Positions 1 through 64,000 of a stretch of 64,000 bases of DNA are shown here, in pieces. Positions within the stretch are counted from its first letter, which is position 1; every line of letters begins with the position of its first letter. Under the pieces are notes generated by a model that was not told where the DNA came from, made no database searches, and saw only the letters and a list, made by a program, of their open reading frames with translations. The stretch is from assembly GCF_036711975.1 (NCBI RefSeq), contig NC_091976.1, positions 1,550,001 to 1,614,000 of the forward strand, read 5' to 3'. Origin of the DNA: Onthophagus taurus. Lineage: Eukaryota > Arthropoda > Insecta > Coleoptera > Scarabaeidae. Position numbers and translations under genes: made by a program.

Positions 1-2
1 GA

Positions 3-494
3 GCAAGTAGAGGTCCTCTATTTTCGGAAACAGTGTATGCACTAAATAAGAGCCGCACGAAATGTGTGGCAATAGGATTAAGTGCCGACTTACATTTTGA
101 ACCAGTGGTAAGGTTAATGGGAAAAGGTCAATGTTTAACATTAACGGAAAACGATTGGCACAACATTATTATGTATAAGTCAGCAATCACAAACAGTTTT
201 GCTAATCAGTCTCCGTCGCAGATAGTGTTGTGTGGTGTCAGTATATCGTGCGATTGGATGGAAAACGTTTGCAAGATTTTAAAGTTGGAGAGGGGTGGAG
301 AATATGTATATATTGCATATGAATCGTTGCATGAGCTTTGGAACGTAGCAGATTTAGTAGCAACTCGACTGAAATTATTGAGAACTGTGAATTACAAAGC
401 ATATTATGATAGTGTTATAAACGCGTTAGCTGCAATGGATGGAGATGTGAAACGTAATATGTTAACGATGCTCAATGAATCGTGTTCTGAATAA
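3..494 (+). CDS. Polinton hypothetical protein, 5' end cut by window edge
   Basis: The reading frame is open to the left edge of the window. The first in-frame ATG is only at 117, so the start lies outside. About 163 codons are visible, ending with TAA at 492-494. I do not recognise a domain. The protein is mixed alpha/beta in appearance, has no membrane segment or signal peptide, and has several Cys residues. It lies upstream of capsid-type genes in the same direction, so a role in the Polinton is inferred from position only. Confidence 0.6.
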   Translation, partial: ASRGPLFSETVYALNKSRTKCVAIGLSADLHFEPVVRLMGKGQCLTLTENDWHNIIMYKSAITNSFANQSPSQIVLCGVSISCDWMENVCKILKLERGGEYVYIAYESLHELWNVADLVATRLKLLRTVNYKAYYDSVINALAAMDGDVKRNMLTMLNESCSE

Positions 495-585
495 ATATGT
501 ATAAGTAAGGAAGTGATGTTGTACAATTTCGATAAAATCTTGTTGGATGTAGATTTGTTTAAATTATTTCACAATCAATAAAGAC

Positions 586-810
586 ATGGGTAAGGTGCGG
601 ATTGATGAGAGTAAAAATGAGATGCATAGAATGTATGCATGGACTTATGCGTATAGACAATCACGAAAGTGTAATTGGGAGGAAATGTATTTAGATCGTC
701 TTAGATTTAAGAATAGAATAAGTTATGTAAATGATATGTTACACCTGTACTTAAGCAGCGAATTTAGAAATAAGATTTTTCATGAAAGATTTAAATATGT
801 AATGACTTAA
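586..810 (+). CDS. Small basic hypothetical protein (74 aa) in Polinton
   Basis: The frame starts at an ATG 92 bases after the preceding stop and ends just before an AATAAATAAAT stretch that could serve as a polyadenylation signal. The product is rich in Arg, Lys and Tyr, and has no domain I recognise. It sits in the same direction as its neighbours, between the 5'-cut gene and the phospholipase gene. It could be a real small virion or regulatory protein or a chance frame; the AT-rich setting makes chance frames common. Confidence 0.35.
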   Translation: MGKVRIDESKNEMHRMYAWTYAYRQSRKCNWEEMYLDRLRFKNRISYVNDMLHLYLSSEFRNKIFHERFKYVMT

Positions 811-925
811 AATAAATAAATATTTTTTTTCAAATGTGAGCGTATTATTAACCATCCAATATTCACCGAATAATGTGCGAAAGCTATTAAATATAATGGT
901 ATGAATGTTAGGACAGTGAAACAGT

Positions 926-1828
926 ATGCATCGATCAAGCAAACGGTCTGGTCGAGGTATTGTGAATACATTAATCAATAAGCTTCCGATAGAACTACAT
1001 TTGCCAGGTTATAATTATTGCGGTCCGGGAACCAAATTGGTAAAGAGATTAGTTCGTGGAGATCAGGGAGTGAATAAATTAGACGACGCCTGTATAAAGC
1101 ATGATATTGCCTACGCAGCGACATCGAATTTAGCTGAGCGACACATAGCCGATAAAGAGTTGTATAAGACAGCGAAAGAGCGGTTGAGAAGTAAAGACGC
1201 AAGCTTAGGAGAGCGACTATCGTCGGGGTTAGTGTCAACGATAATGAAAGGAAAAACAATAATGGGTATGGGAATGCAAATTCGTGCCCTAAGACGTAGA
1301 GGGACAACTCGTCAGAAGTTGAAACGTGGCGGTAAGTTGTCGTTTACGCAGGCAATGAACTTAGTGCGGCGAGCGATTGCACAGACCAACAGTACGAATA
1401 CAAAGGGAGATGTACAAGTGGGTTACAATCTGTTGAAACCTTATCAAGGTAGAATACTTAAACCGCGCGGAAAAATAATCAAGATTCCCAAGACGGGAGG
1501 TTTTTTACCCTTAATACTTGCAGCTTTGGGTGCTCTCGGTTCTTTAGGCGGAGGTGCAGCAGCTATTGCAAAAACCGTAAACGAAGCAAAAATAGCAAGG
1601 GAGCAGTTACAAGAAGCCGAACGTCACAATCGGGCTATGGAACCAAAAGCGATCGGCAGCGGTTTGTATATTAAACCATATAAGCAAGGTTGCGGACTAG
1701 TCATGAAAACGGTATCACGAAAATCAAAGCGACAAAAACGCACCAAGAGGGCGAACAAAATTGGTACAGGAATGTTTATTAATCCATATAAAAAGGGTTG
1801 TGGTTATAAAACTGTAGCAAAAAACTAA
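926..1828 (+). CDS. Capsid-associated protein with parvovirus-type phospholipase A2 domain
   Basis: 300 residues. Residues 28-77 carry the secreted-PLA2 signature seen in parvovirus VP1: a calcium-loop motif YCGPGT at 31-36, then DDACIKHDIAY at 53-63 with the catalytic His59-Asp60 pair, and a further Asp at 76. The enzyme class hydrolyses phospholipids and is used by non-enveloped virions to cross endosomal membranes. Residues 190-216 form a hydrophobic Gly/Ala/Leu segment. Two copies of a G-x-G-x-[YF]-I-x-PYK-x-GCG motif lie near residues 244-257 and 280-293, resembling short virion-core peptides. The tail is strongly basic. An I-M-G-M-G string at 112-116 fits the adenain cleavage consensus. 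The frame is intact. Assignment of the PLA2 domain is firm; the virion role is inferred from adintovirus relatives. Confidence 0.85.
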   Translation: MHRSSKRSGRGIVNTLINKLPIELHLPGYNYCGPGTKLVKRLVRGDQGVNKLDDACIKHDIAYAATSNLAERHIADKELYKTAKERLRSKDASLGERLSSGLVSTIMKGKTIMGMGMQIRALRRRGTTRQKLKRGGKLSFTQAMNLVRRAIAQTNSTNTKGDVQVGYNLLKPYQGRILKPRGKIIKIPKTGGFLPLILAALGALGSLGGGAAAIAKTVNEAKIAREQLQEAERHNRAMEPKAIGSGLYIKPYKQGCGLVMKTVSRKSKRQKRTKRANKIGTGMFINPYKKGCGYKTVAKN

Positions 1829-1833
1829 TAAAA

Positions 1834-3621
1834 ATACCCCAACATTCTTTAACGGATGTAGAGTTAAGGCGATATGCACGAGCGCTTGATCTGTTAAACT
1901 TTCGTGGGGTGTACAGGGTGGTTCAAATTCGATGTCCGAATAGGCTAACTCGAAAACTATAAGAGTTAGAAGAAAAGTAGCTGACATGTCATGATCTCGT
2001 TTTTCGAGAAACTGCTAATGCCGAAAACCTCATAGGGCTATCGTCTTTTGTTTTTCCGCTAGAGGCCAAAATTGAAAATATCGTAAAACCCGCAAATGTA
2101 ATTATCTTGGTTATTATTATAGGTGGAGTATTATAACTAAGACATTATATGGACACTTTTTTACAGAGAATTTGATGACGTAGTCAAAAAAATTTTGTCG
2201 GTTTTAGATTTTGAGATATTATCACAATTTTCGTTTTTTTAAATGGAAACAACCACTGATTATTCGCTTAATAAATTCGTTATTTTTTTCTGATTACAAA
2301 AATATAGGGTTTAACAGGTCTATTTCTTATTGTTTTAGAATAAAACTAAAAATAAACTTTTCTTTTAGTTTCGTCGAAGAAATTAAATTTACAGTTTCCT
2401 GTAAATTACGGTTCTATAACTAAAAATTAAAAAAACATATTTCTGATATTTGAAACAAATATATTTGTTGAACTGTTTAATTTATATATGTTTTACACAA
2501 AAGTTGGAATAGATTGACATTATTTCACATTCTTTATAACGATATATTATTTTTAAATGACTTAATAAATTATCGATAGATGGCGCTCATGTTTTTTTTT
2601 AAATTCAAATAAACATAGCAACATTTGTTTGTATTCAAAAATTTTCTGAAGTGTCACTTTAAAAATCCTGTTTTTAAGATCAATTACGAAAATTTTGAAA
2701 AGTTTGATATGTTAGAATGTTACATATTAAAAAATTATTTGTTTTTAAATACCAGAAGTTATCTTCGTATTTAATTGTTAACTTTTTAGATTTTACCTAC
2801 CGCCCCGTAACTTACAGGAAACTGTAAATTTAATTTCCTCGACGACACTAGATGGAAATTCTATAAAAAAAGTTTATTTTTAGCTTTATTCTAAAACAAT
2901 AAGAAATAGACCTGTCGAACCCTATATTTTTGTAATCCGAAAAAAATAACTAATTTAATAAGCGAATAATCAGTGGTTGTTTCCATTTAAAAAAACGAAA
3001 ATTCTCATGATATCTCAAAATCTAAAACCGAAAAATTTTTTTTGACTATGTCATGAAATTCTTTGTAAAAAAGTGTCCATATAATGTAGTAGTTATAATA
3101 CTCCACCTATAATAATAACCAAGATAATTGCACATATTGGGTTTACGATATTTTCAATTTTGGCCTCTAGGGGAAAAACAAAAGACGATAGCGCTATGAG
3201 GTTTTCGGCATTAGCAGTTTCTCGAAAAACGAGATCATGACATGTAAGCTACTTTTTTTCTAACTCTTATAGTTTCCGAGTTAGCCTATTCGGACATCGA
3301 ATTTGAACCACCCTGTACATGAGAAACAATTTACTGAAGAAAATCCGAAAACGAGAGAGTGGGATAATAAATCTTGATAATCGTACGGGTCCCGGTACTC
3401 ACTGGACAGCTTACAACAAGGATGGTGTAAATGTTAACTACTTTGACAGTTATGGAGATTTACGACCACCGATTGAAGTGGAGAAGTATTTTATATCGGA
3501 TGGGGGGAGAAATATTGTGAGGTATAATTATCGACGATATCAAAAAGAAGATCAAACAAATTGTGGACAATTGTGTTTGCATTTCTTAGATAGTTTAAAT
3601 ACCAAGGAAGTATCCGTGTAA
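1834..3621 (+). pseudogene. Adenain-like cysteine protease interrupted by a TIR transposon
   Basis: The C-terminal part (3319-3621) has the adenain/C5 order of catalytic residues: His in GTHW, the acidic residue in YFDSYG, then Gln and Cys in TNCGQLC. The N-terminal part lies at about 1834-1911, just after the phospholipase gene, and carries an LNFRGV motif typical of Polinton proteases. A 1,402-bp element at 1914-3315 separates them, inserted at a TA that is duplicated at 3316-3317. Both halves are in the same frame across the insertion. No in-frame ATG precedes the N-terminal half; an ATA at 1834 lies where a start is expected. In the family this protease matures capsid precursors. This copy cannot make it. 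Confidence 0.85.
1914..3315. mobile_element. Non-autonomous Tc1/mariner-type element with about 500-bp TIRs
   Basis: The ends are perfect inverted copies starting CAGGGTGGTTCAAATTCGAT, flanked by TA at 1912-1913 and 3316-3317. The inverted arms extend about 500 bases inward (1914-2430 and about 2800-3315) with scattered mismatches. The middle has no coding potential. Subterminal sequence, including TGACATGTCATGATCTCG, is shared with the element at 38,274-39,989, which carries a transposase fragment, so the two belong to one family. Confidence 0.9.
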
Positions 3622-3641
3622 GATTAGTCTTGAGAACAACA

Positions 3642-4376
3642 ATGGAACAAGATACAATACATACAAGTTATACATTTACGCTCACCGGAAGGGGATCGGA
3701 GTTGTCTTGTAACTTTAACCCACCGATTTATTTGAATGAACTCGGTACATACGAGTTAGCTCTTTTAAATTTCGAAACGTTCAATACGTTACCTAATATC
3801 GATTCAACAAACAATATTTTACAATATGAAGATCATATGGGAAATTTTACACAGAATATTGAAATACCGCTAGGAACATACGATATTAACGAATACGTTA
3901 AAAAAACATTAACAGCGAGGAATATTCTCAGCGTGACTACACCGGGTACACAGATATGCATAAGAGGTAATAATAATACGCAACGTGCTGAGATAAAAAC
4001 AAACCGGCGAATAAATTTTGCTAGCGATAATTCAATCGGTTCCTTACTTGGTTTTAGCCCTAAAGTTATACCTAAAAACACGATAACAGAATCGGATCAT
4101 ATCGTGAATATAAATAAAACGAATGCATTACAAATTTATTGTAATTTGAGGTCCGGATCGTATACGAATGGACAACCCATGCACGTGTTGTATCATTTCT
4201 TCCCGAACGTACCGGCTGGTTTTAAAATAATAGAAGCTCCGCAACAACCGATTTACTTACCTGTTACAACGAACGTGATTAGTACCTTAATAGTACGCAT
4301 ACTTGATCAGGACGGTCAGTTGGTAAACTTCAGAGACGAAGAAGTGACCGTGAGCGTGCACTTGAAATCGGTGTGA
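3642..4376 (+). CDS. Penton-like minor capsid protein (single jelly-roll)
   Basis: About 244 residues from the ATG at 3642; a TTG at 3630 is in frame but less likely. The pattern FTLTGRGSELSC near the N-terminus, then NEL..YELALLNFETFNT, a GSLLGF motif in the middle and a beta-rich C-terminus, matches the minor capsid (penton base-like) protein of Polintons and adintoviruses. In that family it forms the pentameric vertices. It lies 20 bases after the protease and directly before the small basic gene and the major capsid gene, the usual morphogenesis cluster. The frame is intact. Confidence 0.8.
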   Translation: MEQDTIHTSYTFTLTGRGSELSCNFNPPIYLNELGTYELALLNFETFNTLPNIDSTNNILQYEDHMGNFTQNIEIPLGTYDINEYVKKTLTARNILSVTTPGTQICIRGNNNTQRAEIKTNRRINFASDNSIGSLLGFSPKVIPKNTITESDHIVNINKTNALQIYCNLRSGSYTNGQPMHVLYHFFPNVPAGFKIIEAPQQPIYLPVTTNVISTLIVRILDQDGQLVNFRDEEVTVSVHLKSV

Positions 4377-4393
4377 GTAGTAGGGTATTTAAT

Positions 4394-4564
4394 ATGGGTA
4401 TAGTGTACGACGTTCGAAGAAAAGCACAGGAAAGTCTGGGTGATAGAGTAATGTATAAAACGGTACGAAAGGATGTAAAACCTAACAGTAAGCGAAAATC
4501 AACTACCCAGTTAACACGCGTCAATCGTCAGTATTTAAGCAACTTAGGTTTTCAACTACTATAA
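4394..4564 (+). CDS. Small basic protein between the capsid genes (56 aa)
   Basis: Start chosen at the ATG 4394; the frame also opens at a GTG at 4373 that overlaps the penton stop. The product is highly basic (many Lys and Arg) and ends in NRQYLSNLGFQLL. A short protein of this kind often sits directly before the major capsid gene in animal Polintons; the TAA at 4562-4564 is immediately followed by the capsid ATG. A nucleic-acid-binding or virion-core role is inferred from charge and position only. Confidence 0.65.
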   Translation: MGIVYDVRRKAQESLGDRVMYKTVRKDVKPNSKRKSTTQLTRVNRQYLSNLGFQLL

Positions 4565-5827
4565 ATGGAGTCCTTAAACGTCACGGAGAAAATAAAAGTA
4601 GATAACTCGATTGTAAGTTACGAATATCATTCCCATCAACCGTTTGGTTCTACTAGCTTCGGTAACAATGATGAAATTCGTATAGGCATACCCGAAATAG
4701 ACAATTACACATTGCCTCATGAAAGTTTTTTGTATGTGGAAGGGAGCGTACGTAAACTGGATGCGAGTGGTAAAGCAACAAAAGATGCTAGTGTAACTGC
4801 AAAATTGGTAAATAATCCTGTAGCGTTTATGTTCAGTGATATTCGCTATCTTATAAATGGTGTTCAAATAGATGGAGTGAGAAACGTGGGGTTAACATCA
4901 TGTATGAAAGGATACTTTTCGTATACCCCTCACGATATAATAAAGTTGGCGAACGCAGGTTGGAACATGGGCGAGGATCTGCTAGGTCAAGTGGTCCCAA
5001 CATCCCCTGTAACGGGTGCAATAATGGATAAAAATGGAAATTTTGGATTGAGTGTACCGCTAAAGACATTAATAGGGTTTGCTGAAGATTTTAAAACAAT
5101 TGTGATGAATGTGAGACAAGAGCTAGTGTTAATTCGTAATAATGATGATAATGATGTGCTTGTGAATGCGGTACAAGAACCGTTACAGTTAAAAATCGAT
5201 AAAGTTGTGTGGAGAATGCCCCATCTAGCCGTAGGCTTACGAGAACAATTAGCTCTAACAAAAATAGCAGGACGAAATATTGATCTGCAAATACCTTTTC
5301 GCAGTTGGGAAGTACATGAATATCCTTCTTTACCTCAAACAACAAAGCAGTCATGGGCTGTGAAAACAGCTCCGCAGTTGGAAACACCTAGATTTATAAT
5401 AATTGGGTTTCAAACAAAGAAGAAAGGAAAACAGTTGGCGAACATGGCAACCTTTGATAATGTAAAACTCACCAATTTGACGGTATTCCTAAACGGTGAA
5501 CGCTACCCATACGATAATCTGAACGTAGACTTTGATAGTAATCGTGTCGCAGTGTTATATGACATGTATACACGCTTTCAAAAGTCCTACTATGGGAAGG
5601 AAGGAGAACCATTACTCACTCCGAAACAATTTATTGAAAATTATCCACTGATTGGAATTGATTGTACATATCAAGCAGAAGCGCTACACAAAAGTGGGGT
5701 AGAAATACGGATAGAATTTACGACAAAAAATCCGATTCCTGATGGTACCACAGCATACTGTTTAGTTTTACATGATAAGGCGTTTCAATATTCTCCACTA
5801 ACAAAAATCGTCAAACAAATGACTTGA
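4565..5827 (+). CDS. Major capsid protein (hexon-like double jelly-roll)
   Basis: 420 residues in one intact frame. It is beta-rich, with motifs such as HQPFGSTSFGNNDEIRIGIP near the start and ENYPLIGIDCTYQAEAL and TTAYCLVLHDKAF toward the end, in keeping with Polinton/adintovirus major capsid proteins. In that family three copies form a pseudo-hexagonal capsomer. The ATG follows the stop of the preceding small gene with no gap, which suggests a shared transcript. The frame has no stop or shift, unlike the protease and polymerase in the same element. Confidence 0.82.
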   Translation: MESLNVTEKIKVDNSIVSYEYHSHQPFGSTSFGNNDEIRIGIPEIDNYTLPHESFLYVEGSVRKLDASGKATKDASVTAKLVNNPVAFMFSDIRYLINGVQIDGVRNVGLTSCMKGYFSYTPHDIIKLANAGWNMGEDLLGQVVPTSPVTGAIMDKNGNFGLSVPLKTLIGFAEDFKTIVMNVRQELVLIRNNDDNDVLVNAVQEPLQLKIDKVVWRMPHLAVGLREQLALTKIAGRNIDLQIPFRSWEVHEYPSLPQTTKQSWAVKTAPQLETPRFIIIGFQTKKKGKQLANMATFDNVKLTNLTVFLNGERYPYDNLNVDFDSNRVAVLYDMYTRFQKSYYGKEGEPLLTPKQFIENYPLIGIDCTYQAEALHKSGVEIRIEFTTKNPIPDGTTAYCLVLHDKAFQYSPLTKIVKQMT

Positions 5828-5988
5828 GTATGGGGAAAGAAGGGTTGGTAGTGTGTAGTTGGATCGGATCCTGAGCCGCATCGCACCCGTAGCTCATCAT
5901 CCGAAATGTGAGACTTCTATATCCAGCGTAAACAAAAAAAGTCGTAGAGTATAAGTTGTGCGACAGATTTGTACGGGGGGGGGATTGT

Positions 5989-6118
5989 GACCTCCCCTTG
6001 AGTCACGGGCGAAGATAAGGTCCGAACGACCTCGCATTCTCAGACAGTATGACCTCCCCTTGGGCCACAGGCGATAACAAGGAGAAGACCTGAACGACCT
6101 CGCATTCCCAGACAGTTG
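5989..6118 (+). repeat. Tandem duplication, about 60-70 bp x 2
   Basis: Two adjacent copies begin TGACCTCCCCTTG and end ACGACCTCGCATTC.CAGACAGT, the second with a small insertion. They lie in the non-coding stretch after the major capsid gene (5828-6666), which has no gene I can support. Confidence 0.7.
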
Positions 6119-6313
6119 ACCGAACAAATACCTGTTCACTAACCCGTACTTAAAGGTAGTGGAAAGTGGGTTACTCCTCACTCCGTGTACAGCAGTCGCT
6201 GAGTGATATAGTAGAGTACAAAAGACGATAATTCCTTAAAAAGTGTGTTTACGATAATAACGGATTTTGTTAAAAACTGTGTTTTTCCGACCACGAAGAA
6301 ATCGCCTTCTGCT

Positions 6314-6595
6314 AGAAAACCATTTGAAAAGTAAGTTACATCAATACAATTTTTATCGGTTTTCTTCATGTATGTTTGTGATGATTTCAGGTATTAATTG
6401 TTATACGCTGAGAAAAGTGGTTCTTCAGCGCATTGCAAACCTGTCAGACGTGATAGAAAACCATTTGAAAAGTAAGTTACATCAACACAATTTTTATCGG
6501 TTTTCTTCATGTATGTTTGTGATGATTTCAGACATTAATTGTTATACGCTGAGAAAAGTGGTTCTTCAGCGCATTGCAAACTTGTCAGACGTGAG
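6314..6595 (+). repeat. Tandem duplication, 141 bp x 2, each with intron-like borders
   Basis: The unit starting AGAAAACCATTTGAAAAG at 6314 is repeated at 6455 with only a few changes. Each copy contains GTAAGT (for example at 6331) and about 60 bases later TTTCAG, a canonical donor and acceptor pair. The frame running through both copies is a product of the duplication and is not called as a gene. The copies may be a duplicated short intron in the 5' region of the downstream gene. Confidence 0.75.
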
Positions 6596-6666
6596 CGAAC
6601 CTATAATTTTAATAAAATAATCCAAATTTTTTGTAACCCTTTTGATTCCTTGAAGTCTTTCCCATT

Positions 6667-7371
6667 ATGCTTCACTTAATTGGTAACAGCCACGCTCGTG
6701 CAAGCGATAATACCGATGGTATGACCGACCCACTGGTTGCCGTGCTGCCACGCAATAACGACAGTACGAATGTTGTTGAGTCAAGCCTACCGTCGTTACC
6801 ATTATATTGCAGCGGCAACTTTGACGGTTTGAGTCGTACCATGCAGGATTTCACAACAGACCCACCACTGTACGAGCAAATAATGAATGAGCTCCGGTCA
6901 CAGCCAGGGAACGACAATGGTGCGATTGTTACCACCAGTCCAACCATGTTGTCCTACGGCTTAACTCGCATCAGTATGGAGATACGAGAAGAAGGAACAT
7001 ATCAGGAAGTTGTTGTGCCACCTGAACCTGCTACCAATCAGGCCGACGTGGTACAACCACTTCCAGATATTGTACATACGGATGTCACAAGTCAAGCACC
7101 TGCTGAAAACCAGGTGCTTGCGGCACCGTCTGTACCAGCGACGGAAGACGTATCCCAACCCTCCGATAGGATATGTGTTTCGCCTGTCTTCTCGAGTGGA
7201 CCCATACGGTACACATCCCGCCGTATAAAAAAACGCGTCAACTTGTTGTCAAGGGGTTGCGTGAAACAAACTACCCGCCCAAACCCTTCTCCTGCTTCAC
7301 AAGACTCCTGTAGATTGCTGCGCAACGCATTAGCCAAACCTCCCCGTAACACACGAAGAGTAAAATTTTGA
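6667..7371 (+). CDS. Polinton hypothetical protein with PPxY motif and basic tail
   Basis: 234 residues from the ATG at 6667. I do not recognise the family. The N-terminal half is acidic and Ser/Thr/Pro-rich with DPPLYEQI (a PPxY motif) at about residues 66-73; the C-terminal 55 residues are strongly basic (RRIKKR and RNTRRVKF). There is no membrane segment. PPxY motifs bind WW domains of NEDD4-type ubiquitin ligases and are used by several viruses for entry trafficking or budding; adenoviral protein VI has one. A similar accessory virion role is possible but is inference. Higher GC than its neighbours. Confidence 0.6.
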   Translation: MLHLIGNSHARASDNTDGMTDPLVAVLPRNNDSTNVVESSLPSLPLYCSGNFDGLSRTMQDFTTDPPLYEQIMNELRSQPGNDNGAIVTTSPTMLSYGLTRISMEIREEGTYQEVVVPPEPATNQADVVQPLPDIVHTDVTSQAPAENQVLAAPSVPATEDVSQPSDRICVSPVFSSGPIRYTSRRIKKRVNLLSRGCVKQTTRPNPSPASQDSCRLLRNALAKPPRNTRRVKF

Positions 7372-7627
7372 ATAATTTTGTAAATTTATGTATACCACGT
7401 CTTATTGTAAAATAAATATTGTGTAATATTACGCACGCTTTAAATAACTTTCAAACTCAATGTTAACAGTTTATATAGTTAAAGTGTTGTAAACCATTAT
7501 TTTGAAACAATGATAATAAATAATCTGCTGAAATTTTTTGTATGCTACATTTTATGATAAAATAAACATTGTTTTCTACTACGACTTCATTTCTTGTTAA
7601 TCTCCCGTTCAAGTATCACCCGTCAGC

Positions 7628-8329
7628 ATGGTTGAAGACGTTAAGTTTGTTAGCCAACCTTTAACACTACCAATCTGTAATCTTCATAACGACTTCGCTG
7701 CAAATAAATTTAAACGACATAGTGAATTATTTGGTGGGGAATGTAAACGTGGTTTGATAATTGGTTCTTCAGGTGCCGGAAAAACAAACGTAATGTTAAC
7801 TTTATTGACAGCTCTCAACGGGTTGCGCTTTTTGAATGTATATTTGTGCTCTAATTCACTTTACCAAATCAAATACGAATTTCTACGACAATTACTTAAA
7901 CCTATCCGCTCTTGCGGCTATTATGAATACTCAGATGTCGGACGATTTCTACCACCGTCAAAGGTGAAAGAATATTCAATTATTATTTTTGATGATATTG
8001 CTCCTACAGAGCAACAGATTATCAAGGAATATTTTTCATACGGTCGTCATAGAAACGTTGATACTTTTTTACTCGCTCAAAGTTATAGCTCCATTTCCAA
8101 GCAGCTTTTACGTGACAATTGCAACCTTTTAGTTTTATTTAAACAAGATCTCACTAACTTGAAACATATTTACAACGATCATTTGCTAGGGGACATTACG
8201 TGGGATGATTTTGTCAGAATTTGTCGAACTTGTTGGGATACACCGCACGGTATATTAGTTATTGATTTAGATTGCGATAAAGATAACGGACGCTATCGGA
8301 AAGGTTTCGATGAGTACATTATACTGTAA
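7628..8329 (+). CDS. FtsK/HerA-type DNA packaging ATPase
   Basis: 233 residues in an intact frame. Walker A GSSGAGKT lies at 46-53, Walker B IIIFDD at 118-123, and a sensor-like LLAQSY about 35 residues later. Size and motif spacing match the packaging ATPase of Polintons, adintoviruses and virophages, which pumps genomic DNA into the procapsid. The start is the first ATG of the frame. It precedes the broken conserved gene in the same direction. No inactivating change is visible. Confidence 0.88.
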   Translation: MVEDVKFVSQPLTLPICNLHNDFAANKFKRHSELFGGECKRGLIIGSSGAGKTNVMLTLLTALNGLRFLNVYLCSNSLYQIKYEFLRQLLKPIRSCGYYEYSDVGRFLPPSKVKEYSIIIFDDIAPTEQQIIKEYFSYGRHRNVDTFLLAQSYSSISKQLLRDNCNLLVLFKQDLTNLKHIYNDHLLGDITWDDFVRICRTCWDTPHGILVIDLDCDKDNGRYRKGFDEYIIL

Positions 8330-8392
8330 AACCATTGACTTTACGACTGCATGCTCAGTCTCTCTGCGATCATTACAGTATCACGTTGAACT

Positions 8393-9535
8393 ATGAATCG
8401 TAATGTTGCACAACAGTTAATAGCTGCGCGAGAAGATGTTAAACATAAAATACGCACTTTGAAAGGAGATATAAAACAGAAGCAGTCCATTGCCCACTGA
8501 AAGAACCTCTGAGAGATATTTCCAAAAAATTACAAACTGTCAATTTATTAGCGCTCAAATAAATTCGGGATAAAACGTGATTTATTTACCCCGAAAAAGG
8601 AGCAGTCACCAGATATCTCAGCCTTACTGGCTGACTTGCAGAAACCTTCTAAAGGACTTAAACTGGAAACTCCTAGAGTGAAACCTAAACGTAGAGTTAC
8701 GTCAACACCCATTAAACCGGGAGCTAGCATGGATGTTTCACCGGAACTCGCACGGAGTCCGCAATTTCTCAGCGACGAAGAGGTGTTCGAGGGTCGAGAT
8801 ACTACACCTGAGTTTTCTGTTCGTGAGTCAGACACATCTTTAGATGTCTACGAGCGGGACGCTAGGGAGCAGTTGGCGCGCATGAAAGAGAATATGGAGG
8901 GAATGATGGAACAGACAGTTATTCGAGAAGCTTTAGGACAGCTGGACCCCTTACCACGTACCTATGTTACGGGTTTAACAGTAGATGTAAATAACGAGTT
9001 CGATCAAACTTACGGTGTTCGTGCACTTACCGATGGATTGTATATCGCAAATCAACCAATAACGTTTGACGGGAAAAACATTTTGGTAGGTGAATTTACG
9101 TATACAGGAACACCGGGGTTATACGAGTTGTTATACAAAAATAAACCGGGTAAATTTACTTTACCAGATGCGAGAAATTACAAAGATATCTTACAACGTT
9201 CGAATGTACATAAAAGAGATTATGACGCTTCAAAAAGTATCATAACTGATGATGAAAATGAAAAGTTTGCGAACATAATCAAACCAATTTCCTTGGGTCA
9301 AAGACCAAATGTGTACTGGGCTCGATATTGGCCAAAACCTAAAACTGGATCAGGTCACTTAAATAAGTTGTTAGTACCTGCAGCAATTAAAGAGTACGAA
9401 TACTGGGACGACGTGAACGAATTAGTTGATCGGTTGCGTTTACTACTTGCTTCCGAAGCAGCAGGTCATACTGCTCATCATAACGAAATTATATCCCTCA
9501 TAGAGGAATTACGGGAAGCGCAAGTCATTCGTTAA
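8393..9535 (+). pseudogene. Conserved Polinton protein (PX-like), frameshifted
   Basis: The C-terminal 299 residues (8636-9535) are open, ending LIEELREAQVIR. They contain the globular block with YGVRALTDGLYIANQPITFD and ...TPGLYELLYKNKP that recurs in insect Polintons next to the integrase. The likely start is the ATG at 8393, giving an N-terminal helix with AAREDVKHKIRTLKGDI. That frame ends at TGA 8498-8500; the family-like sequence continues in another frame to a TAA near 8560, then moves to the long frame. At least two frameshifts are therefore needed. Function in the family is not established. Confidence 0.65.
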
Positions 9536-9581
9536 GGGTATATAAACTTTTTTCTGTTTCTGTGACGCTTCAGAAGCCAAT

Positions 9582-9989
9582 ATGCCTTTAAACCGTTTTG
9601 GTGAACATGGTTCTACATCTATCGATAAATTTGGTAAGCATGTTCACCACCATGTTATACAGAACCACATAGCAAGATCCGAAGTTCTACAACCTTCATC
9701 AACATTTATTTTCACTTTACGTGGTGATGGAGATGTTGATTCAAAAACAAAACTTTATAAAATCACAAACAAAAGTGGAATTACGGATTACATCAATTCT
9801 TTCTACGAAGGTATGATAAAAGATGTTGTAAAGTCCGCTCATGTTCAGTTACTTGTTAACGATATCGTTATTAAGTCGCTCCAGGGAGTCCAACTCAAAC
9901 GCGGAGATACCATTAAGTGTAAAAATAATGCACCGATAGGAGGACTACCTTTTCTTGTAGAGTTGTTGATTGAAGGGGTTGTAGAGTAA
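9582..9989 (+). CDS. Short Polinton-conserved protein upstream of integrase (135 aa)
   Basis: Intact frame from ATG 9582. The stop overlaps the ATG of the integrase (TAATG at 9987-9991), suggesting coupled expression or one transcript. The N-terminus is His-rich (KHVHHHVIQNH), followed by a beta-rich region with RGDGDVDSKTKLYKI. A small protein of this type is often found next to the integrase in insect Polintons. I do not know a function for it; a virion or DNA-binding role would be speculation. Confidence 0.65.
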   Translation: MPLNRFGEHGSTSIDKFGKHVHHHVIQNHIARSEVLQPSSTFIFTLRGDGDVDSKTKLYKITNKSGITDYINSFYEGMIKDVVKSAHVQLLVNDIVIKSLQGVQLKRGDTIKCKNNAPIGGLPFLVELLIEGVVE

Positions 9990-10924
9990 TGGTTAGTGTT
10001 AAGCGAGATCTCGTTAACGAACTACATGCACCTGCGAGACGACATTATCGGCGACGCCGCGTTCTGCTTCACGGACTATTGGATCTTTATCAAGCTGATT
10101 TGGTTGAAATGATCCCATATGCGTCGGTCAATAAAGGTTACAAGTATATACTGACTGTTATCAACGCTTTTTCAAAATACGCATGGGCCTTACCACTCAA
10201 AACCAAAACTGGGAAAGAGGTTACTCAAGCTATGAAGGACATTTTGCATAGTAAAAAGAATATTACCCCGAGCAACTTACAAACCGATAATGGGAAAGAG
10301 TTTTACAATAGCGATTTTCAAAAATTAATGGAACAACTTAACATTAATCATTACAGCACCTATTCCACTTTAAAAAGCTCGATTATCGAACGGTTTAATA
10401 GAACCCTAAAAAATAAAATGTGGAAAGAATTTAGTATGCAAGGAAATTATCGCTGGTTAGACTTACTACCCAAATTACTAAAATCTTACAACAACACAAT
10501 ACATCGCACCATTCACATGAAACCTTCAGCTGTTAATCGACGAAATGAATCTGCTCTGTTAAATACTGTATACAATTCCATTAAAGTTGTCGACCCCAAC
10601 CACCGTAAATTTAATGTGGGGGAACACGTGCGAATTAGCAAGTACAGACACGCTTTTGCTAAAGGTTACCAACCAACTTGGTCCAATGAAATTTTCACCA
10701 TAGCGACAGTTCAAAATACTAATCCCAGGACTTACCTTATTAAAGATGGTAGAGGAGAACCCATTCTTGGAGCATTTTACGACGAAGAATTACAACGTGT
10801 GAAACACCCGGATGTATTTTTAATTGAAAAAGTTCTTCGTCGAAAAGGAAATAAAGTCCGAGTGAAATGGTTGGGAATGCATAGCTCTCATAATTCTTGG
10901 ATTGCAAAAAAGGATGTATTATAA
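9989..10924 (+). CDS. Retroviral-type integrase with C-terminal chromodomain
   Basis: 311 residues, intact. The rve core shows Asp37 in QADLVEM, Asp100 in LQTDNGKEF and Glu134 in SIIERFNRTLK, the D,D-about 35-E triad of Polinton and LTR-retrotransposon integrases. The C-terminus from about residue 275 (VFLIEKVLRRKG...VRVKWLG...NSWI) is a chromodomain, which in related integrases reads chromatin marks to guide insertion. No N-terminal HHCC zinc finger is visible, so the protein may be short at the N-terminus or use an upstream exon. The start overlaps the preceding stop. It converges on the polymerase. Confidence 0.9.
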   Translation: MVSVKRDLVNELHAPARRHYRRRRVLLHGLLDLYQADLVEMIPYASVNKGYKYILTVINAFSKYAWALPLKTKTGKEVTQAMKDILHSKKNITPSNLQTDNGKEFYNSDFQKLMEQLNINHYSTYSTLKSSIIERFNRTLKNKMWKEFSMQGNYRWLDLLPKLLKSYNNTIHRTIHMKPSAVNRRNESALLNTVYNSIKVVDPNHRKFNVGEHVRISKYRHAFAKGYQPTWSNEIFTIATVQNTNPRTYLIKDGRGEPILGAFYDEELQRVKHPDVFLIEKVLRRKGNKVRVKWLGMHSSHNSWIAKKDVL

Positions 10925-11082
10925 TTTTTACACTAAGAAAATAAAAAACTTTTTTTTTAATTTCATTGATTTTATTTCAAGTAACCTTTTTAACAACCTA
11001 CTTTCTACTTTATATACAAGTTTTGTGATACAAGCAAGTATTTTTTTTTTTTTTTTTTACAAATTAACTGATCGCAATTTAA
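10925..11082. terminator. Convergent 3' ends of integrase and polymerase
   Basis: Between the two converging genes an AATAAA lies at 10,940-10,945 on the plus strand and its complement TTTATT at 10,971-10,976 gives an AATAAA on the minus strand. A run of 18 T lies at about 11,041-11,058. These fit facing polyadenylation signals. Confidence 0.5.
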
Positions 11083-14000
11083 CTAGCCATACATGTTTAC
11101 GTTTAACAACTCCAATAAGTTGTCCAAAAGATCTTCCCTGCGTAGATCTTCAATAAGATAGTTTCCCCAAGCTAACGTATGACATCCATCCTCCATCACG
11201 TAACGGTCATGTGCAGAGAGCGCCACTTTATTCTTTAGTTCTGTATACATCGTGTGATAGGAGGAGCGAAAGACATACATCTTTTTTCGCACAGAACCTC
11301 CATCTTCGATAATCCGTTTATATTCTGAAACACTTAAGTTTTTATCGATAACATACTTTTTCACACCCTTGGCACGCTTGACAACTCCTTCCAAAGTGTT
11401 AATACAATAAGCTTTAGCTCCTGTACCATAAAACGATGTTAATATCGTATTTGGGTACTCATCTTTCATTTTTCCAACTATCGGCGGCCCTGGAGGAATA
11501 TTATGTCTGTTGTTTAACTTGTAATTAGAGGTATCGAACATCTCTATATTTTCTTTGATATCCTGGTATACATTCTCAGTAAATATTTCGAGAATTAACG
11601 AATCCGTATCTGTATATAACAATAATACGTTTTCACCCTATTTCTCTTTTAAAAAATTATAAAAAAAGTTATAAATGACCGCTTTCGGCAATTCCAGTAC
11701 GCTAAACCCTACATACAGAGGTTTGTTATATTTGACCTCCACCTTCTGCATTTCAATGGCTGTCAAATTATGGCAGAAAATTTTCGATGACTTGAAAGTC
11801 GGCTTTGCGATAAGAGCTTCTGCACAGGGTCTCCTGTAACGATTCTCCCAATGTGACACTAATCGTATATCGACTCTATTTTCAACATTTTCCATCGTTT
11901 TCCCATACACGATATTATTCATTTGTTTATAATGATTTTTCCCAAATTCATTCGTAGCATTCATTCGTTTCTCAGAGTTAAAATCGATATATGGTTTCAT
12001 CCACGGCGATTGTTGAAATTGCAATGCACGGTGTATTTTGGTTAGCTTAAGACCTTTTTTCACACATTCACGTAGGTTTACATAGTGAATTATGTATTTC
12101 GATTTATTTTGTAAGTTCGCAATCAACTTAGGATGCTTCGATCCGGGAGCGGTTATGTTTTCGGGACAAAACGGTAGATCATCATGCTGGTTGTGTAACC
12201 TTTCGGGATACTCCAAATCCACTTCAAACACATAACCAAGGTGTTCGTCATCTAAACACTCCACATCTATATCTGCTATTTCTTGGTTCGACAACCATCG
12301 AAAACCGCCTGTTGGTAATTTACAACTCATTGCATACCCATACAAATTGGTAGCGTCCAAGTATAGAATATATGATGATGGTTTTTCCGGGTTAAAATAG
12401 TCAAGGAACTTGTTGTTTGCTATTGCAGATCGTTTTACACACATACAGAGACCGCCTCTAATTCCTTTCTTAAAAAAGTGTAACATGTCAATGTCTGATA
12501 ACAATTCTAATTTTACACCTGTCATTTTTAACAGAGCATCCCACCCAAACCCGGGCGCAGTATAATAATGGCAAGGATCCAGATTGTAATTCTCCAAAGA
12601 TATTGTTCTGAAATTTTCAAAGACATCAGTCAACATTAACACATCTGACGTCAAATACAGGTCACTGTATTCTCCCAACGTTGTACACTTAAATTTATTC
12701 CATACAGTCTGTGCTCTAGAGTATTGTTCCTTTGAAATATTACTTGAACTCAATATGTCGTAAAACTGTGTATGATCAGGCAATTTACTATACTCCAACT
12801 TTTCAAACGAATCTACGAACGAATATGGAAATACACCTTTCTGGCGCATCAATCTAAATTCTTCAGAGTCTTTGAATTTTTTTTTCACTTCCACACAATC
12901 CTTATCATCCAAATATGAAACCAACTTTTCCAAAGAACTCGCCATGAATCTAAACGAGTCGACGAATCTTATTTTCATAAACACTTTGCGTTTCTTTCCC
13001 TTGTTATCGGTTGTTTCTCCGACAACTATTTTTTTGGAAAAAGAAATATATTTTTCTTTGTTTTGTGCTATCACCTCTACTTCCTCCTTGTTTAGGGCAA
13101 TACTTTTCACAAACATGTGGGCATCGTAATTCGACAGGTTGTGGAAAAACACAGGGATAAACATCGGTAATTTATAATTTATATTGCAGACGGAATGCGC
13201 AGGACCCCTATACAATCCTGTCAAGTGATCGTGATCACACACTTTCTCTTCTTTGTTTATTGGTTTATCACAAATGTGACATACGGAACTCAGTTCATGT
13301 ACAAATTGGTCCAGACAGCTTAGCGGTATCATATCCTTTGTTTGCCTCAAATGTTGTTTATAGATCTCTATTACATCCTTCTCCAATCTTATAATAAATT
13401 CCAGAGCAGCGTTTCGCCCTCGGTATATTTGGAATTTCGATAAGTTATCATCGTAAGCACACTTAATGTAGTACGCAAACGCGTATGGTTCGTGTTCAAA
13501 ACATCGGGCCGTATATGGTTTATTATCATTGTAAACTTTTCCTTCTTCGGGCGTTAAGGGTTTCAGAATCGCCTCGAAATCGGCGTACACCACAAACGGA
13601 ACTTTCATTTTTTTTTCAAATCCTTCAAATTGTAAAACATTTTCCTTTTCTAGATGTCCGAACTTATTCACTTTTATTTGTTCGCTTGGTACTGTTGCTT
13701 TCACTTTTTTACAGTCATCCATCTGATGTCGTACCAACTTGTCTTCAGTTGAAAAGTATTGCAAACAACCCTCACAAATATATCTTTGATGTTCATGAGT
13801 CGATGATTGTGCATTTATCAGTCGAGATAAGTTTTTTATCCAACAATAGTGGTTATTCCCGAAATTGTCGCTGACTACTAATAAGTTTACATGACGCTCC
13901 CGTTTCTGTTTACATATACATACAGTTACAATATCATCTACCATTTTCTCTCCATTATACCAAGAATTTATACCATAGACGTTAATTGAAATGTTATTTT

Positions 14001-14915
14001 CTTCCTCAAATTTTGGTATGTCTCTGATGGGTACTGGGAATGTAACGCAGTCAAACTTTAATTCTGTTTCCCTATAATCTGGGTATGATGATATTCTTTG
14101 CGGTAAACCTGTGGGTTGGAACAGCGCGGACATCAGTGCCCAAGCAAAGCACTTATTATCGTTATTTTGCACGCTTATTACCGCTCTTTTCCCTTTTATG
14201 GATGTCGGTAAGTCGATGTAGCTCGATGCTCTTGTAGGATTAAACTTGTTACAGTTCACTTCAAGATATAATATTTCCAACAAGGTCCAACCTGCAGTAT
14301 TAACACCTTTAGTTTCGCATTTTACTACTTTTCTATTCTTATACTCTTACCTGAGTCCCGTTCTTGGAATTCCGACATTTTCACCATAATCTCGTCCATA
14401 AAGTCCTCGTATGTTTGGTACAAGTCTACGGCTACTGTTATAATTTTATTTTTTGTGTTGAATGATTTGATTTCCACTTCTTCCTTCGTATTTATGAAAT
14501 ACAATCCAAAAATTTCCGTATTCACTTTTAAACTACCATTTACATTCCTCACGGACTGTATCAAACTGATAACTTTTTCTCTAATTCGGTTACTGAATTC
14601 CTTCATGTCTACGTACTTCCGTTCATGATCGCTCACTCTAAAACTACATATTTTATCTCCAAATATCGAATCTATTTTTTCTACGCCATCATCTATTATT
14701 ACGAAGGCTTTCTGTTTATGTTTGTTGCTGCGCAGATGTGAGGAGTAACATTGTCTGGTTAAGTGTTCATCACATATTTCACACACTATAACATCTCCTT
14801 GTTGATCCTCTTCCACCTTTCGACGTTTCCCAATACATGCTGTGCGTTGATGTCTCACAAGATTATCTGAGCTAGTAAACTCTTTGTAACACACGTCGCA
14901 GGTCAACACGTTCAC
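11083..14915 (-). pseudogene. Protein-primed DNA polymerase B, one frameshift and one stop
   Basis: About 1,270 codons. From the N-terminus (14,915): a C2H2 finger, then after a frameshift near 14,335-14,345 the main frame (14,283-11,638). That frame has the DNKCFAWALMSAL block, another zinc finger, an HNH-like VCDHDHLTGLYRGPAH...CN segment, exonuclease motifs (YADFEA; NLSNYDAHMF; YLTSDVLML), polymerase motif A YLDATNLYGYAMS and motif B NNIVYGKTMENVEN. An in-frame TAG at 11,638-11,640 separates this from the last part (11,622-11,083), which opens with motif C YTDTDS. The family replicates Polinton DNA from a terminal protein. All catalytic motifs are present but the two breaks argue against function unless read through. 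Confidence 0.9.
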
Positions 14916-15023
14916 AACACTCTTACGTCAATACTGTTGAACACGATTTTCTATCTGCTATTTAAAGCATACCTCCTCCGAAGTGGGGTTTTCAATGAAC
15001 TCACGTCGTGTAACCTTCATTTC

Positions 15024-15309
15024 AGGTCACCTACAAGGTCAATGTCATGGTTACAATTAAGGTTGACTTCAAGGTCTCCGTTGAGGTCAAAGTAAAGGTC
15101 ATTGTTCAGGTCAAGGTTGCTGATCAAGGTCATGGTCACTAAACGTGATCTTGACCTGAGGTGAGCTTAAAGTAAAGGTCATTGTTTAGGTCAAGGTTAC
15201 TGGTCAACGACCCCCTTTGCAATAGCCGATTCTGGAACCTCCTCCCAGAACCTCAGGGCAAGGTCAAGGTCATGGTCACTCAACGTGACCTTGGCCTTGA
15301 CCTTGACCT
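15024..15309. promoter_or_regulatory. Cluster of 14 AGGTCA half-sites upstream of polymerase
   Basis: By eye there are ten AGGTCA on the plus strand (15024, 15036, 15084, 15096, 15108, 15127, 15176, 15188, 15261, 15267) and four on the minus strand (15152, 15286, 15298, 15304). Several are spaced by exactly 12 bases. TCAAGGTCA, the extended site of FTZ-F1/ERR-type nuclear receptors, occurs at 15,124 and 15,264. The cluster lies 110-400 bases upstream of the polymerase start. Binding is inference; it may equally be a minisatellite. Confidence 0.5.
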
Positions 15310-15340
15310 GAGGTTCTGAGAGGAGGTTCTAGAATCGGCT
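15224..15340. repeat. Long inverted repeat at right edge of Polinton
   Basis: The left arm starting AGCCGATTCTGGAACC at 15,224 pairs with the right arm ending GGTTCTAGAATCGGCT at 15,340, with arms of about 55 bases and a very short centre. It may be a cruciform-forming end of the Polinton or a small foldback element. LINE coding sequence begins 12 bases further on. Confidence 0.75.
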
Positions 15341-15351
15341 TTTATCTACTA

Positions 15352-17300
15352 CTAATTTAGATCCACAGATGCCTTGACTTCCCCAACGGCTCGCCGCCCC
15401 CCAAAGACCATAACCGACGATTTATCCGGGTTTAATTGAAGGCAAAGTTTTGAAGATTCCTCAACCAATCTTGTCAAATCAGAATTTATACAATTTTGTG
15501 CATCAGCAAGGTCATTGATGTTAAAAGAATAGTAAAGTTGCGTATCGTCAGCATACATGTGAGCCTTACAACTTCTCAGTACATTATATAAATTGCAAGT
15601 GTAAATTAAATAGAGAATTGGACCAAGAACTGATCCCTGAGGAACTCCAGACGATACAGCACATTCAGTAGAGAAGTTGCCATTTAGAGCTACCATTTGC
15701 TTACGACCAGTTAAATAGTTACAGAAAAACAAAATGGAATCATCAGAAAGTCCAATGTAATGAAGCATAGATAAAAGAGTTTTATGATGAACGGTATCAA
15801 AAGCCTTTGAATAATCCAGTAAAATTAAAATAGTAACATTTTTCTGATCAATCTCACGAACAATGTCGTCGGTTACATCCAATAGGGCAGCAGTACAGCT
15901 GTATCCTTTACGAAAGCCAGATTGCCGCATAGGTAGAATATTGAACTTATCTAAGTGCTCTCGCAACCTGTCAGCAATAATTTTTTCCAGAATTTTAGAT
16001 ATAACCGGCAAAATACTAATCGGTCTCAAATCTTTTAATTGGCTGGGATTGCTAGATTTTGGAATTGGCGTAATCAGAGCAGTTTTCCAACAGTCAGGAA
16101 ACACAGAGCCCTGAATGCAATAGTTAATTATATGACAAATATAAGGCAAAATCAACGGGCAACACAGCAACAACATCTTTATACCAATACCATCAGTACC
16201 AATAGCATTTGATTTGAGATTGAGTAGTACGTCATAAATCTCTTCTTTAGTTGCAAGCGTTAATGTCAGCTTCTCAGTAACACCAGGTACTATGTTTAAG
16301 TTATAATAATTAATAGTGTCCATATCACCCGTAGTGTCCATCAACACTCGCTAAAAAGTCCGGAATAGAACGCTGTTTACTATTAACAATGCCCATCGCC
16401 CTAAAACCGGTCCAAAGTTCCCGACATCCCCTAGTGCTCAGCATATGCTCAAGATACGCTTTTTTTTCCCTCCGAATAGATAAATTAGTAAAGCTCCGAA
16501 GTTCTTTATAAGAAGTAAAATCAACAGGACTTTTTGTTTTTTTAAATTTAGCAAACGCATTATCATGAAGCGTCATAAGCAGCTTCACATTGTCAGTAAC
16601 CCAGGGACGGTAATTTTTTCTCATCAAGGAGACCTTAATAGGAGCATGTATGTCGAAAAGCGTAAGAACATTTGTATTAAAAAAGGTCATTTTATCATTT
16701 ACATTATTATAACACAGGATTTCCTGCCAAGGTATTTCCGCAAGATCACGATTAAAACTGTTTTTATCAAATTGTTTAAAGTCCCTGTAGCTTATAAGAC
16801 GAGGTTGGGACTTCGGAGTGTCAAATAATTTTAATGTTACAAAAATTAGAGAGTGATCAGCTATGCTATGCACCGGGACAACGCCCTTTTGTTGGATAGT
16901 TGCATCCTGATTAGTTATAATATGATCAATTACAGTGGCTGAAGTAGAAGTAATACGAGTGGCATTATCAATAATCTGACAGAGATTGAAATTTTCAAGA
17001 ATAGACAAATAACTATACCCGTACACCCCGGATATGTCATGAGCATCAATATTAAAGTCACCCAAACACACTAACTCCTCCGAGCGAGGCAGCATTACAG
17101 AGAGCGAATCCTCAAAATTCCTTAAAAAATTTGAAATACTTACTTGAGGTCTATACACAACTCCAAGGGTCAACGATCGTTTTTTAAAACGCACCTCTAT
17201 CCACAGTTGTTCAACGTACGGAAGAATTTCGTCAAAGATTATTTGATAACTATAGGTATCCCTTACATACACACCAACACCGCCGCCCGCTCGTCCGGAA
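15352..17300 (-). pseudogene. Non-LTR retrotransposon (LINE) fragment: endonuclease and reverse transcriptase
   Basis: Two overlapping frames. The first (17,300-16,325) has apurinic endonuclease motifs LGDFNIDAHD and ADHSLIFVTL. The second (16,347-15,352) has reverse transcriptase motifs LLDYSKAFDTVHH, SGVPQGSVLGP and YADDTQLY. The type is Jockey/CR1-like. The element is truncated at both ends: it starts inside the endonuclease at the junction with a gypsy fragment and stops shortly after the YADD region next to the Polinton edge. A frameshift near 16,330 joins the two frames. No 3' tail is visible. Confidence 0.88.
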
Positions 17301-18000
17301 TTGAATTCGATTCAATTCTGTTTTTGAATCAATTAATCGTTTATTTTTAACATCAACCAAGATACCGAATTTATGAAGAAAGTCTGCGCCAATGATTGGT
17401 TTATTAACGTTCGCAATGGTGAAGACGAATGGAAAATTTCGTCTTAAATTCAGCGAAACCGTGAGTAATTTTTTTCCGTAAGTGTTAATTTTAGTACCAT
17501 TGGCTGCAGAAAGGCTTGATTCGGTGTCTTGGTTGTGTTTGGGAAAAAGTTTAAATGGTAAAACCGAAATATCGGCGCCAGTATCAATTAAAAAATTTAG
17601 GTTATTTTGATTATCAAATATAAAAACTCTTGTATTAAATGAATTTGCCAAAAGTTCAGGCTGACTATCAGTCTTAATTTTGAATTTAGAAAACATTTCT
17701 TCTTTTTTCCTTCGAATCTTTACGGGTTTTTTGAATTATTGGTGGTGGTTCTATCTGCAAATACGGAATAAAAACTGCATGTGGCACCATCGCATTTCGT
17801 TGCATTTTTACCAAAATTACGATGATACCAACATACGTGATTCAAATTAGTTGAATTGGAATTACTTCTTGATCGAACTTTATGAGAACGATATATCTCA
17901 CGAGAGGTATGACGCTTATGCTTTGAAACTGTGCAGATAAAGAATTTATCTGACTCTCCACACGTTTCGTTGTTTTTAAATGGAGCTGCTGCCACAGCAC
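17301..18000 (-). pseudogene. Gypsy-type LTR retrotransposon fragment: gag zinc knuckle and aspartic protease
   Basis: The first part (17,995-17,720) carries a zinc-knuckle-like CWYHRNFGKNATKC, as in insect gypsy Gag. The second part (17,696-about 17,301) has a retropepsin active site FLIDTGADISVLP and a flap/second-strand block KPIIGADFLHKFGI. A frameshift separates them. No reverse transcriptase follows: the piece ends abruptly at about 17,300 where the LINE begins, so it is a remnant. Confidence 0.82.
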
Positions 18001-18004
18001 GCTA

Positions 18005-19040
18005 CAATATATAATGCTTTCGAAGACTTTTCCAAACAGGATATTATTGAAATTGGTCTATAATTGGCGATTTCACTTACAGAACCAGACTTGTGTATAG
18101 GTACAACCTTTGCCCACTTCCAATGTAATAGAGAGGCAAAAAAAAAACTCTTTGCGACCTTTTACGATATAAGGGGGTGTACCTTTTTTGGTTTTAACTT
18201 TCTTATTGCTTCCAATATTTCATTATTCGAAATGGGATTAAATGTAAATATGTTCAACGAGCTTCTTTGAACGGATTCATCATATTTATTAAGCGTATAA
18301 GTAGAAACATTATCAAATGCCATACTTATATTTTCTGCAGAAGAAAGTGTTGAACCATGTTGTTGAAAACACGTTGCTTCATTTAAGTTTCTTTTTTTGT
18401 TAAAAATGAAATTCCAAAAAGAATTTGGCTCATTCTTAATATTTTCTTCCCCCTTATGCTAGCTCTTAACTCCTTAAATTTATCCATACGGTATGCAGAA
18501 ATGTTTTTAAATTTGTAATGAAAGTTTTTAAATTTAATACTTTTTATTATATCATAGTTAAACCAAACAGAATACTTCCTAGAACAAACCCTTTTCATTG
18601 GTGTATACTTTTCAATTATTTCATTAAGTATGCTGTAGAATGCATCTACAGAGTCATTCGCGTTGTGAAACGAACTTAAGAACGAAAAGTCAATACTATT
18701 TAAGTCTCGATAAATACCCAAAAAATCAGCTTTCCGAAAATCACGTATATATTTAGGAGTTAATACTATTTTATCTATATTACAGGTTATTTGAATTTCC
18801 AATGATGGATAATGACTATCCTCAACCGTGAGTGGATGGTTACATTTATGGACACTGAGGTTCATATCGAAAATTATCAAATCCAGTGTTCTACCATTTC
18901 CATTAGGAATATCATTCAACGACTTGCAATTACAAAAGCTAATGAAGTCCCCAAAGTTATTATACTTAGTATTATTAATAGAATAAAAGTCACACCCAAT
19001 ACCTGTAACATGTATAGTTTGTTTTTTTTTCTATAATACT
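18005..19040 (-). pseudogene. LINE fragment: endonuclease C-terminus and start of reverse transcriptase
   Basis: The open part (18,919-18,383) reads through the linker between endonuclease and reverse transcriptase of CR1/Jockey-type LINEs, with SVWFNYDIIKSIKFKNFHYKFK. Downstream in other frames come a NNEILEAIRKLKPKK motif and the degenerate beginning of the reverse transcriptase (about 18,180-18,010). Several stops and shifts are present. The element is cut off at about 18,005 by the gypsy fragment. It is on the same strand as the LINE at 15.4-17.3 kb but is a different element type. Confidence 0.72.
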
Positions 19041-19440
19041 TGTCAATGTCAATTTTTTAGGGTTTTTGTTGGTATTATCTAGGACCCTTATAAAATTTAT
19101 GTTGTTTTGTTGATTTTTAGTAACATTTTCAGTAACTAAATAGTTGATGTTAAAATACTAATAAATTTTTAAATAAATACGATTTTAATAAAGTACATAT
19201 TTGTTGTAAAAACGTGCTACAAAGTAATTAAATAGAACAAAACACCTTTTCTAGGTATAATAAATGGCAAATAAACGATTTGCCAAATAAAGAATTTTTG
19301 AATAACGAAAGTTCAAACATCAGTGTGACATATTTATTTCAAAACATGACTCCCTGTTAATTTTGCCAACTTTACAACAATTTGGCAGGTATTATAGAAA
19401 AAAAATGAACTATATACAAAACCTATTTCCATCAATCAGA
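19041..19440. other. AT-rich stretch without recognised gene
   Basis: I see no coding frame, tRNA or clear repeat boundary here. It separates a LINE remnant from a hAT remnant. Confidence 0.5.
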
Positions 19441-19459
19441 AGGACAACGTTCGAAAGTA

Positions 19460-19799
19460 ACGGCATTGGAGGAGAGAGAAGGTTCTAGAGCGGAAAAGTC
19501 GGATTTTGTAATTGATTTTTATTCAAAAATATTATTCTATGCCTCGGTGTAATAAAGACACAGATATATTACAATGGTGGAAAACTCATGCTTCTGAATT
19601 TCCTATTGTAAGTTTAATGGCACGAGATCTCTTAGTCTTAAACATACCGGCTACTTCAGTCTCGGCGGAAAGATTATTCTCACGTACTGTGTTAACTATA
19701 AGAAAACATCGAAAATGCCTTAATAATAGATCTGCACGATGTTTGTTGTGCCTAAACGATTGGGTAAAAAACAAAATCATTTGCGGTCGCCAGAGCTGA
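19460..19799 (+). pseudogene. hAT transposase C-terminal dimerisation domain remnant
   Basis: The open frame 19,512-19,799 has the hAT-C hallmark order: a YYSMPRCNKDTDILQWWK block, FPIVSLMARDLLVLNIPATSVSAERLFS and a trailing RSARCLLCLNDWVK. Weak matching sequence with stops precedes it from about 19,460. The DDE core is absent. The hAT-C domain mediates transposase multimerisation; alone it is not functional as a transposase. Confidence 0.85.
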
Positions 19800-19818
19800 G
19801 GACACAGCTCTGGCGACC
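19785..19818. repeat. Perfect 14-bp inverted repeat with 6-base loop
   Basis: GGTCGCCAGAGCTG at 19,785-19,798 pairs exactly with CAGCTCTGGCGACC at 19,805-19,818. It lies between the hAT remnant and the envelope gene. Function unknown; could be a junction or foldback trace. Confidence 0.8.
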
Positions 19819-19852
19819 TCGGTACAACTTGTTACTGTTAAGGAATTAAGTT

Positions 19853-21444
19853 ATGTTTACAGAAAACGAAAAAAAAAAAAACAACGTCCCACAATTAATG
19901 ATGTACTGGGTAATCTTCTGCGTATTTATGGTGGCTACCGTTGGAAAAGCAATAGAACCCCAATACAACGTAGAGTCATTAAACCATATTCCAGGCCTCA
20001 TGTACAAAAAATTAGGTAGGATCAACGTTGTTCAGATGTATTGGAATGTAGTAACTCATATAGATTTTCAAAATTATGACCGAAATTTTGCATTAATTCA
20101 AGTTAATTTAAACGCTATTATGAAGGTCTGTTCACTTGGAAATACAAAATATTTGCGCCAGTCATGTTAGCGCGCTAAATCGCACGGTACACAAGATTGA
20201 ATGGGAAAAATCCCTGATTCCCAATTTGGTAGGGCATGCACGTGTAAAACGTGGATATTTTGACGGTATCGGTAAGCTTTCTAAAACACTCTTTGGCACT
20301 CTTTCTACCGACGATGCTGATCATTTCGAATCTTTAATAACTCAAGTTACAAACAAACAAGTTAAAACCGAAAACTTATTAGGTGAGCAGACTTCAATAA
20401 TTAAATCTACTATTCAAAATGTAAACAAAACTCTGAATCATGTTGAAGAGAATGAAAAAATAATAGAAAATAATTTAAAGAAATTAAACAAATATTACAT
20501 AATAAATTCACAGTCGCGTTTAAAACGGAAAATGAGGTGCATAACTTTCATTATCAGGTGTCATTTTTGAACGAATTAATAGATGAGTATCAATTAGAAA
20601 CTATTAATTTACTAAACATAATTTTGATGGCGAAGCAAGGAATTTTACATCCATTTTTTTTTTTGACTGACGGTAAACACCCTGTTATGTCAATTTTCGC
20701 GGAAATTTGTGAAGTACTGTTACTTCAACCACAAAAGGAAATACCTCGTTCCTGTGAAAGACATGTAAAGATAATAAACACCACTTGTATTGAGGGAGAG
20801 GGAGGTAATTCCTGGTTATTTACCGTGCCTTACGAGGAAACGTTAGTTATTAAGTGTAGTATAAATTCGCAGGATCAAGAAGTCCGAAAATCTTTGTTAG
20901 GCTCCGGTCGAATTTATTTAAGTCCAAATTGTATAGGGGTAATAGGGTTAGTTAAGTTAGTACCAATAATTGAAAGGTATTCCAACATCGCAGTTGATTT
21001 TTCTGATATTTATGTGTCCCATATTGCCACAAGTTTCAATAACAGCGAAAACAAGTTTATGCTGGGAGACATAGATGCGTCGCAAAAGGATCACTTAATA
21101 TCATACTTGAAAGATAAGCAAGCTCTAACGCACGGCACTCGAAAACTAGATGACCTTCTAAAAGAAATAGACGCCCTTAATGAACAAAGAGTATACCGGA
21201 CTCAATCAATAGTAGAGTCTACGGTTTTGTATATCCCCTATGATATATTGTGATGATTGTAGCTATCGCATGGGTAATTAGAGAAAGAATGAAAAAGAGG
21301 AATAGTTCGAAAGTGATAGTGAGATATAATAAAGGAGACGTTAATTTAAAGACGTATGAGGAAGGGACGTTTGTATTACCCGACGGGCGAAATTGCAAAG
21401 TTAATTTAAAAACAGCAACTAGCCGGGAATGTTTAAACGAATAA
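19853..21444 (+). pseudogene. Errantivirus-type envelope fusion protein, frameshifted
   Basis: Four overlapping frames (19,853-20,170; 20,136-20,570; 20,537-21,253; 21,250-21,444) together cover an insect retrovirus envelope related to baculovirus F proteins. Seen in order: a hydrophobic signal segment (residues about 15-33 of the first frame), a furin-type RVKR at 20,241-20,252 followed by a GYFDGIGKLSKTLFGTL fusion-peptide-like stretch, helical heptad regions, Cys-rich ectodomain, a membrane segment spanning the third-fourth frame junction, and a basic tail. Frameshifts occur near 20,150, 20,550 and 21,250. No gag-pol precedes it; the upstream flank is a hAT remnant. The product would be broken. 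Confidence 0.82.
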
Positions 21445-22095
21445 ATCGTTTCGAGTGTCCATTAGTTTGTAGTATTATCTAAGTAATCTTGAGTGTACTG
21501 CCGATGTATTTTTGTCTGTTCCATATTACACGCGCCAGGGGAAGTAACACTAAAAGTTGAAGAACACAACCACGGAGCACAGGAGTCTAGACCTTACTAC
21601 GATACGTTCTGAGTCTAGAGTTGGAAGCCATCCAAGTTCACCACGACTCCAAGCCGGCAACCCGAAGCTGAATACTAAAAGAACCCAAGAGTGCACCAGG
21701 GATTCTATCTAGTGAAGATTCGTCTCGGAAAACCTTCGCCGTTTAGCCTGAACTAAGTAGGGCTACCTTATGTCCATGATGACCAATGGTTTCCAAAAAG
21801 CTCACCCTCAACAACCAATTACGACCCTTAAGACGCGTGTGATATCCAAATTGACCATTTACCGACGCTTAATTGAAAAAATTAAATAAAACAAATAACC
21901 AAAAGAACGAAGTGGATAATAATAACCTCAAATTAAATTAACTGCGAGATGGAGAAGAATGTTTAGGTTAAGATAGATTAAGATAAGCACGGTGTTAAAG
22001 CTTTGGTGGCAGAGCCGGGTTTGTTTTTTGTTTTTCTTGTAATTTTGTTACTGTAGCTTCAAATATGCTGGGGCATATTTGGCCCAGCGGGGGGT
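21445..22095 (+). other. Non-coding sequence after env, probable retroelement 3' region
   Basis: No gene found. It runs from the env stop to a G-rich tract (GCGGGGGG at about 22,088) that could be the polypurine primer of an LTR element. Confidence 0.35.
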
Positions 22096-22510
22096 AATGC
22101 CACGAATAGTTTTAACACCGATATAAAACAATATTTTATCGAGGGTTATTGTAAGACAATCGCTGGTATGTAATTAGATAATGCTTTATCAACGTCGCGA
22201 GGATACGACGACCTGCCCGATGGCGGGGGACGCCTCGGAAGAATACCAGTGATTGTCCGGGAGTTGGGAGTAAGAAGCGGTTAAGTTCGGTGGTAATAAA
22301 AAGATTTAAAAGTTATTTGTGATACCGTTTTTGATTTCCAACCCGAATATCTTCCCGACGTCCGGAATACTAAGCCTCAGTACGAAACACGGTAAGTACC
22401 TTAACTATTATATTCAGATTAGAAGGGTTAGCTAGCGTTGGTACCTCCGCAATAAGAATTCAAGCGAGTAGCTAGGAGCACTACCCCCTGAACCAAGGGC
22501 GAAACGTGAC
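22096..22510 (+). repeat. Possible 3' LTR of the errantivirus copy
   Basis: The stretch follows a polypurine-like GCGGGGGG, is less AT-rich than its surroundings and ends near GAAACGTGACAATA. No second LTR is in the window, so both borders are guesses. Confidence 0.3.
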
Positions 22511-23240
22511 AATAGTGTTAAATTTTTATTTTGTTTTTATTTTGAGACCCATCTCGTGGGTCTCGTTCGAACCACTAGCACCAGTAAAGCTGTTACTATT
22601 TTCTGCTCTAAAATATATATATTTTAATTGAATAAATAGTAATTTATTTACTACTACCAAGCAATCAATCTTCTAATTGTTTTTTTTAAATATACAGAGA
22701 ACACAATATAGTTTGGTGGTTATTTAATTTTTAAAATTTAATCATCATTACTTAAAATCAAGCGATGGAATTTATTTAAATCAGGTATAAAAAAAAATAA
22801 TGACTTTTTGCAGCGGTGCAATTACAACATTACATAACAGTTTCCATAATATGTTAGCATAAAAAATATACAGGGTGTTGTAAGTCGTGGTAAAATTTTA
22901 AACACAAATACTAGAGTTAAAATGATGACCATTCGTATAAAAATTTTTGGTCTAAACTCATAAATGGCTAAGATAAGGGCATTCAAAGAAAAGACATTTT
23001 TAAGCATTTTGTTAAATATTTTCAATATGGTTTGTCTTAGAAAGACAAAATTTGGTAAACAGTGCAATGTTATCATGAGAAATGCTATACAGGTGATTAT
23101 TTAATTTTAACTTTTAGCTGGTTAACAAAATTTTGCTTTACGTTTCAATAAACTTTATTATCAAACTTAACTTAGTACAAAACAATCCTAAAGTTGCGAA
23201 AGAAGGATGTTCAATTATAAAATTATTTAGTTCTTACAAA
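22511..23240. other. AT-rich intergenic stretch with an isolated mariner-type TIR end
   Basis: A TA-flanked CAGGGTGTTGTAAGTCGTGG at 22,871 looks like one end of a Tc1/mariner-type MITE; I found no partner end. A GAGACCCA/TGGGTCTC hairpin lies at about 22,541-22,561. No gene is supported. Confidence 0.4.
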
Positions 23241-23244
23241 ACAT

Positions 23245-23250
23245 TTTATT
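23245..23250 (-). terminator. Candidate polyadenylation signal for the TAZ-ankyrin gene
   Basis: TTTATT on the plus strand gives AATAAA on the minus strand, 66 bases downstream of the stop of the TAZ-ankyrin gene. Confidence 0.45.
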
Positions 23251-23315
23251 GAAAATAATCTTTGTTATGACAAGATTAACAACTTTAACTAAACATTATC
23301 ATATAATATTTTCAT

Positions 23316-24904
23316 TCAATTGATTATGTAAATCGGTCGCCTTAATAATAAAATATCTTTGATTACTTTAGGAATATTCATTCGCATAATAACATTAAAT
23401 GCTTTATAATTCACGCCGTTTTCACGTTGATGTTCATCAAAAATAGTTTTTCTATAACAATCTCGAGCTATTTGTTTTAAACTAGGAACACACCCATCTT
23501 CACTAAAGTAACGATTATTTATTATGCCTTCGTCGTTGTTTCTTTTATTGAAAATTAACGTCTTTATGAAGGGTTGACAACCGTATTCGTAACCAATAGG
23601 CACTTCCGATGATAAAATTGCTTCGATTTCATTGCAGAATCCTTTTTCGTTATGAAATATTTCTATATCTTTTAATGTCACTGGAAATCCTTTACTCAAC
23701 AGTAACCAAACCCATTTTAGACTTTCAGCGGATTGACTAAAACACGTGTATATCGATGTGTATAATAATTCGGCGCAGTTAATATCTTCGTCTATTATCT
23801 CATCTGATGCCTCCTCTATTTTAATTTTATCGATGTATTCGAAAACGCGCTCAGGCACCGAATTAATTAGGTCATTAACAAAAATTGTCGACAATGTGGA
23901 AATAAATACTGATTTATAATTTAATTCATCGACATAATCAAATAATATATCCGCTATTTTATAGTTCCAGTACTTCACAGCAATCATAAACGGAAATTCC
24001 CCTGATTTATCAATTTCATTTACAGACGCATTGTAATATAACATCATGCATATAAATTCGTTGTTGAAATTACGACCGTATTCAGAGACAATATGGTGAA
24101 GAGGAGTTTTTCCATCTCCATCCTTAGCATTAACATCCGCTCCATTTTCAATTAGAAAACGACTGAGTTTAATATTATTACAGGAAAGATGTAGGGGTGT
24201 TTCTTCGTTGTAATTTAGGGCGTTCACATCTGCCCCATTTTCCACCATGAGCCGCATCATTTCAATGTTTTCAGTTGTAGCGATTAAGTGTAAAGGTGTT
24301 TCTGACAAATAGGTCTTAGCGTTAACATCCGCGCCATTTTCAAGCAACATTCGACTAAATTTAAGATTGTTATTCGCGATAGCAATGTGTAAGGGTGTTT
24401 CCTCACGATTATCCTTGTCGTTAACGTCCGCCCCATTTTCAATTAACATTTTACTGAATTCAAAATTATTGTTTATAGTGCCAAGATGTAATGGCGTTTG
24501 TTGGCATTTGTTTTTAGCGTTAACATACGTTCCATTTATGATTAATAGTTGACCCCATTGTAAGATTGAATCGATAGCGGCAAGATGTAGAGATGTTTCT
24601 TCATGAAAAGGATTATTCCTGCTTCTATTCATTTGTGTTAACGGGAAACAAGCAGGGCAATCAGTTTGCACACAATGTTTCCAATGTTTTAATATTTGCT
24701 TTGCAGAGGTACAGTGAGGTATCGGGCATTTTTGTAATAGACATGAAACCATATGATCTAACAATGTTTTCATCTTTTCACAATGAGATACTACAATGGG
24801 GCATAGTTCTACGTCATTCGCTCCCTCAAATTCTCGGTTTTGGCAAATATGATTATGCAACATTAACATGAATTGTTCTTGAACTAATTTTCGGTCATCA
24901 AGAT
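23316..24904 (-). CDS. TAZ zinc finger - ankyrin repeat - SOCS-box-like protein, terminal exon
   Basis: The exon appears to begin at a 3' splice site (TTTATATTTAG, AG at 24,906-24,905), encoding DLDDRKLVQEQF before the first in-frame ATG at 24,869. Counting from that ATG, residues 1-78 form a CBP/p300 TAZ1-type finger with all twelve ligands: H5 C9 C23 C30, H39 C43 C48 C53, H62 C66 C71 C74. Residues about 88-320 are seven to eight ankyrin repeats (LLIENGADVNAK type). Residues about 461-512 (SLKQIARDCYRK...IPKVIKDILLL) match a SOCS box, which docks Elongin B/C-Cullin 5; the usual BC-box Cys is Ala. Frame fully open in a decayed neighbourhood. Role inferred: substrate adaptor or transcription-factor-binding protein. 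Confidence 0.82.
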
Positions 24905-25135
24905 CTAAATATAAAATAAAATAAGCAAAAATTAAAAAATGTACATACGCACGGAAAATTAGTCTGAAGACGCTCGGCTTAACCCGAAACTTTCTAGTTC
25001 TAGGTTTAGTTTTTTCGCAAATATCTGAGCTTATTGCGCACTAACAGTCCGCTGAGTGTGATTATGTAAGCGCATGTACTGGAAGGTACAGTTGATGAAT
25101 GTTTTTCTATATAAATAAAAGTTAAATGTTTATAC

Positions 25136-25241
25136 CTCTCTGGCCACCTCCTTGAAATTGTGCATCAAAAGAAGTTGACTGCCATCTGCTGGGCGATTCT
25201 GATTGACCAATTCCAACTGCACCATTCTGCGTCGAACGTGC
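25136..25241 (-). CDS. Candidate upstream exon of the TAZ-ankyrin gene
   Basis: Read on the minus strand, this 106-base segment follows an AG at 25,243-25,242 and ends at a donor GAGAG/GTATAA (intron 25,135-24,905, 231 bases). The exon encodes 35 codons plus one base, Gly/Gln/Ser-rich (for example QFQGGGQR); the last base completes an Asp codon with the first two bases of the next exon, so the phase matches. Low-complexity Gln/Gly sequence before TAZ1 is also typical of CBP. A TAG directly precedes it in frame, so it must begin by splicing. Earlier exons were not found. Confidence 0.55.
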
Positions 25242-25974
25242 CTATTAGAGTCATCAATATTATATGTTGCAATGTATTAAGAGATCGGTTCAAAGGAATA
25301 ATTAAATAATGTAAAATAGTCACAATTAGGGATTTGCAGAAATATAAATATTATTTTATTTACCTACTCACACTCGGGTATTTATTTGGGTGGCGCGGTA
25401 GGTACAGGTGTACTGAGCAAAGAAGTTAGAACTGGAATCTTCGCATTTTGATTGGCACAAAGGGTGGGGTGGTGCACTGGCTGGGCGTATCACCTCAAGG
25501 TCATCAGTCACTAGTGTCAGTACTTAAACTCAGTAGTGAGCGACCGGATCTACTGTGGATCTACAGGGTCAATATGGGACTTATTCACAGTAAAAGACTG
25601 CAGTAAGGAGTACTTTGCAAACGTCAATAAAATGACGATACACATATTTAACCAATGTGTTAAGTGCCCAGTGGAAACTAAAAGGCGCATTCAACCAAAA
25701 TTTCGCAACGAATTACGTCGAAAAAAAAAGACAGTCAGCGTCCACGTTCTATTATAATTAAATTTATTAGTTATAAAATCCGAAATGCTGCAATAAAAGC
25801 AAGAACCAAATTTAAAAACTCAAAAATATCTCTACAAGCAGATTTGACCGCTTTTACATATTATTTCACAGCTGCTAGGGAGAAGTACATATAACTACAG
25901 GAACTGCTGGATAAGATGGGAAAATTTATGCTAAAGTGAATGGTTCAATCATATCAATAAAAAATTGTTATAAT
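25242..25974. other. Region upstream of the TAZ-ankyrin gene, no gene supported
   Basis: It should hold the promoter or further exons of the minus-strand gene, but I cannot identify them. A short plus-strand frame (25,536-25,757) and following sequence have a faint LINE linker look and many stops. Confidence 0.4.
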
Positions 25975-28968
25975 AAGAAATGGGGAAGCTAATACGTTTT
26001 CAAATGTTTACATTTTAATATCTCCTGAACCATTCAACCGATTTGAATATTTTTGGTCTTGTCTGGAAGAGCATTTTATGCTCTTTTAAAAGATATTTTC
26101 AGTTAGACCGTTTGGTTTAAAACAAATAAGCTAACGGGCGTTATCTGCAGCGATTACATATTTTTGTCACCATAAAATTTGCTAAATATTAGTAAAAACC
26201 GCATCTCGATATCTCCATCCATTCTCAATTTATAGAAGAAAATGTTAAAAATTCGTATATTTTAATCGGATCAAGTTACCTTAGCAAACAAATAAGAGAG
26301 CAGAAAAATGTTATTACCTAGAACCTTTCGTTACACTTTATTCAAGCTTAGAACTGGTTCAAAACTACTTTTGAGGCGTGTTTAAAAGCCAACGAACAAT
26401 GAAACAGCAACAATGATAATAACACAAAATAAACCAAAATACTTAGAATTACTTCAATTTTTGGCAAAAATAGCTGACAAATGTTCAAAATGCCTTCCAT
26501 AAACCTCGATGTAGTTATTTATTCTAGTTTCGACGAAAAATAAAACGCTGTTCAAGTCTCATCCCTGGACACGTTTCTAATGGCATTTAGTATTTTGTCA
26601 TATTTTCCCTGGTTATTGGTTAATCTTGAAAAGTTAGGTCGTTTAGTCTACCCCATAGATAAAGAGGTGAAAGCAATATGGGTTCTGCTCGAACCAAGAA
26701 TGCATATTATGCAAGTTTAAATCCTCATACGCTCTATTATACGCTTCTGCGTTAGTAAATGACATGTTTACAGTTACCATGATTATGTGATTTGTTTTTC
26801 TCGATGAGGTAGCTGGATCCGATTGATGACACTCGAGTTTTTAACATTTTCTTCTATAATTGATGAAGAACGGATGGTGATATCGAGATGCGGTTTTCAC
26901 TAATATTTAGCAAATGTTAAGGTGACTAAGGGTCTGTGAAGTAAATAGTACCGTTCCATTTAACTTTTTTCAAAAATCACAAAAATATGTAATGGCCGCA
27001 GATAACGCCCTCTAGCTTATTTGTTTCAAACCAAACAGTCTTACTGAAAATATCTTTTAAAAGAGCATAAAATGCTCTTTCAAACAAGACCAAAAATATT
27101 CAAATCTGTTCGATGGTCCAGGAGGTATTAAAATGTAAACATTTGAAAACGCATTGGCCTCCCCCTCCCTTATTATGATAGATATGAGAAATATCGCAAA
27201 ACAAAAGCGATGCGGTATTATCCAAGCTACTAAATGATGTTGTCAAAGTTATAGCTCATCGTCTAACTTTCTGAGATAGCGGGAATTTTATGTTTCTCTA
27301 TTGCAGTTACGCAATGTGTAACTTCTAAGCATAGCACTCTAAGACATAGGGTCGTCAAATTAAGGGCTAGAACTTCTAAGTCTACCGCCACCACTGCACT
27401 TAATAGAACACAGAGACTCGCGTGTCTGTCTATTACAGGTCAACCTATTACAGATCAACCCCCACCGCGGCCATGGAAATCATGCAAAATTTACTACCAC
27501 TCAACCTACATATTCAGGAAGTGGCGTTGGTAGTCATAAAAAGGCTACAATCAGTAGGAACTATGAAGGGTGAGGACGTTGGCAGCAGTTCAACACTCTG
27601 GAGGGAAGCAGTGTTAGACACACCCCTACTCGAGTGTAAGACTGATCACAGACCAGCAAAATATGTTTTCTCAAAGAAGTGGGTGAAGTACCCACGTCAG
27701 TCCCAAAGTAGTAGATGTACAAAGAACTTTTAAGATCTACACTGATTTTTCAAAAGGACCATCCATTCTCTCACGATCCTCCGATTCGCCTCTCGGAACC
27801 TTTAGTGTCTGGCACCACCGTCATACAAGCGGAACTAACTGCTATTAAACTTGCTGCTGATTGCATTGTTGAATCCAACCAGCGGGGTAAGTGTTTTACT
27901 AATTTTACAGGCAGTAAACAATCTCTTTTAGCTTTAAGCAGAGTTATTATAACGTTTGCAGTAGTTATGGATTGTCACAAAACACTGGAGGAGGCCGCGA
28001 AATACAATCATGTCAGAATCCAGTAGATTAAAGGGCATTCCGGCTCCAAGGGTAACAACCACGCGGACAAGCTAGCCAAACGTGCTGCCGGTAGAGCGCC
28101 CTGTGCACCCGAGCCGATAATTACCCCCTCTTTAGCTACTCATATCGAGTTAATAAAGCGCATTACCCACAAAAAATTTTTAAACGGGTGGGACCGTACC
28201 CCGGGCTGTCATCTCGCCAAGGAATTGTTAAAATATCCTTCAGCCGCAACAGCCCAGTTCTTCGTAGGGCTCGGTAAAAACCGGTGTGAAGACAGCCTTA
28301 AAAATTTCCGATGACACCCAAACGCCCATAGACGTCCGTAACACAGGAACATTACATTATCAACTTAAGAAGTTAATTACAGTATATTAAAAGTAATTAA
28401 TATATTTATCAGTAATATCTAGGTACAATCAACAATTTTAATTAAAATAACTGGCTTCAGCTCCCTTATTGGTTCGAGGATCCGCACCAAACTTTATATA
28501 CGCCTTCTAGACATGATAAGAAATATATTTATCGAAAGAAATTCCACTTACAAAGGGTCCGCGGGGGTGAACTACCTCGCAGTAGATTATAATTTGCTCT
28601 ACCGCCCTTATTTGGTCAAAGATCCGAACCAAACTTTACACAAGTGATCTAGACTACATTAGAATCAAATATCCGTTAACAATTTCCACTTGCATAGGAA
28701 CCGCGGGGGTGAACTACCTACCAGTAGATTTTAATTACCCCTACCGCCCTTATTCGGTCGAAGATCCGAACCAAACTTTACACAAATCTTCTAAACTACA
28801 TTAGAATCAAATATCCGTTAACAATTTCCACTTGCATAGTTACCGCGGGGGTGAACTACCCACCAGTAGATTTTAATTACCCCTACCGCCCTTATTCGGG
28901 CGAAGATCCGAACCAAACTTTACACAAGTGATCTAGACTACGTTAGAATCAAATATCCGTTAACAATT

Positions 28969-29461
28969 TTATGACATTCTAAAATAATTTAAAAAAAAAT
29001 TAATATTATTATGAGTCATCTGAATTATTGGGATCATTACATTTAAGATAAACTTTTTTCTAATCAGATGCTTTTTGCACATAAATTCATAGCACTCATC
29101 ACATTTTTTTGTTGTATAATTATTTTTAGCCCTACCACATAATTGGCATCGTTCTCTGATTTTTTTTGAATGTGGATCTGTTTGCTGCGATGTCGATGGA
29201 GTGTCTATATCTGTTTGTTCTTGGAGCTTTCCCTTTTGGGTTTTAACTACCCTGTTGGTTCAGGGTAGTTATTTGGCTTCTTTCAATCAAAAATCCGTTC
29301 ACCTTCAATGTCAAATTTTTTAGAAAATCTTTTCTTAATTGCGGCTTTGCTTTTGTTTTGTCGCTGAAACTGTACAAAATGTGGGCATTTATTCCTGCCA
29401 TATTTATAGTTGAAAAAAACGAGGATTCAAATTCGAATTTATTTAGTATAAATATTAACAA
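28969..29461 (-). pseudogene. piggyBac-type transposase C-terminal fragment
   Basis: The first part (29,461-29,243) has STINMAGINAHILYSFSDK and RKDFLKNLTL, the end of the piggyBac catalytic region. After a frameshift the second part carries a Cys-rich C-terminal domain with CQLCGRAKNNYTTKKCDECY and CKKH, stopping at 28,971-28,969. In piggyBac this domain binds the terminal repeats. The N-terminal catalytic Asp residues are absent here. Confidence 0.78.
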
Positions 29462-29639
29462 TATTTATATAAATACGTCAGCAGTCTTAACTTTAGTACT
29501 TAACAAAAAAATCATCGAACATCCAGTTGTTTACAGAACAAAAACATTAACATTAACCACCAAAGTAACGCAAGTGTATGGTGTCGCACAAATAGTCAGA
29601 GTACGAATAGTAGGCCTTCCGAATTAAAAAAGTTTTAAT

Positions 29640-30190
29640 TTTATTCTTGAACAGTTCAGGAGGCAACCGAGCAATGGCGTTCGGTATTTTGTTATAGAAT
29701 TTTACTCAAAGAAATTTAAAATGGCACTGACTTCGACCTAGTCTACAAAAGGTCGGTCTCAGTTGGGTACCGTTTCTAGTCCGATATTTATGTAAAGTGT
29801 CATGACTAATAAAGTCGTCAAGATTTCGCCTTACAAATATTACACATTCCAAAATGTACAATGACGGAAAGGTCAGTATATTATGGTTTGTAAAGGACCT
29901 ACGGCAATCATCCATGTATGTTAGCGAGTTTATTATGTCACGAACCTCAACAAATGTTGCTTGATCAATGGAAAACCCACAATCAGCAACATTAATTTTT
30001 TGCGAAAGGCAATCAAATTTATCATTTATGTTGGACTTTTTTAAGCCATTTAGTAGTTCAAGAGGTACCTTAATAAAGTAATCATTAACATCATTTGGAT
30101 CGAATTTGGCTTTAATTTTGTCTATTTTGTTGGCGCGTTTTTTATTAATTATTTCCCATATAATTTTACCCGAAAGGATAAAGTCGACCT
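29640..30190 (-). pseudogene. Internally deleted CR1/Jockey-type LINE fragment
   Basis: Minus-strand reading gives the linker before reverse transcriptase (KIIWEIINKKRANK, about 30,175) followed almost directly by the C-terminal block DDCRRSFTNHNILTFPSLYILEC (29,915-29,850). The same C-terminal block occurs in the LINE at 43,800 (DCRSSFINLKILTLPSLYIFEC), so they are one family. The whole reverse transcriptase core is missing. Confidence 0.72.
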
Positions 30191-31489
30191 CCTGGTTTTT
30201 TTAGTTGTCAACGCCCCCCTTCGTATTGGTAATTTAAATCTACCGGTGGGTAGTTTACTCCCGCGGTCCCTATGCAAGTGAAAATTGTTAACGGATATTT
30301 GATGTTAACGTAGTCTAGAAGACTTGTGTAAAGTTTGGTTTGGATCTTCGAGCGAATAAGGGCGGTAGGGGTAATTAAAATCTACTGGTGGCTAGTTCAC
30401 CCCCGCGGTTCCTATGCAAGTGGAAATTGTTAACGGATATTTGATTCTAATGTAGTTTAGAAGATTTGTGTAAAGTTTGGTTCGGATCTTCGCCCGAATA
30501 AGGGCGGTAGGGGTAATTAAAATCTACTGGTGGGTAGTTCACCTCCGCGGACCCTTTGCAAGTGGAATTTCTTTCGATAAATATATTTCTTATCATGTCT
30601 AGAAGGCGTATATAAAGTTTGGTGCGGATCTTCGAACCAATAAGGGAGCTGGAGCCAGTTATTTTAATTAAAATTGTTGATTGTACCTTGATATTAGTGA
30701 TAAATATATTAATTACTTTTAATATACTGTAATTAACTTCTTAAGTTGATAATGTAATGTTTTTTTGTTCGAAAAAATTGAGCCCCCGTGTGTCCGGTAT
30801 TACGGACGTCTATGGGCGTTCGGGTATCATCGGAAATTTTTACTGCTATCTTTTACTGCTGTCTTCACACCGGTTCGGTAAAAGTGCCCTTCGCACTGCC
30901 ACAGGTCTCCTCACGGGACACTGTAAGTAAATAAGCACCTTCAAAACGTGAAGCTTGCTAGCTCCCCTCTTTGTCGAGCCTGTGAACAGGATGACGAGAC
31001 GGTTAAACACATCTTGTGCGATTGCCCGTCTCTGACCTACCGCAGAATGAGGAGGGGGAATGGGGAGGAATGGCCAATCACAGATGACATCAGGAATGCA
31101 CCTCTAGGAGCTGTTCTAGCCTTTGGTAAATCCTTAGGCTGGTTGATGTGACCAGAGGGTGTAATGGGAGGATGCACAAGGGGCCCAATCCATACATACA
31201 TTGCAGTTACGCCCCTTAGCGGTCGAATTATGAAGTTCAAAATAATTTCCAGCTATTTCTCTTGCCCACTTTGCTTATAAGGATTTTTTTTCTCAAACCT
31301 GTAGGCCTTACCGTTGTCGAAATACAACCGCTCCGTACCCTTAACGGGACACCTGTATATCTTTGTGTTTTTTACATTTGCTCTTTTTTTATAACATCAG
31401 ATATACTGTAGTTCTTATAAATTGGTACTTTTTTGTTACCTTCGCCAGTCTTTTGTATCCGTTCGTGTCTCATTTGCTGACTGGCATAT

Positions 31490-33230
31490 TTGTTAGAATT
31501 GCTATTCCATTTGTTCATTCCTTTAATTATTTCTTTTTATGCGCAATTTTCGTGTGGAACATTTGAACGTGAGGTCATTGCTTGTACACTTTAGTGAGTA
31601 TTTGGACCGTTCTGATTGTGATGCATTTGCTATATCTGAAACATGGCTTAGCCCCAACATTAATAATTCTGTTATTTAAATTGAAAATTTGCACTTCTTT
31701 AGAGCTGATAGATTATCTAGAGGTGGTGGGGTTGGTCATTATATCCGAAACTGTTATAAATGTCAAGTTATTAATATTAAGCGACTTTAACATTAATCTT
31801 ATGGTCGATGGGCCTTTAGCAAATTCTTTCCTAGCCACATTAGAAGGTTTTAACTTGAGGTAAGTTGTTGAACAACCTACATAAATATCGGATAACTGTG
31901 AAACACTCATTGATATAATTATTATGTTTTCTGATCACTTGCTAGTTTATTGCCAATTGGAAACTTCTGTATCTAAATGTGAAACCAGACAAATTAGTTC
32001 GATATTTACGTAATATTGATATAGATGCCTTTAATAAAAATATTGATCTGATGAACTGGGAAGATGTTTTTGATTTTAACAATATCAATGATAAAGTTAG
32101 CTATTTCAATGACGTTCTGTTGTCTCTATCCCGTTTTAAAGAAAACCTTAAAGAAAGGTCCATTACCTTGGATCGCGTGGAATATCAGACATGTGATCAA
32201 ATTAAGGAACAATACTTTTAATAAGTGTAAAAAAAAATTCAACATTACGGGAGCAATCGGTCGGGAGAAGGTGACATTTTTTGAACAAAATTTGATAGTC
32301 AATAATTCTAAAAATATGTGGAATCATCTTAAAAAATTTAATATTTTAAGAACCATCCGCTGCTTCTATTCGCATTTGGCTGATCCTAATAATATTAACA
32401 CCTTGTTCAGCAATTCTGTAAAAAGTACTCTGGTTGAGTCTGATATTAATCTCCAATCGTATTATTACAATAATAGAATGCACCCAGACGCCCCAACAAT
32501 GAGTTTTCGTAAGGTATCTTCAGATCACATTCTGAAAATACTTTTGAATATAAAATCCACTAGTGTAGGATCTGATGAGATTGGTTTGGACATGGTACGC
32601 TTAGGTTGCCCGTGCATTCTTGATGTGCTTATGCACATGCTTAATTTCTGTCTTACTGAATCAGTGTTTCCAATGTCGTAGAGGCAAGGACTTATAACTC
32701 CCGTTCTTAAAACGAATCCGTTCACTACATATAAGGGTTTAAGACCCATAGCAATACTGCCGGTACTTCCAAAACTGTTGGAGAGACTCATGGTTGAGCA
32801 ATTGTAGCTTTATTTAGACACCGATTGCATTTTACCACTTAAATAATCTGGCTTCAGGAATAGTTTAGTTGTGCTAGTGCGCTGCTGGACCTGATCGACG
32901 ATATTTTTGGTGCATTGGATGTAGATAGCTCAGCATTGTTAATTTTGCTTGATTTCACCAAGGCTTTTGATATACTTAATCATAGCCTAGTGCTTAGTAT
33001 TCTAAAATTTATTGGATTGGATGATAAAGCGATTAGATTGTTCAATATTTATCTTTCGGATAGACCGCAATCTGTAAGATTAAATTCGGTACAGTCGGAT
33101 CCTGTCATTGTTCCATCGGGAGTCTATTCTTGGTTCAGTTTTATATACTATATGTACTATATATATGGGAAGGCACTTCCGGAAATGCGTCTTCAACCAA
33201 ACGCCAGCAAAACTGAGGTAACATGATTTC
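31490..33230 (+). pseudogene. Decayed LINE: endonuclease, linker and reverse transcriptase
   Basis: Plus-strand traces in changing frames: LNVRSLLVHFSEYLDRSDC and AISETWLSP (endonuclease start, about 31,570-31,650), LSDFNINLM (about 31,780), the linker (32,064-32,681, one open frame), LLDFTKAFDILNH (about 32,945), then a damaged motif B region to 33,226. Many stops and shifts. No YADD motif is preserved before the sequence changes to another LINE type. Confidence 0.75.
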
Positions 33231-33399
33231 ATCGAAACAATAAACTTGTCGTTACACTTTATAGAACGTTCTCATTTGAAAAACATACATGTAATGGAAA
33301 AAGTGAATAAACTAAAAAACTAGGAACAATGTTATATACAAAAGCTCGGTGGAACAACATGAGCCTCCTCTTCTCAACCGCTTAATAGCCTTCATATCC

Positions 33400-33990
33400 A
33401 CAAAATTGATCAAGTCAATAACACGATGAGAATGATCTCAGAGGTTATCAAATTTACTCCAGTGGAACGGGTTCCAGTAGTAAATACTTTCATGAGAGAG
33501 TGCAAGTAGATCTTGAGCAACCAAAAGCTACTAATACACAAGGAGATTGAGGATACCAACTACATCTGCCTCCGATCCAGAAATTCACCGATCAAAACAG
33601 CAGCCACTGCTACAGATGAAAAATTCATCTTGACTAATGCTTGACATAAATAGATACCAAAGGACAATAATCAGATTCGATGCATTACCCAAAAGCCTCT
33701 CGGTTTTGATTTACCACGTAAAACCTGGTAAACTCTAAACAGAACCGGGACCCAGCTTGGAAGATGCGTCTACTTTTTGCATAAATTTGGCAAGAAATTG
33801 ACGTCTTTTTGTGAATGCGGTGAAAATCAAATCGTGAAACATATTATAGAATAGAAGATTCCCCTAGTACAACCTATGATGGACTACTTGAAGATTTCCA
33901 GAGTGAATATCTTACATAAATTAATTACGGAAACAGACATTGTTGCTATTTTGTATTGTCGTGTACTTTATATTCTGATTATGAGTTCTG
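33400..33990 (+). pseudogene. C-terminal fragment of a second LINE type
   Basis: Traces of MRMISEVIKFTPVERVPVV (about 33,430) and a Cys-His motif FCECGENQIVKHII (about 33,815-33,850) match the C-terminal region after the reverse transcriptase of RTE/Jockey-like LINEs. Broken by stops. Confidence 0.6.
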
Positions 33991-34846
33991 TTTTCAAAAT
34001 TGAACTTTCGATAAGTGTAACAATCGATACGAGACCGACACGACGTCACAATCGGTCTTCCTTCCGGAATTCGCAAACAATTGGTGAATCGAATAACTTT
34101 TTGTTCTACAGATCTTGATATATAAATTATAAATATAAATTTACATAAAACAGGGATATAAATAGCGATTTAAGAGGTTAGGACAAAATTATTAAAATAT
34201 GTTATTGTTCATATTTGATACTTACCATCATAATGTCATCAAAATCACTGCTACAACCTTCCTTAATTTTCAACTTTTTTAAAAGTTTATTATAATTTTA
34301 ATGAACTAATGAAACAGAAAATTCTAAACTGACTGAATTCAGAAAAACCTCCGCGATCTATTTGCTTTCAAGGGTAGTTTACAGCAGGAAAAAAATAAAT
34401 GTTTGTTTACAAGTCTTCTTCTAACACAATGTGAAATTGGTTGCCTATATTGCTTTAAAAATTTTATGGCATATTTATTTTATTGATGTAGACATAATTA
34501 TTATTAAATATTTTTATAGAATTAAATCATAATAGCAATAAAACATATTTAACAACACAAAAACTAACACAAAAATAATTTGTTGTAATTTTGTTAAAAA
34601 TAAGATTTTTAGCTTTGTAAAACGATCTCATTCATAAGATAAGAAAAATGTAAATTAAAACCGCAAATTTTAGCGGTAGGAGGTAAAAATAAAAATAAAC
34701 TCAACTCGTCTATCCAGTAGCGTAGAGTAGTGGAGTGGCACTTTTAAGGGACGGCAAACTGTTACAATAAATAATATCTTGAGAAAATTTGAAATCAAAT
34801 TCCAATAACATTTACTCAATTAGAGTCTGCATCTGTATGCCTAGAC
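33991..34846. other. AT-rich stretch without recognised gene
   Basis: No coding frame with family resemblance. It probably includes the 5' part of the hAT remnant that follows. Confidence 0.4.
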
Positions 34847-36180
34847 ATGGACCTCGATAGCTTAGAAATAAAGACTGATGATCACAGCATTAGTAGTGTC
34901 TGCGTTCAAAACCAAAACTTGGACGATTTTGCTGAACGACAGCAAAATCGTCCAAGGTTTGGTATGTATGCATTAGTGATGGAACGGATAGTGATTTTGC
35001 GAAAAGCCGGATATTCGGCATCTCCTTCGGCCATTATGGTTATAATTTCTGGTACATTTCAGAACATTCGCCACATTATTGATCCAAGATACAAAATGAA
35101 CTTTTTTGATGCTGATCTAACTAACGAAGCAACTTTAAAAAGAGGATACTTTAATTAATAATTGGCGATATTTCCACAAAGATCCTTCAATAAATGAATT
35201 TTATAGCGAATTTTGAAAATTATCGATGAAAGTTGCAACATCGAAAATTTTATCAAAACTTCAAATATTATTTCTCAAAAACTAAAAGTTATTTTTCAAA
35301 TAGTGTTGGTTCATTGGAAAGAGGACACTTTTATTAACACTTTGGGAAATTTCCATACTTATATTCCCAAAAATGAATTTTATATGAATTTTTAAAACAT
35401 AATCGGCGAAAATTGCAAAATTCTAAAATATTGGCGATCCTTTCAAAAATTTATTTCTCAAGAACTGAAAGTGATTTTTCAAAACGGCTTGTTGCATTAA
35501 AAAGAGGATTCTTTAATTAATAATTGGTGATATTTCCACAAGGATCCTTCAAGAAATGAATTTTATAGCGAATTTTGAAAATTATCGATGAAAATTTCAA
35601 CATCGAAAATTTTATCAACACTTCAAATATTGTTTTCTCAAAAACTAAAAGTTATTTTTCAAATAGTGTTGGTTCATTGGAAAGAGGACACTTTTATTAA
35701 CATTTTGGGAAATTATGAAAATTTCCCAAAGTGTTAATAAAAGTGTCATACTTATATTCTAAGCAATGGATTTTATACGAATTTTTAAAACTTAATCGGC
35801 GAAAATTGTAAAATTTGAAAAAATTGTCGATCATTTCAAAAATTTATTTCTCAAAAACTGAAAGTGATTTTTCAAAACGTTTTTTTGCATTCAAAAGAGA
35901 ATACTTTAATTAATAATCGAAAGTGATAACAGCGTCAGTTATTAGTAATGAATGTGATGATGAATTACAACCGAAGAGAAGAAAACTAGACGAAACTGCA
36001 ACAAGAGATTTTATATATCGTATTGGGATTGTTACAATGAGGTTGCTAATGACAATCCTGATATAAATAAAGTTGTATTCAATGAAAAAAGTCCTATTGG
36101 GGTTGAACTTGATTGTTATCTGCAGTGTTCAACACCTAGAAGAGATACTAATTGCTGTGAATGGTGCAGTACTAAGTAAT
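34847..36180 (+). pseudogene. hAT transposase remnant split by satellite repeats
   Basis: The first part (34,847-35,158) ends with IRHIIDPRYKMNFFD, a hAT-family block. The second part (about 35,930-36,180) reads KRRKLDETATRDFI and, in another frame, INKVVFNEKSPIGVELDCYLQ with PRRDTNCCEWC, a block that normally precedes the hAT dimerisation domain. Between them lie about 770 bases of 363-bp satellite. The conserved C-terminal ATSVSSERLFS region is missing. Confidence 0.7.
35152..35925 (+). repeat. Two units of a 363-bp satellite inside the hAT remnant
   Basis: ACTTTAATTAATAATT recurs at about 35,150, 35,512 and 35,906. Units share GATATTTCCACAAGGATCCT and ACTGAAAGTGATTTTTCAAA. The same satellite forms the array at 51,975-54,190. 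The second unit has a local inversion giving a hairpin at 35,686-35,748. Confidence 0.85.
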
Positions 36181-36189
36181 AAGTTTTAA

Positions 36190-36290
36190 TACCCGGCCAA
36201 AGCCGGATATTTGGGAACTATCCGGTATCCGGCCGGATTTTTAAAAATGGCCGGATAGCGGATAATTGCCGGATATCCGTTCACACACCG
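36190..36290. repeat. CCGGATAT-rich cluster
   Basis: Short GCCGGATAT/ATCCGGC motifs occur repeatedly in both directions, like subterminal transposase-binding repeats of hAT elements. They follow the hAT remnant; similar motifs lie at 51,885-51,945. Confidence 0.5.
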
Positions 36291-37101
36291 AATGGATAAG
36301 AGATTTGCTGATCTGATGGATTTAATACTTGGTGGAAATTAAATCCTAAGGTTTCAAGTGCACTTCACAACCAAAATTATTGCAAATGGAAGGTGTTGGA
36401 GTTCAGACTTAGAAAAGGAAGAAACAAAGAAATGGCAAGAAATTCTTATCAGAATGTTTGATACTATAAAATTTCTTGCCAAATAAAATTTGGCTTTTTG
36501 GCCATACAGAAAACAACATCAGTACTAATAGAGGTATTAATAGTAAATTTACTGTCGATTCTATATGATTTTTGAGTTTTGGCCCTATCATATAAAAATT
36601 ATGACGACGTTAACATTCAGATAGGAAATTGCTTGTAAAATCAAGTCATTACTTGCTAATATATACCACTGCATAGAGGAGATTTTCCTCGCGATTTTAT
36701 AAAGTATAGGAGTTTTTTCTGTGCCATATAAAGAAGTGATTATCCGAAAAGTGATGTAAAGCGTGTCTAAAATGCATCAGTAAAGATGTTACTACTTTCT
36801 TCTCTAGAAAGAAAAGGTTTGAAAATCTTTTAATCGATTTTTGTTCTGCACCGATAGAAACGGCAGAAAATTTCCAATAGGATTCATTGTGTTTTAGTGT
36901 TTTTTGATCGACGTTGACAAATTTTAACCGAACAAAATCAAGGGTAAAAGTTTGTTTCTGATAGATTTGTTGCTGTCGTTGCACGAATAATTTTGGTTAC
37001 GTTGAAGCAAACGTATTTCATAGCATTGCACTATATAACAAAGAACTGAATTTTATACATATAAATAATTTAACCTGTTAATTAAAAAATACATCACCAT
37101 A
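36291..37101. other. Stretch without recognised gene
   Basis: Two minus-strand frames (36,409-36,591 and 36,697-36,984) have no family resemblance and ordinary AT-rich composition. Nothing else is supported. Confidence 0.4.
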
Positions 37102-38273
37102 ACATGTATGTCCACGGAAAAGTTGTTGAATAGGAAAAACCTTTTTATTTTGAATTTTATCGAAAAAAGTTAATGTTGATAAAAAGTTTTGCTAGTTCTT
37201 AGAGTAAGATTGGGATAGAAACATTTACATATTTATAGGCGGTGTTCAGAAAATTGAAACAACTTTAAATGGTACAAGAGTAAAGTGCATTTATTTGAGA
37301 AGATAAGGAAATAAGTTACTAGGAAAAGTTGTTCAAAAGTAAAAGGTAGTCTCTAATACCAATTTTCGAAAAAATCGGCCTACTTTTATTTATTTGTGAT
37401 CATTAAATTTATTTTAATATCAATTAACTAATTCCAAATCACCAATGCACAAGTTGTAAGTTTATTTACTCAAACACACTACCAACCTGTTGGGCACATG
37501 CCTTTAAACGAACAACTAATTCGTCAAAACTTTTTCTAACCTCATGTAAAGATATTGAAGCAACGGCATTTAGAAGTGGCATTTATTTGAAATGTGCGAT
37601 CAGCAATTTGTTTCAATCAGCCCCAAAAAATCCATTAATGTTAAATCTGGACTCCTAGGAGGCCACTGAACTGGTCCTTGTCTCCCAATCCAGCCATTGT
37701 CTAACGGTTGCCGAATAATGTGCTGGGCATCCATTTTGTTGAAAATAAAATGAACGACTGTATTCTAATGGAAGATTCTCTAATTCACCGTCGAGGAAAT
37801 TTCTTAACATAGCTAAATAGCTATTCGCATTACAAGTAGTGTCAAAGAAGTATGGCCCTATTCTAATATGGCACTACTCCAATATCGTGCATGTTGCGAA
37901 GCCACAACACCATTGGTCGAAAAAGTTGATTCATCAGAAAACATTATTTTCTTATGAAATCCTCTTTCCATACTGCCAATCCACAAACAAAAATCTAAAC
38001 GTTTTGCTTCATCGCCGATTTCCAAAACATGATTATAAACTGGCTTGTATGGATGTATCTTGTTGTGTTCTGAATTTGGGACTTTTTAACAAATTGGAGA
38101 TTTTCAGCTCTTCTTCTTAATGATAATTTCGGGTGTACCTCTAATGAATGTAATACCAACAAAGTGCTTGCATCATTTTCATCGTATCTCTTGTTTTCTC
38201 TAGGTATTCGCAACAATGACCCAGTGCTTAAAAACTTCAAAATTATTTTACGGCAAGTAGTCTCAGAAACGTA

Positions 38274-39989
38274 CAGGTGTCCCAATTTCGATGTCTGCAT
38301 AGGCTATCTCCGAAACTAAACGAGATAGAAAAAAAGTAGCTTACATGTCATGATCTCGTTTTTCGAGAAAATGCTAATGCCGAAAACTCCGAACAGCTAT
38401 CGTCTTTTGTTTTCGCCCTATCGGCAAAAACTGAAAATTTTGCGAAAACGACAATCGCGAATATCTCACTTATTATCAAAGATGGAGTATTATAAATAAA
38501 ACATTATATGGGCAACTTTTTACAAAGAATTCAGTGGCGTAGGTAGAATTTTTTTCCCATCTTTTATTTTCGAGATTTTAGACACAACTTTATTTTTTTA
38601 AATGGAAACCATAGTTGGCTATGACCTAAAATAGTTTGTTATTTTCTTCTGATAACAAATATATATAGTTTGTGGGGTATATTTCTTATAGTTATTGAAT
38701 AATTAACAATAATTCATTTTGTTCTATCTCAAACTAATGTATGTATTTAAAAGTTAATGTTGCTATGGTGATAACCATACATACTATGATGGAACATAAT
38801 GTATCAAATAATTACCAAAGTTTTTATTTAAAAATTCGATAACAACTCTTTCATTATGTGCTGCTACGATGCACCAGCATGTTAGGTGTCAAAGTATAAC
38901 AAAACTCAATAAAACTTTACAATGAATTTCGAAAATTATGAAAAATGTAACATGATGGAATGCTATATGTTATCAGATAAGAATGCGACGTTAGCCACGG
39001 AATTATATTTCACAAGGTATCCGGAAAGAAGACAACCGCACGTAAGAACCTTCAGCCGGTTAGCAGAAAATTTAATAGATTTTTGGTCCTTCCTCAAACC
39101 ACGTGCAAAAACATACCAAAATGACCTGCAAGAGGATGTAGTCAATGTGTTGGCTTCACTTGCGATAAATCCATCAACATCTTGCAGAGAAATTGAACAA
39201 GACGTCTGACCCAAAAGCCGCTGCTCCCGAATATGAAAGAAAAATATGTATAAACCATACAAAGCGGAGCTAACTCATTATTTACGTGCCGGAGATGTCA
39301 ATCTAAGATTAGAATGTTGTAGATGATATTTAGAAAAATTAAATAATCTGCTGTTTGTTCAAAATGTCATCTGGACCAATGAAGTCTCTGAGTGTTCAAA
39401 GAAGGTTGGGTTTCATGTATGGTGTGCCCTTTTAGATAATAGAACAAAAAAAAATTGATACATTATGTTCCATCATAGTCTGTATAGTTATCAGCATAGC
39501 AACATTAACTTTTAAATACATACATTAGTTTTAGATAGAACAAAATGAATTTTTGTTAATTATTCAATAACTATAAGAAATATACCCCACAAACTATATA
39601 TATTTGTTATCAGAAGAAAATAACAAATTATTTTAGGTCATAGCCAACTATGGTTTCCATTTAAAAAAATAAAGTTACGTCTAAAATCTCGAAAATAAAA
39701 GATAGGAAAAAAATTCTACCTACGCCACTGAATTCTTCGTAAAAAGTTGCCCATATAATGTTTTATTTATAATACTCCATCTTTGATAATAAATGAAATA
39801 TTCGCGATTGTCGTTTTCGCAAAATTTTCAGTTTTTGCCGATAGGGCGAAAACAAAAGACGATAGCTGTTCGGAGTTTTCGGCATTAGCATTTTCTCGAA
39901 AAACGAGATCATGACATGTAAGCTACTTTTTTCCTATCTCCTTTAGTTTCGGAGATAGCCTATGTGGACATCGAAATTGGGACACCCTG
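38274..39989. mobile_element. Tc1/mariner-type element W with about 530-bp TIRs
   Basis: Ends CAGGTGTCCCAATTTCGATG and its inverted counterpart (...GGGACACCCTG) lie next to TA at 38,272-38,273 and 39,990-39,991. Arms match for about 530 bases. The centre carries a transposase fragment. It is the coding relative of the non-coding element inside the Polinton protease gene. Confidence 0.9.
38922..39209 (+). pseudogene. Tc1/mariner-type transposase N-terminal fragment in element W
   Basis: 95 codons open. The pattern MNFENYEKCNMMECYMLSDK...ATELYFTRYPERRQPHVRTF...RLAENL is the first helix-turn-helix of a large insect Tc1/mariner-type transposase group. The frame ends after a second helix region (VNVLASLAINPSTSCREIEQ). 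A short WTNEVSECSKKVGFHVWCALLDNR trace (about 39,375-39,445) is all that remains of the catalytic part, so most of the DDE domain is deleted. This element cannot move without help. Confidence 0.8.
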
Positions 39990-40989
39990 TACACATTGAG
40001 GAATTTTTCATTAAATTCCTGAATAACTCAATGATAACATTTCTCGCCTTTCCCATAACATAGCACCAAGTGAAGTTTTTGCTGTAAAGTAAGCATTTTA
40101 AGCTGACAATACTACGGCTAATAAAGTATAAAAGCGTCAATAAAGCTTGTCACTATCAACGCCTACTAGTACAAAACAGATCACAAATAAATAAAAGCCG
40201 GCCGATTTTTTCGAAAATTGGTATTAGAGACTACCTTTTACTTTTGAACAACTTTTCCTAGTAACTTATTTCCATATCTTTTCAAATAAATGCACTTTAC
40301 TCTTGTACCATTATATACAGGTTGTCCCGTTAAGCGTACGGAGCGGCTGTATCTCAACAACGGTAAGGCTTAGAGGTTTGGGAAAAAAATCCTTATAAGC
40401 AAAGTGGGCAAGAGAAATACCTGGAAATTATTTTGAAGTCGACCGCTAGGGGGCGTAACTGCCATTGAGAAACATAAAGTTCCCGCTATCTCAGAAATTT
40501 AGACGATGAGCTATAACTTTGAAAACATCATTTAATAGCTTGGATAATACCGCATCGCTTTTGTTTTGCGATATTTCTGATATTTGTCATAATAAGGGAG
40601 GGGGAGGGCAATGCGGGGAGGTGCAATTTCATATGTTTACATTTTAATATCTCCTAGACCATTTAACCGATTTGAATATTTTCGGTGTTGTTTGAAAGAG
40701 CATTTTATGCTCTTTTTAAAGATATTTTCAGTAAGACCGTTTGCTTTAAAACAAATGAGCTAGAGGGCGTTATCTGCAGCGATTACATATTTTTGATATT
40801 TTTGAAGAAAAGTTAAATGGAACGATACTATTTACTTCACAGACCATTAGTCACCTTAAAATTTGCTAAATTTTAGTGAAAACCGCATGTCGATATAACC
40901 ACCCGTTCTCGAATTATAGAAGAAAATGTTAAAAACTCGAGTGCCATCAATCGGATCCAGTTACCTCATCGAGAAAAACAAATCACATA

Positions 40990-41600
40990 ACCATGGTAAC
41001 TGTAAACATGTCATTTACTAACGTAGAAGCGTATGATAGAGCGTATGATGATTTATTTTCAATGTTTTGAATACGATGCAACTGCATGGTAAAAATGTGT
41101 AATGCAATTACGACAAAGAAAGACATTTTTCTCTAGAAGTGTTTTTAAGATTGACTTAGCGATTACGGAAAACTGGTAACGTGTAGCCCATTCAGACATC
41201 TCTATGAATTCGTAAAGCACATTGGTGCGCAATCTGATCCCACATAATCTGGGAACTCCGAAAACAATTGTCCACAAGATTTCTCAAGAGAATAATGTCT
41301 CCACCACGTTCTTTTACATCAGGCCTTAACAGATACCGATTATGATAATAGACTGAACTATTACCATTGACTTTTAAATATGATTTGGGCAAATCCAAAC
41401 CTTTCATCATAAATGCTATGGATGCATGAAGCATCTGTCCACAAGCTGATGTAAACTTGCATAATATGCATTCTTGGTTCGAGCAAAGCCCACATTGCTT
41501 TCACCCCTTTATCTATTGAGTAGACTAAACGACCTGACTTTTCAAGAAAAACCAATAACCAGGGAAAATATGACAAAACACTAAATACCAGTAGAAACGT
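40990..41600 (+). pseudogene. Tc1/mariner-type transposase remnant of element X
   Basis: Plus-strand traces in several frames: SFTNVEAYDRAYDDLFSMF (about 41,010), a helix-turn-helix-like stretch to 41,280, SRENNVSTT (about 41,288), then LLNMIWANPNLSS and WMHEASVHKLM (about 41,375-41,450), which correspond to the catalytic region of insect Tc1/mariner-type transposases. Stops occur throughout. Confidence 0.7.
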
Positions 41601-41744
41601 GTCCAGGACCGAGACTTAAGCAGCGCTTTTTTTTCGTCGAAACTAGATTAAATAAATGCATCGAGGTTTATGGAAGGCTTTTCGCACATTAGTGAGTTAT
41701 TTTTGCCAAAAATTTAAGTAATTCTAAGTGTTTTGGTTTATTTA

Positions 41745-44325
41745 TACCGCCCCCCGTCAGGTAGCTTGGATGACTTTGAGGAAGTGCTTTCCAGAGGTCT
41801 GTCGTCTTTAAATAAAAAACAAGATAGTAACATTGTGATAGCTGGTGATTTCAATGTTCACTTTGGAACAAACGACAAGAAGTGAACTACACGACAAGAA
41901 GACTACTTTGAGAGTAGTTGACTTTCTGAGTGGCTTCAATTTGAAATCGAATTTTTTAGAACCAACTAGATTACAAAATTGTCTAGATAACCTCTTTATA
42001 AATTTTACAGATTCGACCACCTATAACATAATTGACACGTTTTTTTCTGATCACTTAGCTATAATAATGGAATTTCAAACTCCTACGGTTAATAAAGGTA
42101 AATTATATAAAACGTTTGCACCGACAACGGTTGGGGGACTCGAAACTTGTTTTGATATTATTTCAAATTATGACTTTAGTTTTGTTAATGATATGAAACC
42201 ACTTTAAATAATATCTTAAGGGATACTGCTAAGTTTGCTTTTCCAACTATAACAGTCAATATTAATAAACGCGATTCACTGACCTTATCTTGGTACAATT
42301 CGGAACTTAAACAACATAAAGAAAAGCTCAGTTTTCTTTGTGATCTATACAGATTCAATAAAAGTTCGTACACACTTGCTGAACGTAACAAATGTCGTAC
42401 CTAAATCTTATAAGTTGGCAGTTAGTCAAGCTAAAAGAAATGCTACTGACAAATTTATTTTGAATCACACTAATCAGTCTTCTGCCATTTGGAAAATAAT
42501 CAATACTAATAAAGCCTCTCAAAGAGTCAACGAAATGGATAGTAATTTAGATGCTGAACAACTTAATGATTTCTTTTTGAATATCCCTGGTAATTTAGCT
42601 AAAAATATAAGTGGTGGTGCTGATCCTCTGTCATTATTTATTGAACATGTTAATGGTGCTAATAATAAATATTTTACATTTCAACCTTTCTCTCAAGTGG
42701 AGGTCTGGGACTCCTTCGATGCCCTCAAATCTGGAAAAACTGTTGATTTCTTTGGTCTGAATTCAATAATGTTAAAAAATGTTAAAAATTGTCTGATTCC
42801 AGTATTGACTGCTTTGTTTAACCAGTGTCTATCCGCTGGCTACTTTCCTGACGAATTTGGGATTGCAAATGTCATACCGTTATTCAAAAAAGGTGATATT
42901 AATGAGGCTTCGAACTACAGACCAATTAGTATATTACCTGTACTATCAAAAATTTTTGAAAAACTATTAAAAAATCAATTAATCAAATATTTTGAAGATA
43001 ATAATATTTTTAATAAACAACAATTTGGTTTTAGAAAGGGAAAGTCCTATACAAAGCTTTATTGAGTATGTGGTCGATGGTTTCGAGACATCAAAATACA
43101 CCGAAGCAAGTTTCTTAGATCTCACAAAAGCTTTTGATTGTGTGTCTCATTCAATTTTGATTCGTAAATTGTATGCGTATAATGTCGCCCCAGAGGCATG
43201 TAAACTTTTGTCATCCTATCTTACAAATAGAAAACAATTTGTTAAATTTAACTCTTTGGTATCTAACCCTGGGATTATTGATAGTGGGGTTCCCCAGGGG
43301 TCAATCTTGGCCCTATCCTATTTTTAATATATATAAATGACTTGCCTTCATTTTTGAATCCTAAAAAATCAATTTTGTATGCAGACGACACAAGTTTGTT
43401 AACTAATTTAATGTTTATTTCGGCTAGACATTGGTTGACAAGTAATCAGCTAACGTTGAATAATGATAAAGCAGTATCAATGACCTTTTCACTAAAGCAC
43501 ACAGATAAAAGTTTGGATTTTGATGATAGTTTCAGATTTCTGGGCGTGCATGTTGACCCCGGACTTACCTGGAGTTTTCATGGCGAAGCTTTAGCTTCTC
43601 GTTTAAACTCCACAGCCTTTTTGTTAAGACGTCTTTCTGAATTTTCTTCTACGGAGGTATTGCGCACCGCTTATTTTGCGCTTTTTCAGAGTAATCTCAG
43701 TTACGGACTACTTACCTGGGGACACGCCGCGATTAATAAAAGAATATTTAGTATACAAAGAAGAGCCATTAGAAATATAGCCAAATTAAACTATATTGAA
43801 GACTGTCGCTCTTCATTTATCAATTTAAAAATTTTGACACTGCCTTCATTATATATCTTTGAATGTTTGAAATTGTCAACTAAAAAAAAATTGGGATTTT
43901 CAGAATTACAAAACTAGGAGGGGGGGGGGGGTGACATCCGACATGATGCATTGAGACTGACCAGATCTAGGAACGCCTATAATTATTATGGAATAACATT
44001 TTTTAATAGTCTGCCTGGTAGTTATAAGAATTTAACATTTAAAGTTTTTGCAACAAGGATTAAGGATGTTTTATTGCGTAAAGCATATTACTCTATTGAA
44101 GAATTGTTGAATGATTTAGAGGCCTTTGAATGTGTTTAGTATAAGAACAGATTAACTGTTTTCGCTGCCACCACTGTTCTGACACGGATTATTATGACTG
44201 TGTATTTGTTTTTATGTAAATGTAACGTCTAATATTTTATATATTATATTTTTCGCCTTTCTTGTAAATTTTATATTGACAAATGTATGCCTTCGGGTTA
44301 TTAGTATAATAAAGATTATTATTAT
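41745..44325 (+). mobile_element. CR1/Jockey-type LINE, 5'-truncated, inserted in element X
   Basis: The insert starts at about 41,745 inside a sequence that is uninterrupted in copy B of X and ends in an AATAAAGATTATTATTATT tail at about 44,325. Coding traces: IVIAGDFNVHF (endonuclease, about 41,838), linker and reverse transcriptase (42,340-43,327) with FLDLTKAFDCVSH and DSGVPQGSILAL, then YADDTSLL (about 43,360) and the C-terminal domain to 44,139. Frameshifts lie near 42,200, 43,050, 43,325 and 43,920. Confidence 0.85.
42340..44139 (+). pseudogene. LINE reverse transcriptase, frameshifted
   Basis: Four successive open frames (42,340-43,065; 42,992-43,327; 43,342-43,917; 43,951-44,139) make up the reverse transcriptase and C-terminal region. 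Motif A is LDLTKAFDCVSH, motif B SGVPQGSILAL, motif C YADDTSLL. The C-terminal DCRSSFINLKILTLPSLYIFEC block matches the fragment at 29.7-30.2 kb. A run of G at 43,917-43,932 accompanies the last frameshift. All core motifs remain but the frame is broken three times. Confidence 0.85.
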
Positions 44326-46139
44326 TTTGTTTTGTTATCATTGTTGATGTTTCATTGATCCGTTGACGTTTCAACACGCCTCAAAAGTAGTTTTGAAGCA
44401 GTTCTAAGCTTGGATAAAGTATAAAGGAAGGTTCCAGAAAATAAAATTTTTGTTCTCTCTTATTTGTTTCCTAAGGTAACTTGATCCGATTAAGATATAC
44501 GAATTTTTAACATTTTCTTTTATAATTCGAGAATGGATGGAGATATCGAGATGCGCTTTTCACTAATATTTAGCAAATTTTATGGTGATTAATGATCTGT
44601 GAAGTAAATAGTACCGTTCCATTTAACTTTTTTTCAAAAATCACAAAAATATGTAACCGCTGCAGATAACGCCCTCTAGCTTATTTGTTTTAAACCAAGC
44701 GGTCTTACTGAAAATATCTTTTAAAAGAGCATGAAATGCTCTTTCAAACAAGACCAAAAATATTCAAATCGGTTGAATGGTCTAGGGGAGATATTAAAAT
44801 GTAAACATTTGAAAACGCATTGGCCTCCCCCTCCCTTATTATGACAGATATGAGAAATATCGCAAAACAAAAGCGATGCGGTATTATCCAAGCTACTCAT
44901 TGAGGTCTTATATATAATCTAGAGTGCGTATGCTGTTGTCCCCACCACGCCTAAAATGAAGCCAGAAAGGTCGCCATGTTAGATGTACCAACTTAGCGGG
45001 AAATTCGAAATTCTTATATATACTTATGCAAGAATTTACATTATTATAAACTGGAAAGGCAGAAAATAATAACCAAAACAAAACATTAATTTTTTATTGA
45101 TAAATAACACAGGCCAACAAATTTTTAAACCAAAGACTAGACTATACCTTCCAAATAATTTTCGATACCCTGAATCCGAATCTGACGTCAGAATTGCTTC
45201 ATCACCTAAGATTTTCAAGATATCTTACCTAAAATATGCGAAAAACACGATTTTTCAGCACATTCAAGGCTGAATTTACATCAAAAGATAATTTTTCTCC
45301 GCGGAAGTCATTATGCCATTTAAAACTATTTCTCTGCCCCCTTAAAATCTTATATTATTCATTTAAATATTTTTCTTGATCTCTGAGAAATTGTCCCCTA
45401 AAACTAATAAATTCATCATGTTTGAAATAACATCTTTTTATTTTCCAGTTTATTTACAAGTTTTAAAATTGTGAAAATGTTAAAATGTGTTCAGGTAAAG
45501 TGACACTTGCGGTCAAGCGATTTCGCTAAAATTCAATATATGGTAATTTTTTATCATTTATTAGATGTATACGAAAGTATATGTTGGGCTATACATATCA
45601 AAAGTGTAAGTTTATATGAAACATTTGAATGTTTTCAGGTAAAGTGCCATGTCCGGTTAGTGGATTTGGTCCAAAAGTTGTTTAAGAGCTTTCGATTTTG
45701 GTTTAATAGCTATATACCAAATTTCATTACGGTAACTGATTGCGTTTTTAAGTTATCGTGTTTACACACATTATTACATACGTATGTACGTACATAAATA
45801 CGCACAGGCATTTTCTGGGAATGGTCAATATCAGGACTCAGGGGACCTCAAACCGTCTATATCCATCAAAATGTCGAGGTCGAATCTGTGCACGATTACA
45901 ATACTTTGTCTCATATACTTCGTATATAGTGTGAGAAAGTAAAAATTAATTTACAATATTTTTCTTTGATATACTTTATAACAATGAAACTTCATAACTT
46001 TCACTTATTCTCGAATATTTTTAAATTAATTGTTTTTTATTGTATTTAATTTTGTATTTTTAAAACTTCTTTTCTATTTATAACAGTTTAGATGTTATTT
46101 TAGTTTCTTATGATAACGATCGCGCATCAATTCATACGA

Positions 46140-47698
46140 TCACTTAACACTCTTACGCTTATATTGAGCAGCGTTATCGTTTCTTTTCAAAGACCAGCAG
46201 TAGTCAGCCATCATTCTTTCATCCCATCTACCTTGATAGTGTCGCTCTTTTTCTTTCAAATCCTGATGGAATCGTTCACCTGTTTCTTCGCTGAAGGCTC
46301 CTACATTTTCCTGAAAGTAATCTAAATGGGAAAATAGGAAATGTAGCTTCAAACTCATTAAACAGCCTAATTTTTTAAAGTTTAATAACATTGTCGATAC
46401 AATGTTTTTATATTGTGGGTCCCGATGGTTACCCAAGAAATTTTGTACAACTTCTTAACTTAACCAAGCATTTTTTGCGTTATCTGTTATTGTTCTTATA
46501 AAATCGTCATCTTTCATTAAGTTTCTTATATCAGGCCCCACGAAAATACCTTCCTTAACTTTAGCATTACTTAATTTTTGAAATGCAGACTTAAGGTATT
46601 TAAAACAGTTTCCATCAGTATTTAAGGCTTTTACGAATTGTTTGATCAAGCCTTATTTGATATGGAGTGGAGGTAACAAAATACGCTTTGTGTCAACAAG
46701 ACTCTTGTAAACAACATTGTTAGAACCAACTTTCCAATCAAATCTTTCAGGCCACTTTTTTTTAATCCAATGTTGTTCTCGGTCACGACTGTCCCAAATG
46801 CAGAGAAAGCAAGGATTTTTTGTATTTCCTGATTGTAAGCCAACCAAAATATTGATCATTTTAAAGTAGTCACCACATATAAACCAGTTGTGGATGTTGT
46901 AATTGATTTTTTCGAGTACAAATTGAAGGTCTTCGTATGATTCTTTTCGCCTGGTGGAATGACCAATAGGGATTGCTGCGTATTTATTGCCGTTATGGAG
47001 CAACACTGCTTTAAGGCGTTCTTTAGAAGAATCTATAAAGAGAAGCCAGTCATCGGACTTATACACATCTACTTGATATATATTGATAAGTCCTTCTATA
47101 TCATTACAATAAACTAAGGAATTTTCACTAGAAAAATATTTCAGAAATTCCTCATCTCTTCTTCTGTACGCTGTAATTTTTGTTCCGGGTAACAACATGT
47201 TCCTCTCTTTAAGTCTTGAAGCCAATAATTCAGCTGAATCTTTAGAAAGAATAAGATCGCGAATAAGATCATCTAATGAATCTTGATCAAAAAGTTCAGG
47301 GTCTTTGGCACTAACAGAATCCTCATAATCACTGTCCTTTTCACTTTCAACAGAACTCATTTCTTCCAAACAACATTCATGTTTATTAGGTGGTACTTTG
47401 TCTAATCTCGCTATTTTTCCTTTCTTGGCTGGTGTTACGCTTTGTACGTTAGAATATAATGTTTCCTTTATTTTTTTTTATTACAACCTGTTATATCACA
47501 GGCACAGAGGTAACAGTCTTCATTGTGATCCTTAGGCTCGTACCACATGGTTGGTGTAATGACAACTTCCTTTTTCATATCGTTCCAATTAATCAGAGTT
47601 AATCTACAAGTAGTACAAATAGATGTAGGTACCCACGGTTTAACTAAATTTCTCATAGATATGTTGTAACATTCTACAAATTTTTTTAATCCATTCAT
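46140..47698 (-). pseudogene. Transposase-like protein of element V, four frames
   Basis: Segments at 47,698-47,468, 47,369-46,653, 46,649-46,455 and 46,436-46,140. Order: a Cys-rich CTTCRLTLINWN...WYEPKDHNEDCYLC finger, then LLFIDSSKERLKAVLLHNGNKY, ICGDYFKMINILVGLQSG...PCFLCIWDSRDREQH, RILLPPLHIK, KEGIFVGPDIRNLM, SLKLHFLFSHLDYF and GERFHQDLKE...MMADYCWSLKR. The Asp in FIDSS, Asp in ICGD and Glu in GERFHQD are candidates for a DDE triad. The family recurs as uncharacterised multi-copy proteins in arthropods; assignment as the mover of this element is inference from its place between the TIRs. Confidence 0.65.
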
Positions 47699-47803
47699 TA
47701 ATGGTTCTGCGATAAGGACGTGTTTCGAAGTTTCCGCAAAAAAGTCACTAAAGAATAAGCTTTCCGCCTCATATTTTTTTATATTAATATTCCATCGTTT
47801 TAA

Positions 47804-48716
47804 CCCTTTGTGTCCCGACGGTACTTTAAAGTACCGGTAATTTTAAACACTCATTTTAAACTGTAGTTATCTATTCGGCGCATTTAGAGCTGTCTGTACT
47901 TTCTACTATACAAGTGTATACAAGAAATAATCTGTATAAAAAACGTCGCAAACCGCACTGTAGGATTTTTAGGTACACTTTAAACTTATTCATCCAGATG
48001 TGAGGTTAGAAGTTTAGTGAAAAGTGGTGTTGTTGAATTTTGTTGTTTAAGAAGGTATTTCTTTGATAAATGGTTATTAGGTGTGATTATTACAGATCAT
48101 TTTAAAAAGAAAACATTGAGCTTAAATTTAAAATAAGTCTCATTCCTTAATTTCAATAAACATGGTTTCTAAGAATTTTTAAATTAGCATCTTTTTTGAC
48201 TCTTTTAAATGTAAGTGTTGTTTCAACATTTCTTTTCTTAATATTTTTCCAATCCAACCCAACAATTATTATACATCATTTTAAAGAGAAAGCTTTGAGC
48301 TTTAATTTAAAATAAGTCTCATTCTTGAATTTCAATAAATACGGCTTCCAGGAATTTTTAAATTAGCATCTTTTTTGACACTTTTAGGTTATACGAAAAT
48401 GTTAGTTTTAACTCAATACTCGTTTTCTCAATATTTTTTCAATTCAACCCATCGATTGTTATACATCGATTTCAACAGAAAGCTTCAAGCTTCAATTTAA
48501 AATAAGTTTTATTTCTTAATTTCAATAAACACGGTTTCCAGGAATATTTGAATTAGCATCTTTTTTGAGATTTAGACTATGCGAAAATAGGGGGATTGCA
48601 TATTTTGCTAAAATTTTATTCCAAAGGCCTTTACTGAGTGTATTTTGATAGCGTTTTAATTCTGTCTGATTCTGTCACAAAGTTTTAAAATGTTTGACTT
48701 CTTGGGACACAAAGGG
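47804..48716. mobile_element. piggyBac-type MITE with TTAA target sites
   Basis: TTAA at 47,800-47,803 and 48,717-48,720 flanks ends CCCTTTGTGTCCC and GGGACACAAAGGG. The 913-bp interior is non-coding and holds three copies of a unit of about 180 bases (around 48,100, 48,280 and 48,465) sharing TTAAAATAAGTCTCATTC. Confidence 0.88.
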
Positions 48717-50396
48717 TTAATTTTTTTTTTGTAGAAAATCCAATATGGTTGTGATTTTCATCTTATAAAACGCTATAGAGCTTAAATAAAAAATAATATG
48801 TAAATTGTCTCTTTTTGAATGAATAAATCATGAAAGCAAATGAAAGCAGTATTTTTGTAAATACTGCTATAGTTTTCCCATTAAAACTACAACTTTGCTA
48901 ACAAACCAAATAAATTCATAAAAATTAACTGGATTTTGAATGTCCAGTTTCTCAATTGAATACCTCCTGGTTAAAAGATAAATGCATGGTTAAAAATTTC
49001 AACTTTAAAGCTTCATTTTTAGATATTTGATCACATTTTCGCATATTTGTTTTACTGTGCGTCAACATCGCTAACTTGATGTAACTCAACATCAGTTTAT
49101 CAAGGACAGAACAAACCGATGTACATATTAATTTCAACAGATGATATCTCGAAGAAGAAAAAAGATATTTAAGTAATTGAAAAAGAGTTTTAAAGGGGAA
49201 GGGTAATAATTTCAAAACTTCTAAAAAAAATTGTTTTTTTTAACTCCCTCACGTGAACTATAACGACAAATACGACCAGAAACCGCATTTTTAACATATT
49301 TTGGCTAAGATATTTTGAAAACCTTACGTGATGAAACATTTTTGAAGTTAAATTTGGATTTAGAACGTGAAAAACCTTCGGGATAGTATAGTCTAGTTGT
49401 TGGTTTAGAAAACATTTAAATTTTTGTCGGCCTGTGTAATTATTAATTATATGATATTTTAAAAGAACTTAATAATTTTTAGCCATAACCCTTATAATTA
49501 ACAAAAACTAAGAAGAAAATATTTATAGCAATTCCGATTGATCACGTTAACCTTTGCTTATAAATAATTGTTAGTTTATTTAAAAAAAACTGAACAGTCC
49601 TTAATAATAAACTTTACTTGAACTTCAATTGAAGACCTTGCTGCAAGAAGGGAGTAGCTCCATTTATCAAGAGAAGGAGTTGTCCCCTTCTTATACCGAG
49701 ATCTTTAATTGTTAATTCCAAGTCAAGTAACCAGAAACATTTTATGGACTGTTGTAAATAATCGTCCAACCTATCAAATTATAAAAAAACATATGTGAAA
49801 CGAAAAGAATTCGAAAACTTTCAACAAAAATCAAATTTTAATAAAAATAACAATATGTTTATGAGAATTGTGAGGTTATAATTGTAGGTACAATTGAGAC
49901 TTGAAACTATAGCTAAGTTCAGGTCGGTACATCCAACATGTCTGATTTTCTGATTACCCCCACCACCACCACATACGCTCTCTAGATTATATATAAGACC
50001 TCAATGAAGCTACTAAATGATGTTGTCAAAGTTATAGCTCATCGTCTAACTTTCTGAGATAGCGGGAATTTTATGTTTCTCAATGGCAGTTACGCCCCCT
50101 AGCGGTCGAATTACGAACTTCAAAATAATTTCCAGGTATTTCTCTTGCCCTCTTTGCTTATAAGGATTTTTTTCCCAAACCTCTAAGCCTTACCGTTGTT
50201 GAGATACAGCCGCTCCGTACGCTTAACGGGACATCCTGTATGTTAAACGTATAAAATATGTTAAATGTTTCTATCCTAATCTTACCCTAAGAACTAGCAA
50301 AAATTCTTATCAAGATTAATTTTTTTCGATAAAATTAAAAATAAAAAGTTTTTTCTATTCAACACCTTTTCCGTGGACCTACTGTATATTAACATA

Positions 50397-51829
50397 AAGA
50401 AAATATTTACTTATAAATCATACTGACAATAAGGCAAAACGTGATATGAATTATCAATTATCATGATTCATGATCAATCTTCTTATCGTTTAAGAACTAA
50501 CAAATATTGTATAATTATTTTATTTTTAATTAAAGATAAAATTATGATTCATGTTTTAAAATTTCAATATTAAAGAATTAAGGTCTTGTTTATAACATGA
50601 GTTTAACAAATAGTAGTAGTAACACAGATATTTACAATTTTAATTTGCAATACCTGTAAATGTGAAAATTGCAAGTTTATCACATTTTATTTGTATTTGT
50701 TCTTTATTAATTATACATTTCAGTATCTTTATAGTTTATGGTATTGTTTCTTTACTTTGAATTATTTATCAAAGATTATTTTATCGCTCAGAAAAGGCAT
50801 ATTTTAGATTAGATTGGATGTATTTTAGCTATATCAATTATACATTATGTTTCATTCCTTTTGTTCATATTTAATTTACCTTCATAAATTGTTAAAGATG
50901 AATGAAAAGTGTGATTGTGGTAACATTCCGTTGGTAAGTATAGATGTTAGATAATAAGTAGAACATGAATTTGTTGTTGGCTTAAAATTAACGCAACACT
51001 TTTTTGAATGTCATAGGAAACACTCGCACGTTCTCAACAGAGTTGTACTACCACTCAAAATGAAGCAAATGATGAAAAAAGTACAGGTAAAAGCATTTAG
51101 TGAAACTATTACCAAACATTTCAAGCATAACAAAATTAAAAGAAAAATGTATTTTTCACTACCTTAAGAGTTAAATCTGGATAAATTTCTGTTCTTTGGT
51201 ACCGGAAAATCACATTCTATCAGAATTATTTTTAATGTAAATTCACCTCCTAATAGTCTAGACAAAAACAAGTCTGCACAAACAAAATTATCACAAAACT
51301 AATAGACACTGCGTAATTCTTTGTCATCCTTACGAGGACACAAACAGAATCTTAACCGTGTTGTGAAATTTTTGCTATAACTGTGGGTTGCGTTCTTTTC
51401 TGTTCGTGTGCATTTTCTAATTCTAATAATATTCTGATAATTATTTCTTGACTAATGTCTTGACTAATGCAATTCAGGTTTAGTTTTGTGTGCAACATTT
51501 TTCAGATTCTTTTACAAAAATTAAAATGGTAATAGTATTTTTTTAACTGCCATTTTTTCGAAGAAAGCTGATAATTGACATAGGGTGTTCCACATGAAAA
51601 AAACTCAGAATTTACGTAGCATCCATAAATGCAACAAAAAAATGGGGGCTCCTATTTTAAAATGTCAACTTAGGCATGGTATCTCAATTTTGGGACACCT
51701 GTACATTTCAATTTTAACTCAAAAAATGCGCGTTAAAAAATATAACCTAGATATCCAAGAATTTTTTCTGGAACAATATACCTCAAATTTTTATCGAATT
51801 GATTTCATGCTTTATGTGCACAGTGTATA
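50397..51829. other. AT-rich stretch without gene
   Basis: No coding frame is supported. A solitary mariner-type TIR end (GGGACACCTG next to TA) lies at about 51,695-51,702. Confidence 0.4.
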
Positions 51830-51974
51830 CAGGTGTCTCACATAACTAAGTAGTTCGTTAGTGATGGAACGGATAGTGATTTTGCGAAGAATCGGATATT
51901 CGGCATCCCCTTTGGCCGGATATGCGGCATATCTGTCCGGCCATTATGGTTATAATTTCTGGTACATATCTGAA

Positions 51975-54190
51975 TTTTCTCTTAACTCTAACAAGAGGAT
52001 ACTTTAATTAATAATTAGCGATATTTCCACAAGGATCCTTCAAGAAATGAATTTTATAGCGAATTTTGAAAATTATCGATGAAAATTGCAACATCGAAAA
52101 TTTTATCAGAACTTCAAATATCGTTTTCTCAAGAACTAAAACTTATTTTTCAAAACGTGTTGGTTCATTGAAAAGAGGACACTTTTATGAACATTTTGCT
52201 AAATTTGCATACTCATATTCCAAGAAATCGATTTTATACGAATTTTTAAAACTTAATCGGCTAGAATTGCAAAATTCAAAAAAACTTTCGATCATTTCAA
52301 AAATTTATTTCTCAAGAACTGAAAGTGATTTTTCAAATCGGCTTGTTGCATTAAAAAGGGGATTCTTTAATTAATAATTGGTGATATTTCCACAAGGGTC
52401 CTTCAAGAAATTAATTTTATAGCGAATTTTGAAGGTTATCGATGAAAATTGCAACATCGAAAATTTTATTAAAACTTCAAAAATTGTTTTCTCAAAAACT
52501 AAAAGTTAATTTTCAAAACCAGTTGCTTCATTGGAAAGAGGACAGTTTTATTAACACTTTGGAAAATTTTCATACTCATATTCCAAGAACTGGATTTTAT
52601 ACGAATTTTTAAAATTTAATCTGCGAAAATTGCAAAATTCGAAAAAATTGTCGATCATTTCAAAAATTTTTTTCTCAAGAACTGAAAGTGATTTTTCAAA
52701 TCGGCTTGTTGCATTAAAAAGGGGATACTTTAATTAATAATTGGCGATATTTATACAAGGGTCCTTCAAGAAATTAATTTTATAGCGAATTTTGAAGGTT
52801 ATCTTTAAAAAGTGTAACATCGAAAATTTTATCAAAACTTCAAAAATTGTTTTCTCAAAAACTAAAAGTTAATTTTCAAAACCGGTTGGTTCATTGGAAA
52901 GAGGACACTTTTATTAACACTTTGAGAATTTTTAAAACTTAAAATCATCTAAAACGGCAAAATTCGAAAAAACTTTCGATCATTTCAAAAATTTATTTCT
53001 CAAGAACTGAAAGTGATTTTTCAAAACGGCTTGTTGCATTAAAAAGGGGATACTTTAATTAATAATTGGTGATATTTCCACAAGGATCCTTCAAGAAATT
53101 AATTTTATAGCGAATTTTGAAGGTTATCGATGAAAATTGCAACATCGAAAATTTTATCAAAACTTCAAAAATTGTTTTCTCAAAAATTAAAAGTTAATTT
53201 TCAAAACCGGTTGGTTCATTGGAAAGAGGACACTTTTCTTAACACTATCGGGAATTTTCATACTCATATTGCAAGAACTGGATTTTATACGAATTTTTAA
53301 AACTTAATCGGCTAAAATTTCAAAATTCGAAAAAATTGTCGATCATTTCAATAATTTATTTCTCAAGAACTGAAAGTGATTTTTCAAAACGGCTTTTTGC
53401 ATTAAAAAGAGGATACTTTAATTAATAATTGTTATTGGTGATATTTCCACAAGGGTCCTTCAAGAAATTAATTTTATAGCGAATTTTGAAGGTTAACGAT
53501 GAAAATTGCAACATCGAAAATTTTACCAAAACTTTAAAAATTGTTTTCTCAAAAACTAAAAGTTAATTTTCAAAACCGGTTGGTTCATTGGAAAGAAGAC
53601 ACTTTTATTAACATGTTGGGAAATTTTCGTACTCATATTCCAAGTACTGTATTTTGTACGAATTTTTAAAACTTAATCGGCTAAAATTGCAAAATTCAAA
53701 AAAATTGTCGATCATTTCAATAATTTATTTCTCAAGAACTGAAAGTGATTTTTCAAAACGGCTTTTTGCATTAAAAAGAGGATACTTTAATTAATAATTG
53801 TTATTGGTGATATTTCCACAAGGGTCCTTCAAGAAATTAATTTTATAGCGAATTTGAAGGTTATCGATGAAAATTGCAACATCGAAAATTTTTTCAAATC
53901 TTCAAAAATTGTTTTCTCAAAAACTATAAGTTAATTTTCAAAACCAGTTAGTTCATTGGAAAGAGGACACTTTTATTAACACTTTGGGGATTTTCATACT
54001 CATATTCCAAGAACTGTATTTTATACGAATTTTTAAAACTTAATCGGCTAAAATTGCAAAATTCGAAAAAATTTTCGATCATTTCAAAAATTTATTTCTC
54101 AAGAACTGAAAGTGATTTGTCAAAACGGCTTTTTGCATTAAAAAGGGGATACTTTAATTAATAATTGATGATATTTCCACAAGGATCCTT
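51975..54190 (+). repeat. Satellite array, about 363-bp unit, six copies
   Basis: ACTTTAATTAATAATT recurs at about 52,002, 52,366, 52,729, 53,053, 53,416, 53,781 and 54,154, giving units of 324-373 bases. Conserved blocks are TTTCCACAAGG.TCCTTCAAG, CATTGGAAAGAGGACACTTT and AGAACTGAAAGTGATTTTTC. Each unit is AT-rich and non-coding, and itself appears to be made of two related halves. Confidence 0.9.
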
Positions 54191-54195
54191 CAAGG

Positions 54196-54612
54196 ATCCA
54201 CTACTAGGGTACACTATTTGTACAGTTTTGAAGTTTTGGTATGGGTTGTTCTTTCGAAACTTTCGATCTCAAATATTTTCAAGATGGCTGCTACCTCCGA
54301 TCTACCGGAAGTAGACCATAACTTCGTTATTTTGAATGGAACGCTACAGTTTTTATTACACTTTTTAATTGTACATAAAAAAATATGTTGACTTTCATAA
54401 AAGTTATTAAATAGGAGTAACTTTTATCAAAGTCAACATATTTTTTGGCATATAATTAAAAGGTGTAATAAAAACTATAGCATTCTATTTAAAATAACGT
54501 AGTTATGGTCTACTTTCGGTAGACCGGAATTGCGACCATCTTGAAAATGTTTTAGATCGAAAGTTCCGAATGAACAACCCATACCAAAATTTCAAACCTC
54601 TATGAATAGTGG
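54196..54612. repeat. Foldback (nearly perfect inverted repeat)
   Basis: Arms of about 190-200 bases meet near 54,410. Matching segments include TTTTGGTATGGGTTGTTC (left, 54,234) and GAACAACCCATACCAAAA (right), and ATGTTGACTTTCATAAAAGT against its complement. Confidence 0.85.
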
Positions 54613-54834
54613 AACCTTAAAATGTTTTAACGAACCAGCTACGTGAGACACCTGTATATATTATATTATATAACTATATATACTTATTGTTAGGGTACAT
54701 GAAATAAATGCACCATGTTTTCAGAGTTACATTAGCTTAAATATCCAACCCAATCCACAACAAAATCTTAGTTTCGCTATTATTTTCAAATATTCGTTTC
54801 AAAATCCTAAATTTTGTTTCAAGTACTATTTATA

Positions 54835-55860
54835 CAGTGTGTCCCCGGATAGGTGAAACGACTCTTATAAAAGGTAAAATTTTTTCTATATTAATTGTAA
54901 TTTTTTGGGGTTTAGCCCTGCTTGATGAAAGACTAATTTTGAACATATTTTCAACTTTTAAAAAACAAGTGAGTCTTGAGAGTGAAAGAAAAACTTTTTT
55001 TGTAACAGGTAAAGTACCTTTTCTGTTTACAGTACGTGAAAGTGTTACTAAGAAATTTTGTTCAGAATGAAAAACTATGCCCATATGCAAATTTTCGAAA
55101 TGATCGGCCTACTTTGATAAAAATCCATATCAAACAATTTTATTTCTAAAAAGACTGCCATGGAAAAACAAAATTGCTTTCCTGTCAATGTTAATCTGCC
55201 AAACTGTAATTTAGTAAACTTAAAGTGTTTTTAAAATACAATGTTCACATTAGAGGAAAAAGTTTACGTGATTCAATGTTATGAAACCGGGGAAAAACCG
55301 ATAAATATGGCTATTACTTTATTTAGTGGAAAATTTTCAAATACTGGAATTAAAAGAAGTACTTGTTGGCGTTTAATCAAAAGATTTCTTACAGCAGGAA
55401 GTATTCACTCTAAAAAAAATTATGATGAAACTGATTAACTGTTAATTATGATTAACTGTTTTCTTTTGTGGGCGAAAACACAATTAATTTTTTGTGAACA
55501 TTTTAACAACGGTTTGTTTATTTCTTCCGAACAATTTGAATCTCAAAACAAAAAATCTTGATAAAGTATCTAATCTTATAAAGAGGCCGATGATTCCGAA
55601 AATTTGCATATGGCCATAACTTTTTATTCTGAATAAAATTTCTTAGTAACATTTTACCATACTGTAAACAGAAAAGGTACTTTACCTGACACACAAGAAG
55701 TTTTCGCTTCAGTGTCAACACTCACTTAAACTTTTAAGACTTGAAAATATGTTTAAAATTAGTCTTTAACTAAGCAGGGCTGAACCCCAAAAGATGACAA
55801 TTAATATCGAAAAAAAATTACATTTTATAAGAGTCGTTTCACCTATCCGGGGACACACTG
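54835..55860 (+). mobile_element. Tc1/mariner-type element with about 290-bp TIRs
   Basis: Ends CAGTGTGTCCCCGGATAGGT and the exact inverse lie next to TA at 54,833-54,834 and 55,861-55,862. Arms match over about 290 bases with small indels. The interior encodes only a transposase N-terminus. Confidence 0.9.
55241..55438 (+). pseudogene. Transposase helix-turn-helix fragment (65 codons)
   Basis: MFTLEEKVYVIQCYETGEK...FSNTGIKRSTCWRLIKRFLTAGSI is the first DNA-binding helix-turn-helix of a Tc1/mariner-type transposase and resembles the N-terminus of the element Z transposase. It ends with ..YDET followed by a stop; the catalytic domain is deleted before the right TIR. Confidence 0.75.
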
Positions 55861-55862
55861 TA

Positions 55863-56318
55863 GATGAAATAAATCCTAGCTAACCATTAAGGAGATATTA
55901 TAGTGGTATTAAACATTTTCAACTTCATTTAGTTGTAATTAGATTTTTGGCCAGATATTTATAACTTCCTAACACTTTCTCCTGCAAATCTAATCACTTC
56001 TTTCTCCTGCAAATCTAATCAAATGCCAATCTTCGCATTCATGTTCCCAAATACAATTTTATCATTTCTAGAGGTTTATTTGCGCTTTTAGCTTGTTCAG
56101 CGTCTTCACGTTCTATGTTCCAATAAACTAATTAACCTGCTTATAGGGTCTAATTTAATGCTTATAGGCTCTAATTTTGGCTCATCTTTTATCCACATCC
56201 AGATTTAACTTGAATTTTAATGAAATATACAAATTTTCTTTATTAAATTCTTAAGCATTTTCTTATCAATATAATTTAATATTTAGGTTCTAAAAAACTT
56301 TCAAGGGGTAATTCCGCT
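55863..56318. other. Upstream region of the ankyrin gene
   Basis: No second gene. A 24-base direct repeat (TTTCTCCTGCAAATCTAATC) lies at about 55,977 and 56,002. A TTTAG at about 56,282-56,286 could be a splice acceptor for a 5' untranslated exon. Confidence 0.4.
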
Positions 56319-57986
56319 ATGAACAATTACCAACAAAGACGCTTACATCGTGCTGTTATGGCCAATGATCTTAAATTAAGTCGATCGCTAATTCAAAATG
56401 GAACAGATGTTAACGCTAGAAACTTTTGGTCAGAAACACCATTACACATCGTCTCTACCAATGGAAACCTTGAACTGGGCAAATTGTTAATCGAAAATGG
56501 AGCGGATGTTAACGCAAAAACCAATTATGAATACACCCCTTTGCTAATTGCTTGTATTAATGAAAATATTTATGTGGCTCGACTCTTACTGGAAAATGAA
56601 GCAGATGTTAATGCTAAAGATAAAGTTGGGCAAACATCTTTACATATAGCCGCAATGTATGGAAATATCGAATTGGGTAGCTTGTTATTGGAATATAAAG
56701 CAGATATTAAAATTAAGGATAATAATAAAATTATACCTTTAGTTTTAGCCGCTACACATAAAAAGTTAAATTTTTGTCAGTTTCTAGCCAAAAATGCTGT
56801 TAACACTAGGCCCAAAAATAGACACTTACAATTTTATCCTATTCGTGAAAATATTGTTGTGAGTCAACAGTTAATCGAAAATGAAACGAATATTTGTGCC
56901 AAGAACAACGACGAATCATCCTTACAATTTACCACAATAAACAATAACCTTGAATTTAGTCGTCCACTTTTTGACGACGATTACGCTAAGAATTATTGGA
57001 CAGAAACACCACTACACATTGCAGCTAGCAATGGAAATATTAAATTAGTTCGACTACTAATTGAAAATGAGGCAGATGTTAACGCTAAAACCAACTATAA
57101 TTACACACCCTTATTATTTGCTGCTATAAGTGGAAGTACTGTTGTATTAAGATTGCTACTGGAAAATCGGGCGGACGTTAACGCTGAAGATGAATTCGGC
57201 CACACATCTTTACACCTTGCCACTTTATTCAATAATGTTAAATGTTGTCAAATACTAATTGAAAGTGGAGCGGATGTTAACGCTAGGACATATTCGTTAA
57301 AAACGCCTTTACACATCGCCGCCACGCGAGGAAGTATTGAAATAGGACGATTGCTACTGAAAAATGGAGCTGATAGTAGAGCCAAGGATAATAGAAAAAA
57401 ATCCCCTTTAATTGTTGCCACTAAGTATAAAAATGTTCAATTTTGCCGCTTGCTAATCGAAAATGCTTCAAATAATAATACTAACTCGAACTGTTTAAGA
57501 AACTTAAACCTTACCCGTATTGTCCATCGAAACATTAATAATGACCAACAGCTAATTGAAAATAATCAAGCAAGACTTAATCGTCAACAAACACCTTTTC
57601 ACATTTCAACTATGCGTCGAAATATTGAGTTAGGTCGATTATTACTGAGAAATGGAGGGAATATTAACGTTATAACTAATCATAGAGAAACACTCTTACA
57701 TTTTGCGGCAAGTGAAGGAAACGTGGAATTGGGACACCAGTTACTCAAAAATGGATCGAATGTTAACGCTAACAATATCTACGAACAAACGCCTTTACAT
57801 ATTGCTGCTATACGTGGTAATATTAAATTTGGACGTTTGCTACTGGAAAATGGTGCGGATCTTACAGCTAAGGATAATAACAACAGAACACCTTTACTCG
57901 TTGCCATTAAGCACAAAAATATAAAATTTGTTTTATTCCTAATCAAAAATGCTTTAAATGTTTACACTAAGACTAACTCTGAATAA
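56319..57986 (+). CDS. Ankyrin-repeat protein (555 aa, about 17 repeats)
   Basis: One intact frame from ATG 56,319 to a TAA at 57,984. It is made almost wholly of 33-residue ankyrin repeats with the consensus TPLHIAA..GNIELGRLLLENGADVNAK. No signal peptide, membrane segment, TAZ finger or SOCS box is seen. Repeats are arranged in higher-order blocks: the WSETPLHI / NYEYTPLL / GQTSLHIA series at residues about 34-125 is repeated at about 228-320, and blocks ending in KDNN..PL..A..HKN..F recur three times with degenerate spacers. The repeats closely resemble those of the TAZ-ankyrin gene, so the two are likely paralogous. Protein-protein binding is the expected role. The open frame amid decayed transposons argues for selection. 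Confidence 0.82.
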   Translation: MNNYQQRRLHRAVMANDLKLSRSLIQNGTDVNARNFWSETPLHIVSTNGNLELGKLLIENGADVNAKTNYEYTPLLIACINENIYVARLLLENEADVNAKDKVGQTSLHIAAMYGNIELGSLLLEYKADIKIKDNNKIIPLVLAATHKKLNFCQFLAKNAVNTRPKNRHLQFYPIRENIVVSQQLIENETNICAKNNDESSLQFTTINNNLEFSRPLFDDDYAKNYWTETPLHIAASNGNIKLVRLLIENEADVNAKTNYNYTPLLFAAISGSTVVLRLLLENRADVNAEDEFGHTSLHLATLFNNVKCCQILIESGADVNARTYSLKTPLHIAATRGSIEIGRLLLKNGADSRAKDNRKKSPLIVATKYKNVQFCRLLIENASNNNTNSNCLRNLNLTRIVHRNINNDQQLIENNQARLNRQQTPFHISTMRRNIELGRLLLRNGGNINVITNHRETLLHFAASEGNVELGHQLLKNGSNVNANNIYEQTPLHIAAIRGNIKFGRLLLENGADLTAKDNNNRTPLLVAIKHKNIKFVLFLIKNALNVYTKTNSE

Positions 57987-58619
57987 ACACTCTAACGAAA
58001 GGTATAGATTTTTAACTCATCTTAATAACATTCGATGCATACTCAGTATAACCAACAATCGTGTTCTTTCGTAACTCAACGTTTCATTCGTGAGTTATGT
58101 GTTATCATTATACCATTCCCCACATCTGTTAAGCTCTGTTTGAACTCGTACATCCTGGACCTTGGTTTATCTCAACGCCATGTAAGTTTTTGAACTAAGT
58201 GCATCGTTAATGATATACTCTTATCGTTTTGCCATTTGTTGGCATGTATTTATTTCTCCAAATAAGATCTTATGATAATCTTTCCGATTTATTTGCATAT
58301 GATTTTGTTCATTACAATATTGCAGAGAGCTGGACACAGGTTGCCTCATTCATTCATATGTACTGGACTCAGCGTTGCCAACCTATGCCGACCAAATGTC
58401 GGTAAAATCAATGGTAAAAAATCGGTAGGTTTAAATACAAAGGCAGAAAATGTTGTTTGGTAAAAGTTAATAAATGAATTTATATACATATACAGGTGAC
58501 CCATATCTTCTGCATTAGAACATTATACGGTTCCTGTGCGGTTATTATCGCTTCAGAATAATATATCCTGTATATAAGTTACGAGTTACACACGGGAGAT
58601 TGTATTTTTTTAAAATCGC

Positions 58620-60655
58620 GGGATGATGTTACAAAAAACTTTTAAAATAAAATTTGTAACAAATTTTATTCTTAACAATTTTGGTCTTTTACAGTTTTGC
58701 TCTTAGATGGGTCAATATCAAGCAAAATACAAAAATATGAAAAATTGTTTCTTTTTCAAGTTATTAAAGAAAACGCTTAGGAATCGAAGCATGTTACAAA
58801 AGAACTTTTATAACAAAAATTGTTGCAAATTTTATTGTTAACAATATTGCTCTATTGCACTTTTGCCCTTAGATACGTCAATATCGAGATAGATACGAAA
58901 ATATGAAAATTTTATGAATTTATTGCTTTTTCAAGTTATTAAAGGTAATAACTAGAAATAATATAATAGGAGCATGCTATAGGAAATCTTTTATAACAAA
59001 AATTGTTGCAAATTTTATTGTTAACAATATTGCTATGTTGCACTTTTACTCTTAAATGCGTCAATATCGAGATAAATACGAAAATATGAAAATCGTATGA
59101 ATTTGATGCTCTTTCAAGTTATTAAAGGTAACACTGGAGAATCGGAGCTTGCTATAAGAAAACTTTCATAACAAAACTTATTGCAAATTTTATTGTTAAC
59201 AATATTGCTACCTTGCACTTTTACTCTTAGATACGTCAATATCGAGGTAGATACGAAAATATGAAAATTTGATGAATTTGTTGTTTTTTCAAGTTATTAA
59301 AGGTAACCCTTAGCAATCGTAGCAAGTTACAAAAAAACTTTTAGCACAAAAGTTGTAATAAATTTTATTGTTAACAATATTGCTCTCTTGTACTTTTGCT
59401 CTTAGATACGTCAATATCGAGATAGATACGAAAATATGAAAATTTGATGAATTTGTTGCTCTTTCAAGTTATTAAAGGTAACACTTGAGAATCGGAGCTT
59501 GCTATAAGAAAACTTTTATAATAAAAATTGTTGCAAATTTTATTGTTAACAATATTGCTATGTTGCACTTTTACTCTTAGATGCGTGAATATCGAGATAA
59601 ATACGAAAATATGAAAATCGTATGAATTTGATGCTCTTTCAAGTTATTAAAGGTAACACTTGAGAATCGGAGCTTGCTATAAGAAAACTTTTATAATAAA
59701 AATTGTTGCAAATTTTATTGTTAACAATATTGCTATCTTGCACTTTTACTCTTAGGTACGTCAATATCGAGGTAGATACGAAAATATGAAAATTTGATGA
59801 ATTTGTTGCTCTTTCAAGTTATTAAAGGTAACACTTGAGAATCGGAGCTTGCTATAAGAAAACTTTTATAATAAAAATTGTTGCAAATTTTATTGTTAAC
59901 AATATTGCTATGTTGCACTTTTACTCTTAGATGCGTGAATATCGAGATAAATACGAAAATATGAAAATTGTATGAATTTGTTGCTCTTTCAAATTATTAA
60001 AGGTAACACTTGAGAATCGGAGCTTGCTATAAGAAAACTTTTATAATAAAAATTGTTGCAAATTTTATTGTTAACAATATTGCTATCTTACACTTTTGCT
60101 CTTAGATACGTCAATATCGAGGTAGATACGAAAATATGAAAATTTGATGAATTTGTTGTTTTTTCAAGTTATTAAAGGTAACCCTTAGGAATCGCAGCAT
60201 ATTACAAAAAAACTTTTAGCACAAAAGTTGTAACAAATTTTATTGTTAACAATATTGCTCTCTTGTACTTTTGCTCTTAGATACGTCAATATCGAGATAG
60301 ATACGAAAATATGAAAATTTTATGAGTTTATTGCTTTTTCAAGTTATTAAAGGTAACACTTGGGAATAGGAACATGCTATAGGAAATCTTTTATAACAAA
60401 AATTGTTGCAAATTTTATTGTTAACAATATTGCTATGTTACACTTTTACTCTTCGATGCGTCAATATCGAGATAAATACGAAAATAAGAAAATTGTATGC
60501 ATTTGTTGCTCTTTCAAGTTATTAAAGGTAACACTTGAGAATCGGAGGTTGCTATAAGAAAACTTTTATAACAAAAATTGTTGCAAATTTTATTGTTAAC
60601 AATATTGCTATCTTACACTTTTGCTCTTAGATACGTCAATATCGAGATAGATACG
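58620..60655 (+). repeat. Satellite array, about 176-bp unit, about 11 copies
   Basis: The block TTCAAGTTATTAAAGGTAAC recurs about every 174-178 bases from 58,757 to 60,518, followed by GTTGCAAATTTTATTGTTAAC and ATACGTCAATATCGAGATAG. Copies in the middle (59,290-60,160) are nearly identical and appear to be organised in a two-unit alternation (TATGTTGCAC versus TATCTTGCAC forms), a sign of recent expansion. Confidence 0.9.
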
Positions 60656-60685
60656 CGTTTACTTATGACGCGTATTGTATATACC

Positions 60686-60745
60686 AACGATCTGACAACG
60701 TTGCTCGAGCGACATTGCCATATCGTTGGTATATATACTTTTATG
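60686..60745. repeat. Inverted repeat at the edge of the satellite array
   Basis: TATATACCAACGAT (about 60,688) pairs with ATCGTTGGTATATA (about 60,722) around a loop of about 25 bases. Confidence 0.75.
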
Positions 60746-60933
60746 CAATATAAGTAGGGTATTCCTATAAGGTACAATTTCTGTCGCAATTGTATTGATT
60801 TTAAGTACGATGTGTTTCATAATATTTTGTTAAAATTTTGAAAATCGGTAGATTAAGTGGTATATCGGTAGACTACCTTCTATATCGGTAGATCTACCGA
60901 TAAATCGGTAAGGTTGGCAACGCTGACTGGACT

Positions 60934-62230
60934 GCTCTTTCCAGTTTTAGCATTGAGTACTGATTACTAAATTTTAAACTACTGAAATGTTGGTTGGTGA
61001 GGCAACCAACATTTCACCAAAGATTGGAACACCTCCGTTATAAATTGTGTTCCCAAAAAAGAATTATCACCAGGGTCCTATTTTAGAAGAATTTAGAAGT
61101 GGCGGAAAGGTCAGCTCTTAGATGCATCACACGTATCCGACACCCGCAAACCACTCTTCAATCTATTGACACCTGTAAAAACCTCTTCTCTTACTACCCA
61201 ATCCAGCCACTACTTCCTTCATCTTCTACGTAAACTATCACGAAACTAAGAAACAAGATTCAAACCAAGATTATCCTGGTCAGAGAGACTGTCGATAGCC
61301 CTTGTAATAACGTTTAAATAGCATTATTACTCCTAACCTACTTAATATTAATAACATTTATTTAGCTTTGCAATTAATCATATCTTATACCCTTTTGGGC
61401 CAACGTTTTTTTATAGACATATATTTTTTTCTTTCTTATTGTATAAATTTAGTTTGCTAGTCTAAACAAACATCTCAAATATGCAGAGTTAAATTTAAAA
61501 AGTCATAACAACGATGTTTATAGAAAATAATAAATTATTACTATTTAATTAATATTATAATAAATTATAGCACGTTAAATCTTCATTAAATTTCCTTTAA
61601 AATGTTCTTTATTTAATACTGATTTCTCAATTCGTTCTTAAGATACGCTTTTTTAAAATTTATGTTTCATGACTACAACAATCAAACATAATGCACTATA
61701 ACAAATTTGCTTTAAATTGTTGTAGTAATTAACAAAAACGCAAAAGACTCTCAAATTGAACAATAAGTACGATGTTCGAGAATCATTAAATTATAGTAAA
61801 AAGCAGAATAAACCACCATATAACACACTAAGGTTTCATCAACTAATAAAAGTCGAATCCAAGTTATTCAACAGAAAAATACAGTGAAAAATGTATTAAT
61901 GTCGACGAGAACAGAAGGAGCAGACATCAGTGTGTTCGTAAAGTAACGGATATATTCGATAAAATCATTATAAACGATTTATGGAAAAGTCCCTGAAACG
62001 GGTATAAACATTTAAATTTTTTGCGATTGTTTAGTGTAGATTTTAAATATCTTCCGCCATTTTTAAGCGAGTTATGACGTCATCGGTATTTTTTTCAAAT
62101 GGCAATCCATTTTCCAATTCCATTTTTATTACGGAATATGAAAGAAGATTTTTTTCTAAATCTAATACAGCCAATATTAATATTAAATAAAATTCGTTTT
62201 TGCAGTTAAATGGATTTTTATTTAAATTTT
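60934..62230. other. AT-rich stretch without gene
   Basis: No coding frame, RNA gene or clear transposon end is supported. Part of it may belong to the 3' region of the Penelope-like element that follows. Confidence 0.4.
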
Positions 62231-62275
62231 TCTCTCAACCGGTTTCGCTATGTATTTACAGCATCTTCAGGAGAT
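62231..62275 (-). ncRNA. Hammerhead-ribozyme-like motif of a Penelope-like element
   Basis: On the minus strand: CTGAAGA (62,270-62,264), a five-pair hairpin GCTGT/ATAGC with loop, then GAAACCGGTTGAGA (62,246-62,233). The core fits CUGANGA...GAAA; UCUC just before the core can pair with GAGA after the expected cleavage site (stem I), and stem III is the palindrome CCGG, as in minimal dimer-forming hammerheads of Penelope-like elements. One extra U lies between the core and stem II. Confidence 0.55.
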
Positions 62276-62404
62276 TACCTATTTTAATACAAATATTCTT
62301 ATGTAAATATTAAATTAACATGTTACATTATATTATATTATATAATTTTTTAATTAAGGTGGAGATTTTGATGGTTATGGGTAGGATGTAGAAGGATAGG
62401 TATG

Positions 62405-62790
62405 ATGTCCATGGGATCCAGAGTTATTGCGATAACAAAATGACATCTTGTTTTGAAATTCTTGTTTAATCTGGGGGGTATTATTAGGGTAGGTTGTAAT
62501 ATAGAATCTATAGATTATTAAGGTAGGGGTTATAGGGGTGATGTCCATGGGATTCAGAGTAGTGCGATTTCAGAACGACATCTTATTCTTAAATCCTCGT
62601 CTCTCTGGGGGATATTTATTGGGTAGAGGTAAATTATAGATTCTGTACATATTGTTAGGGATTGTTATGGGATGAGGATAGGGTGGAAAGGATGGGGGTG
62701 ATGTCCATGGGACCCAGATTAGTGCGACTTCAAAATGACATCGTGTTTTGAAGTCCTCCTCTATCTGGGGGTTTACGGGGTGGGGTGTAG
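62405..62790. repeat. Three degenerate tandem copies of the Penelope C-terminal region
   Basis: GATGTCCATGGGA.CCAGA recurs at about 62,404, 62,538 and 62,699, each followed by GTGCGA..TCA.AA.GACATC and about 40 bases later TCTCTGGGGG-type sequence. Spacing is 130-165 bases. Tandem partial copies are common in Penelope-like elements. Confidence 0.75.
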
Positions 62791-63104
62791 GGTTGTTTTA
62801 GGAAAGAATAGAGTGGTTTGTATGTTGTCTGGATTTGGTCATTAAGACATGCCAAGTCAGGGTTATTATTGATGAATTTTTTGATTTCATATCCTTCAAG
62901 AATTTCCATGAGATATCCTTTGTTAATGTGATGTAGTATTTTTGTATTTTTATCTTCATCGAACTCGTGGTTAAGATTAAAGGTTATGTGTTTGCCAAAA
63001 TTAGAATTATGTTTTATTTTGTGTTCCCTAATTCGTAGTTTAAGGGCTCTGCCTGTCTCTCCGATGTAGGTTGCATGACAGGTGTCACATTGTAGTTCGT
63101 ACAC
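62730..63104 (-). pseudogene. GIY-YIG endonuclease domain of Penelope-like element
   Basis: 124 codons open. Residues 1-30 give the GIY-YIG core YELQCDTCHATYIGETGR with the conserved Arg in LKLRIREH. A Glu-containing helix (YLMEILEGYEIKKFINN) and an Asn follow, as in Penelope endonucleases. The C-terminus PPDRGGLQNTMSF falls in a sequence repeated twice downstream. In the family this enzyme nicks target DNA for reverse transcription. The reverse transcriptase part of the fusion is missing or ruined, so the piece is a remnant. Confidence 0.85.
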
Positions 63105-63612
63105 TCCATTATCATCTAATTTGTTTATTTTGTCTTTATTGTTTATGAGTAGATTAGCCTATAGTTTTATTTGGTTTATCCTTGCAATGTCCTTGGTTTA
63201 TCCGCAATTATAATGTCATATTGTTTCATGGTTTGTTTTATTTTGTTATTAATGTTTCTTTGGTGTGTGATGGATCTGTAGTTTTTGATTTTTTGTGTCT
63301 GTTGATTTAGTAGTGTTATTTAAGTTCTGTCTGTTTTGATATTTATGGATCACTTTATCTATTACTTCTTCTGGGAATGAATTATTTATGGCAATGTCTT
63401 TTATTATCTTAATTTCTTAGTTAAATTTTTCTGTATTCAAATTTGAGTTATAGGCTCTATGAAGTGAATGTATGATCTGAATGCTGCCATTTTATGGGTT
63501 ATGTTATGAAAAGAATCGTATGGGATCGTAGGTAGTAAGGAAGGTAGGTATCATACCTATCCTTCTACATCCTACCCATAACCATAAAAATCCCCACCTT
63601 AATTAAAAAATT

Positions 63613-64000
63613 CCCCCCCCCCCTAATTTTAAAGTGGTTTTAATAATTAATTCAGGAACTGTTTTGACTTTTTGTGTTATCTTTTCAAATTATATACGAA
63701 ACGAATATATATACGAATATAAAAAGAAATACCAAATGACTCATTCTATAGGACACTTTTATAACAAAATGACGTAAGTTTTTTAAATATTAATATAATG
63801 GTTCATATAATGTAAATGCTAATTTGAGTCAATCTTCATAACAAAAAATAATAATAAAACAGTTAATTTTAAAACCGATGTAGGAAGAATAGGGGCACAT
63901 TATGCGGATATTTTAAATAAATTAGTGATATAATAGAATATGGGAGAGAAAACAGGTTTCGGACAAAGGAATACAATTGTTATCTGACCTTGTATGAAAA
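63613..64000. other. AT-rich stretch without gene
   Basis: Starts with a run of C at 63,613-63,623. No coding sequence or element end is supported. Confidence 0.4.

Follow-up and report, generated by a model that had tools for sequence, protein, structure and literature searches.

ASB proteins combine ankyrin repeats with a SOCS box. TRIM proteins have ubiquitin-ligase activity, and the cyclophilin of TRIMCyp was acquired by retroposition. TRIM5-cyclophilin fusion genes, in which a host domain and a ubiquitin-ligase protein form a new chimeric gene, are credited with antiviral activity in the abstract of PMC6677749. Plant BT proteins (BTB-TAZ) join a TAZ finger to a cullin-ligase adaptor domain, and a table in PMC13075204 lists BT1 and BT2 with TAZ and HAT recruitment. 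According to sections of PMC13342108, the ASFV protein MGF505-1R, a cullin-box protein tied to CBP/p300, promotes degradation of p300.

Here, we compare these systems with a gene of the beetle Onthophagus taurus that encodes a TAZ1 finger, ankyrin repeats and a conserved C-terminal tail. Relative to CBP/p300 (nejire), the beetle protein has the same 12 zinc ligands, 52% identity to the TAZ1 of the beetle's own CBP and the same splice position; no KIX, bromodomain or RING was found in it, and its TAZ is fused to ankyrin repeats instead. It resembles ASB proteins in the succession of ankyrin repeats and a C-terminal SOCS-box-like stretch, and departs from them in the sub-cut-off score of its SOCS box, the absence of a Cul5 box and the presence of an N-terminal TAZ1. 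The adaptor of the plant BT proteins is BTB, whereas that of the beetle protein would be the putative ankyrin/SOCS-like part; the Pfam scan of the beetle protein found no BTB domain, and the two chimeras presumably originated independently. TRIMCyp consists of other domains with a retroposed cyclophilin, whereas the beetle chimera used a genomic exon, and an antiviral role for it is putative. Unlike the ASFV protein, the putative beetle receptor has its CBP part built in. Searches of the open-licence literature returned no TAZ-ankyrin fusion, and the word 'ankyrin' does not occur in the main text of PMC10942260 (O. taurus PacBio HiFi assembly).

Gene structure and genomic surroundings

The window, by which we mean the whole 64,000-nucleotide stretch analysed, corresponds to C11:1550001-1614000 in assembly coordinates. 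The gene lies on its minus strand at 23316-25241, and the joined exons reproduce residues 3-566 of P0001, the 566-aa NCBI protein 'ankyrin-3-like isoform X1 [Onthophagus taurus]', with 0 differences. This identity with a public gene model bears out the open, spliced frame claimed by a first-pass annotation of the sequence. Since the joined exons begin at the third residue of P0001, the two leading Met must derive from an upstream exon. Upstream on the minus strand within the window, ATGATG|GT[AG] occurs once, at 34231, with a GTAAGT donor. The features, in window coordinates, are as follows:

34226-34231, minus strand: candidate exon 1 start codons, ATGATG then GTAAGT; fits the 'MM' start of P0001, an unproven guess
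25136-25241, minus strand: exon 2 (ARSTQNGAVGIGQSESPSRWQSTSFDAQFQGGGQR), from the joined-exon match to P0001; without a convincing CBP match
24905-25135, minus strand: intron, GT..AG, phase 1, with a D codon split G|AT; joined exons match P0001
23316-24904, minus strand: last coding exon (TAZ1, ankyrin repeats and tail, including the stop codon); open frame, equal to P0001 residues 38-566
24609-24904, minus strand: block homologous to the host CBP TAZ1 exon, residues 38-136; DNA and protein identity with the host CBP gene (L009)
24648-24881, minus strand: zf-TAZ (TAZ1) with 12 zinc ligands; Pfam, PDB matches and alignment
23934-24608, minus strand: ankyrin-repeat domain with seven predicted helix pairs; Pfam and structure model
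23319-23933, minus strand: conserved C-terminal tail, residues 362-566; found at six genomic places including the window gene
23346-23492, minus strand: SOCS/VHL-box-like stretch, residues 509-557, with three low-confidence predicted helices; short-piece Pfam and motifs

The locus had also been called transposon-rich and decayed, a description that suits its surroundings, with their reverse transcriptase pieces and a Polinton-like element, but not the gene, which is intact. Between 920 and 14927, we observed Polinton/adintovirus-like pieces comprising a PLA2-like ORF, a double-jelly-roll capsid, an A32-like ATPase and an rve integrase with a weak chromo match; a large minus-strand ORF of this element resembles DNA polymerase B by eye, with Endonuclease_7 its only Pfam match above cut-off. 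Reverse-transcriptase-like fragments occupy 15352-19030, 29706-32681 and 42283-43917, of which 15355-16350 is RVT_1 by Pfam and the others were judged by eye. A transposon ORF piece on the minus strand at 46653-47842 reads 'CFLCIWDSRDREQHW', and its part at 46656-47477 is without a Pfam match at E <= 0.01; a piece reading 'CFICEWDSRARNEHW', which by eye looks related to it, lies at about 1300-1900 of L009, apparently within an intron of CBP. A minus-strand ORF at 62730-63158 weakly resembles GIY-YIG nucleases, with an E of 5e-4 that falls slightly short of the cut-off. Rfam returned no match in the window at gathering thresholds.

A TAZ1 finger related to that of the host CBP

Profile searches place the finger firmly among TAZ1 domains. 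The Pfam zf-TAZ profile scores 46.7-49.9 bits against a curated cut-off of 25, and the best PDB matches are TAZ1 domains of CBP/p300 (E 1.9e-22), with TAZ2 reaching E 1.6e-4 at best. Above cut-off, the Pfam scan of the window protein returned only TAZ and ankyrin families; KIX, bromodomain and RING were not found. Three HCCC sites in TAZ1-like order retain 12 of 12 ligands in the window protein and in its copies L010 and L011, the His and Cys residues in question being those that serve as ligands in CBP TAZ1. The gaps between successive ligands are 3,13,6,8,3,4,4,8,3,4,2 in the window protein, 3,12,4,8,3,5,4,8,3,4,2 in human CBP and 3,13,4,8,3,5,4,8,3,4,2 in beetle CBP. The twelve-ligand TAZ1 of the first-pass annotation is thus upheld by Pfam, PDB and the ligand count, with a spacing that departs from the human one at 3 of 11 gaps (12 to 13, 4 to 6, 5 to 4); its gap from ligand 3 to ligand 4 is two residues longer than in beetle CBP, and that from ligand 6 to ligand 7 one residue shorter. 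Identity to the beetle's own CBP TAZ1 is 50 of 97 residues (52%), and the TAZ1 block is 68% identical to L009 at the DNA level over 308 columns. Across the chimeras, TAZ1 is 51-56% identical to that of CBP, and beetle and human CBP TAZ1 share 82%. The TAZ of L011 is only 40% identical to that of the window protein, yet all 12 ligands are kept; in L012, a stretch of TAZ1 is duplicated inside the domain (L012:2913-3341), adding an extra C..C / H..C unit.

The donor gene itself is present on the same contig. L009 is the host CBP gene by its TAZ, KIX, bromodomain and RING_CBP-p300 matches: its TAZ1 exon starts at C11:1461739, the TAZ1 frame continues into KIX, the next open frame holds the bromodomain and the CBP RING, and a TAZ2-like match follows downstream of CBP, in L019. 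The distance from this exon to the window gene is about 112 kb, and to the nearest of the copies about 43 kb. The exon begins G|AT CCA GAA AAG (DPEKRKL), the corresponding exon of the window gene G|AT CTT GAT GAC CGA (DLDDRKL) and those of L011 and L012 G|AT TCT GAA GAC (DSEDR). The start of the TAZ1 exon falls at the same phase-1 position in CBP and in the four copies, with the acceptor TAG|AT in all; the junction is backed by database proteins for the window gene, L010 and L011, and was read from DNA for CBP and L012. At the other end, homology to CBP runs to 'KNRNNP' and stops inside the CBP exon, the chimera continuing with the ankyrin residues 'FHEETSLHLAA'. Exon 2 of the window gene and exon 1 of P0121 were also considered as further pieces of CBP, and matched the CBP region no better than chance.

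Because the splice acceptor would be missing from a copy made from mRNA, we infer that genomic DNA, not mRNA, was captured. The sequences show that a genomic CBP TAZ1 exon, acceptor included, was joined in frame to a gene for ankyrin repeats and tail, and that the fusion then multiplied and diverged. Two residues inserted after the third zinc ligand and before the fourth, as well as the junction 'PFH.E..LHLAA....WGQLL', are common to both chimera subfamilies; one capture with later duplication is therefore the simplest reading. A tree groups the chimera TAZ domains against CBP with moderate support (83/86), and the path from the window TAZ is shorter to CBP (0.85) than to L011 and L012 (1.36 and 1.17), so that two captures are compatible with the tree as well.

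These observations bear on whether the gene could be viral or acquired horizontally as an ankyrin gene. Large DNA viruses do have ankyrin and ligase-box proteins, as parts of PMC13342108 describe, and the window contains the Polinton-like element, but a TAZ1 that comes from the host CBP down to the intron position, and relatives of the tail on another host contig, make such an origin hardly credible. Pattern-based scans of viral contigs, in which distant relatives could be missed, gave 109 matches for the family, 17 for the tails and 28 for TAZ, with no relative among them by tblastn.

A multiplied family with intact frames

In a whole-protein search of the 290.8 Mb assembly, 77 of 151 candidates were scored; many of the 98 matches that they yielded are plain ankyrin genes. 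The full TAZ-ankyrin-tail design is present at no fewer than four intact loci, i.e. at least those listed here, all on contig C11 within 170 kb:

C11:1504549-1506135, minus strand: L010, full design; 533 codons from the splice site; database protein P0002
Window 23316-24904 (C11), minus strand: window gene, full design; 529 codons from the splice site; P0001
C11:1625695-1628436, plus strand: L011, full design; 913 codons from the splice site; P0121
C11:1672068-1674818, plus strand: L012, full design; 969 codons from the splice site

The tail is found at six genomic places, the window gene included. Two of these are relatives on contig C7 that combine ankyrin repeats with the same tail; in the stretches fetched around them (L013/L017), no TAZ was found other than one chance match at E 4.5. 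A further ankyrin ORF is open on the plus strand of the window at 56280-57986 (568 codons), with NGADVNAK-type repeats that are alike and no tail. We rejected it as a family member: Pfam found no TAZ in it, and tblastn of P0001 and P0121 matched only ankyrin residues.

P0002 differs from L010 at 3 of 533 residues and P0121 from L011 at 1 of 913, in each case without a stop or a gap. Both proteins appear to derive from another assembly or individual, and their frames would thus be intact there too; stops in other individuals, which the first-pass annotation had named as a sign against its claim, appear in neither. Outside this species, where the architecture was to be sought in other insects, word-based and length-limited searches with TAZ and tail returned O. 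taurus proteins only. The TAZ-region search did so for 2 of 17 length-limited candidates and missed P0121, which has TAZ; the tail-region search, word-based and length-limited, did so for 3 of 433. In a whole-protein search that scored 7,986 candidates, TAZ occurred only in P0001 and P0002 among the best 120 of 7,824 matches.

Rates of change, estimated by the Nei-Gojobori method, indicate constraint. Over the full frame, dN/dS is 0.43 between the window gene and L010 (Fisher p 1.8e-4, difference of rates) and 0.48 between L011 and L012 (p 5.9e-10); deeper pairs give 0.2-0.4 with dS at 0.9-1.6, near saturation. The closest copies, the window gene and L010, contain no stops where about 7.5 stop-making changes would be expected under neutrality, counting substitutions only, and exon 2 differs between them at 2 of 105 bases. 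By these measures, the copies are evolving under purifying selection, and the family members on C11 are more than a decayed one-off. A non-functional chimera or an annotation artefact of a repeat-rich region is accordingly a reading with little room: broken mobile elements do lie around the gene and exon 1 is uncertain, but frames of 529-969 codons that are open in all four C11 copies, full-frame dN/dS below 1, retained zinc ligands, splice sites in common and database proteins that nearly equal three of these copies make it highly unlikely.

The TAZ domain on its own behaves less uniformly. Between the window gene and L010, it differs by 12 non-synonymous changes and 2 synonymous ones (dN/dS 1.43; no difference of rates, p 1.0), few enough that recent constraint on TAZ is unsupported for that pair; between L011 and L012, its dN/dS is 0.39 (p 0.023). 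TAZ is thus under constraint on a longer time scale, and in the youngest pair it may have relaxed or diversified. One could see here an integrated immune decoy comparable to TRIMCyp, in which TAZ1 would be the bait for pathogen or selfish-element proteins that target CBP, a ligase adaptor would destroy them, and the bait array would be diverging while amplified on CBP's own contig. A captured host domain with a possible adaptor arm, its local multiplication, the fast divergence of TAZ1 (51-56% to CBP, against 82% between beetle and human) and the precedent of antiviral TRIM5-cyclophilin fusion genes in the abstract of PMC6677749 would suit this analogy; the excess of amino-acid change in TAZ over the rest of the gene is not significant, however (p 0.074), and we regard such a role as unlikely.

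Ankyrin repeats and the conserved tail

Of the seven to eight ankyrin repeats that had been claimed, about seven are found, by Pfam (E 6.2e-40) and as seven helix pairs modelled over residues 139-359; zf-TAZ and Ank both stand well above their Pfam cut-offs, and the order TAZ1, ankyrin repeats, tail is supported. In a first AlphaFold2 model, made with three sequences, the ankyrin stack is confident (block-mean pLDDT 84-97 across residues 171-310); residues 1-140 and most of the end are of low confidence there, with helices where TAZ1 and a SOCS box are expected. When the last 267 residues were modelled again, now with six sequences, irregular helix pairs appeared to prolong the stack to about residue 490, with a low-confidence gap, followed by three low-confidence helices. 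Over the box region, the pLDDT of the models is roughly 40-55. The tail model found nothing in Foldseek at E <= 0.001; complexes of ASB8 and ASB7, which ranked 21 and 43 in a list of generic ankyrins, are uninformative, and ASB chains are absent among the 50 VIA-align matches listed for the first model.

The SOCS-box-like character of the tail depends on the length of the piece searched. PF07525 (SOCS_box) aligns end-to-end to the 70-aa window tail at 14.2 bits, against a cut-off of 23.5 (E 0.053), and to a 92-aa window piece at 13.2 bits (E 0.11). Three of six short tails match it, all under the cut-off (best E 0.032), and the other three do not; it is absent at full length, at 240 aa and in all six 202-aa tails. 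An unrelated viral topoisomerase family also matches 2 of 6 short tails weakly (best E 0.049), and none of five shuffled tails scanned (eight were made) matches any Pfam family. A PDB search with a single tail sequence gave no match, and profile searches with the tails returned no SOCS protein, only weak S-adenosylmethionine synthetases (from E 1.4) and HECT ligases (from E 0.38).

We then compared the tails with motif definitions taken from sections of PMC13342108: BC-box, [TSP]Lxxx[CAS]xxxPhi; Cul5-box, PhixxLPPhiPxxPhixxxPhi; and Cul2-type, PhiPxxPhixxxPhi. The BC-box is strictly present in two of six tails (window, L010) and, with Cys as Phi, in five (adding L011, L012 and C7b). The Cul2-type motif occurs in five of six, and the two motifs follow each other in order, strictly in the window tail and L010 and, with Cys, in L011, L012 and C7b; the C7a tail has neither. 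When the window and L011 tails were shuffled 20,000 times each, the ordered pair arose in 10 and 16 cases, respectively. The SOCS-box-like tail of the first-pass annotation is thus favoured by the short-piece PF07525 matches and the BC-box, and weakened by scores that stay below cut-off and vanish in longer pieces. Its link to Elongin and Cullin 5 is at most suggestive: the Cul5 box is absent from all six tails, and the motifs fit a BC-box with a Cul2-type box instead. On these patterns, a cullin-recruiting box of uncertain cullin class, rather than a proven SOCS box, is possible to probable.

The same evidence could instead point to a pure decoy, a TAZ1-ankyrin protein that titrates or competes for activation domains without a ligase, its tail being a degenerate ankyrin cap. 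The sub-threshold SOCS signal, lost in longer pieces, and the modelled helix pairs that prolong the ankyrin stack to about residue 490 speak for it. We nevertheless consider it less likely than a ligase arm: conservation is higher in the last 70 residues (54% and 51% to the two C7 tails) than over the tail as a whole (43% and 42%), and the BC-box pattern recurs in five of six tails when Cys is allowed.

A putative ligase receptor with a CBP-derived TAZ1 finger

The reading that we tentatively prefer, at a probability of about 0.45, is that this chimeric gene encodes a TAZ1 that keeps its ligand binding and a tail that acts as an Elongin-cullin ligase arm removing the TAZ1 ligands. In this reading, TAZ1 would most likely still bind activation domains of transcription factors or their mimics; HIF-1alpha as a partner of CBP TAZ1 and RelA (NF-kB) as a partner of CBP/p300 are named in parts of PMC3760798 and PMC6851107. 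The ankyrin repeats and the SOCS/VHL-box-like tail would serve an Elongin-cullin ubiquitin ligase as its receptor arm, through which the ligands of TAZ1 would be removed. Capture of transcription factors or viral activators for ubiquitination, as the first-pass annotation had proposed, is plausible in these terms.

The exon capture is legible in all its stages, with the donor exon, the splice position, the in-exon junction and the later duplications all visible on a single contig, in a stretch of about 213 kb. Should the tail recruit a cullin ligase, the beetle protein would be a natural degrader for partners of CBP and an animal equivalent of the BTB-TAZ proteins of plants.
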